Of a stretch of 64,000 nucleotides of DNA, positions 1 to 64,000 are shown in pieces; position 1 is the stretch's first letter, and each line of letters opens with the position of its first letter. The translations under genes were made by a program, and so were the position numbers. The stretch lies in contig NZ_QXJC01000005.1 of NCBI RefSeq assembly GCF_003570885.1, forward strand, positions 1 to 64,000. The letters run 5' to 3'. Under the pieces are notes generated by a model. It had not been told where the DNA came from. It searched no databases and saw only the letters and a program-made list of their open reading frames with translations. The DNA comes from Simplicispira hankyongi. GTDB lineage: Bacteria > Pseudomonadota > Gammaproteobacteria > Burkholderiales > Burkholderiaceae_C.

Positions 1-765
1 TGCTGCCGAGGCGCTGCCCGTGCCCGCCGTATTGGTAGCGGTCACCGTGAAGGTGTAGGCGGTGCCGTTGGTCAGGCCCGTCACCGTGATCGGGCTGGTA
101 GCACCGGTTCCGGTCAACCCGCCAGGATTGGAGGTGACGGTGTAGCCCGTGATGGCCGAGCCGCCGTTGCTGGCCGGCGCCGTGAAGGCAACGCTCGCCT
201 GGCCGCTGCCTGCCGTGGCCGTGCCTATCGTGGGCGCGCCTGGAACCACCGCATTGACCGCAAAAGTCTGGCTCACCTGCGGCGCCGCCAGATAGGTGCC
301 ATCGCCCGCCTGGTCGGCATGGATGGTGCAGTTGCCTGCCGTGACGAAGGTCAGCGCGCCGCCGCTGGTAACGGTGCATACGCCTGTAGTGGCCGAGGTA
401 AACGCCACTGCCAGGCCCGATGTGGCCGTGGCCGTGAGCGTTGGCGTGGTGCCGAAATTCTGCGCTCCAGGGTTGGCGAACGTGATGGTCTGGGCACCTT
501 TGGGCGTAACGCTGTTGGACGCTGCCGATGCCGACCCCGTCCCGGCTGCATTGGTCGCCGTCACCGTGAAGGTGTAGGCGGTGCCGCTGGTCAGGCCCGT
601 CACCGTGATCGGGCTGGCAGCACCAGTTCCGGTCAACCCGCCAGGATTGGAGGTGACGGTGTAGCCCGTGATGGCCGAGCCGCCGTTGCTGGCCGGCGCC
701 GTGAAGGCAACGCTCGCCTGGCCGCTGCCTGCCGTGGCCGTGCCTATCGTGGGCGCGCCTGGAAC
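1..765. repeat. Near-identical duplicated FN3 module, 519 bp apart
   Basis: Bases 1-246 and 520-765 align without gaps at an offset of 519 bases (173 codons). They are nearly identical from about 31 to 246, with only a few substitutions. Both encode an FN3 module beginning near PGAPTIGTATAG. The in-frame offset shows that module plus spacer was duplicated as a unit. Near-identity at DNA level points to recent duplication or gene conversion. Confidence 0.85.
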
Positions 766-2469
766 AGTGTACGGGGTGACACCGACAGCCGCTGACGCAG
801 CCCCACCGCCGCCCGCATTCACTGCACGCAACGTGACAGAGTACGCAGTTCCATTGGTCAGGCCGGTAATCGATACAGGCGAACTGGTGGCCGCAGGTGT
901 GAAGGAAGTCCAATGGGCGCCAGCATCCAACGAATACTGGTAGTTAGTGATCGGCGATCCGTTGTCGGAGCCTGCGGTGAACGAAATGGTGGCTTGCGCA
1001 TTGCCAGGTGTCGCACTCAGGCCCGTGGGTGCATCCGGTAACGGGATGGCGGTCAGGCCGACCTGGTAAAGATCAGAGTGGATATAGCCAGACGAATCGG
1101 TTCCGGAGGCCGAGTACAAAAGAGAATATCCGCCACCGCCGTCCGGCAAATAGAAAGGTGTTACCAGCGCCGGGTTCGGCGGCGTGGTGGTGTTGGCAAC
1201 GGCGGGCACCGTGATGCCTGAATCGACGACAGAGCCGATCAGCGCGCCTGTCGCAGGCGAGATGGTCCCTGTGCTGAACCCCCCGGCATCGTTGAGCATC
1301 ATGGCGACCAGATTGCTGCCGTTCATGCCAAAACTTGCCGACGCATTGCCCACACCGGAAGGATTGCCCCAATAGCGTGTTGCCGCAATGGTTGCGCTCG
1401 CCGGGAAAATGCGCGCCGCAGTGTAGGTCCTGGCACCACCGCCAGACCCCCCGACTGTCACGTTTTGAATATCGGTGGTCACCAGACTGCCATCGTTATT
1501 GAAAACCGTGACCTCCCAATCGATTGACGCCTGCTGGTTCAGCGTTGCAAAGCCGCCGTTAAAGGAGGTGACCAACGTGGTGTCGTTGGTCTGCCCCTGG
1601 CTCCAGTTCACCCGGGCATAGTTCACACCGCTCGCAAAATTTGCCGCAGTTCCGTCAGATGCCAACTTGAAAACAAAATCACCCAAGGGCGTGTAGGTAG
1701 AGCTCACCCAGTCATAGACGGCGCCCGTGATGACAAAACTTCCATCTGACAACGCCGCCAGATTCAATCCACCCAAAAACCACAGTTTTCCAATATCCGG
1801 GTCGCTGCCCGGATTAGGTGCAGGGTTGGTCGAATCGCCCACCGTGGTTTCCGTGTTGTGCACGTAGTTGCCTGCCACGTAGGAGTAGGCGTTGACGTAC
1901 ACCTTGCTGCCATTGAGCACAGCGGTGGCAAATCCGCCGCCCGTCAAGCCCACGACCTGCGGCGCATAGCCGGATACCGATGCCAAGGCCGACGTGCTTT
2001 TGGTCAGAGTCCCGGCGTTGTCAAAAAGCGCATAGAAATTAGCTGGTGTGGAAGAAGTAGCCTTATCTACTTCAGTCCAGACCACGACAAACCCGCCATT
2101 AAGCAATGGCGCCACGCGCATGTCCTGCAGGTAGTTGTTGACGGGGTCCGACAAATGCGTCGCCGTGATATTGATCGTGGCCTGCACGGTGTTGCCGGCA
2201 TCCAGCACTTTGACGATCCCATCGAAACCTGGAGCATTGGGGCTGTAGGTCATTGCGTCGCCAGACGTCTGCTGAAGGTAAGCAGAGATCTTGTTCCCGT
2301 TGGACAAAACATCCAGCCCCGCCGCCAGCACTTGAAAGCCAGACGGGGACCCGGTGCTGGCTTGGACCAGCGTGCCAGTCGCATGGGCCTGCAAGGAAGC
2401 CGACATCGCGATGCACGCGACGACGCTTAGACAAAGTCGCCCTGCTGCTCGACAAAACTTTGAGAACAT
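1..2469 (-). CDS. Secreted fibronectin type III repeat protein, C-terminus beyond window
   Basis: Open frame of 823 codons from an ATG at 2469 to the left edge with no stop, so the C-terminus is missing. An AAGAAGAGG ribosome site lies about 8 bases upstream. Residues 1-33 form a signal peptide ending in an Ala-rich site near QAHA. Residues 34-477 contain phrases such as GGFVVVWTE and read like a beta-rich extracellular domain. FN3-like modules follow at about 478-568, 569-649 and 742-823. Between the last two (650-741) is a different Ig-like module carrying the pair CTVTSGG and GNCTIHAD. The family is typical of surface or secreted proteins; in Comamonadaceae such proteins often end in an IPTL-CTERM sorting signal, which cannot be seen here. 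No enzyme signature was found. Role inferred: adhesion or matrix. Confidence 0.85.
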   Translation of the reverse strand, partial: MFSKFCRAAGRLCLSVVACIAMSASLQAHATGTLVQASTGSPSGFQVLAAGLDVLSNGNKISAYLQQTSGDAMTYSPNAPGFDGIVKVLDAGNTVQATINITATHLSDPVNNYLQDMRVAPLLNGGFVVVWTEVDKATSSTPANFYALFDNAGTLTKSTSALASVSGYAPQVVGLTGGGFATAVLNGSKVYVNAYSYVAGNYVHNTETTVGDSTNPAPNPGSDPDIGKLWFLGGLNLAALSDGSFVITGAVYDWVSSTYTPLGDFVFKLASDGTAANFASGVNYARVNWSQGQTNDTTLVTSFNGGFATLNQQASIDWEVTVFNNDGSLVTTDIQNVTVGGSGGGARTYTAARIFPASATIAATRYWGNPSGVGNASASFGMNGSNLVAMMLNDAGGFSTGTISPATGALIGSVVDSGITVPAVANTTTPPNPALVTPFYLPDGGGGYSLLYSASGTDSSGYIHSDLYQVGLTAIPLPDAPTGLSATPGNAQATISFTAGSDNGSPITNYQYSLDAGAHWTSFTPAATSSPVSITGLTNGTAYSVTLRAVNAGGGGAASAAVGVTPYTVPGAPTIGTATAGSGQASVAFTAPASNGGSAITGYTVTSNPGGLTGTGAASPITVTGLTSGTAYTFTVTATNAAGTGSASAASNSVTPKGAQTITFANPGAQNFGTTPTLTATATSGLAVAFTSATTGVCTVTSGGALTFVTAGNCTIHADQAGDGTYLAAPQVSQTFAVNAVVPGAPTIGTATAGSGQASVAFTAPASNGGSAITGYTVTSNPGGLTGTGATSPITVTGLTNGTAYTFTVTATNTAGTGSASAA

Positions 2470-2799
2470 TTAAAACCCTCTTCTTCTGAACGGAGCCCCA
2501 GACTTACACGTTGCCCAAGTCTATGGATGCGTGCCTTTGGAGCGAATACACGTAATTCTTTGTCACATCTTGTAGAAGATCAATCTTTTCTCTCGAACTC
2601 GTGGCAATCCCGCCCTCGCTCGGCGGCCATTGACACCAAAGACAGAACGGTGAGTTGGCCGCGCACCGGTTTATCTTTGTTTGCAGCAAAACTAAAGTCG
2701 TGGTGCTGATACGACAACGCGCGAGGGCTACTTGGTTGAGCACCGCCGTTAGCCGCAAATTGCCAAGAAGTCTCCTCCCTGTTTTTTTCGACTACCACC
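2470..2799. other. Intergenic region, no gene seen
   Basis: This 330-base stretch separates the divergently transcribed FN3-protein and DoxX genes, so it should hold both promoters. It is less GC-rich than its surroundings. Short open frames here have no recognisable domains. I could not define a convincing -35/-10 pair, hairpin or repeat. Confidence 0.5.
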
Positions 2800-3213
2800 A
2801 TGACCGACAAATACGCCTCCACCGTTTCCCTCGCCGGCCGCATCCTGCTGGCGCTGATGTTCATTCCCGCCGGTTTCGGCAAGTTGACCAACATTGGCGG
2901 CACGGCGGGCTACATTGCCAGCGGCGGTTTGCCCTTCCCCAGCCTGCTCGCAGTGCTGGCCGGCGCGCTGGAGCTGTTTGGTGGCCTGGCGCTCGTCATC
3001 GGTTTCAAGGTGCGCTGGGTGGGCCTGGCGATGGCCTTGTTCACGCTGGTTGCCAGCATGGTGTTCCACCCCTTCTGGTCGGTGCCCGAAGCACAGCAGA
3101 TGGTGACCAAGCTCCTGTTCATGAAGAACATCTCCGTCGTTGGCGGCATGCTGCTGATCTCTGCCCTGGGCGCTGGCGCGCTCAGCGTGGACGAGCGCAA
3201 CCGCCAGCGCTGA
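2800..3213 (+). CDS. DoxX family membrane protein
   Basis: 137 residues, the usual size for the DoxX family of small four-helix inner-membrane proteins. The N-terminal helix carries the family pattern GRILLALMFIPAGFGKL. Three more hydrophobic segments follow (about 48-67, 72-90, 108-128) with a short basic tail. DoxX proteins are linked to oxidoreductase or thiol stress functions, but the biochemical role is unsettled. It lies 87 bases before wrbA in the same direction, which suggests a small redox-related unit. The start lacks a strong ribosome site, but no better in-frame ATG exists. Confidence 0.85.
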   Translation: MTDKYASTVSLAGRILLALMFIPAGFGKLTNIGGTAGYIASGGLPFPSLLAVLAGALELFGGLALVIGFKVRWVGLAMALFTLVASMVFHPFWSVPEAQQMVTKLLFMKNISVVGGMLLISALGAGALSVDERNRQR

Positions 3214-3300
3214 AGTCTTACCCAACGCTCTACCCCGTTGCGCCGCATTGTCGGTCCGCACTGGGCGTCGCCAATCTCTCAGTCAACCCAAGGAAGCACC

Positions 3301-3903
3301 ATGTCCAAAGTCCTCGTTCTCTATTACTCGTCTTATGGCCACCTGGAGACCATGGCCTCGGCCGTGGCCGAAGGCGCTCGCTCTGCTGGCGCCGCGGTGG
3401 ACATCAAGCGCGTGCCCGAAACCGCACCCACCGAAGTCGCCAAGGCCGCGCACTTCAAGCTGGAGCAGGCAGCGCCCGTCGCCAGCGTTGCCGATCTGGA
3501 GCACTACGACGCCATCATCGTCGGCGCGCCCACGCGCTTTGGCCGCATGCCGGCGCAGATGGCGAGCTTTCTGGACCAGGCCGGCGGCCTGTGGGCACGC
3601 GGCGCGCTCAACGGCAAGGTCGGCGCTGCGTTCACCTCCACCGCCACGCAGCACGGCGGCCAGGAAATGACGCTGTTTTCCATCATCACCAACCTGCTGC
3701 ACTTCGGCATGGTGGTGGTCGGCCTGCCGTACAGCCACCAGGGCCAGATGACGCTGGACGAAATCGTCGGCGGTAGCCCCTACGGCGCGACGACGATTGC
3801 CGGTGGCCAGGGCCAGCGCCAGCCCAGCGCCATCGAACTCGAAGGCGCGCGCCACCAGGGCAAGCTGGTGGCCGAGACGGCGAACAAGCTGTTTGGCGGC
3901 TGA
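3301..3903 (+). CDS. wrbA: NAD(P)H:quinone oxidoreductase WrbA
   Basis: 200 residues, full length for WrbA, a flavodoxin-like FMN enzyme that reduces quinones by two electrons. The N-terminal strand and phosphate loop ([17 protein letters not shown]) bind FMN. Family blocks [13 protein letters not shown] near residue 78 and [13 protein letters not shown] near 109 contribute to the FMN pocket and tetramer. The C-terminal part has YGATTIAGG and QPS. The start is preceded by AAGGA (CCAAGGAAGCACC). It probably protects against quinone and oxidative stress. The next gene (dadA) converges on it, with a perfect palindrome between them. Confidence 0.95.
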
Positions 3904-3945
3904 AGGCTGCCCGGCCAGCGATGGCCGCGCAGGCCCTTTGAGTTT

Positions 3946-4005
3946 TAGGTCAAATTGGCTGCTAGCGCTTACCCAGTAAGCGCTAGCAGCTATTATTTAA
4001 ATAGC
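3946..4005 (-). repeat. Dispersed palindrome, copy 1 (possible bidirectional terminator)
   Basis: A perfect 14-bp stem (3958-3971 with 3977-3990) around a CCCAG loop, followed by TATTATTTAAAT. It sits between the converging wrbA and dadA genes, where it could terminate transcription from either side. It is the most symmetrical of eleven related copies in the window. Family core: AGCGCTT, a loop of about 5-7 bases, then AAGCGCT, flanked by AATAGCTG on one side and AGGCC plus a T-run on the other. Confidence 0.8.
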
Positions 4006-4006
4006 A

Positions 4007-5320
4007 TTACTGCGCTGCGGGCGCCATTGCTCCGCGCGGTGAGCGTGCGGTGCCCGTGCCGACAAACGCAAAATCCACCTCCGGCGCCAGGCCGCTGACG
4101 ATGCGCGCCAGGCTCTTGCCCGAGCCGCAAGAATGCGTCCAGCCTAGCGTGCCGTGGCCCGTGTTGAGGAACAGGTTCCGCACGCGCGACTGGCCGATGA
4201 TGGGCAGGTTCGACGGCGTGGCCGGGCGCAGGCCGCTCCAGAACTGCGCTTGCGCCGTGTCGCCCGCGCCGGGGAACAGTTCTTCCACGCGGCGAACGAT
4301 GGCCTGGCAGCGAACAGGGTTCAGGTCGCGGTCGTAGCCATTGAGTTCGGCCGTGCCCGCAATGCGCAAACGGTCGCCTTGCTCTGACGTGTAGCGCGAG
4401 AAAACGAGCTTGAATTCGTCGTCGGTCAGTGACACCTGGTGCGCCAGGCTGGCGTCTTTTACCGGCATGGTCACCGAGTAGCCCTTGGCCGGGTAGATCG
4501 GCAGGTTCAGGCCCAGCGGCTTGGCGAGCAATGGCGAGAAGCTCCCCAGCGCCAGCACGTAGGCATCGCCCTGAATGCGCTGGTAGCGGCCCTCGTTGTC
4601 GGTCACTTCGACATGGTCGATGCGACCGCCTGCTTCGCGCAGCGCCGTGATGTGGTGGCCCATGCGGAACTCGACGCCGTCGGCCACGCAGCGGGCGGCC
4701 AGTTCGCGGGCGAACCGGTTGGCATCGCCCGATTCGTCTTCGGCGGTGTAGGTGGCACCGGCGAGCTGCGGGCGAATGTGGCGCAGCGCGGGCTCCAGGC
4801 GCACGGCTTCGTCGGCAGAAATCACCTGGCGCTCGCAGCCCAGCTCGCGCATCTGCTGCGCGGGCGCTTCCGCCGCATCGAACTCTTTCTGGCTGGTATA
4901 GAAGTGCAGAATGCCCTGCGTGCGCTGGTCGTATTCAAGACCCAAATCGCGGCGCAGCGCCTGCAAAGTGTCGCGGCTGTAGGTGCCCAGGCGCACGATG
5001 TGCCCGATGTTGTGGCGCGTGCGCGCCGGCGTGCATTCGCGCAGAAACTGCAGGCCCCACAGCCACTGGCGCATGTCGGCGCGCAGGCGAAAGAGCAGCG
5101 GCGCATCTTCGCGGCCCAGCCACTTGAGCAGCTTGAGCGGCGCGCCGGGGTTGGCCCAGGGCTCGGCGTGGCTGACGGAGATTTGCCCGCCGTTGGCGAA
5201 GCTGGTTTCGGCGCCGGGCGTGGCCTGCCGGTCGATGACGGTGACGTCGTGGCCTTGTTGGCGCAAGAAATAAGCCGAGGTGACGCCGAGCAGGCCGGCG
5301 CCCAATACGATGACTCGCAT
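4007..5320 (-). CDS. dadA: D-amino acid dehydrogenase (DadA family, FAD-dependent)
   Basis: 437 residues, close to E. coli DadA (432). The N-terminus MRVIVLGAGLLGVTSAYFL is the GxGxxG dinucleotide fold for FAD. The C-terminal block NTGHGTLGWTHSCGSGK is diagnostic of DadA. The ATG at 5320 was chosen over one 42 bases upstream because GGAGTC sits 8 bases before it. DadA oxidises D-amino acids, mainly D-alanine, to 2-oxo acids and ammonia at the inner membrane, passing electrons to quinones. The leader contains a tandem glycine riboswitch, so glycine, or a substrate related to it, is probably the physiological signal. A glycine-oxidase-like specificity is possible and cannot be excluded from sequence. 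Confidence 0.9.
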   Translation of the reverse strand: MRVIVLGAGLLGVTSAYFLRQQGHDVTVIDRQATPGAETSFANGGQISVSHAEPWANPGAPLKLLKWLGREDAPLLFRLRADMRQWLWGLQFLRECTPARTRHNIGHIVRLGTYSRDTLQALRRDLGLEYDQRTQGILHFYTSQKEFDAAEAPAQQMRELGCERQVISADEAVRLEPALRHIRPQLAGATYTAEDESGDANRFARELAARCVADGVEFRMGHHITALREAGGRIDHVEVTDNEGRYQRIQGDAYVLALGSFSPLLAKPLGLNLPIYPAKGYSVTMPVKDASLAHQVSLTDDEFKLVFSRYTSEQGDRLRIAGTAELNGYDRDLNPVRCQAIVRRVEELFPGAGDTAQAQFWSGLRPATPSNLPIIGQSRVRNLFLNTGHGTLGWTHSCGSGKSLARIVSGLAPEVDFAFVGTGTARSPRGAMAPAAQ

Positions 5321-5377
5321 GAGAAGACTCCAAGAGAACGGTGGTCGCACCCAACAAAACATTGGTTGCGTGCCGCT

Positions 5378-5590
5378 CCCTCTGTCCTCGGTACCTGAGA
5401 GATTCAGCCCTGCTCTGCGAGCGCGGCCTTGCTCCTTCGGTGCGTCACGGCTGTGACGGCTCTCCAGACGGCGTTTGGAACGTGTGGACGTTCCACGGTG
5501 TGCAGTACGGTACCTGAGCGTTCATGGGAGTTTGCGCCTTCGGTGGCACGCCGTGGAACGGGTCCGTGGGCGTGCGCTCTCCTGCGGGGG
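5378..5590 (-). promoter_or_regulatory. Tandem glycine riboswitch (gcvT type) upstream of dadA
   Basis: Read on the minus strand, two aptamers follow one another. The first has AGGAGAGCGC, then CCACCGAAGGCGCAA, then CGCTCAGGTACCG. The second has CTGGAGAGCC, then GCACCGAAGGAGCAA, then TCTCAGGTACCGAGGACAG. The GGAGAG, CCGAAGG-GCAA and TCAGGTACCG blocks in order are the known signature of the glycine aptamer, and tandem pairs are its usual form. It ends about 58 bases before the dadA start. The known class senses glycine and usually turns expression on. I did not resolve the expression platform. Confidence 0.9.
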
Positions 5591-5633
5591 GCAGTGTAGC
5601 AGGGCGAGCGTAGCTGTTCCATGCGACGCATGC

Positions 5634-5903
5634 CCTAGGCTCGTCCACCTTGGCCAGCCAGAGCTTGATGGGCTCGACCTTGGGGCTGGGGATGGAGTGC
5701 ACCAAGTGCAGCAGGGTTTCGGCAGTGGCGCAATCGGTTCCGCGCTGATTGCTGTCTGACGCGATCCATTTCAACCTTACGATTTTCTCGTACGGTTGCT
5801 TTAAGCCAGCCTCCTGTGCCAACTTGCGCTTCAAGTCAGACCCATACCGATTGGAGCAGGCTCTGTCCGTCAACACTTTCACCACGTCCACCACAGGAAG
5901 CCA
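5634..5903 (-). pseudogene. Remnant of a BRO-N / DinD-like domain gene
   Basis: About 87 residues on the minus strand match the BRO-N domain pattern: VVDVVKVLTD at the start, TDCATAETLL in the middle and SIPSPKVEPIKLWLAKV at the end. BRO-N proteins are DNA-binding or damage-related proteins often carried by phages. The copy is broken: a stop codon (5904-5906) lies just before the domain, no ATG precedes it, and similarity stops at DEPR, right where the riboswitch leader of dadA begins. Probably a decayed mobile or phage gene left upstream of dadA. The frame stays open into the riboswitch, but that part looks meaningless. Confidence 0.6.
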
Positions 5904-6192
5904 TCACTGAGTCGGCCGGGACAAGCAAGGCCTTGCTTATTTCTTCTCAGAGCAGGTCTAAATAGTCTTAGGGAAATTCGGCTCTATCGCATATCCAGAA
6001 ATCGCCTGCAGCTCTAATTTTTATAGTTTTCCCTCTTTACGATCCGGCTCCACCCGCCTCGGCGTCCCGCCGTAGAACTCGCCCAAGCAGGCCTTTGCAG
6101 GCGTGCAACGCGAGGGACTGGGAGCATTTCCAGCCCGACATCACTGGCTTTTCATCCAGCGACCGGCTGCGAACGTGCCACACTCACGTCCC

Positions 6193-8379
6193 ATGTCTTC
6201 TGAAGAATGGTCGGCCAAAGCCTTGCAGGCGTTCGATGCCATGGTGCAGGCAGGCAGCGGCCTGCGCGCGCGCAGCGGGCAGCGCGGCATGGCCGAGTGC
6301 GTGGCCAACACTTTTGCCAAGGCGCAACTGGGCAAGGTGGAAGACGGCGCCACACCGCAACGCGCCATTGCCGTCATCCAGGCCGGCACCGGGGTGGGCA
6401 AGTCGCTCGCCTACTGCGCGCCGGCGATTGCCATGGCGCTGGCGCGCGGCACGCGGGTGGTCATCTCGACGGCGACCGTGGCCCTGCAAGAGCAACTGGT
6501 CCACAAGGATTTGCCGCTGTTGGCCGCGCAGATGCCCGAGCCGTTCCGCTTTGCCCTGGCCAAGGGGCGCGGGCGTTATGTGTGCAAGCTCAAGCTGGAA
6601 CGCCTGGCGGGCCAGGGCGGGGCGGACGAGGGCGACGACGACCTGTTTCCCGACGACGAGCTGCCCGCCTCCAGCGAGGTGGGCGAAGCCCGCGTCCGGC
6701 TCTACAAAGGCATGGCCGATGCGCTGGCCAGCAGCGCCTGGGACGGCGACCGCGACAGCCTGCACGAGCAGCCCGACGCCGCCCTCTGGCGCCCGGTGGC
6801 GGCCGAGGCGAGTTCGTGCACCGGCAAGCATTGCCCGGTGTTCAACGAGTGCAGCTATTTCGAGGCGCGCAAGGCGTTGGTGGGCGCGCAGGTGATCGTG
6901 GTGAACCACGATTTGCTGCTCGCGTCGCTGGGCGCGCGCGTGCTGCCCGAGCTGGACAACTGCCTGCTGGTGCTCGACGAAGCCCACCATTTGCCGGCCA
7001 CGGCGCTGGAGCAGTTCGCCTGCCGCATGGACCTGAGCCGCCTGGCCTGGGTCGACCGGCTGGCCAGCCGCGCGCTGCGCGTGGGCACGCTGCTCGAAGT
7101 GATGGAGGTGGCCGATATTCCCGCCCAGGCGAGCAGCCTGCGCCAGGCGCTGCAGGCGATGGAGCGCCTGGTGCTCGATGCCTACGGGCCTGCGCTGCGC
7201 GGCGAAGCCGGCGGCACGGGAGCCCGGCGCTGGGGCCGGCCCGGCGATCCGGCCAGCCCGACTCGCCACCGACCGCCGCGTGGCCTGTTGGCGGCGCAGT
7301 TGGACGCGCCGATTGCCGAAGTCGCCGCGCACGCCAGCGAGTTTCTGGAGAGCCTGCGCGCCATCGCCAAGGCGCTGCGCGCGGCCCTGCGCGATACCCC
7401 TTTGGAAGCGCGCCGCCTGGCCGCGCTGTACGCGCAGATTGGCATGCTCGCGCCCCGGCTGGAAGAGGTGCACGCGTGCGCCGCGCTGCTGCAGCAAGCG
7501 CCTGCCGAGGGCGCCTCGACGGTGCCCGCGGCCAAGTGGTTCACGCTCATGCAAAACGGGGATTTCCTGGTGCTCCAGGCCCATGCCAGCCCGGTGCTGC
7601 CCGGCAACGCGCTGCGCCAGCAGCTGTGGGGCGCGGTGCGCGGCGCGGTGCTGACCTCGGCCACGCTGACGAGCTGCGGCAGCTTTGATTTCTTCCTGCG
7701 CGAATCCGGCCTGTGGGGGGACGAGGCGGCCACCACCTTGGAGGTGGCCAGCCCGTTTGACTACGCCGCGCAAGGCACGCTGGTGCTGAGCGAAACGCAC
7801 GCCGATCCGAAAAACGCCGACGCCTTCAATGCCGAAATGGTCGACGCCCTGCTCGAAGACCTGACGCGCGTGCGCGCCGGCGCGTTGGTGCTGTTCACCT
7901 CGCGCGAGCAGATGCGCCGCGCGGTGGACGCGCTCGCCACCGCCATGCGCCCGAGCGTGCTGGTGCAGGGCCAGCTGCCGCGCCCGCAGCTCTTGGCGCG
8001 CCACCGCGAGCGCGTGGCGGCGGGCCAGCCCTCCATCGTCTTTGGCATGCAGTCGTTTGGCGAGGGGCTGGATCTGCCCGGCGCGCTGTGCGAATCGGTC
8101 TTTATCACCAAGCTGCCCTTCGCCCCGCCCGACGACCCGGTCGCCGAGGCGCGCGCCGAATGGCTGCGCAGCGTGGGGCGCGACCCCTTCAGCGAGCTGG
8201 TGGTGCCGGCCACGGCCCTGCGGCTGGCGCAGTGGGCGGGCCGCGCGATCCGCAGCGAGGAAGACCAGGCGCACATCTACTGCTACGACAAGCGGCTCGC
8301 GCGCACCAGCTACGGCCAGCGCCTGCTCAAGGGGCTGCCGCCGTTTGCGCAGGAGCGGCGCACCCTGCAGGGACAATAG
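6193..8379 (+). CDS. dinG: ATP-dependent DNA helicase DinG (XPD-like, iron-sulfur)
   Basis: 728 residues, superfamily 2 5'-3' helicase. Walker A is QAGTGVGKS near residue 64. A DEAH box ([10 protein letters not shown]) lies near 263. Four cysteines for a 4Fe-4S cluster follow the XPD order: one in RYVCKLKL (about 136) and three in [17 protein letters not shown] (about 209-220). C-terminal motifs include [14 protein letters not shown] and QWAGRAIRS. The ATG at 6193 is preferred because upstream residues look non-native. DinG resolves R-loops and unusual DNA structures during replication and repair. The stretch at about residues 336-370 (RRWGRPGDP and following) is rich in Arg, Gly and Pro and reads as a lineage-specific insert. 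Confidence 0.93.
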
Positions 8380-8414
8380 CGGCCTCACACAACAAGACAG
8401 CGGAGGAACGCCCC

Positions 8415-8771
8415 ATGCCCCACACCCTTCCCGCCTGCCCCCAATGCGGCCAGGAGAACACCTACCCCGATGGCGATCAGTTCATCTGCCCCGACTGCGC
8501 GCACGAGTGGCCTCAGGCAGTCGCTGCCAGCGCGGAAGACGACGCCAAAGGCGATGGCGTGGTACGGGACGCCAACGGCAACCCGCTGCAGGACGGCGAC
8601 GCCGTGATTCTGGTGAAAGACCTCAAGGTCAAGGGCTCTTCTTCCACGCTGAAAAAGGGCAGCAAGATCAAGGGCATTCGGCTGGTCGATGGCGCCGACG
8701 GCCACAACGTGGACTGCAAGACCGACCTGGGCAGCATGCTGCTCAAGTCCGAGTTTCTCAAGAAAGCATGA
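8415..8771 (+). CDS. yjdM: Zinc-ribbon protein of the YjdM/PhnA family
   Basis: 118 residues, standard for YjdM (formerly PhnA). The N-terminus carries a four-cysteine zinc ribbon: CPQCG near residue 8 and CPDCAHEW near 25. The C-terminal PhnA domain has [22 protein letters not shown] and KIRLVDG-like features, ending in [18 protein letters not shown] precedes the ATG. Despite the old name there is no solid evidence for a phosphonate role; the function is unknown. It starts 35 bases after dinG in the same direction and may be co-transcribed, though GGGACAAT in the gap could be a -10 element of its own. Confidence 0.9.
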
Positions 8772-8775
8772 TCTG

Positions 8776-8830
8776 TTTTTGATAGCTGTAAAGCCAATAC
8801 AGATAAGCGCTATAGGCTATTTTTAATACA
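8776..8830 (+). repeat. Dispersed palindrome, copy 2
   Basis: GATAGCTG, then a degenerate left arm, then ATAAGCGCTATAGGC and a T-run. Only the right arm matches the family core, so the hairpin is weak. It fills the gap between yjdM and the exonuclease gene. Confidence 0.65.
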
Positions 8831-8862
8831 AACTCTTACCCTTCCGACAACCCCGCTGCCCA

Positions 8863-9576
8863 GTGACTTCCCGCATCGCCGTCATCGACTTTGAAACCAC
8901 CGGCAGTTCGCCCGGCCAGGGTGCGCGCGCGACCGAGGTGGCCATCGTCATCGTTGAGCACGGCGCGGTGGTGGGTAGCTTCCAGAGCTTGATGAATGCC
9001 GGGGTCTGGGTGCCGCCTTTCATCACCCAGCTCACCGGCATCACCAATGCCATGGTGGCCGAGGCGCCGCCGGCTGCCGAGGTGATGCGCCAGGCGCATG
9101 CCTTTGTCGGCGGCGCGCCCATGGTGGCGCACAACGCGGCCTTTGACCGGGGTTTCTGGCGGGCCGAACTGGCGCGCATCGGTTGCGATGCCGAGCACCC
9201 GTTTGCCTGCACGGTGCGGCTCTCGCGCCGGCTGCACCCGAACGCGCCCAACCACCGTCTCGGCACGCTGGTGGACTACCACGGCATCGCCAGCGCCGGC
9301 CCGGCCCACCGGGCGCTGGCCGACGCCAGCGTCACGGCGCAGTTGCTGCTGCGCATGCAGGAGCATTTGCGCCTGCATTGGGGCATTGCCACCTCCGACC
9401 ACGCCTTCCTGCTGGCCCTGCAGGCCTGCGCCAAGGCGCGGCTGGCGGATTTCCTGGTGCGGCATGCGCGCGGCGCGCAGGAGAGCCTTGGTCTCGCCAG
9501 GGACTTGAACCGCAAGCCGCTGGCCGAACCCCAAAACGCTCAGGCACGCACGTACGTCAGCAGCCGTCCTTTGTAG
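8863..9576 (+). CDS. DnaQ-like 3'-5' exonuclease
   Basis: 237 residues, starting at GTG. The DEDDh exonuclease motifs are all present: VIDFETTG near residue 7 (Exo I, D and E), VAHNAAFDRGF near 86 (Exo II), and HRALADA near 147 (Exo III, H and D). The fold matches the proofreading epsilon subunit and RNase T-like enzymes. It lacks an obvious C-terminal clamp or alpha-binding segment, so it is more likely a stand-alone repair or RNA-processing exonuclease than the replicative epsilon. The tail beyond about 175 is helical and of unknown role. Its last 37 bases overlap the converging methyltransferase gene. Confidence 0.85.
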   Translation: MTSRIAVIDFETTGSSPGQGARATEVAIVIVEHGAVVGSFQSLMNAGVWVPPFITQLTGITNAMVAEAPPAAEVMRQAHAFVGGAPMVAHNAAFDRGFWRAELARIGCDAEHPFACTVRLSRRLHPNAPNHRLGTLVDYHGIASAGPAHRALADASVTAQLLLRMQEHLRLHWGIATSDHAFLLALQACAKARLADFLVRHARGAQESLGLARDLNRKPLAEPQNAQARTYVSSRPL

Positions 9577-10232
9577 GCGGGGTGGGCGGCCGAGGCCGGG
9601 CTGTCCAGCCGCTCCTGCGTGCAGGCAAAGCCCAGCCCCTGCATCTGCCGCGAGAACGCCGCGCGGTTTCCCCGGTCGGGGTCGACGATCCAGATCTCTG
9701 ACTGCGCATTCGCATGGCGGCCGATAAAGCCCGCCAGTGCGCTGCTCGCATCGCGGTCGTACAGCAAATCACTGCCGATCAGCAGGTCGTAGCGGCCCCT
9801 CAGCGTGGTGGAATGGGGCGCTGCCGGGCCAGGCTCTGGTGCGTTCCAGGCCCCATGGCGGTACTTCATCGGTGCCAGGGCGTTGAGCCGCAAGTTGGCG
9901 CGCAGAAACCGGGACGCCAGTGGATGGCTGTCGCTGGCGGTCATATCCAGGCCCAGCCGGTGCCCCACGAGGCTGGGCAGGCCCAAGCCGCAGCCCAGTT
10001 CGAGCACGCGCTCACCAGGCAGAACTCCGCGCATGGCGAGCCGCTGCGCCAGCCGCGCACCCGAGGGCCAGAGCAGGCCAAAAATAGGCCAGGTGGCCGA
10101 CGAAATACCAACGCGCAGCGCATGGCCCAGCGGGTCGGAGAACTGTTGGCGGTCGAGCAGGGAGCGAATTTGCAGATCCGCAACCCCCGCGACGGCGATG
10201 CACTCCTGCTTGGTGGCATAGCCGGGCATCAT
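9540..10232 (-). CDS. Class I SAM-dependent methyltransferase
   Basis: About 230 residues if translation starts at the MMPGY pair (10232 or 10229). The SAM-binding motif I is VLELGCGLGLPSL, with the acidic end of strand 2 at TASDSHP and motif IV-like LLIGSDLLYD. This resembles the METTL family of protein N-methyltransferases that act on lysine or histidine, so the substrate is probably a protein, but it cannot be named. The gene converges on the exonuclease gene with a 37-base tail overlap, and both tails end shortly after the overlap begins. Confidence 0.8.
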   Translation of the reverse strand: MMPGYATKQECIAVAGVADLQIRSLLDRQQFSDPLGHALRVGISSATWPIFGLLWPSGARLAQRLAMRGVLPGERVLELGCGLGLPSLVGHRLGLDMTASDSHPLASRFLRANLRLNALAPMKYRHGAWNAPEPGPAAPHSTTLRGRYDLLIGSDLLYDRDASSALAGFIGRHANAQSEIWIVDPDRGNRAAFSRQMQGLGFACTQERLDSPASAAHPAYKGRLLTYVRA

Positions 10233-10412
10233 CGCGAACGCACCGCTTCGGGCGCGCGCCTGTGTGAAAGAGGGCCATTGTGCGCCTGCGCATCGCGGCC
10301 GCTGGTTGGCGCCTGCACATGCGGGCTGGCCGGACGTTTCAAATGCCGACGGCATCACCCTGCTACTGGCACCCGGCTGGCACCAGACATTCGGCTTTTC
10401 TCAGTACCTGGT

Positions 10413-10464
10413 GCTATTATGTAGATAGCTGCTCGCGCTTGCTGTCAAAGCGATAAGGCCAGTT
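10413..10464 (+). repeat. Dispersed palindrome, copy 3
   Basis: GATAGCTGCTCGCGCTT, loop GCTGTC, then AAAGCGATAAGGCC. The core arms are partly degenerate (CGCTT with AAGCG). It lies just before the NlpC/P60 gene and ends only a few bases from its start codon, so it is inside the leader or promoter region. Confidence 0.7.
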
Positions 10465-10467
10465 TAT

Positions 10468-10974
10468 ATGTATATTTTTATGCCATGGACAGGCGCCAGA
10501 CCGCGGGTCTTGCTGGCTCTGGCGCTGTTGGGCGCACTGCTGCTGGGCGGCTGCAGCACCTCATCCTCCATGCGCCACGCGCGCGGCACGCCGTCCACGC
10601 TCTCGGGTGACCAGGCCAGCGACATTGCCATTCACGCGCTGGGGCTGGTCGGCACACCCTACCGCTACGGCGGCAACACGCCCGCAGGCGGTTTTGACTG
10701 CAGCGGCCTCATCGGCTATGTGTACCGCAGCGAAGTCGGCACGCCGCCCCCGCGCACCGTGGCCCAGCTCGGCGGCTGGGGCGAAGAGGTGGATGCGCAA
10801 GCACTGCGCACTGGCGACCTGGTGCTGTTCGGGCGCGGTCGACCCACCCATGCCGGCATCTATGTGGGCGCAGGGCGCTTCGTCCACGCACCGTCCACCG
10901 GCGGGGAAGTGCGGCTCGACGTTCTGACGGCCGGGTACTGGGCACGGCAGAACCCCGAGTACCGCAGACCCTGA
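10468..10974 (+). CDS. NlpC/P60 family lipoprotein, peptidoglycan endopeptidase
   Basis: 168 residues. A type II signal with lipobox LLGGC places the lipidated Cys at 29, so the enzyme is anchored to a membrane, probably the outer one. The NlpC/P60 domain covers about 49-165. The catalytic triad is visible: C78 in FDCSG, H128 in THAGIY and H140 in FVHAPS. Such enzymes cut the gamma-D-Glu to diaminopimelate bond in peptide stems, as Spr/MepS and NlpC do. It is followed 31 bases later by aroG, which has its own -10-like GACAAT, so a shared operon is doubtful. Confidence 0.9.
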   Translation: MYIFMPWTGARPRVLLALALLGALLLGGCSTSSSMRHARGTPSTLSGDQASDIAIHALGLVGTPYRYGGNTPAGGFDCSGLIGYVYRSEVGTPPPRTVAQLGGWGEEVDAQALRTGDLVLFGRGRPTHAGIYVGAGRFVHAPSTGGEVRLDVLTAGYWARQNPEYRRP

Positions 10975-11005
10975 CGCCACCGGCCGAGCGCGCGACAATC
11001 GGCGC

Positions 11006-12109
11006 ATGACACACCAGCCGCGCACCCCCGAACCGCTCTCCACCCACGACACCACGCGCATCGACGACACGCGCATCAAAGCCGTGCGCCCCCTCATCAC
11101 CCCTGCATTGCTGGACGAGTGGCTGCCCGTGCCAAGCGCCGCGCAGGCGCTGGTGGAGGCGAGCCGCGCCGCCATCTCACGCGTGCTGCATGGCCAGGAC
11201 GACCGTCTCGTGGTGGTGGTGGGGCCTTGCTCCATCCACGACCACGACCAGGCCATGGAATACGCCCGGGCGCTCAAGCAGCAGGCCGATGCCTTGCACG
11301 ACGACCTGCTGCTGGTGATGCGCGTGTATTTTGAAAAACCCCGCACCACGGTCGGCTGGAAGGGCTACATCAACGACCCGCACATGGACGGCAGCTTTGC
11401 CATCAACGAAGGCCTGGAGCTGGCGCGCCAACTGCTGCTGGACGTGCTGGCGCTCGGCCTGCCGGTGGGCACCGAGTTTCTCGATTTGCTCAGCCCACAG
11501 TTCATCAGCGACCTGGTGAGCTGGGGCGCCATTGGCGCGCGTACCACCGAGAGCCAGAGCCACCGCCAGCTCGCCAGCGGCTTGAGCTGCCCGGTGGGTT
11601 TCAAGAACGGCACCGACGGCGGCGTGAAGGTGGCCAGCGATGCCATCCTGGCGGCACAGGCACCCCACGCGTTCATGGGCATGACCAAGATGGGTCAGGC
11701 AGCTATTTTTGAGACGCGTGGCAATGACGACTGCCACGTGATCCTGCGCGGCGGCAAGCTGCCCAATTACAGCGCCACCGATGTCGAAGCGGCGTGCGCC
11801 TTGCTGCGCGCCGCCGGCCTGCGCGAGCAGGTGATGGTGGACGTCTCGCACGCCAACAGCAGCAAGCAGCACCAGCGCCAGATCACGGTGGCGGCCGACG
11901 TGGCCTCGCAGGTGGCGGCAGGCGATGCCCGCATCATGGGGCTGATGATCGAGAGCCACCTGGAAGAGGGCCGCCAGGACATCGTTCCCGGGCAGGTACT
12001 GCGCCCAGGCGTGTCGGTGACGGACGCCTGCATCAGCCTGGCGCAGACGGCGCCGGTGCTGGACACGCTGGCGGCTGCCGTGCGCGCTCGCCGGGCCCAC
12101 GCAGCGTAG
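11006..12109 (+). CDS. aroG: 3-deoxy-7-phosphoheptulonate (DAHP) synthase, class I
   Basis: 367 residues, full length for the AroF/AroG/AroH family. It condenses phosphoenolpyruvate with erythrose 4-phosphate, the first step of the shikimate pathway. Visible blocks: VGPCSIHD near residue 73 with the metal-binding Cys, EKPRTTVGWKG near 111, GARTTESQSHRQLASGL near 178, SHANSSKQH and IESHLEEGRQ near 320. Which aromatic amino acid inhibits it cannot be read from the sequence with confidence. GCGACAAT ends about 7 bases before the ATG, which suggests a very short or leaderless mRNA. Confidence 0.93.
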   Translation: MTHQPRTPEPLSTHDTTRIDDTRIKAVRPLITPALLDEWLPVPSAAQALVEASRAAISRVLHGQDDRLVVVVGPCSIHDHDQAMEYARALKQQADALHDDLLLVMRVYFEKPRTTVGWKGYINDPHMDGSFAINEGLELARQLLLDVLALGLPVGTEFLDLLSPQFISDLVSWGAIGARTTESQSHRQLASGLSCPVGFKNGTDGGVKVASDAILAAQAPHAFMGMTKMGQAAIFETRGNDDCHVILRGGKLPNYSATDVEAACALLRAAGLREQVMVDVSHANSSKQHQRQITVAADVASQVAAGDARIMGLMIESHLEEGRQDIVPGQVLRPGVSVTDACISLAQTAPVLDTLAAAVRARRAHAA

Positions 12110-12235
12110 TGCTTGAAAACGGTTGCACGGTGTATATTGGAATTAATCTGTAGCAATTTCGTCATGTGAGATCGTTGCGCGACGCGCAGCGTGTTTTTGC
12201 GCCGCAGCGCAGGGGTATTGCACGCCGAGGCATCC

Positions 12236-15200
12236 ATGAGCGCTTCCACCGCCCGTTCTCATCCGGCACCTATTGCGACCGCACAGGACGCAATGGCGGA
12301 CGAGGCTTTGAAAGCGCTGGCACAGGACGCCCTGCACGAAGCGCGCATGCACGCCGTGCTGGTGGACATTCAACTGCAGCTCTCGTCGCCCACGCTCAGC
12401 GACGGGGAGTTGCAGCAGCGCGCCATCCAGGCGGCGCTCGATGCCACGAATGGCGAAGGAGCCTGTTTCGAACTGCTCGAAGGGGACGGACTGCGCTGCG
12501 TGGCCGCTGCGGGCAGGCTGGTGCACCGTACAGGCCAATGGCTTCCCTTGGCGGACAGCCCCTCATGGACAACACTCGCACTCGGGCAGTCACTGCGCTG
12601 CAGCGACACGCAGCAGGCTGGCTGGCCATTGGCGCCGGGCCCGCCCGAGACACCGATGCGCTCAGCGCTGGAGGTGCCGCTGCGGCGCGATGGCACGGTG
12701 GTCGGCGCACTCAAGGTATGGTCCAGCACGCTGGGCGCCTTTGCCGAACGCGACCTGGCGCACCTGGAAATCCTCAGTGAATCTGTTGGTGCCATGCTCA
12801 AGCTGCGCCACGTGGCAGCGCAGTTGCTGGTCTCACAAAAGCAGTACGAAGGCCTGTTCCAGACACACCCGCAGCCGATGTGGGTGTTTGCGCTGGATGA
12901 CCGCCTGACGCTGCTGGCCGTCAACGAAGCCATGGTCGAGGTCTATGGCTACAGCCGCGAGGAATTGCTGGGCATGGTTCTGCCCGACCTCTGGCCGCCC
13001 GGCACGCACGAAATACATCGGCAAGCGCTGGCAAGCGTACACGGCGCCAGAAACAGCGGCTTTATCCTGCAGCATCGGTGCAAGGACGGCCGCTTGATCG
13101 ACGTGGAAATTACCTCCCGCGCGACGCAATTCAATGGCATTCCCGCGCGCCAATCCATGGCCATTGACATCACCGAGCGCCTGACGGCGGAGCGTGAGAT
13201 TGCCCGCATGGCACGGGCACGCCATCTGCTGAGCGCCTGCAACGAAGCCATCGTGCGCGCCAGCTCTGAAGCCGAGTTGCTGGAAGCGATCTGCCGCATC
13301 ACCGTAAAGCTGGGCGGCTACCGCATGACCTGGGTCGGCCTGGCACGCGATGACGCGCAAAAATCCATTGCCTGTGTGGCCAGCGCCGGGGCCGACCACG
13401 GCTACCTTGAGGGCCTGTCGCTGTCCTGGGACGAAGAGAGCCCAAACGGTCATGGCCCGGCAGCCGAAACGGTACGCACCGGACGCACCGTCATCGTGCG
13501 CGACGTGCGAGAGGCGACGGGATACGCTGGCCTGGCGCATCGGCTCCATCCACGTGGCTTTCACGGGATGGTGTGCCTGCCGCTCAAGGATGGGGAGCAC
13601 ACCTTTGGCGTGCTGTACCTCTACGCCTCCGAAGTGCTCGAAATCAGCCAGCATGAAAGCGAGTTGCTGGGCGAGCTGGCCAACGATCTGGCCTTTGGCA
13701 TGCAGAGCCTGCGCGCGCGCCAGGAGCAGCAGCGCATGCAGGCGTCGGTACTCAAAGTGGCCGCCTCGGTATCGGCAGCGACCGGGACGGCTTTCTTTGT
13801 GCACCTGGTCCGCAACATGATCGAAGCCCTGGGAGCCGAATCGGGCTGCCTGGGACGTTTTGTTCCCAGCGCCCACGGAGCGCCCGAGAGCCTGGTCACT
13901 CTGGCACTGGTGGTCAACGGGGAGCTGGCACCCAACGCCGAATACCTGCTCAGCGGCACGCCCAGCGAGCATTTGGCGACCGAGGCCCAGTTTTGCGTGA
14001 CGCACGACCTGAGGGCGCAGTTTCCAACGTCTGTCGTGGTGGGCCAAACAGCTGCAGAGGCCTACGCCGGCCAGCAACTGTGCGACAGCACCGGAACGGT
14101 CACCGGCGTGCTGTTCGTGCTGTTTCGCCAACCGCTGCAAAACCCGGCCTTTGTGCAATCGACGCTGCAAATTTTTGCCTCGCGCGCTTCGGCGGAGATC
14201 GAACGCCTGGCATCCGACGCACACATCCGGCGCCAGGCATCGCTGCTCGACCAGGCGCGCGACGCGATCATCGTGCGCGACCTGGCACACCGCATCACTT
14301 TCTGGAACCTGGGGGCGGAGCGGCTCTATGGCTGGTCGCAGGAACAGGCTGTGGGCCAGCCCGTGGACAGGTTGTTGCACCCGGACCACGGCAGCTTTGA
14401 GCGCGCCACCCAAGCAGTTCTGGCCCATGGCGAATGGTCGGGGGAAATGGTGCAGCGCCACCGCGATGGCCACTCCCTTGAGACCGAAGGGCACTGGACC
14501 CTGGTCAAGGGCGAAGACGGATCGGCGAGCAGCATCCTCGCCATCAACACCGACATCCGCGAGCGCAAGGCCACCGAGCGCGAAATTGCACGCCTGGCCT
14601 TCTACGACGCACTGACCGGTCTGCCCAACCGCATGCTGCTGATGGACCGCGCGCGCCATGCGCTGGCCAACGCCGCGCGGGTGGACGAAGGCGGGGCGCT
14701 GCTGTTCATCGACCTGGACAACTTCAAGACGCTCAACGACACCCTCGGGCACGACAAGGGCGATTTGCTGCTGCAACAGGTTGCGCGCCGCCTGGAAACC
14801 TGTGTACGCGGCAGCGACACCGTCGCGCGCCTGGGCGGCGACGAATTTGTCGTCATGCTCGAAGCGCTCAGCAGCGATCCCAGTGCGCTGGCGCTTGACG
14901 CGCGCGCAGCGGCAGAAAAAATTCTGGCTACCCTGTCGCAGCCCTACCAGCTTGACGGCTACCACTACCGCACCACGCCGAGTATCGGCATCGCGCCCTT
15001 CGGGCAGGGCCATGCGACGGTGGGCGACCTGCTCAAGCAGGCCGACCTGGCCATGTACCAGGCCAAGAGTGGCGGGCGCAACACCCTGCGCTTCTACGAC
15101 CCGCACATGCAGGCCGTGGTCAGCGCGCGCGCCGAACTTGAATCGGATATGCGCACCGCCTTGGCACAGGGTGAATTCCTCCTGCACTACCAGCCTCAGG

Positions 15201-15910
15201 TGCGCCACGATGGCCGCTGGCTGGGCGTGGAGGCACTGGCGCGCTGGCAGCATCCGCTGCGCGGCATGGTGCCGCCAGCAGAGTTCATTCCCGTGGCGGA
15301 GGAAACCGGCCTCATCCTGACCCTGGGACGCTGGGTTCTGCACACGGCCTGCCAGGTGCTTGCGCGCTGGCAGGCCGAACCGGCGCTGCGCCACCTGACC
15401 ATGGCGGTGAATGTCAGTTCGCGGCAGTTTCGGAACGTCAACTTTGTCGACGATGTCTCGCGCATGCTGGCGGTCACCGGGGCACCCGCGAGGCGCCTCA
15501 AACTCGAATTGACCGAAAGCGTGCTGGTGGACGACGTGGAAGCCACCATCGCCACCATGGAAGCGCTGCGCACCGTCGGCGTTGGCTTCTCGCTGGACGA
15601 TTTCGGCACCGGCTACTCCAGTCTGAGCTACTTGAAGCGCATGCCCCTACACCAGCTCAAGATCGACCAAAGCTTTGTCCGCGATCTGCTGAGCGACCCC
15701 AACGACGCAGCCATCGTGGACACCATCGTCGCGCTCAGTGCCACACTGGGGCTGGATGTGATCGCGGAAGGGGTAGAGACCCTGGAACAGCGCGAAATGC
15801 TGCTCCAGGCCGGCTGCATGGCCTTCCAGGGCTATCTGTTCAGCCGCCCCCTGGACGATAAGGCTTTGTTTGAGCTGCTGCACAGCCCCGTTGCGCAAAA
15901 ACCCCGGTAA
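12236..15910 (+). CDS. GAF/PAS sensor diguanylate cyclase-phosphodiesterase
   Basis: 1224 residues from the ATG at 12236 (a GTG 45 bases upstream is possible). Domains in order: GAF-like (about 30-190), PAS (about 200-315, FQTHPQPMWVFALDD), GAF (about 335-490), GAF-like (about 505-650), PAS (about 660-780), GGDEF (about 790-950) and EAL (about 965-1215). The cyclase motif GGDEF at 867-871 is intact, as is the EAL triad at 999-1001. The other phosphodiesterase residues (AVNVSSRQF, DDFGTGYSS, KIDQSF, AEGVET) are also present. Either or both c-di-GMP activities may work. There are no membrane segments, so it is a cytoplasmic sensor with unknown ligands. It ends just before the DnaA-box region. 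Confidence 0.93.
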   Translation: MSASTARSHPAPIATAQDAMADEALKALAQDALHEARMHAVLVDIQLQLSSPTLSDGELQQRAIQAALDATNGEGACFELLEGDGLRCVAAAGRLVHRTGQWLPLADSPSWTTLALGQSLRCSDTQQAGWPLAPGPPETPMRSALEVPLRRDGTVVGALKVWSSTLGAFAERDLAHLEILSESVGAMLKLRHVAAQLLVSQKQYEGLFQTHPQPMWVFALDDRLTLLAVNEAMVEVYGYSREELLGMVLPDLWPPGTHEIHRQALASVHGARNSGFILQHRCKDGRLIDVEITSRATQFNGIPARQSMAIDITERLTAEREIARMARARHLLSACNEAIVRASSEAELLEAICRITVKLGGYRMTWVGLARDDAQKSIACVASAGADHGYLEGLSLSWDEESPNGHGPAAETVRTGRTVIVRDVREATGYAGLAHRLHPRGFHGMVCLPLKDGEHTFGVLYLYASEVLEISQHESELLGELANDLAFGMQSLRARQEQQRMQASVLKVAASVSAATGTAFFVHLVRNMIEALGAESGCLGRFVPSAHGAPESLVTLALVVNGELAPNAEYLLSGTPSEHLATEAQFCVTHDLRAQFPTSVVVGQTAAEAYAGQQLCDSTGTVTGVLFVLFRQPLQNPAFVQSTLQIFASRASAEIERLASDAHIRRQASLLDQARDAIIVRDLAHRITFWNLGAERLYGWSQEQAVGQPVDRLLHPDHGSFERATQAVLAHGEWSGEMVQRHRDGHSLETEGHWTLVKGEDGSASSILAINTDIRERKATEREIARLAFYDALTGLPNRMLLMDRARHALANAARVDEGGALLFIDLDNFKTLNDTLGHDKGDLLLQQVARRLETCVRGSDTVARLGGDEFVVMLEALSSDPSALALDARAAAEKILATLSQPYQLDGYHYRTTPSIGIAPFGQGHATVGDLLKQADLAMYQAKSGGRNTLRFYDPHMQAVVSARAELESDMRTALAQGEFLLHYQPQVRHDGRWLGVEALARWQHPLRGMVPPAEFIPVAEETGLILTLGRWVLHTACQVLARWQAEPALRHLTMAVNVSSRQFRNVNFVDDVSRMLAVTGAPARRLKLELTESVLVDDVEATIATMEALRTVGVGFSLDDFGTGYSSLSYLKRMPLHQLKIDQSFVRDLLSDPNDAAIVDTIVALSATLGLDVIAEGVETLEQREMLLQAGCMAFQGYLFSRPLDDKALFELLHSPVAQKPR

Positions 15911-15964
15911 TCAGGACGCAGGCCGGCTGCTCGGAGCGCACGGGCCCTTGGGATAGTTTTCTAT

Positions 15965-16548
15965 CTTTCTTCTATTTCATTGGTAGATAGTAGATAGAGG
16001 ACCGCCGTTTCGGTGGATAAGTGTGCTTTGTGCTTGCCCATCAGATACTTGGACAGGGCCCAGCGCTGTGCAGAAGCCCCGCGGATGGCGCCAGCGCATT
16101 GGGGGCAGTTTTCCGATTTGGCCCCAATCTGTGGATAAACGGTCGGTTGCCAGATTTTTATCCACAGGTTTTTCGCCGCACAACGGTTGGTGCGTCGTGC
16201 AGCGCCAAGCTTTTTGCGTCTTTGCGGGCGCCTTTATGGCGTGCCGCGCAAGACAAACCACTTTTTCAAACCGCCCCAAAGAACAGCCACCGCATTGCAC
16301 GGGGACGAAAACGGGCGCGTATTGTCTGTTCTTCTATGTCTCTCTATTCAAATAGTAGTAGTAGTAGGCAGCGGCCGAATCTGTGGACAAGGCCATTAGG
16401 GTGTTTTCGATCAACCACTTACAGACATCACAGCCCTGTGCGCGGAGCCCTGTTGCGCTGCCCCAAAAAACTGAACAACTTTTCAGAACCGCCACCGTCT
16501 GTGGATAACTGCCAGGATATGCGCCTTTGTCACACAGGTTTATCCACA
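15965..16548 (+). other. Probable chromosomal replication origin (oriC): DnaA boxes and TAG-trio modules
   Basis: Four perfect DnaA boxes (TTATCCACA or its complement) lie at 16130-16138, 16158-16166, 16500-16508 and 16540-16548. Two one-mismatch boxes lie at 16012-16020 (GGTGGATAA) and 16382-16390 (TGTGGACAA). Each of the two weaker boxes is preceded by the same layout: an AT-rich tract, a run of TAG triplets (15984-15997 and five TAGs at 16353-16367), a 14-base spacer, then the box. That is the DnaA-trio unwinding layout described in bacterial origins. No convincing gene occupies 15911-16567. dnaA and rpmH, the usual neighbours, are absent from the window. Confidence 0.75.
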
Positions 16549-16567
16549 GGCTGGAGAGATGGGCCCG

Positions 16568-17167
16568 TCAAAAATGCAGGGTGTAGCGCAGTTGAACGAA
16601 GTTCGCGCCGGGGTTGGGCTTCTTGATGCCGGCGTTCGAGACATGCTCCAGGCGCAGTTGCAGCGCGTGCTGGCGCTGTTCGCCCAGTTCCACGCCGACG
16701 CCCAGGTGGCTGGCGAAATTGAAGCGGGTGCTGAATTTCCGCTCCGGCGTGACGAAGCGGGGGTTGGCCAGCGTGGCACCGACACCGGCATCGACAAACC
16801 AGCGCGAGTGCCCGTCGTCTGGAGTGAAGCGAAAGCTGGGGGTAACGCCCAGGACCGTGGTGCCAAAGTCACCGCCTATGCCGCGGGCTGACCAGCGGCT
16901 GGCGTAGAAGTCCCAGTAACCCCGTACCTCGGCGCCCCAGAGGCTGCGGCGCCAGTCTTGCCAATCCAGGGTGGCGCCCAGCGTCCAGGCGTCGATGTGG
17001 TGGGATGTTTTGGCGGTCTGCAGGTACAGGCCCCAGCGGGGTGCGGCGGGTGCATCCGTTGCGCCGGCTGCTTGTGCGGCTGCGGGCGTGCAACCCAAAA
17101 GGGACAAGAGGGCGACGAAACCGAAAAGGGCCCTTGCAGGCCCCTGGTGGTTGGAGGTGTAAGGCAT
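16568..17167 (-). CDS. pagL: Outer-membrane lipid A 3-O-deacylase (PagL family)
   Basis: 199 residues with a signal peptide ending near PAAAQA (about 32) and alternating beta-barrel strands ending in LRYTLHF, the aromatic C-terminus of outer-membrane barrels. The family block LEHVSNAGIKKPNPG holds the catalytic His175 and Ser177. PagL removes the 3-position acyl chain from lipid A, which alters outer-membrane permeability and immune detection. In the Pseudomonas aeruginosa enzyme a Glu lies 14 residues after the His; here that position is Asn189 if no gap is needed. The gene starts 190 bases from the end of the next one. Confidence 0.85.
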   Translation of the reverse strand: MPYTSNHQGPARALFGFVALLSLLGCTPAAAQAAGATDAPAAPRWGLYLQTAKTSHHIDAWTLGATLDWQDWRRSLWGAEVRGYWDFYASRWSARGIGGDFGTTVLGVTPSFRFTPDDGHSRWFVDAGVGATLANPRFVTPERKFSTRFNFASHLGVGVELGEQRQHALQLRLEHVSNAGIKKPNPGANFVQLRYTLHF

Positions 17168-17357
17168 GGCGAAACCTCGATTCCGGATTCCGCCATCGGG
17201 CAGGAGCCGTGCTGCGGTGTGGGGTAAGACATCCCAGGATGATTGTCCTGGGGTGTCTCCCGAGGTTACTGCTGCGCCAACGCCGAATTTGTAGGCCGGA
17301 AACGAATCGTTACGCCATCGCGTGCTGGCGCAGCAGCGTGCGCGCGATCAGCCAGGT

Positions 17358-17918
17358 TCAGCCGGGTTGGCCGCCACCTTGGCGCATGGGGCCATGGCCA
17401 TGGCGCCCTTGCATGTGCTGTTGGCGGTTGCCGCCCATGCGCTCACCCATGTGTTCGCTCATGCGATCAAAGGTCTTTTGCTGCTCGGGCTGCAGTTGGG
17501 CGTAGAAGGTTTTGATGGCGTCCGCGCGCGCGTCCATGGCGGCGTCGCGTTGTGCACGCAGGGCGCGCATGCGGTCAATGCGTTCGGGCGTGGTCAGCTT
17601 TTGCATCGCTTGGCGGTCCAGGCGGGCGAAGTCGCTGCGCGGCTGCATGGCCTGGGTGAAGCTGGTCCAGGCGCCTTCCTGGGCCGGGGTGATGGCCAGC
17701 TTCGCCTTGAGCTGGGCCTGGCGCTCAGCATGTTTTTGCTGCCATTGGTCGCGCTGGGCTTGCCGATTGGCCCGGTAATCGCTCCGCTGGTGCATCTGGA
17801 CCGCGGGTGCGTCGCTGGCGCCGGCGGGTGCGGCTGGGCTGGTTTGTGCGAGGACGGGCAGGGCCAGCGCGGCGCAGGCGGCGGCGGCAGCAAGGCGGCG
17901 GGTGAACGAGAAGGTCAT
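17358..17918 (-). CDS. Periplasmic Spy/CpxP-like protein (LTxxQ family)
   Basis: 186 residues. The signal peptide ends at LPVLAQ (about 25). The mature part is almost all charged helix rich in Gln and Arg, with two LTxxQ-like positions: ITPAQEGAWTSF near 77 and LQPEQQKTF near 143. These are typical of Spy/CpxP periplasmic chaperones that respond to envelope stress or metals. The C-terminal 30 residues are rich in His, Met and Gly (HMQGRHGHGPM) and could bind copper or zinc; that is inference. A CCCAGGA/TCCTGGG hairpin at about 17233-17252 lies downstream on this strand but lacks a long T-run. Confidence 0.75.
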   Translation of the reverse strand: MTFSFTRRLAAAAACAALALPVLAQTSPAAPAGASDAPAVQMHQRSDYRANRQAQRDQWQQKHAERQAQLKAKLAITPAQEGAWTSFTQAMQPRSDFARLDRQAMQKLTTPERIDRMRALRAQRDAAMDARADAIKTFYAQLQPEQQKTFDRMSEHMGERMGGNRQQHMQGRHGHGPMRQGGGQPG

Positions 17919-18072
17919 GGAGAATCCTTTCGGGAGGGTTGCAAGGGCGCCGGCACGGTGTCAGCGTTGAGGGCCAGTGTTGCGCTGCCATGTAAGGGCG
18001 CCATGCGCACTGCGTGAGTCTGTGTAAAGTTTCTTGGAGTTTCGTGGCGCCCGCAAAGCCATGAATTTCAAT

Positions 18073-18127
18073 GAAAATGGCACCTAGCGCTTATTGCTAT
18101 TGCCTAAGCAGCTATCAATTTTGATAA
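18073..18127 (-). repeat. Dispersed palindrome, copy 4
   Basis: ATGGCACCTAGCGCTT, then a divergent centre, then CTAAGCAGCTATC and ATTTTGATA. The right arm is shortened, so the palindrome is imperfect. It occupies the middle of the 316-base gap between the Spy-like gene and rdgC. The rest of that gap has CGCGACAAT near 18153, a possible -10 for rdgC. Confidence 0.65.
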
Positions 18128-18234
18128 ATGGCGGCTGGCTGCAGATCCGTCGCGCGCGACAATCCTCCTTTTCCCTTTCTCGGCGCGCCGTGCGTTGCTG
18201 GCGCGCCGCTGCCAAGTCACCAAAGGATTCCCTC

Positions 18235-19233
18235 TTGTTCAAGAACCTGATCGTCTACCGTATCGCGCCCGGCTGGCAATGCGATCTCACCCAGTTGGAA
18301 GAAGCGCTGGCGCGCGCGCCGTTCCTGGAATGCGGCGCCACCCAAGAGCGTTCGGTTGGCTGGGTGCCGCCGCGCGGCGAGGCACATGGCCTGCTGGCCG
18401 AATCGGTGGCGGGCCAGTGGATTTTGCGTTTCATGGCCGAGGCCAAGGTAGTGCCCGGCTCCGTCGTCGCCCGCCGGGTCAAGGAGAAAGCCGATCGCAT
18501 CGAGCAGGAAACCGGCCGCAAGCCCGGCAAGAAGGAAAGCAAGGAGCTCAAGGATGAAGCCATGCTTGACCTGCTGCCCATGGCGTTCACCAAGCAAGGC
18601 TCGATGTGGGTGTGGATCGACCAGGCCGCCCGCACCCTGGTGCTCGACACCGGCAGCCAGGCGCGCGCCGATGAGGTGGTCAGCCTGCTGACCGAGGCGC
18701 TGCCCGGCTTTGCGCTGGCCCTGGTGCACACCCACACCAGCCCGCAAGCCGCCATGGCGCACTGGCTGGCCACGCAGGAGCCGCCCGCAGGTTTCAGTGT
18801 GGACCGTGAATGCGAACTCAAGTCGGCGGACGAGGCCAAGGCCGTGGTGCGCTACGCCCGCCACCCGCTCGACATCGAGGAAGTGCAGGCCCATATCGCC
18901 GCTGGCAAGCTGCCGACGCGCCTGGCGCTGACCTGGGACGAGCGCGTGTCCTTCGTGCTGACCGAGGGCCTGCAGATCAAGAAACTGGCGTTTCTGGACA
19001 CGGTGTTCGAGGACAAGGCGGCCGACGATGGCGGCTTTGACACCGATGTGGCCATTGCCACTGGCGAAGTCTCGCGCCTGCTGCCCGACCTGATCGAGGC
19101 GCTGGGCGGCGAGGCGCAGCCGGGCGTGGCGGCACCCGTTTCGGCCCCCATTTCGGCATCTGCTGCGTCCGGCAGCGTGACCGGCCCGGCGACGGCGCCC
19201 GTGGATACCGACCCCGACAACGCCCCGTTCTGA
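18235..19233 (+). CDS. rdgC: Recombination-associated protein RdgC
   Basis: 332 residues from a TTG start at 18235, chosen because the next residues (FKNLIVYRI) match the RdgC N-terminus and AAGGA lies upstream. The body has the family blocks SVGWVPPRG, DEAMLDLLPMAF, MWVWID and LTWDERVSFVLTEG, with MATGELA-like IATGEVSRLLPDLIEALGGEA near the end. RdgC is a ring-shaped dimer that coats double-stranded DNA without sequence preference and restrains RecA. Compared with E. coli RdgC (303) it has an extra Ala/Pro/Ser tail of about 30 residues that looks disordered. Confidence 0.93.
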   Translation: MFKNLIVYRIAPGWQCDLTQLEEALARAPFLECGATQERSVGWVPPRGEAHGLLAESVAGQWILRFMAEAKVVPGSVVARRVKEKADRIEQETGRKPGKKESKELKDEAMLDLLPMAFTKQGSMWVWIDQAARTLVLDTGSQARADEVVSLLTEALPGFALALVHTHTSPQAAMAHWLATQEPPAGFSVDRECELKSADEAKAVVRYARHPLDIEEVQAHIAAGKLPTRLALTWDERVSFVLTEGLQIKKLAFLDTVFEDKAADDGGFDTDVAIATGEVSRLLPDLIEALGGEAQPGVAAPVSAPISASAASGSVTGPATAPVDTDPDNAPF

Positions 19234-19246
19234 GGCGGGGCAGCGC

Positions 19247-19816
19247 TCAGCCGGCGCTAAGGTGCTCGAACAGGATGGCGGTGCCGATGCCGGCAAGCAC
19301 CAGCCCGCCCACGATCTCTGCGCGGCCGCCCGCCGCCCGGCCGAACACGCGCCCGGCCATCACCCCGAGGGTGACGGCCACCAGCGTGGTGCAGCCGATC
19401 GCGAAGGCGACGGGAAGGATGGGCACGTCCAGAATGGCCAGGCCCGCGCCTACCACCATGGCGTCCATGCTGGTGGCTAAGCCTGTCAGCGCCAGCACCC
19501 AGAAGCCGTGGCGCGCGGGTTTGTCGGCGGCCTGTGATTCGGAGGGTCTCAGGCCATTGAGCACCATGTGCCCGCCCAGACCCAGCAGCAGCACGAAGGC
19601 GATCCAGTGGTCCCAGGCTTTGACGTAATCGGCAGCAGCCAGGCCCAGGGCCCAGCCGATGAGGGGCGTTGTGCCTTCGATGGCGCCGAAAATGGCCCCG
19701 GTGCGCAGCGCTTCGCGCCAGTGGGGGTGTTCCAGCGCCATGCCCTTGCCCACGGCGGCGGCAAAGGCGTCGGTGGACATGGCCAGGGACAACAGGGCAA
19801 TGGAGAGGGGGCTCAT
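19247..19816 (-). CDS. mntP: Manganese efflux pump MntP
   Basis: 189 residues, six membrane helices, full length for MntP. Signature acidic motifs in the helices are visible: AMSTDAFAAAVGKG near residue 13 and TGLATSMDAMVVGAG near 112, the internally repeated DAF/DAM pair that handles the ion. The ATG at 19816 was chosen because everything upstream in frame reads as riboswitch leader. MntP exports Mn(II) and protects against manganese excess. Regulation by manganese is supported by a yybP-ykoY element in its leader. It converges on rdgC with a 13-base gap. Confidence 0.93.
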   Translation of the reverse strand: MSPLSIALLSLAMSTDAFAAAVGKGMALEHPHWREALRTGAIFGAIEGTTPLIGWALGLAAADYVKAWDHWIAFVLLLGLGGHMVLNGLRPSESQAADKPARHGFWVLALTGLATSMDAMVVGAGLAILDVPILPVAFAIGCTTLVAVTLGVMAGRVFGRAAGGRAEIVGGLVLAGIGTAILFEHLSAG

Positions 19817-19887
19817 GGGAATTGTGTGATCTGGCCGGGCGAACGCAAAGGCGCATTCCCACGGCCCGGCTCCTGTCGTGTGAACGC

Positions 19888-20000
19888 GCCCATGGTCTCG
19901 CCAACCAGCACACTGGATGCCTGCGCCACAGCGCGCAGAGCGGGCCGAGTATGTTGACGCAGGCGCTTTCGAAGTCGAAAGCCGGCTACTCCCCAAGGGA
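19888..20000 (-). promoter_or_regulatory. yybP-ykoY manganese riboswitch upstream of mntP
   Basis: On the minus strand the leader reads CCTTGGGGAGTAGCC, then CTGCGTCAACATACTCGGC, and ends with GGCGAGACCATGG about 75 bases before the mntP ATG. GGGGAGTAGC, GTCAACATACTCGG and GGCGAGACC are the conserved blocks of the yybP-ykoY class in betaproteobacteria. The class binds Mn(II) and turns on efflux genes, which fits MntP exactly. Confidence 0.88.
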
Positions 20001-20047
20001 AGCGCGAAGTATAGAGGCGCGTGCCGCAGTCGCTGCGGCTGAATGCG

Positions 20048-20216
20048 GCTAGTGTCGTGAGTTGGAAGTTCGTTTCAGAAAGTTGCCGAGAATCGCCGCC
20101 ATGCCGCGTTGCAAATCCTCGCGATAGCTCCGGCTATCGCTGTGGTTTGCGCCTTGCCTGACGCCGATTTCGACATCTTTCACTTTTTCAACCTACTTCC
20201 AACTCACGACACTAGC
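20048..20216. mobile_element. MITE-like element: 169-bp near-complete palindrome
   Basis: The ends are perfect 22-base inverted repeats: GCTAGTGTCGTGAGTTGGAA onward at 20048 and its complement ending at 20216. The interior is also imperfectly self-complementary, centred on GCGATAGCTCCGGCTATCGC at about 20131-20150. The whole element could therefore fold into one long hairpin. It has no open frame of its own. I could not see a clear target duplication. Its right end supplies the stop codon (20212-20214) of the EamA gene. Probably a non-autonomous element mobilised by a transposase elsewhere. Confidence 0.75.
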
Positions 20217-20652
20217 GGCGCAGCGCCAACACCACCACCCCGGCCGCCACCAGCGCAATGCCCAGCCAACCCGTGCCCGACGGGCGCTCGCCCAGGAACA
20301 CAAAGGCAAACACCGCCACCAGCACCAGGCTGAACTTGTCGACCGGAGCCACCTGCGACGCCTCGCCCAGTTGCAGCGCGCGGAAGTAGCAGACCCACGA
20401 TGCCCCGGTTGCCAGGGCCGACAGCGCCAGAAAGATCCAGGTCTTGCCCGGCAACTGCAGTGGGTTGCTCCACTTGCCTGTGGCCCAGACGAACGCCGTC
20501 AGTACGAAAACAATGATGACGGTGCGCACCAGCGTGGCCAGGTCGGAATCCACGCCCTGGATGCCCACCTTGGCAAAGATGGCGGTGAGGGCGGCGAAGA
20601 CGGCAGACAGCGCGGCCCAGAAGAACCAGCTGTGGGAGGTGGTCGATTGCAT
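20212..20652 (-). CDS. Single-domain EamA (drug/metabolite transporter) membrane protein
   Basis: 146 residues, about half a typical EamA exporter: one EamA unit of five hydrophobic segments. Family phrases are SAVFAALTAIFAKVGIQGVDSDLATLVRT near 14-43, ASWVCYFRALQLGEAS near 85 and FVFLGERPSG near 120. Single-unit EamA proteins work as pairs or homodimers. The ATG at 20652 is preferred since upstream codons are unlike the family. Substrate unknown. The stop codon lies inside the terminal repeat of the MITE-like element, so the last residues may have been altered by its insertion. Confidence 0.85.
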   Translation of the reverse strand: MQSTTSHSWFFWAALSAVFAALTAIFAKVGIQGVDSDLATLVRTVIIVFVLTAFVWATGKWSNPLQLPGKTWIFLALSALATGASWVCYFRALQLGEASQVAPVDKFSLVLVAVFAFVFLGERPSGTGWLGIALVAAGVVVLALRR

Positions 20653-20805
20653 GTGCGTGCTGCCTTTTTTGTACTGCCGGTTGCGCTGCTTTGTCGCCCT
20701 GTCAACGTGCCAGTCCTTGCCGCGGGCTGCGAGCCCAAATGTAGCGGGAAGCCCCTGCCTCTGGAAGCGACCGTTGGCGGTTTGCATGCATCAGAAAGAC
20801 AGCGC

Positions 20806-21606
20806 TCAACGCCCCTCAAAGCTGGCAGGTTTTTTCGCAAAAAACGCCTCGATCCCCGCACGCATGTCCTGCGTGGCGGCGCAGCCGGCAAAGGCTGCAG
20901 TCTCGGCGATCAGCTGCGCCTCCAGGTCGCGGTCGAACGATGCGCGCATCAGCCGCTTCATGGCGCCATAGGCCAGCGTGGGGCCGTGGGCCAGGCGGTG
21001 GGCGAGGGTGGCGGCGGCTTCGTCCAATTGCCCTGCCGGTACCACGCGGTTGACCAGGCCCAGGCGCAGCGCGTCGGAGGCGCTGAGCGTGTCGCCGAGC
21101 AGCGCGATCTCGAGCGCGTGGCGCAGGCCCACCAGGCGCGGCAAGGCCCACGAGGCGCCGACGTCGCAACTGGTGCCCAGGTTGATGTAAGCAAGGTTGA
21201 AGCGCGTGCTCTCGGCAGCCATCACAAAGTCGGCCTGCAGCATGAGCGAGAGGCCGGCACCGGCGGCGGCGCCATGCACCTTGGCGATGACGGGGGCGTT
21301 CATGCCGGCGAGCACCTGTACGGCGGCGTTGAGCGGCCCGAGCAGGTCGGCGGCGCCCTGCACCGGGTCGGCGCGCAAGGTAGCCAGGTCGCCGCCCGCC
21401 ATGAAGGCTTTGCCGGCCCCGCACAGCACCACGGCGCGCACGCCAACGTCGGCGGCCAGGTCCTGCACGGCGGCGAGCAGTGCCTGCGCCATGGGTACGT
21501 TGATGGCGTTCATGGCCTCGGGGCGTGAAAATCGCAGCGTGGCAACAGCGCCTTCGCGGGTGACTTCCAGCGGGGTGCTGGTGGAGGGGGGGCTGGCGGT
21601 GCTCAT
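20806..21606 (-). CDS. Enoyl-CoA hydratase/isomerase family protein
   Basis: 266 residues, one crotonase domain. The oxyanion-hole blocks are FMAGGDLATLR near 68 and HGAAAGAGLSLML near 110. The region NLAYINLGTSCDVGASWALPRL has Asn and Asp around the place where classical hydratases have their first catalytic Glu, whereas the second Glu position (HALEIALLG) is kept. That pattern fits PaaG-like isomerases better than true hydratases. Probably fatty-acid or aromatic-acid CoA degradation; substrate not inferable. No pathway partners are adjacent. Confidence 0.85.
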   Translation of the reverse strand: MSTASPPSTSTPLEVTREGAVATLRFSRPEAMNAINVPMAQALLAAVQDLAADVGVRAVVLCGAGKAFMAGGDLATLRADPVQGAADLLGPLNAAVQVLAGMNAPVIAKVHGAAAGAGLSLMLQADFVMAAESTRFNLAYINLGTSCDVGASWALPRLVGLRHALEIALLGDTLSASDALRLGLVNRVVPAGQLDEAAATLAHRLAHGPTLAYGAMKRLMRASFDRDLEAQLIAETAAFAGCAATQDMRAGIEAFFAKKPASFEGR

Positions 21607-21663
21607 GGGGGCTCCTGAATGCGGTGCGCCGGGCCACTCCGCCGGGCCTCGCCGCGCGAGTCA

Positions 21664-21727
21664 TATTTTAGGTATTTCAGACCTCCAGCGCTTGATGGGT
21701 AAGCGCTGGAAGCTATGGTTTTGATAG
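21664..21727 (-). repeat. Dispersed palindrome, copy 5, overlapping the cueR 3' end
   Basis: A perfect 9-bp stem, CCAGCGCTT and AAGCGCTGG, around GATGGGT, flanked by AGCTATGG and AATACC-like ends. The stop codon and last codons of cueR fall in the flank of this copy. It could act as the terminator of the copZ-cueR transcript. Confidence 0.75.
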
Positions 21728-22177
21728 TTTTCTTCGCCCCGTGGCAACCGGCGCGGCGCTTTCGCCCTCGGCCGCCAGGTCGTCCAAGATCGGGCATTCG
21801 GGCCGCGCGTCGCCCGCGCAGCAGCCTACGAGTTGCTGCAGCGTGCGCTGCATGGCCTGCATGGCCGCGATGCGTTTTGTGAGGTCGTCGATGTGCGCCT
21901 GTGCAATCTGCTTGACGCTGGCGCTGGCGCGCTGCTTGTCTTGCCACAGGCCGAGCAGGGTGGCGATCTCGGGCATCGAAAAGCCCAGGTCGCGGGCGCG
22001 GCGGATGAAGCGCAGGGCGTGGATGTCGGCCTCCGAATACTGGCGGTAGCCCGAGTCGGTGCGCGCCACGGGGGCCAGCAGGCCCAGCGATTCGTAGTGC
22101 CGCACCATGCGCGGCGAGACGCCCGCGCGCCGGGCCGCCGTGCCGATGGGGACCTGCGCTGCGTTTTCGCTGGTCAC
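21713..22177 (-). CDS. cueR: Copper-responsive MerR family regulator CueR
   Basis: 154 residues starting at GTG, which overlaps the copZ stop as GTGA. The N-terminal MerR helix-turn-helix is IGTAARRAGVSPRMVRHYE, followed by the dimerisation coiled coil. The metal loop CCAGDARPECPIL near 119-131 has the two cysteines spaced as in CueR, which binds Cu(I), Ag(I) or Au(I). It should activate copA and its own operon by untwisting long-spacer promoters. The last codons (KLSKP) derive from an intergenic palindrome. Confidence 0.92.
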   Translation of the reverse strand: MTSENAAQVPIGTAARRAGVSPRMVRHYESLGLLAPVARTDSGYRQYSEADIHALRFIRRARDLGFSMPEIATLLGLWQDKQRASASVKQIAQAHIDDLTKRIAAMQAMQRTLQQLVGCCAGDARPECPILDDLAAEGESAAPVATGRRKLSKP

Positions 22178-22380
22178 GCGGGCGCCACCTCGTAGCCTTC
22201 TTCGGCAATGGCCGCCGCCAGGGCGTCGCGCGGCTGGGTGCTGGCGACGTCGACGCGGTTGGCCGCGCGGTCGATGCGCACCTCGGCGGCCGGGTCCAGC
22301 GCTTGCACGGCCTGGGTGACGGCGCGCTCGCAGTGGCCGCAGGTCATGCCGGTGACGGTGAATTGGTAGGTTGTGCTCAT
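22174..22380 (-). CDS. copZ: Copper chaperone CopZ (heavy-metal-associated domain)
   Basis: 68 residues, a single HMA domain. The metal site GMTCGHCERAV (residues about 11-21) has the CxxC pair that carries Cu(I). The ferredoxin-like fold ends in the motif IAEEGYEVA. The ATG at 22380 was chosen over one further upstream because the protein then starts right at the first beta strand and GGAG precedes it. It is co-transcribed with cueR (GTGA overlap) and divergent from copA, so it likely hands copper to CopA and CueR. Confidence 0.9.
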   Translation of the reverse strand: MSTTYQFTVTGMTCGHCERAVTQAVQALDPAAEVRIDRAANRVDVASTQPRDALAAAIAEEGYEVAPA

Positions 22381-22429
22381 GGGGAAACTCCTGGAATGGG
22401 GGAAAAGGGCTGACAGCGGTAGCTTGCAG

Positions 22430-22451
22430 CTTGACATGGTGGCAGAGTCAA
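22430..22451 (-). promoter_or_regulatory. Putative CueR operator of the copZ-cueR promoter
   Basis: A dyad CTTGAC/GTCAAG with 10 bases between, containing CTGCCACC on the minus strand, the same string as in the copA promoter. TTGACT on the minus strand (22450-22445) would be the -35. The -10 expected 19 bases later is poor (AAGCTA), so this call is weaker than the copA one. Confidence 0.5.
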
Positions 22452-22489
22452 GCGGTTCGTGTCGATCTGTGGAGCGGGGATGAACTACA

Positions 22490-22550
22490 GAATAGATAGC
22501 TGTCAGCGCAATACAGATAAGCGCTTGAGGCCTATTTGGCTACTAATTTT
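22490..22550 (+). repeat. Dispersed palindrome, copy 6
   Basis: AATAGATAGCTGTCAGCGC, then AATACAG, then ATAAGCGCTTGAGGCCTATTT. It lies in the divergent region between copZ and copA, about 30 bases before the copA -35. It could insulate the two divergent promoters; that is speculation. Confidence 0.7.
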
Positions 22551-22582
22551 AGGCATTCCCCACCCAGCCCGGACTTTCGCGC

Positions 22583-22613
22583 TTGACCCTGCCACCGTGG
22601 CAGGGTGTACCTT
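22583..22613 (+). promoter_or_regulatory. MerR-type copA promoter with CueR dyad
   Basis: TTGACC (22583-22588) is a good -35. A 19-base spacer follows, holding the dyad CCCTGCCACCGTGGCAGGG, and then TACCTT (22608-22613) as -10. The 19-base spacing with a palindrome is the hallmark of MerR/CueR-activated promoters. The predicted start of transcription falls at about 22619-22620, on the A of the copA ATG, so the mRNA may be leaderless. Confidence 0.75.
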
Positions 22614-22619
22614 TGCGCC

Positions 22620-24914
22620 ATGACACCCGAATCCACCCTGCCTGTCCCCGCCTTCGCCGCTGCCCCCGGCGCCGCACCTGATGCTTCGGCACCGCCGCTG
22701 GAGATCGACATCGGCATTGGTGGCATGACCTGTGCCAGTTGCGTGGGCCGCGTGGAGCGCGCGCTGCGCAAGGTGCCGGGGGTGCAGATGGCGGCGGTGA
22801 ACCTGGCCACCGAGTCTGCCCGTATCGCCGTGGCAGTTGCGCCCGGCGAGGACGCCGCCGCCACCGAGGCCCGCCTGCGCCGCGCTGTGCGCACCGCCGG
22901 TTATGAGCCGCGCACCGCCGAGGCCGTGGCCGCGCACGAGGACGCTTCGCCCTGGGCGGGGTTTGACCGCGTCGCCATGGGCCTGGCCTTGTCGGCGCCG
23001 CTGGTGCTGCCCATGTTCGGTGCGCTGTTTGGCCTGCACTGGATGCTGCCCGCCTGGGCGCAGTTTGCGCTGGCTACGCCGGTGCAGTTCATTCTGGGGG
23101 CGCGCTTTTACAAGGCCGGCTGGCATGCGGCGCGCGCGTTCACCGGCAACATGGATCTGCTGGTCGCCATTGGCACCAGCGCGGGCTGGGGGCTGTCGAT
23201 GTGGCTGTGGCTGGCGGCGCCGGCCGGGCACATGCCGCATTTGTATTTCGAGGCCTCGGCGGTGGTGGTCACGCTGGTGCTGCTGGGCAAATGGCTGGAG
23301 GCCCGCGCCAAGCAGCAGACCACGGCGGCGATCCGCGCCCTGCACGGCCTGCGGCCCGATGTGGCCCATCTGCTGGTCAAGGGGCAGGAGCAGGACGTGC
23401 CCGTAGGCGAGGTGATGGTGGGCGACGAGCTGGTGGTGCGGCCGGGCGAGCGCCTGCCGGTGGACGGCGTGCTGCAAAGCGGCGAGACCCAGGTGGACGA
23501 ATCCATGCTCACCGGCGAGCCCCTGCCCGTGGTCAAGGACGCGGGCGCGCTGCTGACCGGCGGCTCGATCAACGGCGAAGGCCGCATCGTGCTCACGGTG
23601 CGTGCGGTGGGCAGCGAGACGGTGCTGTCCAAAATCATCCGCCTGGTAGAAGACGCCCAGGCCGCCAAGGCGTCGATCCAGCGGCTGGTGGACCAGGTGG
23701 CCAATGTGTTCGTGCCGGTGGTGCTGGTGATTGCCCTCATCACCCTGGCGGGCTGGATGCTGGCGGGCGCCAGCGGCGAAGTGGCGCTGATCCGCGCGGT
23801 GGCGGTGCTGGTGATCGCCTGCCCCTGCGCGCTGGGCCTGGCGACGCCGGCCGCCATCATGGCCGGCACGGGCGTGGCGGCCGAGCACGGCATCTTGATC
23901 AAGGACGCCCAGGCGCTGGAGCTGGCGCACCGCGCCGACACCGTGGCCTTTGACAAGACCGGCACGCTGACGGTGGGCCAGCCGCGCCTGACGGCCTTCG
24001 AGCCCGCCGCGGGGCAGGATCGCAAGGCGCTGCTGCAGGCCGCCGCCAGCCTGCAAAGCGGCAGCGAGCACCCGCTGGCCCGCGCCGTGGTGCAGGCGGC
24101 GCAGGCTGAGGGCCTGGCGTTGGCCGCCCCGGAGGCGCTGCGCGCGGTGGCGGGGCGCGGCAGCGAAGGCGAGGTGGACGGACAAAGCTATCTGCTGGGC
24201 AGCCTGCGCTGGATGGGCGAGCTCAAGCTCGACCTCGGCCCGCTGGCCGGCCGTGCCGCTGCTTTGCAGGCCGAAGGGGCCACGGTGTCGGCGCTGGTGC
24301 AGCGCACGGGGCGCGGCCTGGAGGCGCGCGCCCTGCTGGCCTTTGCCGACGAGCCCAAGCCGGGCGCGCTGGAAGCGCTGGCCCAGTTGCGCGCCAAAGG
24401 CCTGCGCACGGTGATGATTTCAGGCGACAACCGCGGCGCCGCCGAGGCGATGGCGCGGCGCCTGGGGCTGGACCCGGACGCTGGCGAGGTGATGGCCGAG
24501 GTGCTGCCAGGCGACAAGGCGGCGGCGGTGCGGGCGCTGCAGCACACGCCGGATGGGCAGACGCACACCGTGGTCATGGTGGGCGATGGCGTGAACGATG
24601 CACCGGCGCTGGCCGCGGCCGACGTGGGCATGGCCATGGGCAACGGCACTGATGTGGCGATGCACGCCGCCGGCATCACGCTGATGCGTGGCGACCCGCT
24701 GCTGGTGGCGGCGGCGCTCGACATTTCGCGCCGCACGGTGATGAAGATTCGGCAGAACCTGTTCTGGGCCTTTGCCTACAACGTGGCCGGCATTCCGCTG
24801 GCGGCGCTCGGTTACCTGAGCCCGGTGGTGGCGGGCGCGGCGATGGCGCTCAGCTCGGTCAGCGTGATGACGAATGCCTTGCTGCTCAAACGTTGGCGCG
24901 GCCCGCGCGGCTGA
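22620..24914 (+). CDS. copA: Copper-exporting P1B-type ATPase CopA
   Basis: 764 residues. One N-terminal HMA domain ([15 protein letters not shown] near residue 35) and eight membrane helices. Key motifs: LTGEPLPV near 298 (actuator), the intramembrane CPC of [14 protein letters not shown] at about 400, phosphorylation site DKTGT at 445, SEHPLARA (P1B His-Pro) near 482 and [10 protein letters not shown] near 658. The CPC motif assigns it to Cu(I)/Ag(I) export from the cytoplasm. The ATG at 22620 is preferred because a GTG 15 bases upstream would lie before the predicted transcription start. Confidence 0.95.
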
Positions 24915-24984
24915 GGTGGTGTGGGTGGGCGCTGCTGGGGTGGCGACGACCGCCAATCGATTCCTCGGGTGAAAATGCCCTTCC

Positions 24985-26811
24985 ATGTCTCCCCGCTTTG
25001 CCTCCCGCCTGCTGACCGCCCGCAATGCGCTGCTGCGGGTGTTCCGCATTTCCGACTGGCAGATCACGCTGTTGTGGTCGGTGGTGGCGGGCCTGCTGGG
25101 GGCGGTGGCGACCGAGGGCTTCCGGCTTCTGCTGGAGTCGCTCGACACGCTGGTGTTCGGGGCGCACACCGGCATGGTGGACCTGGCGCGCAAGCTCCCC
25201 TGGTTCCTGCGCCTTGCCGTGCCTGCGCTGGGTGGGCTGGCGGCGGGTGGCCTGCTGGTGCTGGCGCGCCGCCGGGCAGAGCAGAAAGCCACGTCGGACT
25301 ACATGGAAGCGATTGTGGTGGGCGACGGGCGCATTCCCGTGGCGCAGGCGCTGATCCGCAGCGGCTCGTCGCTGCTGAGCATTGCCAGCGGCGGCTCCAT
25401 CGGGCGCGAAGGTTCCATGGTGCAGCTCTCGGCGCTGGCGGCGTCGCTGCTGGGGCGCTTTTTGCATTTTCCCGTGGAGCGGCTGCGCCTGCTGGTGGCT
25501 TGCGGGGCGGCGGCGGGCATTACCTCGGCCTACAACGCGCCCATTGCCGGCGCGTTTTTCGTCGCCGAAATCGTGCTCGGCACCATCGCCATGGAAAGCG
25601 TGGGGCCGATCATGGTCGCCTCGGTGGTGGCCAACATCGCCATGCGCGCCTTCCCCGGCTACCGCCCGCCGTACGAAATGCCGGTGTTTGCCGATATCTA
25701 TGGCCCCGAGGTGCTGCTGTTTGCCCTGATGGGCGTACTGCTGGGCGCGGCGGCGGCGCTGTTTCTGCGCGGGCTGGCCGGCGGCAAGCGCTTGTTCGCG
25801 CGCCTGCCCTGGGCGCTGCCGCTGCGCATGGCGCTGGGCGGGCTGGTGGTGGGGCTGATTTCGGTGGCGGTGCCCGAGGTCTGGGGCAATGGCTACAGCG
25901 TGGTCAACGGCGTGCTGCACGACCCTGGCCCGTGGTGGATTTTGCTGTTGCTGCTGGTGGCCAAGCTGGTCGCGACGTTCGCCACGGCCGGTTCCGGTGC
26001 GGTCGGCGGGGTGTTTACGCCAGCGCTGTTTGTCGGCTGTCTGGTCGGCAGCCTGTTCGGGCATGGCGTGCAGGCCCTGTGGCCTGCGGCCACCTCGGCG
26101 CCGTCGGCCTACGCCATGGTGGGCATGGGCGCGTTTTTGGCGGCGGCCACGCAGGCGCCCTTGATGGCGGTGCTGATGATTTTCGAGATGACACTGAGCT
26201 ACGAAGTCATGCTGCCGCTGATGGCGGCGAGCGTGGTGGCCTACTTCGTGGCGCGCTCGATTCAGGGCGGCTCCATGTACCAAATCACCGTGCAGCGCCG
26301 CCAGGCGCAAGACGCACGCATCCGGCTGCGCGGCTTGCAGATGCGCGAGCTGGTGCAGCCGGCGCTGACGGTGGTGCGGCCTGACGCCGACCTGGTCGCC
26401 ATGAGCCGTTTGTTCCTGCAGCACCCGGTGAAATACCTCTATGTGGCCGATGCCGGCGAGCGTTTTCTGGGCGTGGTGCCACTCAAGGCCTTGAGCACGG
26501 CGGTGGAGGAAGAAAAGCGCCGCCAAGCCGCTGCGCAAGCGCCTTCCAACACGGCTGCCGGAGCGACCGCCGCAATGCCAGCGCCGCGCGAGCTGGCCCA
26601 CCAGTGCGCCGCCGACCTGCTGAGCCGCGAAATCGAGCCCCTGCCCGCCGAGATGGAGCTTGGCCAGGCGCTGCAGTATTTTCTGGAGCACCGTGGTGAG
26701 CGCCTGCCGGTGGTGGAAAGCGCCGCCAACCCGGTGCTGCTGGGGGTGGTGGCCAAAAGCGCGTTGCTGGCGACCTATGTGCGCCTGAGCGAGCAGAGCC
26801 CGGCTGCGTAG
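24985..26811 (+). CDS. CLC family chloride channel/transporter with CBS pair (ClcB-like)
   Basis: 608 residues. The CLC membrane domain (about 20-440) includes SGGSIGREGSMVQ near 133, where the Glu is the gating/proton-coupling residue, and AGSGAVGGVFTPALFVG near 337. The soluble C-terminus (about 450-600) has two CBS-type halves separated by an Ala-rich linker. Bacterial CLC proteins exchange chloride for protons or act as channels, often in acid or osmotic response. GTGAAAAT lies 10 bases before the start, resembling the near-start -10 seen at other genes here. No partner gene is evident. Confidence 0.9.
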   Translation: MSPRFASRLLTARNALLRVFRISDWQITLLWSVVAGLLGAVATEGFRLLLESLDTLVFGAHTGMVDLARKLPWFLRLAVPALGGLAAGGLLVLARRRAEQKATSDYMEAIVVGDGRIPVAQALIRSGSSLLSIASGGSIGREGSMVQLSALAASLLGRFLHFPVERLRLLVACGAAAGITSAYNAPIAGAFFVAEIVLGTIAMESVGPIMVASVVANIAMRAFPGYRPPYEMPVFADIYGPEVLLFALMGVLLGAAAALFLRGLAGGKRLFARLPWALPLRMALGGLVVGLISVAVPEVWGNGYSVVNGVLHDPGPWWILLLLLVAKLVATFATAGSGAVGGVFTPALFVGCLVGSLFGHGVQALWPAATSAPSAYAMVGMGAFLAAATQAPLMAVLMIFEMTLSYEVMLPLMAASVVAYFVARSIQGGSMYQITVQRRQAQDARIRLRGLQMRELVQPALTVVRPDADLVAMSRLFLQHPVKYLYVADAGERFLGVVPLKALSTAVEEEKRRQAAAQAPSNTAAGATAAMPAPRELAHQCAADLLSREIEPLPAEMELGQALQYFLEHRGERLPVVESAANPVLLGVVAKSALLATYVRLSEQSPAA

Positions 26812-27015
26812 CGCTGCCAGAGCGTAAACCCCCTGCGCCCCAAGGGCCGGGGAGGTCCGCGCATTTGATCGGCGTCAGTGTCTGCCCGAATGGCAGGGGC
26901 TGCAGACGTTTGCAGTGCGCGCCAGTCAACTCTAAATCCATGTATTCAGGGTGGTTTCTGGCACACTTGCAACAAGTTGTTGCGGTGCCGCACGGGCTTT
27001 TGACAGGGGAATTTC

Positions 27016-28575
27016 ATGTCGGTTTTCAGTTTGATGCGCCAGTTCACGATCCGTTTTCGCATGCAGAGTGCGATTGCCGTGGTGCTTATCCTGTTGGGCC
27101 TGCTGGGCGGAGCCGGCATGTTCGGGATGTTTCGCATCCACGCCATGAGCGAAGCTTTTGTGGCGCGCGAGTTCTCTCAGCAGACGCAGATTGCCAGCCT
27201 GCTCACCCAGTTGGGTACGGCCCGCAGCGAGCAAAAGGAGATGCTGCTGCAACAGGCCACCCCCGACGCCCTGGCAGCGGCGCGCACGCGCGCTCTGGCG
27301 GCGCTGGAGGCGGCCGAGCAGGCGGTGGCGCGGTTTTTGGCTACGCCCGATGCCGCAGACCACCAACAGGCGCTGGCCGTGCGCGAGCGGATTGCCGCGT
27401 TCCGCGCCCAGCTTGCCGCTGTGCCGGGGCCTGAGGCGGATGCTGCCTGGACTGCGCTGCAGCAAGGCATGTCGGCGCTCGATGAGCGCCTGCAGCGCGA
27501 GGTGACGCAGGCTGTGGCAGGACAGGCCAAGGCGCTGGAACAGACCCTGTGGCTGTTTGCGCTGCTGGTCGCCATCACCATCCTGGTGGTGGTGCCGCTC
27601 ACGCTGCTCAACATGATCTCCATCTGCCGGCCGTTGGAATATGCGCAGAAGCTGGCGCGTGCGATTGCCGGGGGCGACCTGTCGCAGACCATTCGCGTGT
27701 CCGGCAACGATGAGGTGGCCGATCTGCAGCGCGCCCTGCACGACATGCAAAACGGTCTGGGCGCCCTGGTGGCACAGGTGCGCGATGCCAGCGGCAGCCT
27801 GGCCATTGCCAGCCACGAGATTGCCAACGGCAACCAGGATCTGTCGTCCCGCACCGAGCAGACCGCCGGGCACGCGCAGGATGCGGTGGGAACGCTGGCC
27901 ACGCTGACCGCCACGGTGCAGCAGACGGCGGGCTCGTCGCAGACCGCCAACCAGCTCGCCAGCTCGGCTTCGGCCACGGCCACGCGCGGCGGCTCGGTGG
28001 TGCAGCAGGCGGTGGCCAGCATGCAGGAAATAGCGGCCTCCAGCCGCAAGATCAACGACATCATTGGCCTGATCGATTCGATTGCTTTCCAGACCAACAT
28101 CCTGGCGCTGAACGCCGCCGTCGAGGCCGCGCGGGCGGGCGAGCAGGGGCGCGGCTTTGCTGTGGTGGCCAGCGAAGTGCGCAGCCTGGCGCAACGCTCG
28201 GCCGCGGCGGCGAGCGAAATCAAGACGCTGATCGGCAGCAGTGTGCAGGCGGTCGATGGCGGCGTGCGCCATGTGGAAGATGCCGGCGCAGCCATGCAGG
28301 AGATCGTCGCCAGCGTGCAGCGCGTGGGCGACATCATTGGCGAAATTTCGGCCGCGGCCAAGGAGCAGGCGGTCGGCATTGGCGACGCCAACCAGTCGGT
28401 CGGCGAGATCGACCGCATGACGCAGCAGAACGCTGCGCTGGTGGAGGAATCGGCCGCCGCCGCCGCCTCCCTGCGCGAGCAGGCGGCGCGCCTGTCGCAG
28501 GTGGTGCAGCAGTTCCGCCTGGGCGAAGCGGGCGGTGTGCAGGGGCCAAAGGGGCTGACCCGCTTGCCGGCATGA
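27016..28575 (+). CDS. Methyl-accepting chemotaxis protein
   Basis: 519 residues. A membrane helix at about 18-38, a periplasmic four-helix-like sensor of about 140 residues (40-180), a second helix at about 182-204, a HAMP domain and the cytoplasmic signalling hairpin. The hairpin tip [22 protein letters not shown] near 355 is the invariant CheA/CheW contact. The sensor is helical and small, like Tar-type or 4HB_MCP domains; ligand unknown. The C-terminus lacks a CheR-docking pentapeptide. It is followed 72 bases later by a hemerythrin protein. Confidence 0.93.
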
Positions 28576-28647
28576 GCCTTGGGCAAAGGCCGCCGATCTG
28601 GGGGATGATGCCTGGCCGGCTGCCTGCCGCATCTGGAGCGTCGCGCC

Positions 28648-29226
28648 ATGATCCCTACGAGTCTCAGAATCATCAACGAAGAGCACGCTGCGCTGGCCGC
28701 CATGCTCAAGGCCTTGCACCAGCGGACGCAGCAAGGCCCTGGCGATGCGCCGCAGGCGTTCTTTGGCGCCATGCGGGCGATGCTGTTCTACATCGACGAG
28801 TTTCCCGAGCGCCAGCACCATCCCAAGGAGTCCCAGTGGCTGTTTCCACGGGTGGCTGCGCGTTCGGCCGAGGCGGCCAGCGCCATTGAGCAGCTCGACC
28901 GCGACCACGAGGGTGGCGAGGCGGCGGTGCGTGAGCTCCAGCACCTGCTGCTGGCCTGGGAACTGCTGGGCGAGTCGCGCCGTGCGACCTTCGCTGGCGC
29001 GCTGGTGCGCTACAACGATTTTTATCTGGCCCACATGCGCCTGGAAGAGGCGGTCGTGCTCCCCGCCGCGCTGGCCGAACTTGGGGCCGACGACTGGCAC
29101 GCCATCGACCAGGCCTTTGCCACCAACGATCTGCTGCTCACGCCCGGGGTGCCGCGCGATCCGGCGTTTGACGCGCTGTACACGCGTATCTGGCGTTCCA
29201 TGCCAGGCGGAGCGAGCCCCGGATAG
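28648..29226 (+). CDS. Hemerythrin HHE-domain protein
   Basis: 192 residues, four-helix HHE cation-binding domain. Candidate di-iron ligands: H13 (NEEHAAL), H57/H58 and E61 (RQHHPKE), a His in DRDHEGGE near 91, and H131/E134-135 in AHMRLEEAV. Such proteins bind oxygen or nitric oxide, or store or repair iron. Being next to a chemoreceptor, it may supply oxygen or NO information or protection to that pathway, which is inference from position only. A C-terminal extension of about 45 residues follows the domain. Confidence 0.87.
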   Translation: MIPTSLRIINEEHAALAAMLKALHQRTQQGPGDAPQAFFGAMRAMLFYIDEFPERQHHPKESQWLFPRVAARSAEAASAIEQLDRDHEGGEAAVRELQHLLLAWELLGESRRATFAGALVRYNDFYLAHMRLEEAVVLPAALAELGADDWHAIDQAFATNDLLLTPGVPRDPAFDALYTRIWRSMPGGASPG

Positions 29227-29257
29227 ATCATGGGAAGCGCCGCTGGCGCGTCGGTGC

Positions 29258-30367
29258 TTAACTGTGTGCCAGCGCCGGGTAGTCGGTATAGCCCTCGGCG
29301 CCGCCACCGTAGAAGGTGGCGCGGTTGGGGGTGTTGAGCGGTGCGTCCTGGCGCAAGCGGGTGACCAGGTCGGGGTTGGCGATGTAGGGCCGACCAAAGG
29401 CCACGATGTCTGCACCCGCATCGAGCGCGGCCTGGGCGCCTGCCTTGTCGGCGAATCCGTTGTTCAGCATCCAGGCGCCCTGGCCGCCATGCTTGCGGTA
29501 GAGCGCGTGCAGCGATTCGTAGTTGAATGGCCGGCCTTCCACTTCGCGCGGGCCGCCGGTGGCGCCGACGATCAGGTGGATGTAGGCCAGGCCCAGGGGC
29601 GCGAGCTGGTGCAGCAGGTAGTCGAACGTCTGCTGGGGGTGTTCGTCCACGATGTCGTTGGCGGGCGTCACGGGCGAGAGGCGGATGCCGGTGCGCCCGC
29701 CGCCAATTTCGTCGACGATGCCGCGCACCACTTCGAGCATCAGCCGGGCGCGGTTCTTCACGTTGCCGCCGTAGTCGTCTTCGCGGTGGTTGGCGCCGGT
29801 TTTCAGGAACTGGTCGAGCAGGTAGCCATTGGCCCCGTGGATTTCCACGCCGTCAAAGCCGCAGGCGATGGCGTTGCGCGCGGCGCGCCGGTAGTCCTGC
29901 ACGATGCCTGGCAGCTCGGAGACATCGAGCGCGCGTGGCTCCGAGGTGTCGACAAACACCGGCTGGCCGTCCCGGATGAGGACGGTCTTGGTCTTGGCGG
30001 TGATGGCCGAAGGGGCCACAGGCTTGCCGTGGTCCGGCTGCAGATCGACGTGCGAAACGCGGCCCACGTGCCACAGCTGCACCACGATGCGCCCGCCCGC
30101 CTTGTGCACGGCATCGGTCACGCGGCGCCAGCCGTCGAGCTGATCCGTGCCGTAGAGGCCGGGCACGTCGGCATAGCCCTGGCCCTGCGGGCTGATGGCG
30201 GTGGCCTCGGTGATGATGAGGCCGGCGCTGGCGCGCTGGGTGTAGTACTCGGCCATCAGGGGCGTAGGCACGGCGCCGGGAGCGCGGTTGCGCGTCAGCG
30301 GCGCCATGGCGATGCGGTTGGCCAGGTGCAGGGCGCCGGCGGTGAGGGGTTCGAACAAAGAGGTCAT
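29258..30367 (-). CDS. Old yellow enzyme family alkene reductase (NemA-like)
   Basis: 369 residues, TIM-barrel FMN enzyme. N-terminal NRIAMAPLTRNRA is the classical start. HGANGYLLDQFLK near 185 carries the His-Asn pair that binds the substrate, and HREDDYGG supplies the catalytic Tyr. FGRPYIANPDL near 334 binds FMN phosphate. Uses NAD(P)H to reduce activated alkenes, nitroesters or N-ethylmaleimide. The ATG at 30367 is preferred over one nine codons upstream since MTSLFEPL is the usual start. It is transcribed toward the hemerythrin gene, tail to tail. Confidence 0.92.
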   Translation of the reverse strand: MTSLFEPLTAGALHLANRIAMAPLTRNRAPGAVPTPLMAEYYTQRASAGLIITEATAISPQGQGYADVPGLYGTDQLDGWRRVTDAVHKAGGRIVVQLWHVGRVSHVDLQPDHGKPVAPSAITAKTKTVLIRDGQPVFVDTSEPRALDVSELPGIVQDYRRAARNAIACGFDGVEIHGANGYLLDQFLKTGANHREDDYGGNVKNRARLMLEVVRGIVDEIGGGRTGIRLSPVTPANDIVDEHPQQTFDYLLHQLAPLGLAYIHLIVGATGGPREVEGRPFNYESLHALYRKHGGQGAWMLNNGFADKAGAQAALDAGADIVAFGRPYIANPDLVTRLRQDAPLNTPNRATFYGGGAEGYTDYPALAHS

Positions 30368-30495
30368 GGCGGTGCTTTCCGAAAGGGGTGGCAAAGGTGG
30401 GTGGCGTGGGGCCTGTACTGCACAGCGTAGCGTGCTGGCGCGGCCTGCGCTGAAGGAATTCGCCGCATGCAGCGCTCAACCAACCCGGAAGTTTT

Positions 30496-30549
30496 GGTAA
30501 AAATGGCCTCTGGCGCTTATGGGGTAAGCGCGAGAAGCTATTAAAACAG
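30496..30549 (-). repeat. Dispersed palindrome, copy 7
   Basis: AAAAATGGCCTCTGGCGCTT, loop ATGGGGT, then AAGCGCGAGAAGCTATT. It lies in the divergent gap between the old yellow enzyme and the MFS gene, on the MFS side. Confidence 0.75.
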
Positions 30550-30621
30550 GAGTAACCTGGGCGACCGTGGGCGCGACCGATGGCAAGCACTGCAACGGCT
30601 GAGCGGCACAATGGGGCGCTT

Positions 30622-31848
30622 ATGACCGCTTCTTCCGCTGCCGCAGCGCCCCGGCCGCTGCCCGCCCTGGCGCTGGCCTTCTCGCTCTCGCTCGGCGCTG
30701 CCATCTCGCTGGGCCTGACCCGTTTTTCCTACGCGCTGCTGCTGCCGCCCATGCGGGGCGACCTGGGCTGGAGCTATCTGCTGGCCGGAGGCATGAACAC
30801 GGCCAACGCCATCGGCTACCTGGTGGGTGCGCTGGTGACGCCGCTGCTGCTGCGCCGCCACGCGCCGGGCAGCATCTTGCTGGGTGGAGCGGCGCTGGCG
30901 ACGGTGCTGATGGCGGTGTGCGGTTTTCTGCTGGACTCACCCGCTTTGTTGGCGCAGCGCCTGCTGGCGGGCGTGGCCAGCGCGGCCGTGTTTGTGGCGG
31001 GCGGCTTGATGGCGGCCCGCCTGGGCGCGCTGGACGGCCGCCGCAGCGGGCTTTTGCTGGGCGTGTACTACGGCGGCGTGGGCTGGGGCATTGCGGCGTC
31101 AAGCTTGCTGGTGCCGGTGGTGCTGGCGCACGCGCCCGAGCCGCACACCTGGGTCTGGGCCTGGTGGCTGCTGGCCCTGCTGTGCGCCGCCTGCACGGCA
31201 GCGCTGGCCTGGCCGGCGCGGGTATTGCGCCAGTTGGATGCGCAGGGAGCGGTGACCACGGCGACCACGGCGGACGGCGCGGTGCCCACGCATGCGCGGG
31301 TGCCGCTGCGCGCGCTGGCGCCAGCGCTGGCGGGCTACACCTTGTTTGGCGTGGGCTACATCGGCTACATGACCTTCGTGATTGCGCTGTTGAAGGAGCA
31401 GGGCCTGGGCACCACCGGCATCACCTGGTTTTACACGCTGCTGGGTCTGGCGGTGGTGGCGTCGGCGCGCGTCTGGGCGGGGCTCTTGGAGCGCAGCAAG
31501 GGCGGCGGCGCGCTGGCGCTGCTCAACGCCCTGCTGGGCGTGGCCACGGTGCTGCCGGCGCTCACCTCGGCCTGGCCGGTGGTGCTGGCCTCGGGCCTGC
31601 TGTTTGGCGGGGTGTTCCTGTCGCTGGTGGCCTCCACCACGGCGCTGGTGCGCCACAACCTGCCGCCGTCGCAATGGGCGGCTGGCATCAGCGCCTTCAC
31701 CATCGTGTTCGCGGCTGGCCAGATCGTCGGGCCCACCGTGGTGGGCGCCATTGCCGATGCGGCCGGAGGCCTGGCGCGCGGCCTGGTGTTCTCGGCCGTG
31801 GCGCTGTGGATGGGCGCGGTGCTGGCCTGGCGGCAGAAGCCGCTGTGA
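30622..31848 (+). CDS. YbfB/YjiJ family MFS transporter
   Basis: 408 residues, about 12 membrane helices. The N-terminal pattern SLGLTRFSYALLLPPMRGDLGWS is the signature of the YbfB/YjiJ branch of the major facilitator superfamily, and GYIGYMTFVI near 247 opens the second half. Substrates of this branch are not established. The ATG at 30622 was chosen since upstream codons overlap the promoter: GGCACAAT ends about 11 bases before. The next gene, gstA, converges with an 18-base gap. Confidence 0.9.
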   Translation: MTASSAAAAPRPLPALALAFSLSLGAAISLGLTRFSYALLLPPMRGDLGWSYLLAGGMNTANAIGYLVGALVTPLLLRRHAPGSILLGGAALATVLMAVCGFLLDSPALLAQRLLAGVASAAVFVAGGLMAARLGALDGRRSGLLLGVYYGGVGWGIAASSLLVPVVLAHAPEPHTWVWAWWLLALLCAACTAALAWPARVLRQLDAQGAVTTATTADGAVPTHARVPLRALAPALAGYTLFGVGYIGYMTFVIALLKEQGLGTTGITWFYTLLGLAVVASARVWAGLLERSKGGGALALLNALLGVATVLPALTSAWPVVLASGLLFGGVFLSLVASTTALVRHNLPPSQWAAGISAFTIVFAAGQIVGPTVVGAIADAAGGLARGLVFSAVALWMGAVLAWRQKPL

Positions 31849-31866
31849 TGGCCAGCGCGCAGGCCC

Positions 31867-32475
31867 TTACTTGATGAGGCCTTCGGCCTTCATGGCGGCA
31901 ATCACCGCCGGGCGGGCTGCCACGCGTGCGCGGTAGGCCGTCAGGTGCTTCAGGTGCGAGAGGTCAAAGCCCACGTGCGGGGCCCAGCCGCTGACGGTGA
32001 ACAGGTAGGCGTCGGCCACGGTGAACTGCGCGCCCATGAGGTAGTCCTTGCCGGCGAGCTGTGCGTCCACGAAAGCCAGGCGCGACATCAAACGCTCCTT
32101 GACCACCGCCTTGTATTCGTCGTTCGCGGGGCCGCCAAAGAAGGGGCCAAAGCTCTTGTGCAGCTCGGTGCCGATGAAGGTCAGCCATTCCTGCAATTGG
32201 TAGCGCTCAAAGCTGCCGGCCGGGGGCGCCAGGTGTTTGTCCGGCACTTGGTCGGCCAGGTACTGCACGATGGCCGGGCCTTCGCGCAGCGTGCGGCCAT
32301 CGTCGAGCACCAGAAAGGGCACGTAGCCCAGGGGGTTGATGGTGTAGTAGTCGGTGCCATCGGGCAGCTTGTGCGTTTTGGTCGGCGCGGCAATGGCCTC
32401 GTGTGCCAGGCCGGCTTCGTGCAGGACGATATGGGGCGACATCGAGCAGGCGCCGGGGGAGTAATACAGCTTCAT
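31867..32475 (-). CDS. gstA: Glutathione S-transferase, beta class
   Basis: 202 residues. The thioredoxin-like N-domain starts MKLYYSPGACSMSPHI with Cys10, the catalytic cysteine of beta-class bacterial GSTs. The substrate-side block NPLGYVPFLVLDDG contains the cis-Pro for glutathione binding, and REGPAIVQYLAD follows. The helical C-domain has FTVADAYLFTVSGWAP. Conjugates or removes electrophiles, and beta-class enzymes also act as peroxidases. The ATG at 32475 is used; an extra ten residues upstream are unlike the family. Confidence 0.93.
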   Translation of the reverse strand: MKLYYSPGACSMSPHIVLHEAGLAHEAIAAPTKTHKLPDGTDYYTINPLGYVPFLVLDDGRTLREGPAIVQYLADQVPDKHLAPPAGSFERYQLQEWLTFIGTELHKSFGPFFGGPANDEYKAVVKERLMSRLAFVDAQLAGKDYLMGAQFTVADAYLFTVSGWAPHVGFDLSHLKHLTAYRARVAARPAVIAAMKAEGLIK

Positions 32476-32541
32476 CGAAAAATTCCTTGGATGTGACACC
32501 CGCATGCTATGCGGCGCGCGAATTCTTTGCTGGCGCTGCCC

Positions 32542-33462
32542 TCAATGTGCTGGCACCGATGTGGGCAGTACCCCCAACACCGTAGCTTGCGGTTGTTTGC
32601 GCAGCGCTTTCAGGAGCGGAGGTTCGAACTGGCGCTGCACCGTAATGGCATAGAAGTTTTCGTGCAGATCGGGCAGTACAGCGTATTCGACCAAACTGCC
32701 GCTGCGCAGCTCGTCCTGCACCACCACGCTGGGCAGCAGCGCCACGCTGTCGGAGTCGCGCGCCAGCAGCCGCATCAAGGCCATGTCGTCGACCTCGGCG
32801 CGCAGTTTGTAGCGGATGCCGCGCTGCTCGCACAGCAGGTCAAAGGCAGCGCGGATGTCGTTGTCGCGGCCGGGCAGGAGCATGGGCGCTTCGACCAGGT
32901 CTTGCGGGAACCGAAAGGGTTTGTCGACCGGCCGTGCGCGGCCCACCAGGCTGACGGGCTGGCGCGCCACGCGTTGGCAGCGCCAGGGGTTGTCGCTGCT
33001 GGCGTGCACGCGCTGGTTCGACAGGATGAGGTCCAGCGTATGCACCCGTAGGCGCCCGAGCAGTTCCAGAAGGTTGCCCGATTGCAGCACCAGCTCCACG
33101 TCGTCGCGTGCCAGCAGCGGTCGCAAAAAGTTCTCTTGAAAGTTGCGCGACAGGGTGGCCGCGGCGCCGATGCGCAGCACTTGGCGCTCTTCCCGGTGGC
33201 CTTCGCGCATCACCGCCATCAGCTCGTTGCCTGCCGCAAAGATGGAGTCGGCATAGCCCAGCGCCATTTGGCCGGCTTCGGTCAGTTGCAGGCCGCGCCC
33301 AACGCGGGCAAACAAGGTTTGGCCGAGCTGGTCTTCGAGTTGGCGAATTTGCGCCGACAAGGCCGATTGCGACACATGCAGGCGCGTCGCAGCGCGCGTG
33401 AGATTGCCCTCGCGCGCCACGGCCCAGAAGTAGTGCAGATGGTGAAAGTTCAGGCGGGACAT
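32542..33462 (-). CDS. LysR family regulator, likely controls dabBA
   Basis: 306 residues. N-terminal helix-turn-helix with NFHHLHYFWAVAREGNLTRAA and HVSQSALSAQIRQLE, then the periplasmic-binding-like effector domain (about 95-300). The N-terminal wording resembles the NhaR branch. It is divergent from dabB with only 135 bases between starts, and a dyad in that gap fits LysR binding. It probably activates the inorganic carbon uptake genes in response to carbon limitation; that is inferred from position. Confidence 0.87.
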   Translation of the reverse strand: MSRLNFHHLHYFWAVAREGNLTRAATRLHVSQSALSAQIRQLEDQLGQTLFARVGRGLQLTEAGQMALGYADSIFAAGNELMAVMREGHREERQVLRIGAAATLSRNFQENFLRPLLARDDVELVLQSGNLLELLGRLRVHTLDLILSNQRVHASSDNPWRCQRVARQPVSLVGRARPVDKPFRFPQDLVEAPMLLPGRDNDIRAAFDLLCEQRGIRYKLRAEVDDMALMRLLARDSDSVALLPSVVVQDELRSGSLVEYAVLPDLHENFYAITVQRQFEPPLLKALRKQPQATVLGVLPTSVPAH

Positions 33463-33494
33463 GGCGGCTGCTGCAGGGCTGGCGGTGGTAAATA

Positions 33495-33511
33495 GTTCTT
33501 TTTAATAGAAC
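33495..33511. promoter_or_regulatory. Putative LysR-binding dyad before dabB
   Basis: GTTCT, seven AT-rich bases, AGAAC, a perfect inverted repeat in the divergent lysR-dabB gap, about 85 bases upstream of dabB. LysR regulators bind T-N11-A palindromes of this general form. The gap is unusually AT-rich for this genome, as expected for two promoters. Confidence 0.55.
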
Positions 33512-33597
33512 GAAACATATCAAAAAATGAATTTTACAGAATGAAAGCAAGCCGGCAAAGTCCATGCATCCCCCTTGACCTTTGACTGGAGAACGCC

Positions 33598-35214
33598 ATG
33601 GAGTCCGCCGTATTGCCATCTCATGCCTTGCCCTTGTGGCAGGCCGCACTTGTTCTGGCGCCCGCGCTGGTGTTGGGTTTGGCGGCCGCGCTGGTGGGCC
33701 GCCGCACCGCCATTGCCTGGCGCATGGCGGGGGCCAGCGCTGTCGCCGCGGTGGTTTTGGCGTCGGGCGCCTTGGTGATGGTGGCTTTGGGACACCAGGG
33801 TGCAGGTTATGGCCAGCGCGCGGACCCGCCGGGCGCGGTGGTGCTGCTGTTGGTGGCCTTTGTGGGCTGGGTCATCGTGCGCTATTCGCGGCGTTACTTG
33901 CAAGGCGAGCCACGGGAGTTGCAGTACCTGCGCTGGTTGCTTGCCACGCTGGCCACCGTCTGCGTGGTCATTGCCACCAACCATGTGCTGGTGCTGGCAC
34001 TGGCGTGGATGGCCACCAGTCTGACGCTGCACCATTTGCTGGTGTTCTTCCATGAGCGGCCGGCAGCGTTGGTGGCCGCGCACAAGAAGTTCATCGTCGC
34101 CCGGCTGGCCGATGTGTGCATGGCGGGCGTGGTGGTGCTGCTGTATGCGGCCTTTGGCACGCTGCACATCGACGAGTTGCTGAAGCTGGCCGCAATGCAG
34201 CCCCAGTGGCCGTTGGCGGCGCATGCGGCAATGCTGCTGCTGGCTCTGGCCGCAGTTATGAAATGTGCGCAACTGCCCTTTCACGGTTGGCTCATTCAAG
34301 TGATGGAAGCGCCCACGCCGGTCTCGGCACTGCTGCACGCGGGCATCGTCAACCTGGGCGGCTTCGTGCTGATTCGCTTCGCGCCGCTGGTGGAGCAGGT
34401 TCCGCTGGCGCAGGCGCTGCTGGTGTTGGTGGGCGCGACCACGGCAGTGCTCGCCGCGCTGGTGATGACAACGCGTATCAGTGTCAAGGTGATGCTGGCA
34501 TGGTCCACCTGCGCTCAAATGGGCTTCATGTTGATGCAGTGCGGCCTGGGCGCCTGGGACGTGGCGCTGGTGCATTTGCTTGCGCATTCGCTCTACAAGG
34601 CCCACGCCTTCCTCTCGGCCAACGGGGTGGTGCAGCGGACCATGGTGACCAAGATGGCGCCTGCCCAGCGGGAGACCTGGGGAAGCAATCTGTTGGGCAT
34701 GGCCTTGGGTGCCGCCATGGTGCTGCTGGCAGGGGCGATCGTGACCGCATGGGTTCCGGGCGCGCTGGCCTCGCCTGCGCTTTGGGTGCTGGCGGGCATC
34801 GTGGCGCTGGCGCTGGCGCCACTCGTCAATGGCAGCGCGCTCGCGCTCAAAGGCTGGCGGATGCCCTTATTGGCGCTCGCGGCGTTCGCCGTGGCGCTGG
34901 GCTATTTCAGCTTGCACCTGCTGTCTGGCGCCTGGTTGCGCTTGCCGGTGCAGATGCCGCTGGTGGGGCTGTGCGTCTTTGGCGCCTTGGCCTTTGCTGC
35001 GCTCTTCTGGCTGCAGTCGCTGATTCGGATTGCGCCGCACTCGCCATTGGCACAGCGCCTTTACCCGTGGCTGTACGGCGGCTTTTTTCTTGACGAGACG
35101 TTCAATGCCATGACCTTTCGTGTGTGGCCACCGGCGAAAAGGCCGATGCGCCCCAACGCGCAAGGCTTGCCTGTTGCGAACGCTCTTTCCACCATTTCCG
35201 GAGTGCAGACATGA
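33598..35214 (+). CDS. dabB: DabB, proton-conducting partner of the DAB bicarbonate/CO2 uptake system
   Basis: 538 residues, about 14 membrane helices, homologous to the NuoL/MrpA antiporter-like subunits (proton-conducting transporter domain). PFHGWLIQVMEAPTPVSALLHAG near 227-250 is the core motif of that family, and the charged Lys/His positions in helices (HLLAHSLYKAHAFL near 325) are kept. No other Complex I genes are near, and the next gene is dabA with an ATGA overlap. DabB is thought to use proton or cation flow to drive one-way hydration of CO2 by DabA. The annotation as NuoL would be misleading. Confidence 0.92.
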   Translation: MESAVLPSHALPLWQAALVLAPALVLGLAAALVGRRTAIAWRMAGASAVAAVVLASGALVMVALGHQGAGYGQRADPPGAVVLLLVAFVGWVIVRYSRRYLQGEPRELQYLRWLLATLATVCVVIATNHVLVLALAWMATSLTLHHLLVFFHERPAALVAAHKKFIVARLADVCMAGVVVLLYAAFGTLHIDELLKLAAMQPQWPLAAHAAMLLLALAAVMKCAQLPFHGWLIQVMEAPTPVSALLHAGIVNLGGFVLIRFAPLVEQVPLAQALLVLVGATTAVLAALVMTTRISVKVMLAWSTCAQMGFMLMQCGLGAWDVALVHLLAHSLYKAHAFLSANGVVQRTMVTKMAPAQRETWGSNLLGMALGAAMVLLAGAIVTAWVPGALASPALWVLAGIVALALAPLVNGSALALKGWRMPLLALAAFAVALGYFSLHLLSGAWLRLPVQMPLVGLCVFGALAFAALFWLQSLIRIAPHSPLAQRLYPWLYGGFFLDETFNAMTFRVWPPAKRPMRPNAQGLPVANALSTISGVQT

Positions 35215-37850
35215 CCGCCGCTAAGCTTTCTAACCCCGTGTCCTACGCACTGGAACAGCACATCGCAGCGGCATGCGCAAGGGTGGCGCCCACCTGGCCC
35301 CTGGACCGGTTTATCGCCGTCAATCCCTACTGGGGCTGGGTAGGGCAGCCGATTGAAGTGGCAGCGGGCACCCTCGGCACACTGGCGGGAACGCGACTGA
35401 CGATGTCCCGGAGCTGGTTTCAAGCCGAGTGGGCCGCGGGCCGGCTGACGCATCGGCATCTGAAGCATGCAGCGGATTGCGCTGTGTCTGCGCTGGGCAG
35501 CGAAAGCGCGGACGACGGGGAAGCAGACGTCAAGCGAAGCGTCCAAGTAGCGGCGCTTGTGAACGACTTGGTGCAAGCCTTGGAGCGGGCCGAGCCGAAT
35601 CCGAAAAATCTGGCCCGCTTGCCGTTGATCAGCGATCTGCGCGACGCAGCCGGCGCGCCGAGGCCTGGCCTTTCGTGGAATGCGCTGATCACCCATCAGG
35701 TCAGCCAGCACTGCGCGGCTTACTTTGACGACCAGGGTTCTGCCTGGGGCTTGGACCGGAGCCAGGGGCTGTACGGCAGCTGGCGCGAGCAACTGGCGCA
35801 CGACCATGGTTTGCCTTGGCGTCAAGGACGCAGCGCTCTGCACGCGCGCCTTGCACAGCTGCCCAGCGAGCCGCGCGCCAGCATCGCCAATTCGCTGGAA
35901 GGGCTGGGCATTGCGCCGCAGGGCCAGCAGGCTTATCTCACCGCGGTGCTGCTGTCTCTTGGCGGCTGGGCGGCATGGTGCGCTTACCAGCGTTGGCAAG
36001 CCCGCCTGGCCGGAGGCGACGACGAGCAAATTGAGCATTTGTTGGCGATCCGTCTTGCATGGGAATGGCTGCTGCACAGCGATGCAGAGCATGAGGCACG
36101 CCCAGCCTATTGGACGGCTGCATGGGCGCAGGCCGATGCTGCTGCCGAGGCGCTGGCGGCCGCCCAGCGCATCGACTGGCTGCTGCAGCACGCGCTTGAA
36201 ATTGCCCAGCAGCAGGAAACCATCGCCGGCTTGACTCGGCCAACGCTTGCGAGCGCATTTGACGGCGCCAAAACGCCAAAATTTCAGGCCGTGTTCTGCA
36301 TCGACGTGCGCTCGGAAGTGTTTCGGCGAGCGCTGGAGGCGGCCGAGCCCGGCGCCCAGACGCTGGGGTTCGCCGGGTTCTTCGGCCTGCCGATGGCGTA
36401 CCAGCCACTGGGCAGCGCGCTTACACGGCCCCAGCTTCCCGGGTTGCTTTCGCCCACGCTGCAAGTGACGGAGTCGGTCAAAGCCAGCGGCTTGGCGGCA
36501 GCGAGTGGCACGGCGCAAGGTCCCCACTTGGCCCAAGTGCTGGCAGCCAAGCGCAAAGAGGCGCTGCACTGGAGCGATCGCTGGGCCGCATTCCGCGCAG
36601 CACCGTCGTCGGCTTTTAGCTTTGTCGAGAGTTTGGGTTTGCTGTATGGCGGCAAGCTGCTGAGCAGCAGTTTGGCGTCCGACGCGCCGGCAGCGCGTTG
36701 GGAAGACACCGGCTTGCCCGGCGGTGCTGCGAAACACTTGCGGCCGAGCCTGGCGGAGGGGGATGACGGAATTCAGGCTGCGGCAGCGCTCGCGCAGGGC
36801 ATTCTGACCGCCATGGGCTTGGTGAAAAACTTTGCGCCGCTGGTGCTTATCGCCGGCCACGGCAGTCAAAGCGCCAACAATGCCCATGCTTCAAGCCTGG
36901 ATTGCGGGGCCTGCGGAGGGCAAAGCGGCGAAGTGAACGCCCGGGTGCTGGCCGACTTGCTCAACCGACCCGCGCTGCGCGCGGAGCTTGCGGTGCGCGG
37001 TATTGCGATACCGGCAGACACCCACTTTGTGCCTGGAGTCCACAACACGACGACCGACGACCTGGTGCTGTTCGACACGCAGGACGTCCCGGCGCCGTTG
37101 GCGGGCTCGCTCGTGGCGCTGAAGTCGGCGTTGGACCAAGCTGGCGTGAGCGCTCGGGGCGAGCGTGCAGAGAGTCTGGGTCTGGGCAAGCTGGTCACAA
37201 GACCAGCAGCGCTGCACCAGGCGGTACGTGAGCGCGCCAACGACTGGTCTCAGGTGCGCCCGGAATGGGGCCTGGCCAACAACGCCTCATTTATCGTGGC
37301 ACCGCGCGCGCGCAGCCGGAACATGAATCTGGCCGGTAGGAGCTTTTTGCACGACTACGACCATGCGCTGGATCCCGAGAACAAGGTGCTCACGCTCATC
37401 ATGACTGCGCCCATGGTGGTCACTAACTGGATCAACCTCCAGTACCACGCCTCGACCGTGGACAACACGCGCTACGGGTGCGGCAACAAGCTTCTGCACA
37501 ACGTGGTGGGTGGCCACATTGGCGTGTTTGAGGGCAACGGCGGAGACTTGCGCATTGGACTGCCGCTGCAGTCGTTGCACGACGGTCAGCAGCTGCGCCA
37601 CACACCGCTGCGGCTGAGCGTGTACATCGAAGCGCCGCGCGCAGCCATCGAGTCGGTGCTGTCCGAGCATGCCACCGTACGCGAATTGGTGGAGAATGGG
37701 TGGCTGCATCTCTTCTGCATCGATGCCTTCACGGGGAGGGTCGCACAGCGCTGGCGCGGGTGCTGGAGGGAGTCGGAGGCGCCGGTGGCTGAGCCGCATG
37801 CTCGTCCTCCAATCCCAGCAGCGTCAGAAATTGCGCCAATGCTGGCGTGA
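35211..37850 (+). CDS. dabA: DabA, carbonic-anhydrase-like subunit of the DAB inorganic carbon uptake system
   Basis: 879 residues (DUF2309 family). The ATG at 35211 overlaps the dabB stop. Zinc-site residues known from Halothiobacillus DabA are present in order: C363 and D365 in FCIDVRSEVF, H550 in IAGHGSQS and C565 in LDCGACGG. These match beta-carbonic-anhydrase-like coordination. DabA sits on the cytoplasmic face with DabB and converts CO2 to bicarbonate irreversibly. The last 30 or so codons overlap the 3' end of a LysR gene on the other strand and look unlike the family. Confidence 0.93.
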   Translation: MTAAKLSNPVSYALEQHIAAACARVAPTWPLDRFIAVNPYWGWVGQPIEVAAGTLGTLAGTRLTMSRSWFQAEWAAGRLTHRHLKHAADCAVSALGSESADDGEADVKRSVQVAALVNDLVQALERAEPNPKNLARLPLISDLRDAAGAPRPGLSWNALITHQVSQHCAAYFDDQGSAWGLDRSQGLYGSWREQLAHDHGLPWRQGRSALHARLAQLPSEPRASIANSLEGLGIAPQGQQAYLTAVLLSLGGWAAWCAYQRWQARLAGGDDEQIEHLLAIRLAWEWLLHSDAEHEARPAYWTAAWAQADAAAEALAAAQRIDWLLQHALEIAQQQETIAGLTRPTLASAFDGAKTPKFQAVFCIDVRSEVFRRALEAAEPGAQTLGFAGFFGLPMAYQPLGSALTRPQLPGLLSPTLQVTESVKASGLAAASGTAQGPHLAQVLAAKRKEALHWSDRWAAFRAAPSSAFSFVESLGLLYGGKLLSSSLASDAPAARWEDTGLPGGAAKHLRPSLAEGDDGIQAAAALAQGILTAMGLVKNFAPLVLIAGHGSQSANNAHASSLDCGACGGQSGEVNARVLADLLNRPALRAELAVRGIAIPADTHFVPGVHNTTTDDLVLFDTQDVPAPLAGSLVALKSALDQAGVSARGERAESLGLGKLVTRPAALHQAVRERANDWSQVRPEWGLANNASFIVAPRARSRNMNLAGRSFLHDYDHALDPENKVLTLIMTAPMVVTNWINLQYHASTVDNTRYGCGNKLLHNVVGGHIGVFEGNGGDLRIGLPLQSLHDGQQLRHTPLRLSVYIEAPRAAIESVLSEHATVRELVENGWLHLFCIDAFTGRVAQRWRGCWRESEAPVAEPHARPPIPAASEIAPMLA

Positions 37851-38712
37851 ACGGCTTCCCCCGCCTCAGCACGCAAAAGCACTGGCGCTGAATAGGAGGT
37901 AGCGGGGTCATCAGCTCCACCAGCCGCCCCTCGCGCAGAGCGTCGTGCACCACCCAGCGCGAGAGGCAGGCAATGCCCAGGCCTGCGGCGGCGGCTTGCC
38001 GGATGGCTTCCGAGCTGCCCAGTTCGATCACGCGGCGGTAGGCGTGCAGTTGGGGCAGGATGGCGAGGTCGCCGGTTTCGCGCGTGCCCGAGCCGCTCTC
38101 GCGCAGCAGCCAGACGGCTGCGCGCAATTGCTCCAGGCTGGTGGGGTCGCGCGGGTCCAGCCCTTGGGCACCGCTGGGCGCGGCGACGAGCACCAGTTCG
38201 TCGTGCAGCCAGGGGCGCGCGTCAAGCTGGGGGTGGTGGCAATGGCCTTCGACGAGGCCAACATCCAGGGAAAAGGCCGCGACTTGCGCGCAGATGTCTT
38301 CGGTATTGCCAATGGCCACGCTGGATTCCCAGTGCGGCGCCGCGGCCGGGCTGCTGCCGAAGAATCGGGCCAGCAGGCCGGGCAGCACATGGTTGCCCAA
38401 GGTGGTGCTGGCGCCGATGCGCAGCGACTGCAACTGCTGGTCCGCATCGCGTGCCATGCGCTCGATTTCGGACGCGTTTTCGAGCATGCGCAGCGCGCGT
38501 GGCAGCAGCGCGCGGCCGTTGTCGTTGAGCAGCAGGCGCCGGCCGGTGCGGTCAAAGAGCTGCAGGGAAAGCAGGCGCTCCAGCTCATTCACCGCCGCGC
38601 TGGTGGCCGACTGCGAGAGCGCTGCCGCGTGGCTGGCGGCGGTGGTGCTGCCGGTCTGCGCGACGGCGACAAAGATCTGCAACTGGCGCAGCGTCAGGCG
38701 AAGGACATCCAT
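37729..38712 (-). CDS. LysR family regulator, divergent from yeiH
   Basis: 327 residues. Helix-turn-helix at TLRQLQIFVAVAQTGSTTAAS and AALSQSATSAAVNELERLL. Effector domain follows, containing LRESGSGTRETGD, the CysB/CbbR-like ligand loop. Divergent from yeiH by 64 bases, the arrangement of yeiE/yeiH in enterobacteria, so it probably controls YeiH. The final 40 residues (after LLGLEDEH) are Pro/Ser/Ala-rich and overlap dabA by 122 bases, suggesting the natural stop was lost in a deletion. Ligand unknown. Confidence 0.88.
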   Translation of the reverse strand: MDVLRLTLRQLQIFVAVAQTGSTTAASHAAALSQSATSAAVNELERLLSLQLFDRTGRRLLLNDNGRALLPRALRMLENASEIERMARDADQQLQSLRIGASTTLGNHVLPGLLARFFGSSPAAAPHWESSVAIGNTEDICAQVAAFSLDVGLVEGHCHHPQLDARPWLHDELVLVAAPSGAQGLDPRDPTSLEQLRAAVWLLRESGSGTRETGDLAILPQLHAYRRVIELGSSEAIRQAAAAGLGIACLSRWVVHDALREGRLVELMTPLPPIQRQCFCVLRRGKPFTPALAQFLTLLGLEDEHAAQPPAPPTPSSTRASAVRPSP

Positions 38713-38776
38713 GGGGTGCGGCGTTCTATCGGTATAACAGCTAGATCATATGTAAATAACCCGTTGGACAGGAAGT

Positions 38777-39934
38777 ATGCCGCTACGCACACTGCGCGGC
38801 ATGGCTTCTTCTACCGATCTGACCGTGCGTGCGGACGCTCCGTCTGCCGCTCTCCAGGGGGCTTTGCGGCTTCCTCACGTACCGGACTGGCGCCGGCTGC
38901 TGCCTGGGCTGGCGCTGAGCGCTGCGCTGGCCGGCGCCGGCATGGCGCTGGGCCGCATCGAGTGGCTGGCGGCACACGGCCTGAGCGCGCTGACGCTGGC
39001 CATCGTGCTGGGCATGCTGGTGGGCAACACGGTGTACCCCCGCCTTGCCGCAACCAGCGGCCCGGGCGTGACTGTGTCCAAACAGAACCTGCTGCGCCTG
39101 GGCATCATTCTGTATGGCCTGCGGCTGACGGTGCAGGACATCGGCCATGTGGGGCTTGCCGGGGTGGTGGTGGATGCGCTGGTGTTGGGCTCGACCTTTC
39201 TGCTGGCCTGCTGGGTGGGCACGCGCTGGCTGGGCCTGGACCGCCATAGCGCCATGATGATTGGCGCCGGCAGTGCGATCTGCGGTGCGGCGGCGGTGAT
39301 GGCGGCCGAGCCGGTCGTCAAGGCGCGCGCCGAGCAGGTGACGGTGGCGGTGGCGACCGTGGTGGTGTTTGGTACGCTCTCCATCTTTCTGTACCCGGTG
39401 CTGTTCGATTTGAACCAGCATTGGGGCGTGATCGGTGGCGGTGCCCGGGGCTTTGGCCTGTATGCCGGCTCGACCATTCACGAAGTGGCGCAGGTGGTGG
39501 CGGCGGCGCGCTCCATCAGCCCCGAGGCGGCCGATACAGCGGTTATCGCCAAGATGGTGCGGGTGATGATGCTGGCGCCCTTCCTGCTGCTGCTCTCGGG
39601 CTGGCTGGCGCGTGATGCGGCGCGCCCTGCGGGGCCACGCGCACCGGGCAAGGGTGCCAAGGCCAAGATCACCGTGCCCTGGTTTGCCTTTGGCTTTGTG
39701 GCCGTGGTGCTGCTGAACTCCCTGCAATGGCTGCCGGCAAGCGCCACGGCGGCGGCTACGGGCATCGACACCGGTTTGCTCGCCATGGCGATGGCGGCGC
39801 TCGGCCTTTCAACGCACTTCAGCGCGATCCGCAAGGCGGGCGCCAAGCCGCTGTTGTTGGCGCTGATCCTGTTTGCCTGGTTGCTGGCGGGCGGGGCACT
39901 GATCAACCACTGGGTGCCGCTGCTGCTGGGTTGA
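38777..39934 (+). CDS. yeiH: YeiH family putative sulfate exporter
   Basis: 385 residues, about 10 membrane helices (UPF0324). Family blocks: LGMLVGNT near 75, [16 protein letters not shown] near 107, [17 protein letters not shown] near 163 and [15 protein letters not shown] near 235. The start at 38777 is supported by ACAGGAAGT immediately upstream; a second ATG eight codons in is possible. The family is annotated as sulfate exporters on limited evidence. It is divergent from a LysR gene that is probably its regulator. Its end overlaps the converging YkgJ gene by 32 bases. Confidence 0.9.
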
Positions 39935-40208
39935 GGAATGGGGCCGTCAGGGCTTCGAGCCGGGTGAGAAACACCATCGCCTGGCTGCGGTCGCTGCCGC
40001 ACATGGCCGGCTCTGGCCGCAGGCTGGCGCAGACGGCGGGGCGGTCGGGGCGGCCAAAGAGACGGCAGCGCAGATCGGCGTCCAGTTGCACGCAAGGCAC
40101 GCCCGCTGGCTTTCCCAGCGGCATGCCGGGGATGGCGCTGGAGATGGACGGCGCCGTGCAGCACGCTCCGCAGCCAGGCCGGCAGCTTGCATCTGCTATC
40201 GCAGGCAT
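39903..40208 (-). CDS. YkgJ family cysteine cluster protein
   Basis: 101 residues. The defining metal cluster [12 protein letters not shown] lies near residue 6, with further cysteines at VPCVQLD, LRCRLF, AVCASL and AMCGSD, the order expected for YkgJ/UPF0153, a presumed zinc or iron-sulfur binding protein. The ATG at 40208 sits on the edge of a dispersed palindrome, so this start depends on the repeat. The ribosome site is weak (CAGG far upstream). Function of the family is unknown. Confidence 0.82.
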
Positions 40209-40262
40209 AGCTGGCAGCGCTTGCCTGTTATGCGCCAGAGGCGCTTTTTTGCAATATTTTTC
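40204..40262 (+). repeat. Dispersed palindrome, copy 8, at a start codon
   Basis: CATAGCTGGCAGCGCTTG, then a centre with TGTTATGCGC, then CAGAGGCGCTTTTTTGCAATA. A nested hairpin GCGCC-AGA-GGCGC followed by six T residues resembles a rho-independent terminator on the plus strand. The YkgJ start codon lies in its left edge. Confidence 0.65.
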
Positions 40263-40266
40263 TGCT

Positions 40267-40857
40267 TCACACCGCGGGCTCGCCGTGCAGGCGCTTGGCC
40301 GCCCACAGCACCTGCTCGACCACGCCCCGCACGCCGCTTTGGTGCGCCGCATCGGTGAGCGTGCCTTGGTCGTCAAAGGCGCTGGCGGCGCCGGCAAGGG
40401 CGTAGGCACGCGGGGCCAGCCAGCATTCGAGATTGAGCAACAGCGGTGCCAGGTGGCTTTGTGAGCGCAGCCCACCCAAGCGGCCATTGGACGCACTGAG
40501 GATGCCGACCACCTTGCCGCGAAAGGGTTTCACGCCATCGGTCCATTCGGGGTCGCCGACCACCGGGCTGGAAGCCCAGTCGATGGTGTTCTTCAGCAGG
40601 GCGGTGTAGCTGCCGTTGTACTCGGGCGAGCAGATGATCCACGCCGGGTGCTCCCACAGCAGGCGCTTGAGCCGCAGCACATCGGCAGGTGTGCCGCGCG
40701 CTTCGAGGTCGGCGTTGTACATGGGGATGTCGAGCTCGGCCAGTTCCAGCAGTGTCACCTCACTGCCTGCGGCCTTGGCCATGGCGGCCGCTTCGCGGGC
40801 CAGACGGCGATTGAACGATTGTTGGCGGGTGCTGCCCGCGAAGACGAGAGTTTTCAT
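40267..40857 (-). CDS. NADPH-dependent FMN reductase
   Basis: 196 residues, flavodoxin-like. The phosphate-binding loop [16 protein letters not shown] near the N-terminus and [17 protein letters not shown] near 81 are the signatures of the NADPH-dependent FMN/azo reductase group (ChrR-like). It reduces quinones, chromate or azo compounds with flavin. The ATG at 40857 is chosen as the usual MKTLVFAGS start. The longer upstream frame runs through a parS-like site and is not coding. It lies between the YkgJ gene and mnmG. Confidence 0.87.
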
Positions 40858-40948
40858 GGCCGCGATTGGAGCATAGGCACAGCGGCAAGGTGCGACGGTT
40901 CTTGAATGCACCGTGGTTTGGAACGGATTCCCGTGCCGGCGCGTTGGG

Positions 40949-40964
40949 TGTTTCACGTGGAACA
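40949..40964 (-). promoter_or_regulatory. parS site (ParB-binding)
   Basis: TGTTCCACGTGAAACA on the minus strand, an exact fit to the chromosomal parS consensus TGTTNCACGTGAAACA. It lies in the gap between the FMN reductase gene and mnmG, about 2.9 kb from parA and 4.3 kb from parB. Confidence 0.85.
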
Positions 40965-41104
40965 GCGTCGCCGGGATGGGTCTGATCACCTGCTGCGCAC
41001 GTCCGACGCGGCAAAGTGGGAAAATTGCGGGTTAGCCCGTACCGGCATCCGCACCGCACGTGCTGTTTTTTGACCCAGGGGCACCAGAGCCCCGGAGCGT
41101 TTCC

Positions 41105-43081
41105 ATGTTGTACCCCCAGGAATTTGATGTCATTGTGGTCGGCGGCGGCCACGCCGGAACCGAGGCCGCGCTTGCCGCCGCGCGCATGGGCGCGCGCACG
41201 CTGCTGCTCACACACAACATCGAGACGCTGGGGCAGATGAGCTGCAACCCCTCCATCGGCGGCATCGGCAAGGGCCACCTGGTGAAAGAGGTGGATGCGC
41301 TGGGCGGCGCCATGGCGCTGGCCACGGACGAGTCCGGCATTCAGTTTCGCATTCTCAACTCCAGCAAAGGCCCTGCCGTGCGCGCCACCCGCGCACAGGC
41401 CGACCGTGTGCTCTACAAGGCGGCGATTCGCCGCATGATCGAGAACCAGCCCAATCTCTGGCTGTTCCAGCAGGCGGTGGACGATTTGATGGTGGAGGGC
41501 GACCGCGTAGTGGGCGCCGTGACGCAAGTGGGGGTGAAGTTCCGCGGCCGCACGGTGGTGCTGACGGCAGGCACTTTTCTGGATGGCAAGATCCATGTGG
41601 GCCTGAACAGCTATGCCGCCGGGCGCGCGGGCGACCCGCCGGCCACCAGCCTCTCAAGCCGGCTCAAGGAGCTGCAACTGCCGCAGGCGCGTTTGAAGAC
41701 CGGTACGCCACCGCGCATTGACGGGCGCAGCATCGACTTTTCCCGCTGCGAGGAGCAGCCGGGCGACGGCATGCCGGGTGGTGTGAACGAGGGCGCCGTG
41801 CCGGTGTTCAGTTTCATGGCCCATGCCCATGGGGGCGCTGCCATGCACCCGCGCCAGATGCCGTGCTGGATCACGCACACCAACCTGCGCACGCACGAGA
41901 TCATCCGCTCGGGGTTCGACCGCAGCCCCATGTTCACCGGCAAGATCGAGGGCGTTGGCCCGCGCTATTGCCCCAGTGTGGAAGACAAGATCAACCGTTT
42001 TGCGAGCAAGGACAGCCACCAGATTTTTCTCGAACCCGAAGGTTTGAGCACGCACGAGTTCTACCCCAACGGCATTTCGACTTCGCTGCCTTTTGACATT
42101 CAACTGGCCTTGGTGCGCAGCATGGAGGGCCTGGAAAACGCGCACATCCTGCGGCCCGGCTATGCGATCGAATACGACTACTTCGACCCGCGCTCTCTCA
42201 AGAGCAGCTTCGAGACGCGGCAGATTGCCGGCCTGTACTTTGCCGGCCAGATCAACGGCACGACCGGCTACGAAGAGGCCGCCGCGCAAGGGCTGTTCGC
42301 TGGGATCAACGCCGCCCTGGCGTGCCGGGGTGAAGCGCCCTGGCTGCCTGGGCGCGATGTGGCTTACCTGGGTGTGCTGGTGGACGACCTTATCACGCAA
42401 GGCGTGACCGAGCCCTACCGCATGTTCACCAGCCGCGCCGAGTTCCGCCTGCAACTGCGCGAAGACAACGCCGACATGCGGCTCACCGAAGTGGGGCGCC
42501 AGATGGGTTTGGTGGACGACGCACGCTGGGAGTCCTTCAGCCGCAAACGCGAAGCGGTGGTGCGCGAAACCCAGCGCCTAAAGGACACCTGGGTCAATCC
42601 GCGCAACCTGGCTGCCGGCGAATCGGAGCGGGTGCTGGGCAAGGCCATCGAGCATGAGTACAACTTGTTTGAGCTGCTGCGCCGGCCGGGGGTGTCGCAC
42701 CAGGAGTTGACCAGTATGGATGGTGGGCGCTTCGCCAGTGCCGATGTTTCACTTGAAACCTTGGGCGATCTGTTTGACCCCGTGCGCGAGCAGGTGGAGA
42801 TTGCGGCCAAGTATTCGGGCTACATCGATCGGCAAAAGGGCGATGTGGAGCGCGCTTCCCATTTCGAGCAGCTGCGCCTGCCGGATGCCATCGACTACCT
42901 ACAGGTGACGGCGCTGAGCATCGAGGCGCGGCAGAAATTGGCTGCGCACCGCCCCGAAACCTTGGGCCAAGCCTCGCGCATTCCCGGCATTACACCGGCC
43001 AGCATTTCGCTGCTGCTGGTGCATTTGAAAAAGGGCGGCCTCAAGGAGTACATCGCTGTGGATGCCGGAGCCTCTGCGTGA
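41105..43081 (+). CDS. mnmG: tRNA uridine 5-carboxymethylaminomethyl modification enzyme MnmG
   Basis: 658 residues, full length. FAD-binding GxGxxG in [23 protein letters not shown], then the conserved [24 protein letters not shown]. The second family block [26 protein letters not shown] has the active-site Cys, and [16 protein letters not shown] closes the FAD site. With MnmE it modifies U34 of tRNAs using FAD, folate and glycine or ammonium. The ATG at 41105 gives the family start [14 protein letters not shown]. The stop overlaps rsmG as GTGA, indicating translational coupling. Confidence 0.96.
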
Positions 43082-43764
43082 CCGGCGCGTTGCGCCAAAA
43101 CCTGGAGGCGGGTGTGCGGGCGCTCGGCCTGTCGTTGACCGAGACGCAAGTGGACCAATTGTTGGCGTTTCAGGCGCTGCTGCAAAAGTGGAACCGGGTC
43201 TACAACCTGACGGCGGTGCGCGAGCCTGGCGAAATGTTGACGCACCACTTGCTCGACAGTCTGGCGGCTGTGCCGGCGCTCCAGCGCGAGCTTGCGGGGC
43301 AGAGCAGAGAAGCGCCACGTCTTCTGGATGTGGGTTCGGGCGGCGGCTTGCCAGGCGTGGTGTTCGCCATCTGTTTGCCGCAGCTTGCGGTCTACTGCGT
43401 GGACACCGTGGCCAAGAAGGCCGCGTTCATTCAGCAGGCGGCGGCTGCCTTGCGGCTGCCGGGCCTGCACGGCATTCATGCTCGGGTCGAATCGCTCGTC
43501 GGGCCGTTTGATGTGGTCAGCAGCCGGGCCTTTGCCTCGCTCAAGGATTTCACGCAGTGGTCGCATGCGGCGCTCGCGCCCCAGGGCGTCTGGCTGGCCA
43601 TGAAAGGCAAGCTCCCGCAAGATGAACTGGCGGCGCTGCCTGCTGGCGTGGAGGTGTTTCACGTGGAACCTCTTATCGTTCCGGGGCTGGACGCCGAGCG
43701 CTGCATTGTCTGGATGCGTCCGCACAGCCATCCGAATGGGGCCGCAGCAGCGGCGCTCGCGTAA
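43078..43764 (+). CDS. rsmG: 16S rRNA (guanine-527-N7)-methyltransferase RsmG
   Basis: 228 residues with a GTG start inside the mnmG stop. Motifs: [10 protein letters not shown] near 40, HLLDSL near 57, the SAM site [17 protein letters not shown] near 81 and [11 protein letters not shown] near 145. Methylates G527 of 16S rRNA, a site linked to streptomycin sensitivity. A parS-like sequence (43655-43670) is embedded in the coding region around VFHVEP, so ParB may load within this gene. Confidence 0.95.
43655..43670 (-). promoter_or_regulatory. Near-consensus parS site inside rsmG
   Basis: GGTTCCACGTGAAACA on the minus strand, one mismatch from the parS consensus and with the full CACGTG core. 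It is about 180 bases before parA. Being inside a coding frame is common for parS. Confidence 0.7.
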
Positions 43765-43795
43765 ACTCAACCTCTTTGCCTGCTGCGGAGATGCC

Positions 43796-43852
43796 ATGTC
43801 GGCTGTTGTGAATTTTCAAGTCATCTCTGCGTTACCCGCAGGAGTTCGCTGA
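43796..43852 (+). CDS. Possible 18-codon leader ORF coupled to parA
   Basis: MSAVVNFQVISALPAGVR, an ATG with GGAG eight bases upstream. Its TGA overlaps the parA ATG as TGATG. Such an arrangement could couple parA translation to ribosome passage through the leader. It matches no family that I recognise and may be chance. Confidence 0.3.
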   Translation: MSAVVNFQVISALPAGVR

Positions 43853-44655
43853 TGGCCCGCATTTTCTGCATCGCCAACCAGAAGGGCGGGGTTGGCAAAA
43901 CCACCACCTCGGTCAACCTGGCCGCAGGCCTGGCGCGCATCGGCCAGCGCGTGCTGCTGGTGGACCTGGACCCGCAGGGCAATGCCACCATGGGTTCGGG
44001 TGTGGACAAGCGCAAGCTGGCGCTCACGGTGTACGACGTGCTGCTGGAATCGGCCTCGGTGGGCGAGGCAGCGGTACTGGCGGAGAAATGCGGCTACCAG
44101 GTGTTGGGCGCCAACCGTGAGCTGGCGGGCGCTGAAGTCGAGCTGGTGGACGTTGAGCGGCGCGAAAAACGCCTCAAGACAGCGTTGGCTGAAATTGATG
44201 CCGACTACGATTTCGTGCTCATCGATTGCCCGCCCTCGCTCTCCATGCTCACCCTCAACGGCCTGTGCAGCGCGCATGGCGTCATCGTGCCCATGCAATG
44301 CGAATACTTCGCACTCGAAGGCCTGACCGATCTGGTCAACACCATCAAGCAGGTGCACGCCAACCTCAACCCGGACCTGCAGATCATTGGCCTGCTGCGC
44401 GTCATGTTCGACCCGCGCATCACGCTGCAAAGCCAGGTGAGCGAGCAATTGCGCGGGCACTTTGGCGACAAGGTGTTCGACACGGTAATCCCGCGCAATG
44501 TGCGCCTTGCCGAGGCGCCCAGCTACGGCTTGCCCGGCGTGGTGTTCGACCCTGCCGCCAAGGGCAGCCTGGCCTTCGTGGAGTTCGCCCGGGAGATGGT
44601 CGAGCGCGTACAGCGCCTGGCGCCGGCCACCAAGGAAAAAATAGCAGCAAAATAG
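43852..44655 (+). CDS. parA: Chromosome partitioning ATPase ParA (Soj)
   Basis: 267 residues. Deviant Walker A motif KGGVGKTTT at about 11-19, Walker A' DLDPQGNATMG near 40, and Walker B FVLIDCPPSLSMLT near 122. No N-terminal DNA-binding domain, so it is the chromosomal (type Ia short) form. CAGGAG precedes the start. It binds nucleoid DNA as an ATP dimer and moves ParB-parS complexes away from one another. Unlike the usual parA-parB pair, a hydrolase gene and a palindrome separate it from parB. The last codons (KEKIAAK) run into that palindrome. Confidence 0.95.
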   Translation: MARIFCIANQKGGVGKTTTSVNLAAGLARIGQRVLLVDLDPQGNATMGSGVDKRKLALTVYDVLLESASVGEAAVLAEKCGYQVLGANRELAGAEVELVDVERREKRLKTALAEIDADYDFVLIDCPPSLSMLTLNGLCSAHGVIVPMQCEYFALEGLTDLVNTIKQVHANLNPDLQIIGLLRVMFDPRITLQSQVSEQLRGHFGDKVFDTVIPRNVRLAEAPSYGLPGVVFDPAAKGSLAFVEFAREMVERVQRLAPATKEKIAAK

Positions 44656-44702
44656 GCCTCTAGTGCTTTATCCATAAGCGCAGGCAGCTATTTAAATAGA
44701 AG
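44649..44702 (-). repeat. Dispersed palindrome, copy 9
   Basis: AAATAGGCCTCTAGTGCTTT, loop, then ATAAGCGCAGGCAGCTATTT. It directly follows the parA stop codon, within the gap of 50 bases before the hydrolase gene. The arms match at TGCTT/AAGCG only partly. Confidence 0.75.
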
Positions 44703-44705
44703 CTT

Positions 44706-45245
44706 ATGTCGCCCGATCACGTTCTCATTCTTCCGGGCTGGCAAGGCTCCGGCGCCGGCCATTGGCAGACCCTGTGGGAGGCGGCGCACGGCTACTGGCG
44801 GGTTGAGCAGCACGACTGGATGCACCCGCTGCGCGGCGACTGGAGCGCGCGGCTCGATGAGGTGGTGGTGGACGCCGACGGGCCGGTGGTGCTGGTCGCG
44901 CACAGCCTGGGCTGCATCCTGACCGCCTGGTGGGCTGCACATTCGCAGCACACGCACCAGGTGCGTGGCGCGCTGCTGGTCGCGCCTGGCGACGTCGAAC
45001 AGCCCGATGTCGCCGCGCAACTGCCCGGCTGGGCGCCCATCGCCCGCCAGCTGCTGCCGTTTCCCGCCGTGCTCGTGGGTAGCCGCAACGACCCGTACTG
45101 CCGCTTTGAACGTGCCCAGGCATTGGCGCAGGCTTGGGGGGCGCGGTTTGTCGATCTGGGCGAGCGCGGCCACCTCAACGCGGAATCCGGCCTCGGCGCG
45201 TGGCCTGAAGGCCTGTCGCTGCTGCATGCATTGATGAAAGATTGA
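44706..45245 (+). CDS. RBBP9/YdeN family alpha/beta hydrolase
   Basis: 179 residues, the compact serine hydrolase fold of RBBP9/YdeN. Start block VLILPGWQGSGAGHWQTLWE contains the oxyanion loop. Ser nucleophile in LVAHSLGC near 64, Asp in VGSRNDPYC near 125 and His in GERGHLNAESG near 155 complete the triad. Substrate unknown. Its place between parA and parB is unusual, so it may simply be carried along with the segregation genes or share their promoter. Confidence 0.9.
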   Translation: MSPDHVLILPGWQGSGAGHWQTLWEAAHGYWRVEQHDWMHPLRGDWSARLDEVVVDADGPVVLVAHSLGCILTAWWAAHSQHTHQVRGALLVAPGDVEQPDVAAQLPGWAPIARQLLPFPAVLVGSRNDPYCRFERAQALAQAWGARFVDLGERGHLNAESGLGAWPEGLSLLHALMKD

Positions 45246-45253
45246 ACACCACC

Positions 45254-46168
45254 ATGGTCACCAAGAAACCCAAAGGCCTGGGCCGCGGCCTCGAAGCGCT
45301 GCTGGGCCCCAAAGTCGCAGAACGCGCCAACGCCGAACCGGTGGAGGGCGCGCCATCGAGCTTGCCACTCACGGCGCTGGTGCCCGGCATGTACCAGCCG
45401 CGCACCCGGATGGATGAGGGCGCGCTGTACGAGCTGGCCGAATCCATCAAGGCGCAGGGCATCATGCAGCCGGTGCTGGTGCGGCGCCTGAGTGCGGGCG
45501 AAAACGCCGGCCAGTACGAAATCATCGCCGGCGAGCGGCGTTTCCGCGCCGCCCACCTCGCGGGCCTGGACAGCATTCCCGTGCTGGTGCGGGACGTCCC
45601 CGACGAGGCCGCCGCGGCCATGGCACTCATCGAGAACATCCAGCGCGAAGACCTGAACCCGCTGGAAGAGGCGCAAGGCCTCTCGCGCCTGGTCAAGGAG
45701 TTTGGCCTGACGCATGAGCAGGCGGCGCAGGCGGTAGGGCGCTCGCGCTCGGCCGCGTCCAACCTGCTGCGCCTCTTGAACCTGGCCGAGCCGGTGCAGA
45801 CCATGCTGATGGCCGGCGACATCGACATGGGCCATGCCAGGGCGCTGCTCTCGCTCGACCGCGCGGCGCAGATCACGGCCGGCAACCAGATCGCGGCCAA
45901 GAAGCTTTCGGTGCGCGAGGCCGAATCGCTGGTGCGGCGCATCGGCGCCGATTTCAACCTGGTGCCGCAAAAGCCCAAAAAAGAGAAATCGCGCGACATC
46001 AAGCGCGTGGAAGACGAGTTGTCCGACCTGCTGACGGCCGAGGTGGAGGTGCGCGTCAAGAAGCGCGTCAAGCGCGCCGGCCGTGTAGAGGAAATGGGCG
46101 AGCTGGCGATCTCCTTTGGCTCGCTCGACGCGCTCAACGGCCTGATCGAGCGTTTGCGCGGGGACTGA
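45254..46168 (+). CDS. parB: Chromosome partitioning protein ParB (Spo0J)
   Basis: 304 residues. N-terminal KKPKGLGRGLEALLG is the ParA-contacting peptide. The ParB/Srx CTP-binding region holds LPLTALVPGMYQPRT, GIMQPVLVRR and YEIIAGERRFRAA. The helix-turn-helix follows (LTHEQAAQAVGRSRSAASNLLRLL) and a C-terminal dimerisation domain. Binds parS and spreads as a CTP-driven clamp. The ATG at 45254 is used; a TTG four codons upstream is possible. Confidence 0.95.
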   Translation: MVTKKPKGLGRGLEALLGPKVAERANAEPVEGAPSSLPLTALVPGMYQPRTRMDEGALYELAESIKAQGIMQPVLVRRLSAGENAGQYEIIAGERRFRAAHLAGLDSIPVLVRDVPDEAAAAMALIENIQREDLNPLEEAQGLSRLVKEFGLTHEQAAQAVGRSRSAASNLLRLLNLAEPVQTMLMAGDIDMGHARALLSLDRAAQITAGNQIAAKKLSVREAESLVRRIGADFNLVPQKPKKEKSRDIKRVEDELSDLLTAEVEVRVKKRVKRAGRVEEMGELAISFGSLDALNGLIERLRGD

Positions 46169-46188
46169 TTCCTCAGCCCGGCGACCCC

Positions 46189-46992
46189 ATGCGGAGCCTT
46201 CCCTGGCCTCTGCCGGCCCTGCTGGTCTGGGGTGCGGCGTGGCTGGCATACGGGTTGCTGGCGCGCGTCCTGCCGTCCGGCTGGGCGCTGCTGCTGGCGT
46301 GCGCGCTGCCGGTGGCGGTCAGCCCACTGGCGGGCAGTTGGTGGCGCCGCACTCTCTTGGCGGCGGGTTTTCCGCTGGCGCTGCTGCTCTCGGGTACCGC
46401 CAGCGTGGCGCCCTGGGTCTGGCTGGCACCGCTGGCGCTCTTGCTGCTCGTTTATCCACTGGGCGCCTGGCGCGACGCGCCCCTGTTCCCCACGCCGCAT
46501 GGTGCACTGTCCGATCTGGGCACGACCGTGCCATTGCACGAGGGCGCGCGCCTGTTCGACGCTGGCTGCGGGCTGGGTGATGGGCTTATCGCCCTGCGCC
46601 AGGCCTACCCAGAAGCGCACCTGGAGGGCATCGAGCGCAGCCGCTTGCTGCAGATGCTGTGCGCCTGGCGCTGCCCCTGGGCCTATGTGCGCCGGGGCGA
46701 TCTCTGGGCGGCGGACTGGGCCAGCTACGCGCTTGTCTACCTGTTCCAGCGGCCCGAGAGCATGGCGCGCGCCCTCGCCAAGGCCCAGGCCGAGATGGAA
46801 GTTGGGACGTGGCTCGTCAGCCTGGAGTTTGCCGTGCCCGAGGTGGTGCCCGACGCCACGCTGCAACTCCCTGGCGACCGCACGGTGTGGCTTTATTGCA
46901 TCGCGCAGCGTGAAAAATCGCACGCTGCGGCGCCAGATCGTGCGCGGGAACAAATTTCAAGCCACCGCGCACGCGGATACTTCGGACGGTAG
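46189..46992 (+). CDS. Membrane-anchored class I methyltransferase-like protein
   Basis: 267 residues. Three or four N-terminal hydrophobic segments (about 8-26, 30-48, 55-72, 76-93) are followed by a short Rossmann-type methyltransferase unit: GARLFDAGCGLGDGLIAL near 118 is motif I, and GIERSRLLQM holds the next acidic residue. LVYLFQRPESM looks like motif IV. Similar proteins with a membrane N-terminus are common in Burkholderiales; substrate unknown. It begins 20 bases after parB in the same direction, so it is probably in the par operon. Confidence 0.75.
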   Translation: MRSLPWPLPALLVWGAAWLAYGLLARVLPSGWALLLACALPVAVSPLAGSWWRRTLLAAGFPLALLLSGTASVAPWVWLAPLALLLLVYPLGAWRDAPLFPTPHGALSDLGTTVPLHEGARLFDAGCGLGDGLIALRQAYPEAHLEGIERSRLLQMLCAWRCPWAYVRRGDLWAADWASYALVYLFQRPESMARALAKAQAEMEVGTWLVSLEFAVPEVVPDATLQLPGDRTVWLYCIAQREKSHAAAPDRAREQISSHRARGYFGR

Positions 46993-47164
46993 CTCCGGTA
47001 TTTGCTACATTCTCGCGGCTGGTCCCGCAGCGGCGTACTGGGGGCAGCAAAAAGGCGGAGAGCGTGCAAGCAAGCGCGCCCCAAGAAGAAGAAGGAGGAG
47101 GAAGGCAGTGCCCGTTGCGCAGCCGTGGATCACCTCTGGATAGACAACAAAATCGGAGGAACCC

Positions 47165-48676
47165 ATGGCTTTTTCACGACCCTCGCGCGCCCGCGCCCTA
47201 GCCCCGTTGGCGCTCGCCCTGGCGCTGGCCGGCTGCGCCAACATGCAAAGCCACGACAAGCTGGCGACCGAAATGCAGACCGCCGGCAACAACGGCGGCA
47301 TCCCCGCGGCGCTCTCGCGCCTGGAGGCTTCCGCCACCACCGAAGCCGAGCGAACCGAGCTGCTCTACAACCTCGAACGCGGCGAATTGCTGCGCATGGA
47401 CCAGCGCTACGACGACAGCACCAACGCCTTTCTGCTGGCCGACAACCGTGTCAAGGCCTGGGAAGAAGCCGCCAAGACCGACCCGCAAAAGCTGATGGGC
47501 ACGGTGGGCGCGGCCCTGGTCAGCGAGCGCCTCAAAGTCTACGAAGGCCAGGACTATGAAAAGGTTTGGCTCACCACCACGCTGGCGCTCAATCGCGTCG
47601 CCGTGGGCGACCTGGACAACGCGCGTGTCGACATCAAGCGCACGCACGAGCGCGAAGCGGTGATTGCCGAGTTCCGCGCCAAGGAGACGCTGGCTGCAGA
47701 AGAAGAAGCCAAGGCCAAGGGCGCGCAGTCTGGCGGCAAGGAACTGAACGGCTACCCGGTGGAAACGCTCAACGACCCCGAGGTGCTGGCGCTCAAGAAC
47801 GGGTATTCGAACGCCCTCTCGCACTACCTCGCAGGTTTTCTGTACGAGGTGCTGGGCGAATCGGGCCTGGCCGCGCCGGGCTACCGCAAGGCCATTGAGC
47901 TCAAGCCCGAAACGGCGGTGCTCGAAGAAGGCCTGCGCGGCCTGGACAGCCGTACCAGCTTCACCTGGAAGCGCCGCCAGCGCATGACCGACGTGCTGTT
48001 CCTGGTCGAGGCGGGCGACGCGCCAGCGCGCAAGCCCAAGGCGTTCACGCTGCCCGTGCCGACCGGGCGCGGCATGGTCACGGTGAGTATTTCCTACCCG
48101 GTCATCGAGCCTTCTACCGATGCGCCTCTTGGCCAGATTTCCGCCTCGGGGTACGACTTCAAGCTGGAAAAGATTGTCGACGTGAACGTCATGGCACGCC
48201 GCGCCTTGAAGGACGAAATGCCCGGCATGGTGCTGCGCGGGGTCACCCGCGCGGTGGCCAAGGGCGTGCTGCAGGACCAACTGCAAAAGAACGGAGGCCT
48301 GCTGGGCGGGCTTATCGGCGCCGTGGCCTCGGTGACCACCGAGCAGGCCGATGACCGCATGTGGCGCATGCTGCCCGGCCGGGTGTACGTGGCGCGCGGC
48401 TACCTGCCGCCGGGCACGCACCAATTGAGCGTCAATGGCCGCCCCCTGCCCGAACCGGTGCAGATCGACGGCCAGTACGCGCTGGTGCCCATGCGCCTGT
48501 ACCACAACACCGTGCTGATGGGCAAGGTGGCCACCATCGGCAGCCTGGCCGCTGTGTCCGCCGCGCCGCCCACACCCGTCGCTGCCACCGCCGCTGCGAA
48601 TGAAGCGCCCACCAAACCGCAGAAGGCGAAAAAACGCCGCACCAGCAAACCCGCAGCCGCCAGCGCCGCGCAGTAA
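47165..48676 (+). CDS. TPR-like lipoprotein of the COG3014 family
   Basis: 503 residues. A lipoprotein signal with lipobox LALAGC places the Cys at 24. The N-terminal half is helical with TPR-like repeats (LLYNLERGELLRMDQRYDDS near 67, SHYLAGFLYEVLGES near 217). The C-terminal half is beta-rich with PGRVYVARGYLPPGTH near 405. It matches the COG3014 family of outer-membrane lipoproteins, which tends to occur beside ycfL and lpoB as it does here. Role unsettled, probably part of an envelope complex with the next genes. AATCGGAGG precedes the start. Confidence 0.78.
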   Translation: MAFSRPSRARALAPLALALALAGCANMQSHDKLATEMQTAGNNGGIPAALSRLEASATTEAERTELLYNLERGELLRMDQRYDDSTNAFLLADNRVKAWEEAAKTDPQKLMGTVGAALVSERLKVYEGQDYEKVWLTTTLALNRVAVGDLDNARVDIKRTHEREAVIAEFRAKETLAAEEEAKAKGAQSGGKELNGYPVETLNDPEVLALKNGYSNALSHYLAGFLYEVLGESGLAAPGYRKAIELKPETAVLEEGLRGLDSRTSFTWKRRQRMTDVLFLVEAGDAPARKPKAFTLPVPTGRGMVTVSISYPVIEPSTDAPLGQISASGYDFKLEKIVDVNVMARRALKDEMPGMVLRGVTRAVAKGVLQDQLQKNGGLLGGLIGAVASVTTEQADDRMWRMLPGRVYVARGYLPPGTHQLSVNGRPLPEPVQIDGQYALVPMRLYHNTVLMGKVATIGSLAAVSAAPPTPVAATAAANEAPTKPQKAKKRRTSKPAAASAAQ

Positions 48677-48716
48677 CGGGCAACGCCACTCTCAAGCCAA
48701 CCCAAGGAGCCCGCGC

Positions 48717-49109
48717 ATGAACCCACGCACCCTTCTCGCCGCCAGCGCCGCTTTCCTGGCGCTCTCAGGCGCCGCCATGGCACAGATGCACGACCCGGCC
48801 ACACCGATTGCCGTGGCCGCCAAAGTCGCGCTGCGCGGCGAAGCCAACGGCATCGCCGTGCGCGAGATCCGCATCGTGCGCAAGAACGACATCCTCGTCG
48901 TCCAGGCCGACATGGCCAACATGGGCCGCAGCGACCGCACCGTGTTTTACCGCTTCCGCTGGCTCGACAACGTCGGCAACCAGGTGGGCGACGGCGAATC
49001 GTGGAAGCAAATGGCCGTGCTGGGTCTGGGCCAGCAGACCGTGAAAAGCGTGGCCCCGACCAGTGCCGCGCAGGATTTCCGCATCGAAATGAACGTAGAA
49101 ACGCGCTGA
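48717..49109 (+). CDS. YcfL family exported protein
   Basis: 130 residues with a type I signal peptide cleaved near AAMAQ (about 23), without a lipobox. The mature domain reads as an Ig-like sandwich with RKNDILVVQADMANMGRS and VFYRFRWLDNVGNQVG, typical of YcfL, whose E. coli gene lies beside lpoB. Function unknown, thought to be an accessory of the envelope lipoprotein LpoB. AAGGAG precedes the ATG. It sits 40 bases from the COG3014 gene and 26 from lpoB, so they are probably one operon. Confidence 0.82.
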   Translation: MNPRTLLAASAAFLALSGAAMAQMHDPATPIAVAAKVALRGEANGIAVREIRIVRKNDILVVQADMANMGRSDRTVFYRFRWLDNVGNQVGDGESWKQMAVLGLGQQTVKSVAPTSAAQDFRIEMNVETR

Positions 49110-49135
49110 ACGCAGCGCCTTGCAGGAGAAACACC

Positions 49136-49744
49136 ATGACCGCATTTTTCAGCCGCCACCTTGCCCTGGGCCTGGCCACCGCCACGTTGCTGCTGGCTGG
49201 CTGCCAGAACATATCGTCCCCCGTGATCCGCTTTGACCGCCAGGTGAACTATGGCGACGCCAAGGGCGTGGAACTGGTGACCAACGAGTTTGGTTCGTCC
49301 GACCTGCAGATGATCGCCGAGAAGATGACCGGCAGCCTGCTGGAAACCGGCATCTTCCAGGGCCGCCCCACGGTGACCATCTCCACGGTGAAGAACAAGA
49401 CCAGCGAGTACATCGACACCACCAACGTGATGAGCTCCATCCAGACCGCGCTGGTCAAGTCCGGCAAGGTGCGCTTCGTGCGCTCCATCCGCGAGATGCA
49501 GTCTGGCGTGGATGAGCTGCAGCGCCAGAACCAGAGCGGCCTGTACAAGCAAAGCAGCACGGCCAAGATCGGCAACATGACGGCGGCCAAATACAGCCTG
49601 GAAGGCGAGCTGACCAGCATCGTCAAGCAGAGCGCCTCGACCAAGGACGTGTACTACAAGTTCACGCTCAAGCTCTTCGATGTGGAAGAGGGCACCATCG
49701 AATGGGAAGACGAAAAAGAAATTCGCAAAACCAGCACGAGGTGA
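49136..49744 (+). CDS. lpoB: Penicillin-binding protein activator LpoB
   Basis: 202 residues. Lipobox LLLAGC places the lipidated Cys at 23. The C-terminal LpoB domain (about 45-200) contains FGSSDLQMIAEKMTGSLLET, the ISTVKNKTSEYID strand and YYKFTLKLFDVEEGTIEWED. In E. coli LpoB is an outer-membrane lipoprotein that reaches through the cell wall to switch on PBP1b. This copy lacks the long Pro-rich linker of enterobacterial LpoB, so its reach is shorter. The ATG at 49136 follows GCAGGAG. Confidence 0.85.
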   Translation: MTAFFSRHLALGLATATLLLAGCQNISSPVIRFDRQVNYGDAKGVELVTNEFGSSDLQMIAEKMTGSLLETGIFQGRPTVTISTVKNKTSEYIDTTNVMSSIQTALVKSGKVRFVRSIREMQSGVDELQRQNQSGLYKQSSTAKIGNMTAAKYSLEGELTSIVKQSASTKDVYYKFTLKLFDVEEGTIEWEDEKEIRKTSTR

Positions 49745-49860
49745 ACCCCCTGAGCGGCTACGCCGCTTCCCCCTTTCTCTCGCACTGCGCGCGGGAAGGG
49801 GGACTTTGCTCAGCGCAGCGGGGCGGCCCTTGCGCGGCGGCCGCTGGTGTGCGCCGCGCC
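49745..49860 (+). repeat. GC-rich intergenic repeat between lpoB and the CsgG-like gene
   Basis: Starts ACCCCCTGAGCGGC and contains hairpins AGCGGC-TAC-GCCGCT and CCCCCTTTC with GGGAAGGGGG. Similar strings are frequent between genes in Comamonadaceae by recollection, not by search. It may act as an attenuator within this operon. A different GC-rich string is inside creD. Confidence 0.55.
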
Positions 49861-49940
49861 AGTTTTGTGCGATGCGGCCGAAATCGCTTGCATCGCCTGA
49901 TCCATCCAAGAAGTCCAGTCAGCTCACAAGGAGCCCAACC

Positions 49941-50900
49941 ATGCAACGCAGAACCACTCTGAACGCGGCGCTGTCCGTGCTGACCGCCACCGCGCTGGCC
50001 TGGGGCGCTAGCGCCCACGCGCAGAACGCGGCGCCGCGCATTGCGGTCACCGATCTGGCCTACGCCCAGCAAGTGTCCGAATACTTCATGGCCGGCCAGT
50101 ACCAGCGCAGCAGCCAGATGAGCGCGCAGGGCAGCCAGGGCGGTGGCTACAGCCACGGGCCCTACGGCGGTTCGGGCTCGTACTCGGGCCAGCAGTCCAT
50201 GCAGGCTTCCGAGCAGGCCAGCGGCACTTACGTGGCCGGGCGCTACAGCTACATCGAGATGCGCGAGCTGGGCGGCTACACCAACGACATCAAGGGCGCC
50301 ATCCTGCAGGGCACCTATTTCAAGCTGGTGCAAGGCCGGGGGTTTGACGCTGGCGCGCCGCAAAACTCGAAAGCCGAGCAGGTGCTCAACCAGGTGCAGG
50401 GCGGCAAGATGGCCAAGCCCGTGCGCCAGAACGACGTGACCAACGTCATTGCCCGCCTCAAGAAGGGCGAGTTCAAGGGCGCCGACTACGTGCTGTTCGG
50501 CGTGGTCTCCAGCATCGACTTCACCGACGCGCTCTCGCCCCTGCAGGGCACCAGCAGCGCCACGCGCCAGTATGGCCTGCAATTGCTGGCCGACTTCTCG
50601 CTGATCGACACCAAGACCTACGAGATCAAGGCGGCGTTCTCGGCCCAGGGCGAGGGCAACGACACCAAGATCCTGTCGAACCGGGGCGACATCGCGCCGC
50701 CGAACCGCTCCAAGGTCATGAAAGAGACCTCGCTCAGCCTCGCCCAGGACGTGTACCAGCAACTGGCTGGGCAGTTGGGCTACACCGACGCCAAGCTTTC
50801 GCGCGGCGTGCGCCGGGGCCAGCCCATGCCCATGCCCATGCAGCAGGGCGGTGAGCCGATGCGGGAAGCCCCGCCGGAGCAGGTCATCATCCTGAAGTGA
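49941..50900 (+). CDS. CsgG/HfaB-like exported protein
   Basis: 319 residues with a type I signal peptide (cleavage near SAHAQN, about 28). The mature protein starts with RIAVTDLAYAQQVSEYF, like the N-terminal strand of CsgG/TolB-like domains. Further in, ARLKKGEFKGADYVLFGVVSSI near 168 and LLADFSLIDTKTYEIKA near 215 fit the CsgG family core. A Gly/Ser/Tyr-rich insert at about 54-80 (SQGGGYSHGPYGGSGS) is unlike relatives. No lipobox is seen, so it is probably periplasmic rather than a lipidated pore. AAGGAG precedes the ATG at 49941. Confidence 0.75.
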   Translation: MQRRTTLNAALSVLTATALAWGASAHAQNAAPRIAVTDLAYAQQVSEYFMAGQYQRSSQMSAQGSQGGGYSHGPYGGSGSYSGQQSMQASEQASGTYVAGRYSYIEMRELGGYTNDIKGAILQGTYFKLVQGRGFDAGAPQNSKAEQVLNQVQGGKMAKPVRQNDVTNVIARLKKGEFKGADYVLFGVVSSIDFTDALSPLQGTSSATRQYGLQLLADFSLIDTKTYEIKAAFSAQGEGNDTKILSNRGDIAPPNRSKVMKETSLSLAQDVYQQLAGQLGYTDAKLSRGVRRGQPMPMPMQQGGEPMREAPPEQVIILK

Positions 50901-50929
50901 ACGGCGATTGGGCGTCTGAAAGAGACGGC

Positions 50930-51955
50930 ATGGGCCCGTCGCCCGCAGCGCTCCAGGCCCGCCCCGTGCGGGCCTTTGTGCGTGGCGGCTGGGCGGTGCT
51001 TGTCTTGGCCAGTGCCGCCCTGTGCGGGTGCACGGTGCCAGCATCTGAGCGCGGGAATGGCACCCCGCCCGCTGCCGTGGAACCCGCTACCGCCAGCGCA
51101 TTTCACGCCCGGCAACTGCCCGCAGCCGATGGCCTCACGCTCACGGCCCTGGAGCGCCCTGCGCGCGCCATGCCGGTGCGCTACCGCATCATCGTCGTGC
51201 CCGGTTCCGGCTGCGCCGGCATGGCGCCACTCGCTGACCGCTACTTTGCCGGCCTGCTCCATGCCGAGGTGCTGGTGCTGCACAAGCCCTGGGTTGATCC
51301 GGACGCCAGCACGCCTGCCGATCGGTGTTCTGCCGCCTTCGTACAGACGGATGGCCTGGGGGCCTGGCGCGCCCATGCCATCGCCGCGCTGCACGCAGAC
51401 GCGCGGACCCGGGTGGGTGAGTCGCCCCTGCCGCAACTGCTGATCGGCATTTCGGAAGGCGCAGAACTTTTGCCCGCGCTGGCGCCCGAGGTGCCCCAGT
51501 TGGCCGGCCTCGTGCTGCTCAGCTCCAGCGGCCTTGACCCCAAGGAAGCCTTGGCGCTGCAAGCGCAGCGGCAAGGTGCCACCGCTCGGCTGCAGGTGCT
51601 CGAGCGTGCCCAAGCCGGCCCGCTTGCGGGCGCGGCCGTGCGCGAGGGCCGCAGCCTGCGCTATTGGCGCGAACTCTGGCAATGGCCGCTGGAGCAGCCT
51701 TTGCTCGCCGCTCCCTGGCCGCTGCTGCAGGTGTGGGGAGCGCAAGATGCGCTGGTGCCGCAGGCGGCGTACCAGCGCTTTCGTGCACTGGCACGGGGGC
51801 GTGCGGCCCCTTACTGCGCCCGCACACTGCCCGGTGCCGACCATGGCTTGCAACGCCCTGGGCACGACGGCGTGCAGCAGGTGTGGGCCTGGCTGGAACA
51901 GTGGGCCCGTGCGCCAGGCAAGGGGCTGTGCGCGGGTGTGGCAGCGCCGGAGTGA
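50930..51955 (+). CDS. Alpha/beta hydrolase lipoprotein
   Basis: 341 residues from the ATG at 50930. A GTG at 50897 overlapping the previous stop is an alternative start. Lipobox ALCGC gives a lipidated Cys at 34. Hydrolase motifs: oxyanion area VVPGSGCAGM near 88, nucleophile GISEGAE near 168, Asp in WGAQDALVP near 275 and His in GADHGLQ near 304. Substrate unknown. Its position right after the CsgG-like gene suggests an envelope role, perhaps ester cleavage in the periplasm. Confidence 0.78.
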   Translation: MGPSPAALQARPVRAFVRGGWAVLVLASAALCGCTVPASERGNGTPPAAVEPATASAFHARQLPAADGLTLTALERPARAMPVRYRIIVVPGSGCAGMAPLADRYFAGLLHAEVLVLHKPWVDPDASTPADRCSAAFVQTDGLGAWRAHAIAALHADARTRVGESPLPQLLIGISEGAELLPALAPEVPQLAGLVLLSSSGLDPKEALALQAQRQGATARLQVLERAQAGPLAGAAVREGRSLRYWRELWQWPLEQPLLAAPWPLLQVWGAQDALVPQAAYQRFRALARGRAAPYCARTLPGADHGLQRPGHDGVQQVWAWLEQWARAPGKGLCAGVAAPE

Positions 51956-51992
51956 GCGGCCATTTCCGTAGCGCCTGCGCTGGGGGCCGCCT

Positions 51993-52622
51993 TTACCGGG
52001 GTCGCTTCATGCGAAAGAGCTGCTCTTTGCCAATCGAAAAATAATCCGCCGCGCCGCCGCCGCGCAGGATGGGCTGGGCGGCGGCGGTGTCGTACACGCC
52101 GCCCGGCAGCAGCGCGCGGTCGATGTGCACGGCCACCACTTCGCCCAGCACCAGCCAGGTGTCCACGGCAACGCCCTGGGCCGATTGCAGTTGCACGATC
52201 TGGCTCACGCGGCATTCGAAATGCACCGGCGAGCGTGCCACGCGCGGCGGGCGCACCAGCCGCGAGGGCAGGCGATCGAGCCCCGCGAGGGCGAATTCGT
52301 CCACCTCGGGCGGGACCGATGCGCTGCTCGCGTTCATCGCCTCGGCCAGCGGCCGGGTGGCCAGGTTCCAGACGAATTCGCCGCTGGCGCGCACGTTGCG
52401 CAGCGTGTCTTTTGCTTCAATGCTGGCAAAGCCGATGATGGGCGGCGTGTAGTTGAAGGCGTTGAAGAAGCTGTAGGGCGCGAGGTTGGCGGTGCCGTCT
52501 GGCGCGCAGCTCGATATCCAGCCAATCGGGCGCGGCCCGACGATGGCATTGAACGGGTCGTGCGGCAGGCCGTGGCCGAGGCGCGGTTCGTAGAAATGGG
52601 TGTTGGGCGTCGTGGGGCTCAC
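51993..52622 (-). CDS. Flavin reductase family protein
   Basis: 209 residues from a GTG at 52622, chosen because GGAGG lies eight bases upstream; an ATG 66 bases earlier lacks one. The FMN-binding split-barrel pattern is RPIGWISSCAPDGTANLAPYSFFNAF, with NVRASGEFVWNLAT following. Such proteins reduce flavin with NAD(P)H for a partner oxygenase or bind FMN themselves. No partner oxygenase is nearby. It is convergent with the lipoprotein hydrolase. Confidence 0.87.
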   Translation of the reverse strand: MSPTTPNTHFYEPRLGHGLPHDPFNAIVGPRPIGWISSCAPDGTANLAPYSFFNAFNYTPPIIGFASIEAKDTLRNVRASGEFVWNLATRPLAEAMNASSASVPPEVDEFALAGLDRLPSRLVRPPRVARSPVHFECRVSQIVQLQSAQGVAVDTWLVLGEVVAVHIDRALLPGGVYDTAAAQPILRGGGAADYFSIGKEQLFRMKRPR

Positions 52623-52748
52623 TGGGTAACCTCCGTGCTGCGCACCGCGGTGCGCGGCTTGCCTGGGGCGGTCCTGCGCTGCGTTCATGCGCCATCACGA
52701 TAGCGGGTTGGCCCGTGGCCCGCTTGGGCAGGAGGCAAAATCGCTTCC

Positions 52749-52801
52749 AAAATAATAGCTGCTAGCGCTTTCTGCATAAGCGCTAGAGGGCTAAAAACCT
52801 T
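52749..52801 (+). repeat. Dispersed palindrome, copy 10
   Basis: AATAATAGCTGCTAGCGCTT, loop TCTGCA, then TAAGCGCTAGAGGGC. The arms TAGCGCTT and AAGCGCTA are perfect over 8 bases, or more with mismatches. It lies immediately after the end of the chemoreceptor gene on the minus strand, where it may terminate that transcript. Confidence 0.8.
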
Positions 52802-52805
52802 GAAA

Positions 52806-54815
52806 TTACGGGTTGCGCGCCAATGCCTGCCGCGCGAGGGGCTTCGCGGGAGCGGCAGCGGACGACGTCCGAGCGGCTGCGGGTGCCATGCTTCCCAGCC
52901 GGAATACGCCGACGGCCGTCACCAGTTCTTGCGCGTGGTGGTTGAGGTTGTCGGCGGCGGCAGACGATTCTTCCACCAAGGCGGCATTCTGCTGTGTCAC
53001 CTGGTCGAGTTGATCGACGGCCGCGCTCATCTGTGCGATGCCTTGTGTCTGCTCCGCCGTTGCCAGGCTGATGCTGCTGATCAGCTCGCTGACCTGCTTC
53101 ACTTGGGTGACGATGTCCTGGATGGTGCTGCCCGCCTGGTGCACCAGTTTGCCGCCGGCGTCGACTTTGCTCACGCTGTCGGCGATCAAGGCCTTGATTT
53201 CGCGTGCCGCTTCGGCGCTGCGGCCGGCGAGGCTGCGCACCTCGCTTGCCACCACGGCAAAACCGCGCCCTTGCTCGCCCGCGCGGGCGGCTTCGACGGC
53301 AGCGTTGAGCGCCAAAATATTGGTCTGGAAGGCGATCCCGTCGATCACGCCAATGATGTCACCGATGCGGCGCGACGCCGTATTGATCTCGTCCATGGTC
53401 GTGACCACGTCGCCCACGACCTGACCGCCGCGCGCCGCCACTTCGCTCGCCGTCTGCGCCAGTTGGGCGGCTTGGTGGGCCACGTCGGCATTGCTTTGCA
53501 CGGTGCTGGTCAACTGCTCCATGGAAGCTGCAGTTTCTTCCAGGTTGGCGGCCTGCTCTTCGGTACGTTGCGACAGGTCGAGGCTCCCGGCGGCGACCTG
53601 GCTGGCGCCCGTGGCAATGCTGTCGCTGCTGGTGCGCACGGCGGAGACGATGCCGCGCAGGCTGGCGTTCATGCTGTTGAGTGCCGCCAGCAACTGGCCC
53701 ATTTCATCCTGGCCCGCAGGGGTTGCGTCGGAAGCCAAGTCACCTGCCGCGATACGCTGGGCCAGTGCCAAGGCCCGCTCGACCGAGCGCGTTGTGCTGC
53801 GGCGCACCAGCCACAGCACCATGCCCGCCAGTACCGCAGTGGCCAATGAAATCAGCAAGACCTCCAGCAATAGGCGGCGCGTGTCGGAAGCCCGGCTGGA
53901 GACTTGCGCCGACATGACCTGCATGGCTTGGTCGAGCAAATTGGCCTGGGCGTCGATGTACCCCGTGAGGGTGGCGATGTAGTCTTTGCTCGGCGTGTCG
54001 AAGGACGAGGCTTCGACGATTTTCTGGGTAACCAGCGCCAGGGCCGCGTCGGCGGCCTTTTGTGCGCCTGCAGCGGGTTCGGCCAAGGTGCGCCGCGCCA
54101 GAGGGTCGTTCGCCATGGCCAGCGCCAGGGCTCCTTGTGCCTGCCGCGCAGCCACGCGCGCGCCCTGTACCAGCGCGGCGGCCTGGGCCTGACTGCTGGG
54201 GTTGGCCTGCTTTGCGTTCAGAAACGCTGCGCCGACGGCGCGTGCCTGGCCCAGGCTCTCCGTGAGACGAGGCAGGTGTTCAAGGGCGGCCATCGTCAGG
54301 TAGTAGGCGCTGGCGGGGACATGCAGCGTAAGGCCAGCGCGGTCGACCAGACCCAAAACAATTTCCAACTGCTCGTCAATCACGGCCGATTGTTGGCGAA
54401 AGCTCTCCGGTACGGTCAGGCTGCGCTCGCCAACCGCCTTTCCTAACTCGAGCCAGCGCTTTTGCACCGCCTCGGCCCGCGCCGTCAACGCTGTGTCGCC
54501 AAAGCGCTGCAGCGTGCTGAGTTGCTCTTGCAGCGCCTTGGTAGAACTCGCCAGCAGTGCTTCACGTGGCGCGCGCGCCTCCTCGCTGCCGGAGAGAAAA
54601 TTGGCGGATTGGCCCCGGTGCTGCTGCATCAACTGCACGGTGTGGACGACGGCAACCGCAGGCGCCACGCCCGAGAGGGCTTTTTCAGAACGCGCGATGT
54701 CGGTCAAGCCGCCCGAGAGCACCAGCCACATCGGCAGGGCAAGGGCGATGAGTCCCAGCACGCCCACCAGCAGGAATTTGCGCGACAGGCGCAGGTTGTC
54801 GATCAGCTTTTGCAT
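52806..54815 (-). CDS. Methyl-accepting chemotaxis protein with NIT-like sensor
   Basis: 669 residues. Membrane helix at about 14-34, a large periplasmic helical sensor (about 40-315) whose [16 protein letters not shown] near 62 resembles the start of the NIT (nitrate/nitrite-sensing) domain, a second helix at about 320-340, HAMP, and the signalling hairpin with [20 protein letters not shown] near 495. The Ala-rich tail lacks a CheR-binding pentapeptide. NIT assignment is by one motif and spacing, so the ligand is only suggested. Confidence 0.9.
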
Positions 54816-54957
54816 GGAGCCCCCTCACAATTCGATACGAATCGTGTGAAAGCGCATTATTTGCACAAAGCGCGGGAGTGGTGGCCCAATTTGACCTGAT
54901 GAATGTCAAGTTGCAGGCTCGCGTGTTCACGCGATGTCGAGCGCCAGGGCGGCCGGG

Positions 54958-55101
54958 TCAGGCCTGCTTGTCGCGTGGCGGTTCGTTCATTTTGTGGCGC
55001 ACCACCAGGGCAAAACCGGTGATGCCCACCACCATGATGGCGATCCCCACGATGCTCATCAGGCCATAGTCGGTGGAAAAAAGATCGGTGAGCGCCTTCA
55101 T
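54958..55101 (-). CDS. DUF3149 small membrane protein
   Basis: 47 residues: MKALTDLFSTDYGLMSIVG at the N-terminus, one hydrophobic helix rich in Ile and Val, then VVRHKMNEPP and a charged end. The LTDLF-TDYGLMS-IVG pattern fits DUF3149. The ribosome site GGAGG is eight bases before this ATG but only two before an ATG two codons upstream, which decides the start. An AT-rich leader (TAAATAAATTGTGTATTT) precedes it. Function unknown. Confidence 0.75.
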   Translation of the reverse strand: MKALTDLFSTDYGLMSIVGIAIMVVGITGFALVVRHKMNEPPRDKQA

Positions 55102-55206
55102 GAACATGTCCTCCGTTAAATACACAATTTATTTAGGGATATTTTGGAAGTGTGGGACGTTTGGGTGTTGACGCAACGCAAGGCAGCGTGCTGAGGCCGC
55201 AAGAAC

Positions 55207-56100
55207 TCAGGGCTCTGCGCCTGGCCTAGCACGCATCGCCTTGCCCAGAAATCGTCCTGCCGTCTGCCCCACGCTGCGCCGCACCATGGCGCTGAAGGCG
55301 CTCGGGCTGTAGCCGAGCTCGGCGGCAATCTGTGCGATCGACAGTTCGCGGGCGGCCAGCGAGACGGCCTGCGCCAGGACCACCTGCTGGCGCCACTGGG
55401 TGAAGCTGGTGGCCAGTTCCTGCCGGAATAACCTTGCCACGGTGCGCGGGCTGGCGCCAGTGTCCCGCGCCCAGGCGGCCAGCGTGTCATGGCGCGCCGG
55501 GTCGGCGAGCACGGCTTCGCACAATTGGCGCAGGCGCTTGTCGCGCGGCAGGTCCACGCCCAGGCGGCGCGTGGGGGCTTGTGCCAACTCCTGGCGAATC
55601 AGGGCGCTGAGATGCCGTTCACGCCGACGACCTGACGCCGCCGTGAACGTCGGCTGGTCGTCTGCATCGGTCGGCATCTCGCGTACCAGCGCACGCAGCA
55701 GGGGCGAGACTTCGAGCATGCGCGCGCCGCGCCAGGCGTCGGCCTGTGCCAGCGGTGCGGCGTCGGGCCCGCAGCGGCTGCGCGGCACATACAGGTAAAG
55801 CGTGCGCAGGTCGGCGTCGTCCACCAGAGTGACGGCATGCACCATGCCAGGCGGTATCCACAGCGCATGCGAGGGTGGCACCAGGTAGCTGCCGCCATCG
55901 ACACCGAGCCGGATCACGCCGCGGTCGGCCATGGCGACCTGTGCCCAGGGGTGGCTGTGCGGTGCAACCTGGGTGTTTGCTGCCAGATGGCGCACTTTGG
56001 CACGGACCGGCCGTGCGGCTGTCGGTACGAACAAATGCGGCGTGATGGAGCTGACCACCGGTCGGGAGGCCGCGGCAGCGAGGAGGGGCGTGCTTGGCAT
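55207..56100 (-). CDS. AraC family regulator with cupin sensor
   Basis: 297 residues. An N-terminal cupin-like domain (APHSHPWAQV near 46, PPSHALWIPPGMVHAV near 75) and C-terminal double helix-turn-helix (LAAWARDTGASPRTVARLFRQEL near 208 and IAQIAAELGYSPSAFSAMVRR near 255). It is divergent from an MFS exporter with 64 bases between starts, so it probably controls that exporter in response to its substrate. The ligand is unknown. Confidence 0.87.
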   Translation of the reverse strand: MPSTPLLAAAASRPVVSSITPHLFVPTAARPVRAKVRHLAANTQVAPHSHPWAQVAMADRGVIRLGVDGGSYLVPPSHALWIPPGMVHAVTLVDDADLRTLYLYVPRSRCGPDAAPLAQADAWRGARMLEVSPLLRALVREMPTDADDQPTFTAASGRRRERHLSALIRQELAQAPTRRLGVDLPRDKRLRQLCEAVLADPARHDTLAAWARDTGASPRTVARLFRQELATSFTQWRQQVVLAQAVSLAARELSIAQIAAELGYSPSAFSAMVRRSVGQTAGRFLGKAMRARPGAEP

Positions 56101-56164
56101 GATCGCAACAGAAATTGGCAGACTATCGCCGTTCGGACGTTCTGTGCCAGCCTACCATCGCCGC

Positions 56165-57427
56165 ATGACTACCGCCACTTCGCGCGCGCAGGCCGCCGTG
56201 CCCCTGCACCAGGACGCCAAAACCATTGGCCTGATCGGCATGGCGCACGCGACCTCGCATTTCTTTCACATGCTGCTGCCGCCGCTGTTCCCGTGGTTCA
56301 TCAGTGATTTTTCGCTCAACTATTCCGAGCTTGGGCTGCTGGTGACGGTGTTTTTCGTCATCTCGGCCGTTGGGCAAGCCTCGGCGGGTTTCCTGGTGGA
56401 CCGGGTGGGCGCACGGCCGGTGCTGTTTTTCGCCGTGGGCTGTTTTGCCGCCGCCGCGCTTACCGCTGCGTTGGCGCCAGGCTATCTGGGCCTGGCCGTG
56501 GCGGCGGCGCTCGCAGGCCTGGGCAATGCCTCGTTCCACCCGGTGGATTTCACCATCATGAACAAACGGGTCTCGCAGGCGCGCCTGGGCCACGCGTTCG
56601 CGGTGCACGGCATTACCGGCAACCTCGGCTGGGCGGCTGCGCCGGTGTTCATGGCGGGTATTGCCACGGCCAGCGGCTCCTGGCGCACCGCCTGTTTTGC
56701 CGCCTGCGGTGTGGCGCTTCTCGTGCTCGCCGTGCTGTGGTGGAACCGCGATGCCGTGGACGACAGCCAGGGCGAATGGGCCCATGCAGCGCCGGTGGGC
56801 GGCGCCCAGGCCAAGCCCGAGCACCCGATGGCGTTTTTGCGCCTGCCCTCGGTATGGCTGTGTTTTTCGTTCTTTTTCTTCAGCACCTGCGCGCTCGCCG
56901 CCATGCAGAGCTTCGCCAGCCCTGCGCTTGGCAGGATGTATGGCCTGCCGCTTGATCTGACGGCCCTGGTCATTACCGGCTACATGCTGTTTGGTGCGGC
57001 CGGGATGGTGGTGGGGGGCTTCCTGGTCTCGCGTGTCGAGCGTCTGGAGCGCACCATCGCCGTCGCCATGTGCGCCGGTGCAGTGTTGCTGGCGCTGGTG
57101 GGCACGGGCTGGTTGCCGGGCGTGGCGGCGCTGTGGGTGGCCGCCATCGCGGGCGCCGGCACGGGCGTTGCCGGGCCGTCGCGCGACATGTTGATCAAGC
57201 GCGCTGCGCCGCCGGGTGCCACGGGGCGTGTCTACGGCACGGTGTACTCCGGCCTGGATTTGGGTTTTTCCGTGGCGGCGCCGGTCTTCGGCGCGCTGCT
57301 CGACCGGGGCATGACCAGCGCTGTGTTCTATGGCGCGGCGCTCGCGCTGGTGCTGGGCGTGTCGTCTGCAGGCATGGTGGGGGTGGGGGTGGCGGCGCGC
57401 TCGGCGCGCAGGCCTGTGGCCGCGTGA
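56165..57427 (+). CDS. MFS transporter (Fsr-like)
   Basis: 420 residues, 12 membrane segments. The start MTTATSRAQAAV lies at an ATG following CAGCCTACC with no clear ribosome site. HATSHFFHMLLPPLFPWFISDF near 29 and NASFHPVDFTIMNKRVS near 121 recall the fosmidomycin-resistance (Fsr) branch. GPSRDMLIKRAAPPG near 338 is a loop typical of the second half. Likely exports a toxic or signalling compound under control of the divergent AraC gene. Substrate unknown. Confidence 0.88.
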   Translation: MTTATSRAQAAVPLHQDAKTIGLIGMAHATSHFFHMLLPPLFPWFISDFSLNYSELGLLVTVFFVISAVGQASAGFLVDRVGARPVLFFAVGCFAAAALTAALAPGYLGLAVAAALAGLGNASFHPVDFTIMNKRVSQARLGHAFAVHGITGNLGWAAAPVFMAGIATASGSWRTACFAACGVALLVLAVLWWNRDAVDDSQGEWAHAAPVGGAQAKPEHPMAFLRLPSVWLCFSFFFFSTCALAAMQSFASPALGRMYGLPLDLTALVITGYMLFGAAGMVVGGFLVSRVERLERTIAVAMCAGAVLLALVGTGWLPGVAALWVAAIAGAGTGVAGPSRDMLIKRAAPPGATGRVYGTVYSGLDLGFSVAAPVFGALLDRGMTSAVFYGAALALVLGVSSAGMVGVGVAARSARRPVAA

Positions 57428-57473
57428 GGCGGTCCGATTTCCCGTCCTAAGTTTGTGAGCACGTTCTAAACCG

Positions 57474-59576
57474 CTATACCGGGTGTGCTGCGCGCCAGGT
57501 GCGGGTCCACTCGGGCACGGCAGATGCAGGCATGGGCCGGGCAATGCCATAGCCTTGGGCCAGTTCGCAACCCAGCGACAGGAGCACGTCGCCGTGCTCC
57601 ATGGTTTCCACGCCCTCGGCGATCACCTCACGGCGGAAGGCTTTGGCCAGACCGATGACGCCTTGCACGATGTAGATGTCGTCAGCATCTCCCAGGATGC
57701 CGCGCACGAAGCTCTGGTCGATCTTGATGACCTGCGCGGGCAGGCGGCGCATGTAGGTGAGCGAGGAAAACCCGGTGCCGAAGTCGTCGAGCGCAAAGCG
57801 CACACCCATGGCCTGGCAGCGGCGCATCAAGTGGGATATTTTCGCCATATCGGCCAGGGCGCTGCTTTCCAGGATTTCAAGCTCCAGGCACTCGGGCGCC
57901 ACATCGGGCTGGGTGTGCAGCAATTGCTCCAGCCGTTCTGCGAAGCCATCTCCCAGCAACTGGTAGGCGCCGACGTTGACGCTCACCTTGAGCCTCAATC
58001 CCTCTGCATGCCAGCGTGACATTTGCGCCAGGGCCGTCGCAATCACCCATTCGCCCACGAAGGTGTCCAGTATGTGGTTTTCAATAGCGGGCAGAAAAAG
58101 CGCGGGAGCAAGAAGACCGCGTTCCGGGTGTTGCCAGCGTATCAGCGCCTCGGCGCCCACCACTTCACCTGTACGCAGGTTGACCTTCGGCTGGTAATGC
58201 AGCTCGAATTCGTTGCGTTCCAGGGCGGTGCGGATGTCCTGCAGGTTCTGGCGCTGGCTTGCCTGGGCGGCATCGTGGGCCACGTCGAAAATGGCCAGAC
58301 GGTTCTTGCCCGCCTGTTTCGCCTGGTACATGGCGTGGTCGGCGTGGCGCAGCAGTTGTTCGGCGTCCACCGCATCGCGTGGGTACAGCGTGACACCAAT
58401 GCTGGCCGAGACCTGCAAGGTGTCGCGGCCCAGCGGCACGGGCTCGCTGGCGGCGTGCAGCAGGCGCTCCACCACCGGGCTGAAATCTTGTGGCTGCTCG
58501 AGATCGGCCATCACCACGACGAATTCGTCGCCGCCAATGCGCGCCAGGGTATCGCCTTCGCGCAGGGCTTCCGCCATGCGGCGGGCCAGGGCGATGAGCA
58601 GCTGGTCGCCGGTTGCATGGCCATACCGGTCGTTGATGGCCTTGAAGCCGTCGAGATCGAGAAGCGCCACGGCCAGGTACGACGAGCGGCGCTGGCACCG
58701 CGCCATGCATTGGCGCAAGCGGTCAAACATGAGCACGCGGTTGGGCAGCTCCGTGAGCACGTCAAAATGGGCAAGGCCTTCGAGCCGCTGCTCGGTCTCG
58801 CGCGCCTGCGTGACATCGCTGAACACGGCGACGTAATGCTGCAGCCGTTTGTTGTCATCGCGCACGGCACTGATGGTCACGACCTCCAGGAACAGCGAAC
58901 CGTCCTTGCGCCGGTTCCACATCTCCCCTGACCAGTGGCCTTGCTGGGTGATGGCTTTCCACATGGCGGCGTAAAACTCGGGCGATTGCCGGCCCGACTG
59001 AAGGATGCGCGGGTTCTGGCCGATGATCTCTTCGCGCGGGTAGCCCGTAATGCGGGTGAACGCGTGGTTCACGTCAATGATCGTGCCCTTGGGGTCGGTG
59101 ATGCTGATGCCCTCGCGCGCATGCGTGAACACGGTGGCCGCCACCTGCAAATTTTCGCGACGGTGCAGGCTTGAGCAGCATTCCTGGTACGAACCCACCA
59201 GCCGCTGCGCCAGACCTTGGGGGGAGCGTCCCTGCACTGTGGCGCGAAAGGCGCACTCGAGCCAACTGCCATCCCGCCGCTGCAGGCGGTGCTCGATTTC
59301 ATAGCGCTCACGCCCGCCGCGCAGGCATTGGTCCCACAGGTCGTGTTGGCGGGTTGCGTCGTCTGGGTGCACCAGCGCCTGCCAGCCGGACACCGGCAGG
59401 CAGAGGCTGTCATCCTGGCTGGCGCCGAGGAGCTCCAGAAACAGGCGGTCGAACAGGACCTCGCCGCGCTCGAAATCCACCATCCATGCCCCGAGCCGTG
59501 CCGATCGCAGCACGTCACCCAGGCGTTCGGTGAGTGCTCGCAGCTCGGACATTTCTGAGGGAGTGGGGGTGGACAT
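57474..59576 (-). CDS. PAS-GGDEF-EAL c-di-GMP enzyme
   Basis: 700 residues, no membrane helices. PAS-like (about 20-130, FxxLVHPDDA), a second PAS at about 145-265 (GISITDPKGTIIDVNHAFTRI), GGDEF (about 280-435) with ARIGGDEFVV intact, and EAL (about 450-690) with GAEALIRWQHP, NVGAYQLL, DDFGTGFSS, KIDQSF and AEGVET intact. Both activities may be present. Environment or redox sensing is likely through the PAS domains; a heme or flavin cannot be read from sequence. Convergent with the MFS gene. Confidence 0.92.
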   Translation of the reverse strand: MSTPTPSEMSELRALTERLGDVLRSARLGAWMVDFERGEVLFDRLFLELLGASQDDSLCLPVSGWQALVHPDDATRQHDLWDQCLRGGRERYEIEHRLQRRDGSWLECAFRATVQGRSPQGLAQRLVGSYQECCSSLHRRENLQVAATVFTHAREGISITDPKGTIIDVNHAFTRITGYPREEIIGQNPRILQSGRQSPEFYAAMWKAITQQGHWSGEMWNRRKDGSLFLEVVTISAVRDDNKRLQHYVAVFSDVTQARETEQRLEGLAHFDVLTELPNRVLMFDRLRQCMARCQRRSSYLAVALLDLDGFKAINDRYGHATGDQLLIALARRMAEALREGDTLARIGGDEFVVVMADLEQPQDFSPVVERLLHAASEPVPLGRDTLQVSASIGVTLYPRDAVDAEQLLRHADHAMYQAKQAGKNRLAIFDVAHDAAQASQRQNLQDIRTALERNEFELHYQPKVNLRTGEVVGAEALIRWQHPERGLLAPALFLPAIENHILDTFVGEWVIATALAQMSRWHAEGLRLKVSVNVGAYQLLGDGFAERLEQLLHTQPDVAPECLELEILESSALADMAKISHLMRRCQAMGVRFALDDFGTGFSSLTYMRRLPAQVIKIDQSFVRGILGDADDIYIVQGVIGLAKAFRREVIAEGVETMEHGDVLLSLGCELAQGYGIARPMPASAVPEWTRTWRAAHPV

Positions 59577-59866
59577 GGCGGCTGAATGCGAACTACTCCA
59601 TAGTTACATACCTTCACATGCCTGTAAAGCGCACCCTCAGTCATGCGTCAGCCCACGCAGCATGCAAACAGCGCCAGGCGCCAAAGGCAAAGCCATCCGC
59701 AGAAAGCGGGGAACGGGAAGATTCGGGCCTGTTGTCCTTTGTCGGGCCGCGCGCGGCCTGGCGCTGTAGGGACTGGCGGGGAAATGCGGCACACTCATGC
59801 CAGACCGAATTCTTGCAGGAGCCGATTCGTGAAAACAACTACCGCAAGCACTGCAGGGAGCGTGGC

Positions 59867-60502
59867 ATGGATCTGAAACCGCTGGTCACGCTGCTGGCCA
59901 TTGTGAACCCGCTGGCCATCGTGCCCTTCTTCATTCACTACACGCAGGGCTTTTCCGAGGCCCAGCGCAAACGCACCATCCGCACTGCGGCGTTTAGCGC
60001 CTTTTGCGTGATTGCCGCCTGTGCCCTGCTGGGCTTGCAGATTCTGGAGTTCTTCAACATCTCGCTGCCAAGCTTTCAGGTCGGCGGCGGCATGCTGCTG
60101 CTCATCAGCTCCATGAACATGCTCAACGCCCAGCCGGCCGAGGCCAAGCCGGCGACCAATGAGCTGGAAGAGGGCGCCGAGAAGGCGGCCGCGGGCGCCA
60201 GCATCGCCGTGGTTCCGTTGACCATTCCGCTGCTCACCGGGCCGGCCTCCATGTCTACAGTGGTGATTTATGCCAACAACGCGCAGACGTTCTGGCAGCA
60301 AGTGGCGCTGGTGGGGTACGGCCTGGTGATTGGTCTTGCCACCTGGGTTTGCTTTTCGCTGGCGGACCCCATTGCGCGTGTGCTGGGTAAAACCGGCATC
60401 AACGTCATGACGCGGCTGATGGGGCTGATATTGGCGGCGCTGGCCGTCGAGGTGATGGCTGGCGGTTTGGCGAAGATTTTCCCGGTGCTGCTGGGCCACT
60501 GA
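59867..60502 (+). CDS. marC: MarC family membrane protein
   Basis: 211 residues, six membrane helices. MarC blocks: LLAIVNPLAIVPFFIHYTQ near 9, FQVGGGMLLLISSMNML near 70, VVPLTIPLLTGPASMST near 113 and the closing MTRLMGLILAALAVEVMAGGL near 177. The name comes from an old link to multiple antibiotic resistance that has not held; the family function is unknown. GGGAG lies 9 bases before the start. It is only 6 bases before creB and may share its transcript. Confidence 0.92.
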   Translation: MDLKPLVTLLAIVNPLAIVPFFIHYTQGFSEAQRKRTIRTAAFSAFCVIAACALLGLQILEFFNISLPSFQVGGGMLLLISSMNMLNAQPAEAKPATNELEEGAEKAAAGASIAVVPLTIPLLTGPASMSTVVIYANNAQTFWQQVALVGYGLVIGLATWVCFSLADPIARVLGKTGINVMTRLMGLILAALAVEVMAGGLAKIFPVLLGH

Positions 60503-60508
60503 TTCCCT

Positions 60509-61204
60509 ATGGTGGCGCGCGTACTGCTGCTGGAAGACGATCCGGCCATCGCCAGGACCGTCGCCTACGCGCTGGAGCGGGCCGGCCTGCAAGTGGCGCA
60601 CAGCCTGCTGCTGCACGACGCGCGCAGCCTGTGGAGCGCTGGCGGCTTTGACTTGCTGGTGCTCGACGTCGGCCTGCCCGACGGCAGCGGCCTGGACCTG
60701 TGCCGCGAAGTGCGCGCCGCCGGCCATACCCCGGTGCTGATGCTGAGCGCGCAGGGCGAGGAGCTCGACCGCGTGCTCGGGCTGGAGTTGGGTGCCGACG
60801 ACTACCTGGCCAAACCCTTCAGTCCGCGCGAACTCGCAGCGCGCGCCCGCGCCTTGCTGCGCCGAGCGGCCGCGCCCCCTGCCGCGCCGTTCTCGGCGTC
60901 CCAGCCTCCTGCGCCAAGCGCGCCATTGCACGACGACGCCCAGGGCCAGCGCGTGCAGCTGCATGGCCAACCGCTGGCGCTCACGCGGCGCGAGTACCGA
61001 TTGCTGTCTTGCCTGCTGGCAGGCGCAGGCCGTATCCACAGCCGCGCGGCGCTGCTCAACGCCGCCTGGGGCGACGACAGCGAGAGCACCGACCGCACGG
61101 TGGACACCCACATCAAGACGCTGCGCGCCAAGCTGCGCGAGGCCGACCCAGGGCGCGAATACATCAGCACGCACCGGGGCATGGGCTACAGTCTTGATCT
61201 CTAG
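60509..61204 (+). CDS. creB: Response regulator CreB
   Basis: 231 residues. Receiver domain with phospho-acceptor Asp in LLVLDVGLPDG near 51, acidic pocket LLEDDPAI near 9, and Lys in DDYLAKPFSPREL near 103. A Pro/Ala linker (about 125-148) is followed by an OmpR-type winged helix (LTRREYRLLSCLLAGAGRIHSR near 157, VDTHIKTLRAKLRE near 197). It is called CreB because creC and creD follow in order and cre-tag-like repeats precede creD. CreBC controls genes linked to carbon source and cell-wall stress. Confidence 0.9.
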   Translation: MVARVLLLEDDPAIARTVAYALERAGLQVAHSLLLHDARSLWSAGGFDLLVLDVGLPDGSGLDLCREVRAAGHTPVLMLSAQGEELDRVLGLELGADDYLAKPFSPRELAARARALLRRAAAPPAAPFSASQPPAPSAPLHDDAQGQRVQLHGQPLALTRREYRLLSCLLAGAGRIHSRAALLNAAWGDDSESTDRTVDTHIKTLRAKLREADPGREYISTHRGMGYSLDL

Positions 61205-61206
61205 TT

Positions 61207-61274
61207 TTTTGAAGAAAATAGGCCTCTAGGGCATATGAATAAAGCGCTTACAGCTATATTTTTAATAGTTTTTG
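61207..61274 (-). repeat. Dispersed palindrome, copy 11
   Basis: AAAATAGGCCTCTAGGGC, centre ATATGAAT, then AAAGCGCTTACAGCTATA and TTTTTAATAG. The left arm is degenerate. It separates creB and creC by an 87-base gap and follows the creB stop codon directly, so it could cause partial termination inside the cre operon. Confidence 0.7.
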
Positions 61275-61291
61275 TCCCACGCCGCTGACCC

Positions 61292-62731
61292 ATGCGCTTA
61301 GGCATCCGCCTGCTGTTTGCCTTCTTCCTCATCAACGGCATTGCTGCGTTCTTCGTGCTGCGCGTCTTTGTGGCCGAAATCAAGCCCAGCGTGCGCGAGG
61401 TGATGGAAGACATGATGGTGGACACGGCCCACATCCTGGCCGAGCTGGCCAGCGACGACTTGGCTGCTGGGCGCCTGCAGGCCGGGGACAGCGCCTTCGC
61501 CCGGCACGTGCAGCACTACGCCAGCCGGCCGGTTGATGCCGCCATCTGGGGCTTTTCCAAGCAGTCGCTGGATTACCGCGTGTACGTCACGGGTGCCACC
61601 GGCCGGGTGCTGTTTGACTCGCAATCGGAGGCGGTTGGTCAGGATTTCTCGCAGTGGCGCGACGTGGCGCTCACCCTGCGCGGCGAGTACGGCGCCCGCA
61701 TGAGCCGTGACACCCCAGGCGACGCCACCAGCGGCGTGATGCACGTGTCTGCGCCTATCTTCGTGGACGGCCGCATCGCCGGGGTGCTCACCGTGGCCAA
61801 GCCCACGCGCACCGTGCAGCGCTTCATCGACCGGGCCGAGCACAAAGTGCTGATGGGCGGCCTGCTGTTGCTGGCGCTGTCGGCCGCCGTCGGCGTGGCC
61901 GTGACGCTGTGGATGGTATGGAACGTGCGGCGCCTGCGCGACTATGCCCTGAGCGTGCAGGGCCCCGAGGCTGGCGCGCCTGCCACTGCGGCCACCCCGG
62001 CGCTGGCGGTGCCGCAAGTGCCGGGGGAGTTGGGCGATCTCGCGCGCGCCATGGAGCGCATGCGCCTGCGGCTGGAGGGGCATGGCTATATCGAAGCGTA
62101 CGTACGTGCGCTGACGCACGAGCTCAAAAGCCCGGTGGCGGCCATTCGCGGCGCAGGCGAGTTGCTGCAGGAGGACCTGCCGGCCAGCGACCGCGCGGCA
62201 TTTGCCGGCCAGGTGGTGCAGCAGAGCGAGCGCCTGCAGCGCCTTATCGACCGGCTGCTGGAGCTGAGCAAATTGGAGCAGCGCCAGCAGGTAGACGCGC
62301 AAGGCTGGGTGGCGCTGCACGACTGTGCGCGCGCCGCCATCGCCCACACCCAGGCGCGTGCTGGCCAGCGCGGTGTGGCGCTCACGCTCGCAGGCGATGG
62401 CGCGAGCGGTCCGTGGGAGGCCGAGCTCATCGCCCTGGCCATCGGCAACCTGCTGGACAACGCCATCGATTTTTCGCCGGCCGGCAGCACCGTGGCGGTG
62501 GAACTGCAGGGCAGCACCATCGCCGTGCAAGACAGCGGCCCCGGCGTGCCCGACTACGCCTTGCACCGCCTCGGTGAGCGCTTCTTCACCACCGCCCGCC
62601 CCAACGGCGAGCGCAGCGGCTCGGGCCTGGGGCTGGCCATCGTGCAGCGGGTGGTGGCGCTCCATGGTGGGCGCATGGCGGTGCGCAATGCCGCGTCCGG
62701 CCTGCGGGTGGAGTTGATCTTGCCTGCTTGA
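61292..62731 (+). CDS. creC: Sensor histidine kinase CreC
   Basis: 479 residues. One membrane helix at about 6-26, a periplasmic sensor of about 155 residues (MVDTAHILAELAS, VTGATGRVLFDS, DVALTLRGEYGA), and a second helix near 190-210. HAMP-like linker, then the kinase: H-box ALTHELKSPVAAIRGAGELL near 273, N-box LLDNAIDFS, G-boxes DSGPGVPD and SGSGLGLAIVQRVV. The periplasmic LxxVTGxxGxVLFDS region is the CreC sensor type. Pairs with CreB just upstream. Confidence 0.92.
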   Translation: MRLGIRLLFAFFLINGIAAFFVLRVFVAEIKPSVREVMEDMMVDTAHILAELASDDLAAGRLQAGDSAFARHVQHYASRPVDAAIWGFSKQSLDYRVYVTGATGRVLFDSQSEAVGQDFSQWRDVALTLRGEYGARMSRDTPGDATSGVMHVSAPIFVDGRIAGVLTVAKPTRTVQRFIDRAEHKVLMGGLLLLALSAAVGVAVTLWMVWNVRRLRDYALSVQGPEAGAPATAATPALAVPQVPGELGDLARAMERMRLRLEGHGYIEAYVRALTHELKSPVAAIRGAGELLQEDLPASDRAAFAGQVVQQSERLQRLIDRLLELSKLEQRQQVDAQGWVALHDCARAAIAHTQARAGQRGVALTLAGDGASGPWEAELIALAIGNLLDNAIDFSPAGSTVAVELQGSTIAVQDSGPGVPDYALHRLGERFFTTARPNGERSGSGLGLAIVQRVVALHGGRMAVRNAASGLRVELILPA

Positions 62732-62760
62732 CCCTTGCGCTTTGCGCTTTGTGGGCGGAC

Positions 62761-62820
62761 TTCACACCGCCCTCACACACTTCATCCTGCCCTCACGGCG
62801 GCGTTTCAGACTGCCTTCAC
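62761..62820 (+). promoter_or_regulatory. Three cre-tag-like CreB sites before creD
   Basis: TTCACACCGCCCTCAC (62761-62776), TTCATCCTGCCCTCAC (62781-62796) and TTCAGACTGCCTTCAC (62805-62820). Each is a direct repeat of TTCAC-like units with six bases between, the layout of the E. coli cre tag TTCAC-N6-TTCAC bound by CreB. The last ends 20 bases before the creD start. Three copies in 60 bases suggests strong CreB control of creD. Confidence 0.75.
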
Positions 62821-62840
62821 ATTGACTGTGAAGGACTCCC

Positions 62841-64000
62841 TTGAAACACCCCTGGTTCACCAAACTGGCCGCATTGGCCGCCGTGGTTCTGTTGCTGCTT
62901 TTCGGCCTGGGCCAGATTGAAGACGTGGTGCAGGGCCGCCAGCACTACCGCAGCGCGGCCGCGCAAAGCGTGGCCAGCAGCCTGGCCGGACCGCAGACCT
63001 TGGTAGGCCCCCTCATCCACAGCGCCTGTGTGGAAAGCTGGGACATCGAAACGGGTACGGGTGATGCGCGCCACAGCGAAGAGCGGCGCCGAGAGTTCCT
63101 GCTGACCGCCATGCCCGACCAGCTTGATGTGCGGTCGGGCGCGGCCATGGAAGAGCGTGCGCGCGGCCTGCACAAGGTCAATGCCTATACGCTCAAGACG
63201 CACCTGCAAGCGCACTGGGCCTCGCTGGCCAGCTTGCAGCCGCAGACGACGGTGCGCGGCTCGCGCATGCAGTGCGGGGCGCCCATCTTGATGCTGGGCG
63301 TGGGGGATGCGCGCGGCATCCGCACCGCGCAGCTTGCGCTGGACGGCGGCGCAGCGCTGGCATTGAAGCCGGGCACCTTCCATCCCGTCTACAGCCGGGG
63401 ATTGCACGCGCTGCTGCCGCCAGCAGTGCTGGGCCAGGCGGCGGGCTTTTCCGCCGTGCTGGACCTGGAGCTCGTGGGCACCGAGCGCCTGTCCATCGTG
63501 CCGCTGGGCAACCACACCGCGGTGATGCTGGACAGCGGCTGGCCGCACCCGTCGTTTGGCGGTCGCTTTTTGCCGTCCGAGCGTGAAGTGCGCAGCGATG
63601 GTTTTAGCGCGCGCTGGCGCTTGTCGTCGCTCGCCACCACGGCGCAGCAGGACGTCGCGGCGGGCAAGCCAGTGTGCACGGCCGCCGCCGCCGACGACGA
63701 GGGCCCGCAAGTGGTCCCGGCAGGCAGCAAAGGCTGTGCCGACAGCTTCAGCGTGGCCTTCATCGACCCGGTGAACCCGTATTCGCTTGCCGACCGCGCC
63801 ACCAAGTACGGGCTGCTGTTCATCGCCCTCACGTTTGTCGCCGTGGGCTTGTTCGAACTGATGGGCAATACCCTCCAAGCCCCACCGCGCAGCGGGTCGC
63901 TCCCCTCCGAGGGGGCCGCTTTTCTATTTTGGGGCGGCCAGGCGATGGAAACCCTGCGCGTGCATCCGGTGCAGTACCTGCTGGTGGGCAGCGCGCTGAG
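62841..64000 (+). CDS. creD: Inner-membrane protein CreD, C-terminus beyond window
   Basis: 386 codons from a TTG at 62841, running off the right edge. AAGGA lies seven bases upstream. One N-terminal helix (KLAALAAVVLLLLFGLGQIE), then a large periplasmic domain with ETGTGDARHSEERRREF, GSRMQCGAPILMLGVGDARGI and LPLGNHTAVML-like phrases, then the first of the C-terminal helices: YGLLFIALTFVAVGLFELM. The next helix start LRVHPVQYLLVG is reached only after about 30 foreign residues. CreD confers resistance to colicin E2 and beta-lactam-linked phenotypes when overproduced in other species; mechanism unknown. Confidence 0.88.
   Translation, partial: MKHPWFTKLAALAAVVLLLLFGLGQIEDVVQGRQHYRSAAAQSVASSLAGPQTLVGPLIHSACVESWDIETGTGDARHSEERRREFLLTAMPDQLDVRSGAAMEERARGLHKVNAYTLKTHLQAHWASLASLQPQTTVRGSRMQCGAPILMLGVGDARGIRTAQLALDGGAALALKPGTFHPVYSRGLHALLPPAVLGQAAGFSAVLDLELVGTERLSIVPLGNHTAVMLDSGWPHPSFGGRFLPSEREVRSDGFSARWRLSSLATTAQQDVAAGKPVCTAAAADDEGPQVVPAGSKGCADSFSVAFIDPVNPYSLADRATKYGLLFIALTFVAVGLFELMGNTLQAPPRSGSLPSEGAAFLFWGGQAMETLRVHPVQYLLVGSAL
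63864..63953 (+). repeat. In-frame GC-rich insertion within creD
   Basis: A block of about 90 bases separates codons for FELM and LRVHPVQYLL, which I expect to be close together in CreD from memory of the family. It includes CCGCGCAGCGGGTCGCTCCC and CCTCCGAGGGGGCCGC, which look like intergenic GC-rich repeat sequence, and encodes Pro/Gly/Ser-rich residues. The frame is kept. Edges are approximate. Confidence 0.5.

Follow-up and report, generated by a model that had tools for sequence, protein, structure and literature searches.

In the 64,000-nt stretch of DNA analysed here (the window), the locus near 16 kb that is rich in DnaA boxes is very likely the chromosomal replication origin, oriC. 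As read from the sequence, it would lie away from dnaA, the initiator gene that origins often adjoin (by about 40 kb on an inferred contig join), between dnaA and gidAB-parAB, and it comprises two head-to-tail units 372 bp apart (Table 1). The initial annotation had read it as an oriC separated from dnaA in this lineage, and this reading is supported by the conservation of the unit among relatives, by its uniqueness in its own genome, by the GC skew of a congener and by the gidAB-parAB genes with their parS sites. That annotation also allowed for a second DnaA-binding locus; the lack of any further match to the unit model in the genome speaks against this.

Layout of the locus

Six DnaA boxes, four perfect and two with one mismatch, had been described in about 540 bases, and all were found again at the same positions. 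The perfect boxes (TTATCCACA) start at 16130 and 16500 on the minus strand and at 16158 and 16540 on the plus strand; the one-mismatch boxes, both on the minus strand, start at 16012 (GGTGGATAA) and 16382 (TGTGGACAA). The motif TTATNCACA matched 4 times in the 64-kb window against 0.31 expected, a count reached in none of 100 shuffles, and matched 19 times in the 3.71 Mb of the whole genome, 4 of these matches being inside 419 bp of the locus. Such a density makes a chance cluster very unlikely, and chance was rejected as its origin.

Elsewhere in the same genome (G000), contig C17 carries a pair of perfect boxes that point the same way, spaced 29 nt apart (71089-71126, L013); this pair is possibly a DnaA-titrating or regulatory site.

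The order of AT-rich tract, TAG triplets, spacer and DnaA box was re-read in the sequence in both copies, with spacers of exactly 14 nt. The last TAG ends at 15997 in unit 1 and at 16367 in unit 2, and only 0.06% and 0.15% of the 40-bp segments of the window are as AT-rich as the two tracts. The locus thus holds a cluster of boxes beyond chance and an AT-rich element adjoining the boxes, as expected of an oriC.

The TAG triplets had been claimed for both modules. In unit 2 this was borne out by six NAN trios in register, five of them clean TAG, followed by the 14-nt spacer; the run of unit 1 (TAGATAGTAGATAG) proved irregular, with a maximum of two consecutive trios in register. The basal unwinding system (BUS) of Bacillus subtilis and many bacteria consists of DnaA-trios and a DnaA box and calls for at least three trios (3'-NAN-5') within 16 nt of the box (PMC8287927). 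Unit 2 has six at 14 nt and unit 1 at most two.

The common direction and the spacing of the two modules were as first described, and the description had to be extended: the repeat is longer than the trio module, each copy being about 215 bp with the trio module as its left end, and the modules are thus parts of two complete origin units, the trios being irregular in the upstream one. The two IHF-like sites were called by resemblance to the IHF consensus.

Table 1. Features of the locus and its surroundings in the window. Both units were among the sequences used to build the model against which they are scored.
Feature	Position	Strand	Evidence
oriC unit 1 (upstream copy), whole	15962..16176	+	R1 match 15963-16175, 98.6 bits, E 4.7e-28; profile HMM 116.9 bits
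Unit 1 AT tract and irregular TAG trios (putative unwinding element)	15958..15997	+	72.5% AT vs 33.8% in the window
Unit 1 spacer, 14 nt	15998..16011	+	sequence
Unit 1 box 1 (R1-like), one mismatch	16012..16020	-	sequence
Unit 1 IHF-like site ATCAGATACTTG, one mismatch	16040..16051	+	sequence
Unit 1 box 2, perfect, 118 nt past box 1	16130..16138	-	sequence
Unit 1 box 3, perfect, inverted (R4-like)	16158..16166	+	sequence
oriC unit 2 (downstream copy), whole	16334..16550	+	R1 match 16335-16549, 115.9 bits, E 2.2e-33; profile HMM 144.7 bits
Unit 2 AT tract and five TAG trios	16331..16367	+	67.6% AT
Unit 2 spacer, 14 nt	16368..16381	+	sequence
Unit 2 box 1 (R1-like), one mismatch	16382..16390	-	sequence
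Unit 2 IHF-like site ATCAACCACTTA	16410..16421	+	sequence
Unit 2 box 2, perfect, 118 nt past box 1	16500..16508	-	sequence
Unit 2 box 3, perfect, inverted	16540..16548	+	sequence
GAF-PAS-GGDEF-EAL gene, left flank	12191..15910	+	Pfam
pagL, right flank	16568..17167	-	Pfam PF09411
LTXXQ (Spy/CpxP-like) gene	17358..17918	-	Pfam PF07813
rdgC	18094..19233	+	Pfam PF04381
parS, perfect match to searched pattern	40949..40964	.	pattern search
mnmG (gidA)	41060..43081	+	Pfam
rsmG (gidB)	43078..43764	+	Pfam
parS, one mismatch	43655..43670	.	pattern search
parA	43852..44655	+	Pfam
parB	45242..46168	+	Pfam

Conservation of the unit and position of the probable origin

When positions 15900-16600 of the window were used as a DNA query, matches were obtained in 16 of 200 family genomes, the own genome included, and 14 of the 17 non-self rows fell on the trio-spacer-box core. 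R1, a model of the unit based on sequence alone, was derived from 23 copies, those of the window and its first matches. In the alignment of these 23 copies the AT tract is followed by the trios, the spacer, box 1, a T run, sometimes an IHF-like site, weak boxes and box 2, then by a GGTTGTGCCAG-like stretch and one or two inverted boxes. The invariant columns lie in the trios, box 1, box 2 and the inverted boxes.

R1 matched 380 of the 399 family genomes sampled (E <= 0.01), counts that include the own genome and the source genomes of the 23 units, which match by construction; among good-quality genomes the figure was 344 of 350. The unit is thus conserved among relatives, and this distribution makes it very probably the chromosomal origin of the family. 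Six good-quality genomes gave no R1 match (G029, G094, G110, G118, G252 and G367), for which a diverged origin, an assembly gap or loss in filtering are candidate reasons. In a class-wide run 29 of 114 genomes had a match, 2 in the family and 27 outside it; the best match outside had an E value of 3.5e-14 and most others were far weaker.

The spacing within the unit was examined in a named set of 118 stretches plus the window, which held 158 full units, of which 155 were measured and 3 dropped. The distance from box 1 to box 2 was 118 nt in 69 units, 119 nt in 81 and 120 nt in 5, so that all 155 lay within 118-120 nt, the scan that drew the stretches having itself admitted 113-123 nt. From the last TAG to box 1 the distance was 14 nt (74 units), 15 (13), 17 (39), 18 (28) or 20 (1), within the 11-20 nt admitted by the same scan. 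A strict trio rule (at least three in register within 16 nt) was passed by 109 of the 155 units and failed by 46, and strict trios were discarded as a defining part of the unit. The IHF-like site, with a full match in 39 units, a partial one in 23 and none in 93, was discarded likewise.

The trio-box-box pattern occurred without a match to the unit HMM in 3 of the 118 stretches: L276 and L302, both from Saccharibacillus, and L315, from a Verrucomicrobia MAG. Both Saccharibacillus stretches hold dnaA and dnaN, which in L276 sit either side of the pattern match; similar spacing may thus recur far away.

The genome of the window comprises 3.71 Mb in 19 contigs, the window lying on contig C15. As first noted, the locus is flanked by a GGDEF-EAL protein gene and pagL and not by rpmH and dnaA, and the Pfam assignments (GAF-PAS-GGDEF-EAL, PagL, LTXXQ, RdgC) agree. 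The search for the nearest dnaA, suggested with the initial annotation, identified a sole copy near 148 kb of another contig, C14, with dnaN on one side across a 90-bp gap, a divergent gene read by eye as rpmH on the other, and one perfect DnaA box upstream. R1 gave two matches in this genome, both at the window locus, and detected no unit at dnaA or elsewhere; the chromosome thus shows a single origin locus with two units.

The classical rpmH-dnaA-dnaN order on C14, with its perfect box, is what would be expected if the true oriC were at dnaA and the window held a secondary DnaA-binding locus. That R1 places no unit there speaks against this arrangement, as do the two lines of evidence below, and we regard it as very improbable.

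The check by GC skew that had been proposed was run, as GC3 skew, on the complete genome of a congener (G294), and the switch fell on a tandem pair and not on dnaA, 53 kb away. G294 carries the same pair, with units 467 bp apart, at 3139.8-3140.5 kb. The change-point, corrected for gene strand, was located at 3138-3140 kb with a dLL of 10.94, vs 4.65 at dnaA; only 1 of 300 permutations was as high as the change-point observed. Of the spaced samples elsewhere, those at 3.6, 0.2, 0.7 and 1.1 Mb were positive, whereas those at 1.5, 2.0, 2.5 and 2.8 Mb were negative, the pattern that an origin near 3.1 Mb would give.

For the own contigs on the presumed C14-C15 join, dLL was 7.24 at the units and 1.75 at dnaA, the best point (8.33) lying 3.6 kb left of the join and 20 kb left of the units. 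The skew thus disfavours dnaA in G294 and in the joined own contigs, where it agrees with an origin at the units only to within 20 kb. In the unbroken stretches of G004, G230 and G072 the change-point had a best dLL of at most 3.1 and nothing usable was obtained; in G230 the unit (0.19) is no better supported than dnaA (0.50). Nor was a clear switch seen in spaced samples of G162 and G026.

An independent view was given by parS. In the window, gidA-gidB-parA-parB and two parS sites occupy 40.9-46.2 kb, about 24-30 kb from the units, the distance to parS being about 24 kb. In all 8 genomes computed parS stays near the unit, 15-51 kb from the nearest one and 52-325 kb from dnaA; the distances are 24 vs 325 kb in G230 and 21 vs 285 kb in G072. 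The reversed pattern, used as a control of the parS search, gave 0 or 1 match per strand. The parS distances favour the unit over dnaA as the origin. An origin at dnaA was rejected on the R1, skew and parS evidence.

The window belongs to a 271-kb contig of a 19-contig assembly, which leaves room for a plasmid or chromid origin instead of that of the main chromosome. We consider this the least probable reading, and a plasmid origin was rejected: the contig carries gidAB-parAB and rdgC, parts of C15 and of the dnaA contig are collinear with a single region of G294, whose assembly is one contig of 3.97 Mb, and R1 detects no unit elsewhere in the genome. The collinear parts are C14:121-155 kb and C15:6-57 kb, matching 3059-3102 and 3110-3182 kb of G294; no such match in the G294 stretch was obtained for the final 15.6 kb of C14 or for most of the initial 6 kb of C15. 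If C14 and C15 abut, dnaA would be about 40 kb from the units. Positions 1-762 of the window match two overlapping places in G294 (3052.6-3053.9 kb) away from the syntenic spot, and are probably a repeat that broke the assembly.

Displacement, number and possible activity of the units

Distances were taken in 46 genomes, namely all 43 single-contig genomes of the R1 search and three nearly finished ones that had come up before (G225, G026 and G162). A unit lies within 1 kb of dnaA in 13 of them and farther away in 33, Simplicispira included. In the 33 displaced genomes the nearest unit is 16.7-301 kb from dnaA (median 81 kb), apart from G121 at roughly 5 or 13 kb; this value and that of G257, roughly 230 kb, depend on rounded lengths. 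Where a named stretch held a unit together with dnaA and dnaN, the unit was between the two genes in 12 of 12 cases, and a unit shared the same 8 kb with rdgC or pagL in 34 named stretches; this sorting records co-occurrence, not adjacency, the dnaA-dnaN stretches having then been checked for adjacency. G272, with one unit between dnaA and dnaN and another 29 kb away, is possibly an intermediate state.

On a DnaA/DnaN tree of 47 rows (23 displaced, 23 dnaA-side, 1 both), built by a quick method, displaced origins cluster, with 5 changes against a shuffled mean of 16, and the own genus falls inside a 15-row displaced clade (SH-aLRT 95). The starred branches force only 1 change for the displaced state, so neither the number nor the direction of the moves is settled. 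We infer that the dnaA-side position is ancestral; the unit would once have been at dnaA and then moved.

Two or three units were present in 23 of the 46 genomes (two in 19, three in 4) and a single one in the other 23, after three weak matches (two in G003, one in G162; E 8.6e-4 to 0.009) had been dropped. Multiple units occurred in 21 of the 33 displaced genomes vs 2 of the 13 dnaA-side ones, counts uncorrected for relatedness. All units had the same direction in 19 of the 23 multi-unit genomes, the mixed ones being G272, G311, G370 and G162, and in the named set 44 of the 118 stretches held two units, in the same direction in 42. Two same-direction units are carried by, among others, Acidovorax, Paracidovorax, Simplicispira, Curvibacter, Comamonas, Delftia and Hydrogenophaga; shared neighbours suggest that the organism of the window is a relative of Acidovorax.

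Some arrangements differ from the tandem layout. In G162, G311 and G370 (genus g40) two units face opposite directions 20-46 kb apart on one contig, making these genomes candidates for truly separate origins. Three full units were found on one contig in G003, G004, G120 and G301, those of G004 spanning 29 kb. In G174 (L141) and L268 tandem units lie inside the dnaA-dnaN gap itself, which indicates that duplication can occur without displacement.

Of 52 same-direction full pairs, the 41 starting 300-900 nt apart were compared as tight pairs, some of which may be one genome present in two collections. The mean HMM score was 132.8 for the upstream and 129.6 for the downstream copies, the upstream one being lower in 14 pairs, and the copies of a pair were just 60% identical. 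Like scores at this identity argue that both copies are kept. Identity was 0.601 between copies within a genome vs 0.568 and 0.567 between same-position copies of different genomes; the copies within a genome being slightly more alike, a single old duplication and repeated duplication or exchange between copies are equally possible.

Published BUS work, together with what is known of E. coli, suggests how the unit may act. DnaA would bind the R1-like box adjoining the spacer; further anchoring would come from the second box, 118 nt away, and from the inverted R4-like boxes that follow it, and an IHF-like bend may assist in some copies. The DnaA filament would extend over the spacer onto the TAG trios and open the AT tract, where DnaB would be loaded, replication then proceeding in both directions. 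Both units may be competent to initiate.

There is nonetheless close to an even chance that only one of them, probably unit 2 (16334-16550), initiates, and that the other is a relic or a DnaA-titrating or reactivating site like datA or DARS. In E. coli, datA titrates DnaA and DARS reactivates it, and sites of this kind hold DnaA boxes without an unwinding element. Unit 1 has the lower R1 score (98.6 vs 115.9 bits), its box 1 is mismatched and no more than two of its trios are in register, the trio check having raised our estimate of this possibility slightly; the upstream unit also scores lower in all three genomes of the genus (the window, G225 and G294), and half of the 46 genomes have one unit. 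These points are to be weighed against the tight pairs, in which the upstream copy is lower in only 14 of 41, and against the 118-120 nt spacing, which is found in all 155 units, second copies included. In addition, unit 1, although its trios are irregular, retains an AT tract as unit 2 does, which titration should not need. Judged by sequence, the active unwinding site in this genome is more likely to be in unit 2, and unit 1 may be an auxiliary or second site.

For the family at large we propose, tentatively and at somewhat less than an even chance, that natural chromosomes throughout a large group of betaproteobacteria have two oriC units, or three in some species, each competent by itself, kept by selection and mostly displaced from dnaA. 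Species in which the units are separated by 10-46 kb may have true multi-origin chromosomes.

Comparison with known origins and implications

The E. coli oriC has the order DUE, R1, IHF and, further on, R4, and is located away from dnaA. The unit resembles it in its AT-rich element, R1-like box, weak boxes and inverted R4-like box, in the IHF-like site of some copies, in its similar size and in its position away from dnaA. The window differs from it by the TAG trios with their 14-nt spacer, by the duplication, and by its flanks, GGDEF-EAL, pagL and rdgC, with gidA about 25 kb off.

The likeness to the BUS is clearest in unit 2, where three or more trios (mostly 3'-GAT-5') lie no more than 16 nt from the box, with an AT tract beyond; the window departs from it by holding two same-direction copies at one locus away from dnaA, and unit 1 by falling short of three trios (PMC8287927). 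In the bipartite origins of Helicobacter pylori and B. subtilis, two DnaA-box clusters flank dnaA and form one origin region, one of them with the unwinding element (PMC8235120). The window shares the two clusters, but here an AT tract and TAGs accompany each of them, and they are not split by dnaA, which is far off on another contig.

Two oriC-like regions on one chromosome have also been listed in DoriC as putative double origins, in four cases chosen by gene neighbours, boxes and skew (Gao 2015, PMC4403523); unlike those cases, a homologous unit is here repeated across many related genera. Strains of Vibrio cholerae with fused chromosomes carry two origins on one natural chromosome, reportedly one of oriC type and one of plasmid type joined by fusion (PMC6284228), whereas the window holds copies of one oriC unit.

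Precedents thus exist for the BUS, for origin parts like those of E. coli and for origins away from dnaA. In titles and abstract openings no report of tandem or rdgC-side origins in the family was found; DoriC tables, subscription journals or supplements may nevertheless list displaced positions. Within that scope, the new element is a homologous oriC that is doubled and maintained throughout a group of betaproteobacteria.

One origin per bacterial chromosome is the usual view, and a doubled layout common to many relatives makes this rule testable in nature. Relatives with one, two or three units, at dnaA, away from it or, in one genome, both, form a natural series in which one can ask if additional oriC units initiate replication, act together or serve to titrate DnaA. 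The same series bears on whether control of initiation needs an oriC adjoining dnaA, and it suggests that equating dnaA with the origin would mislead in part of the family.
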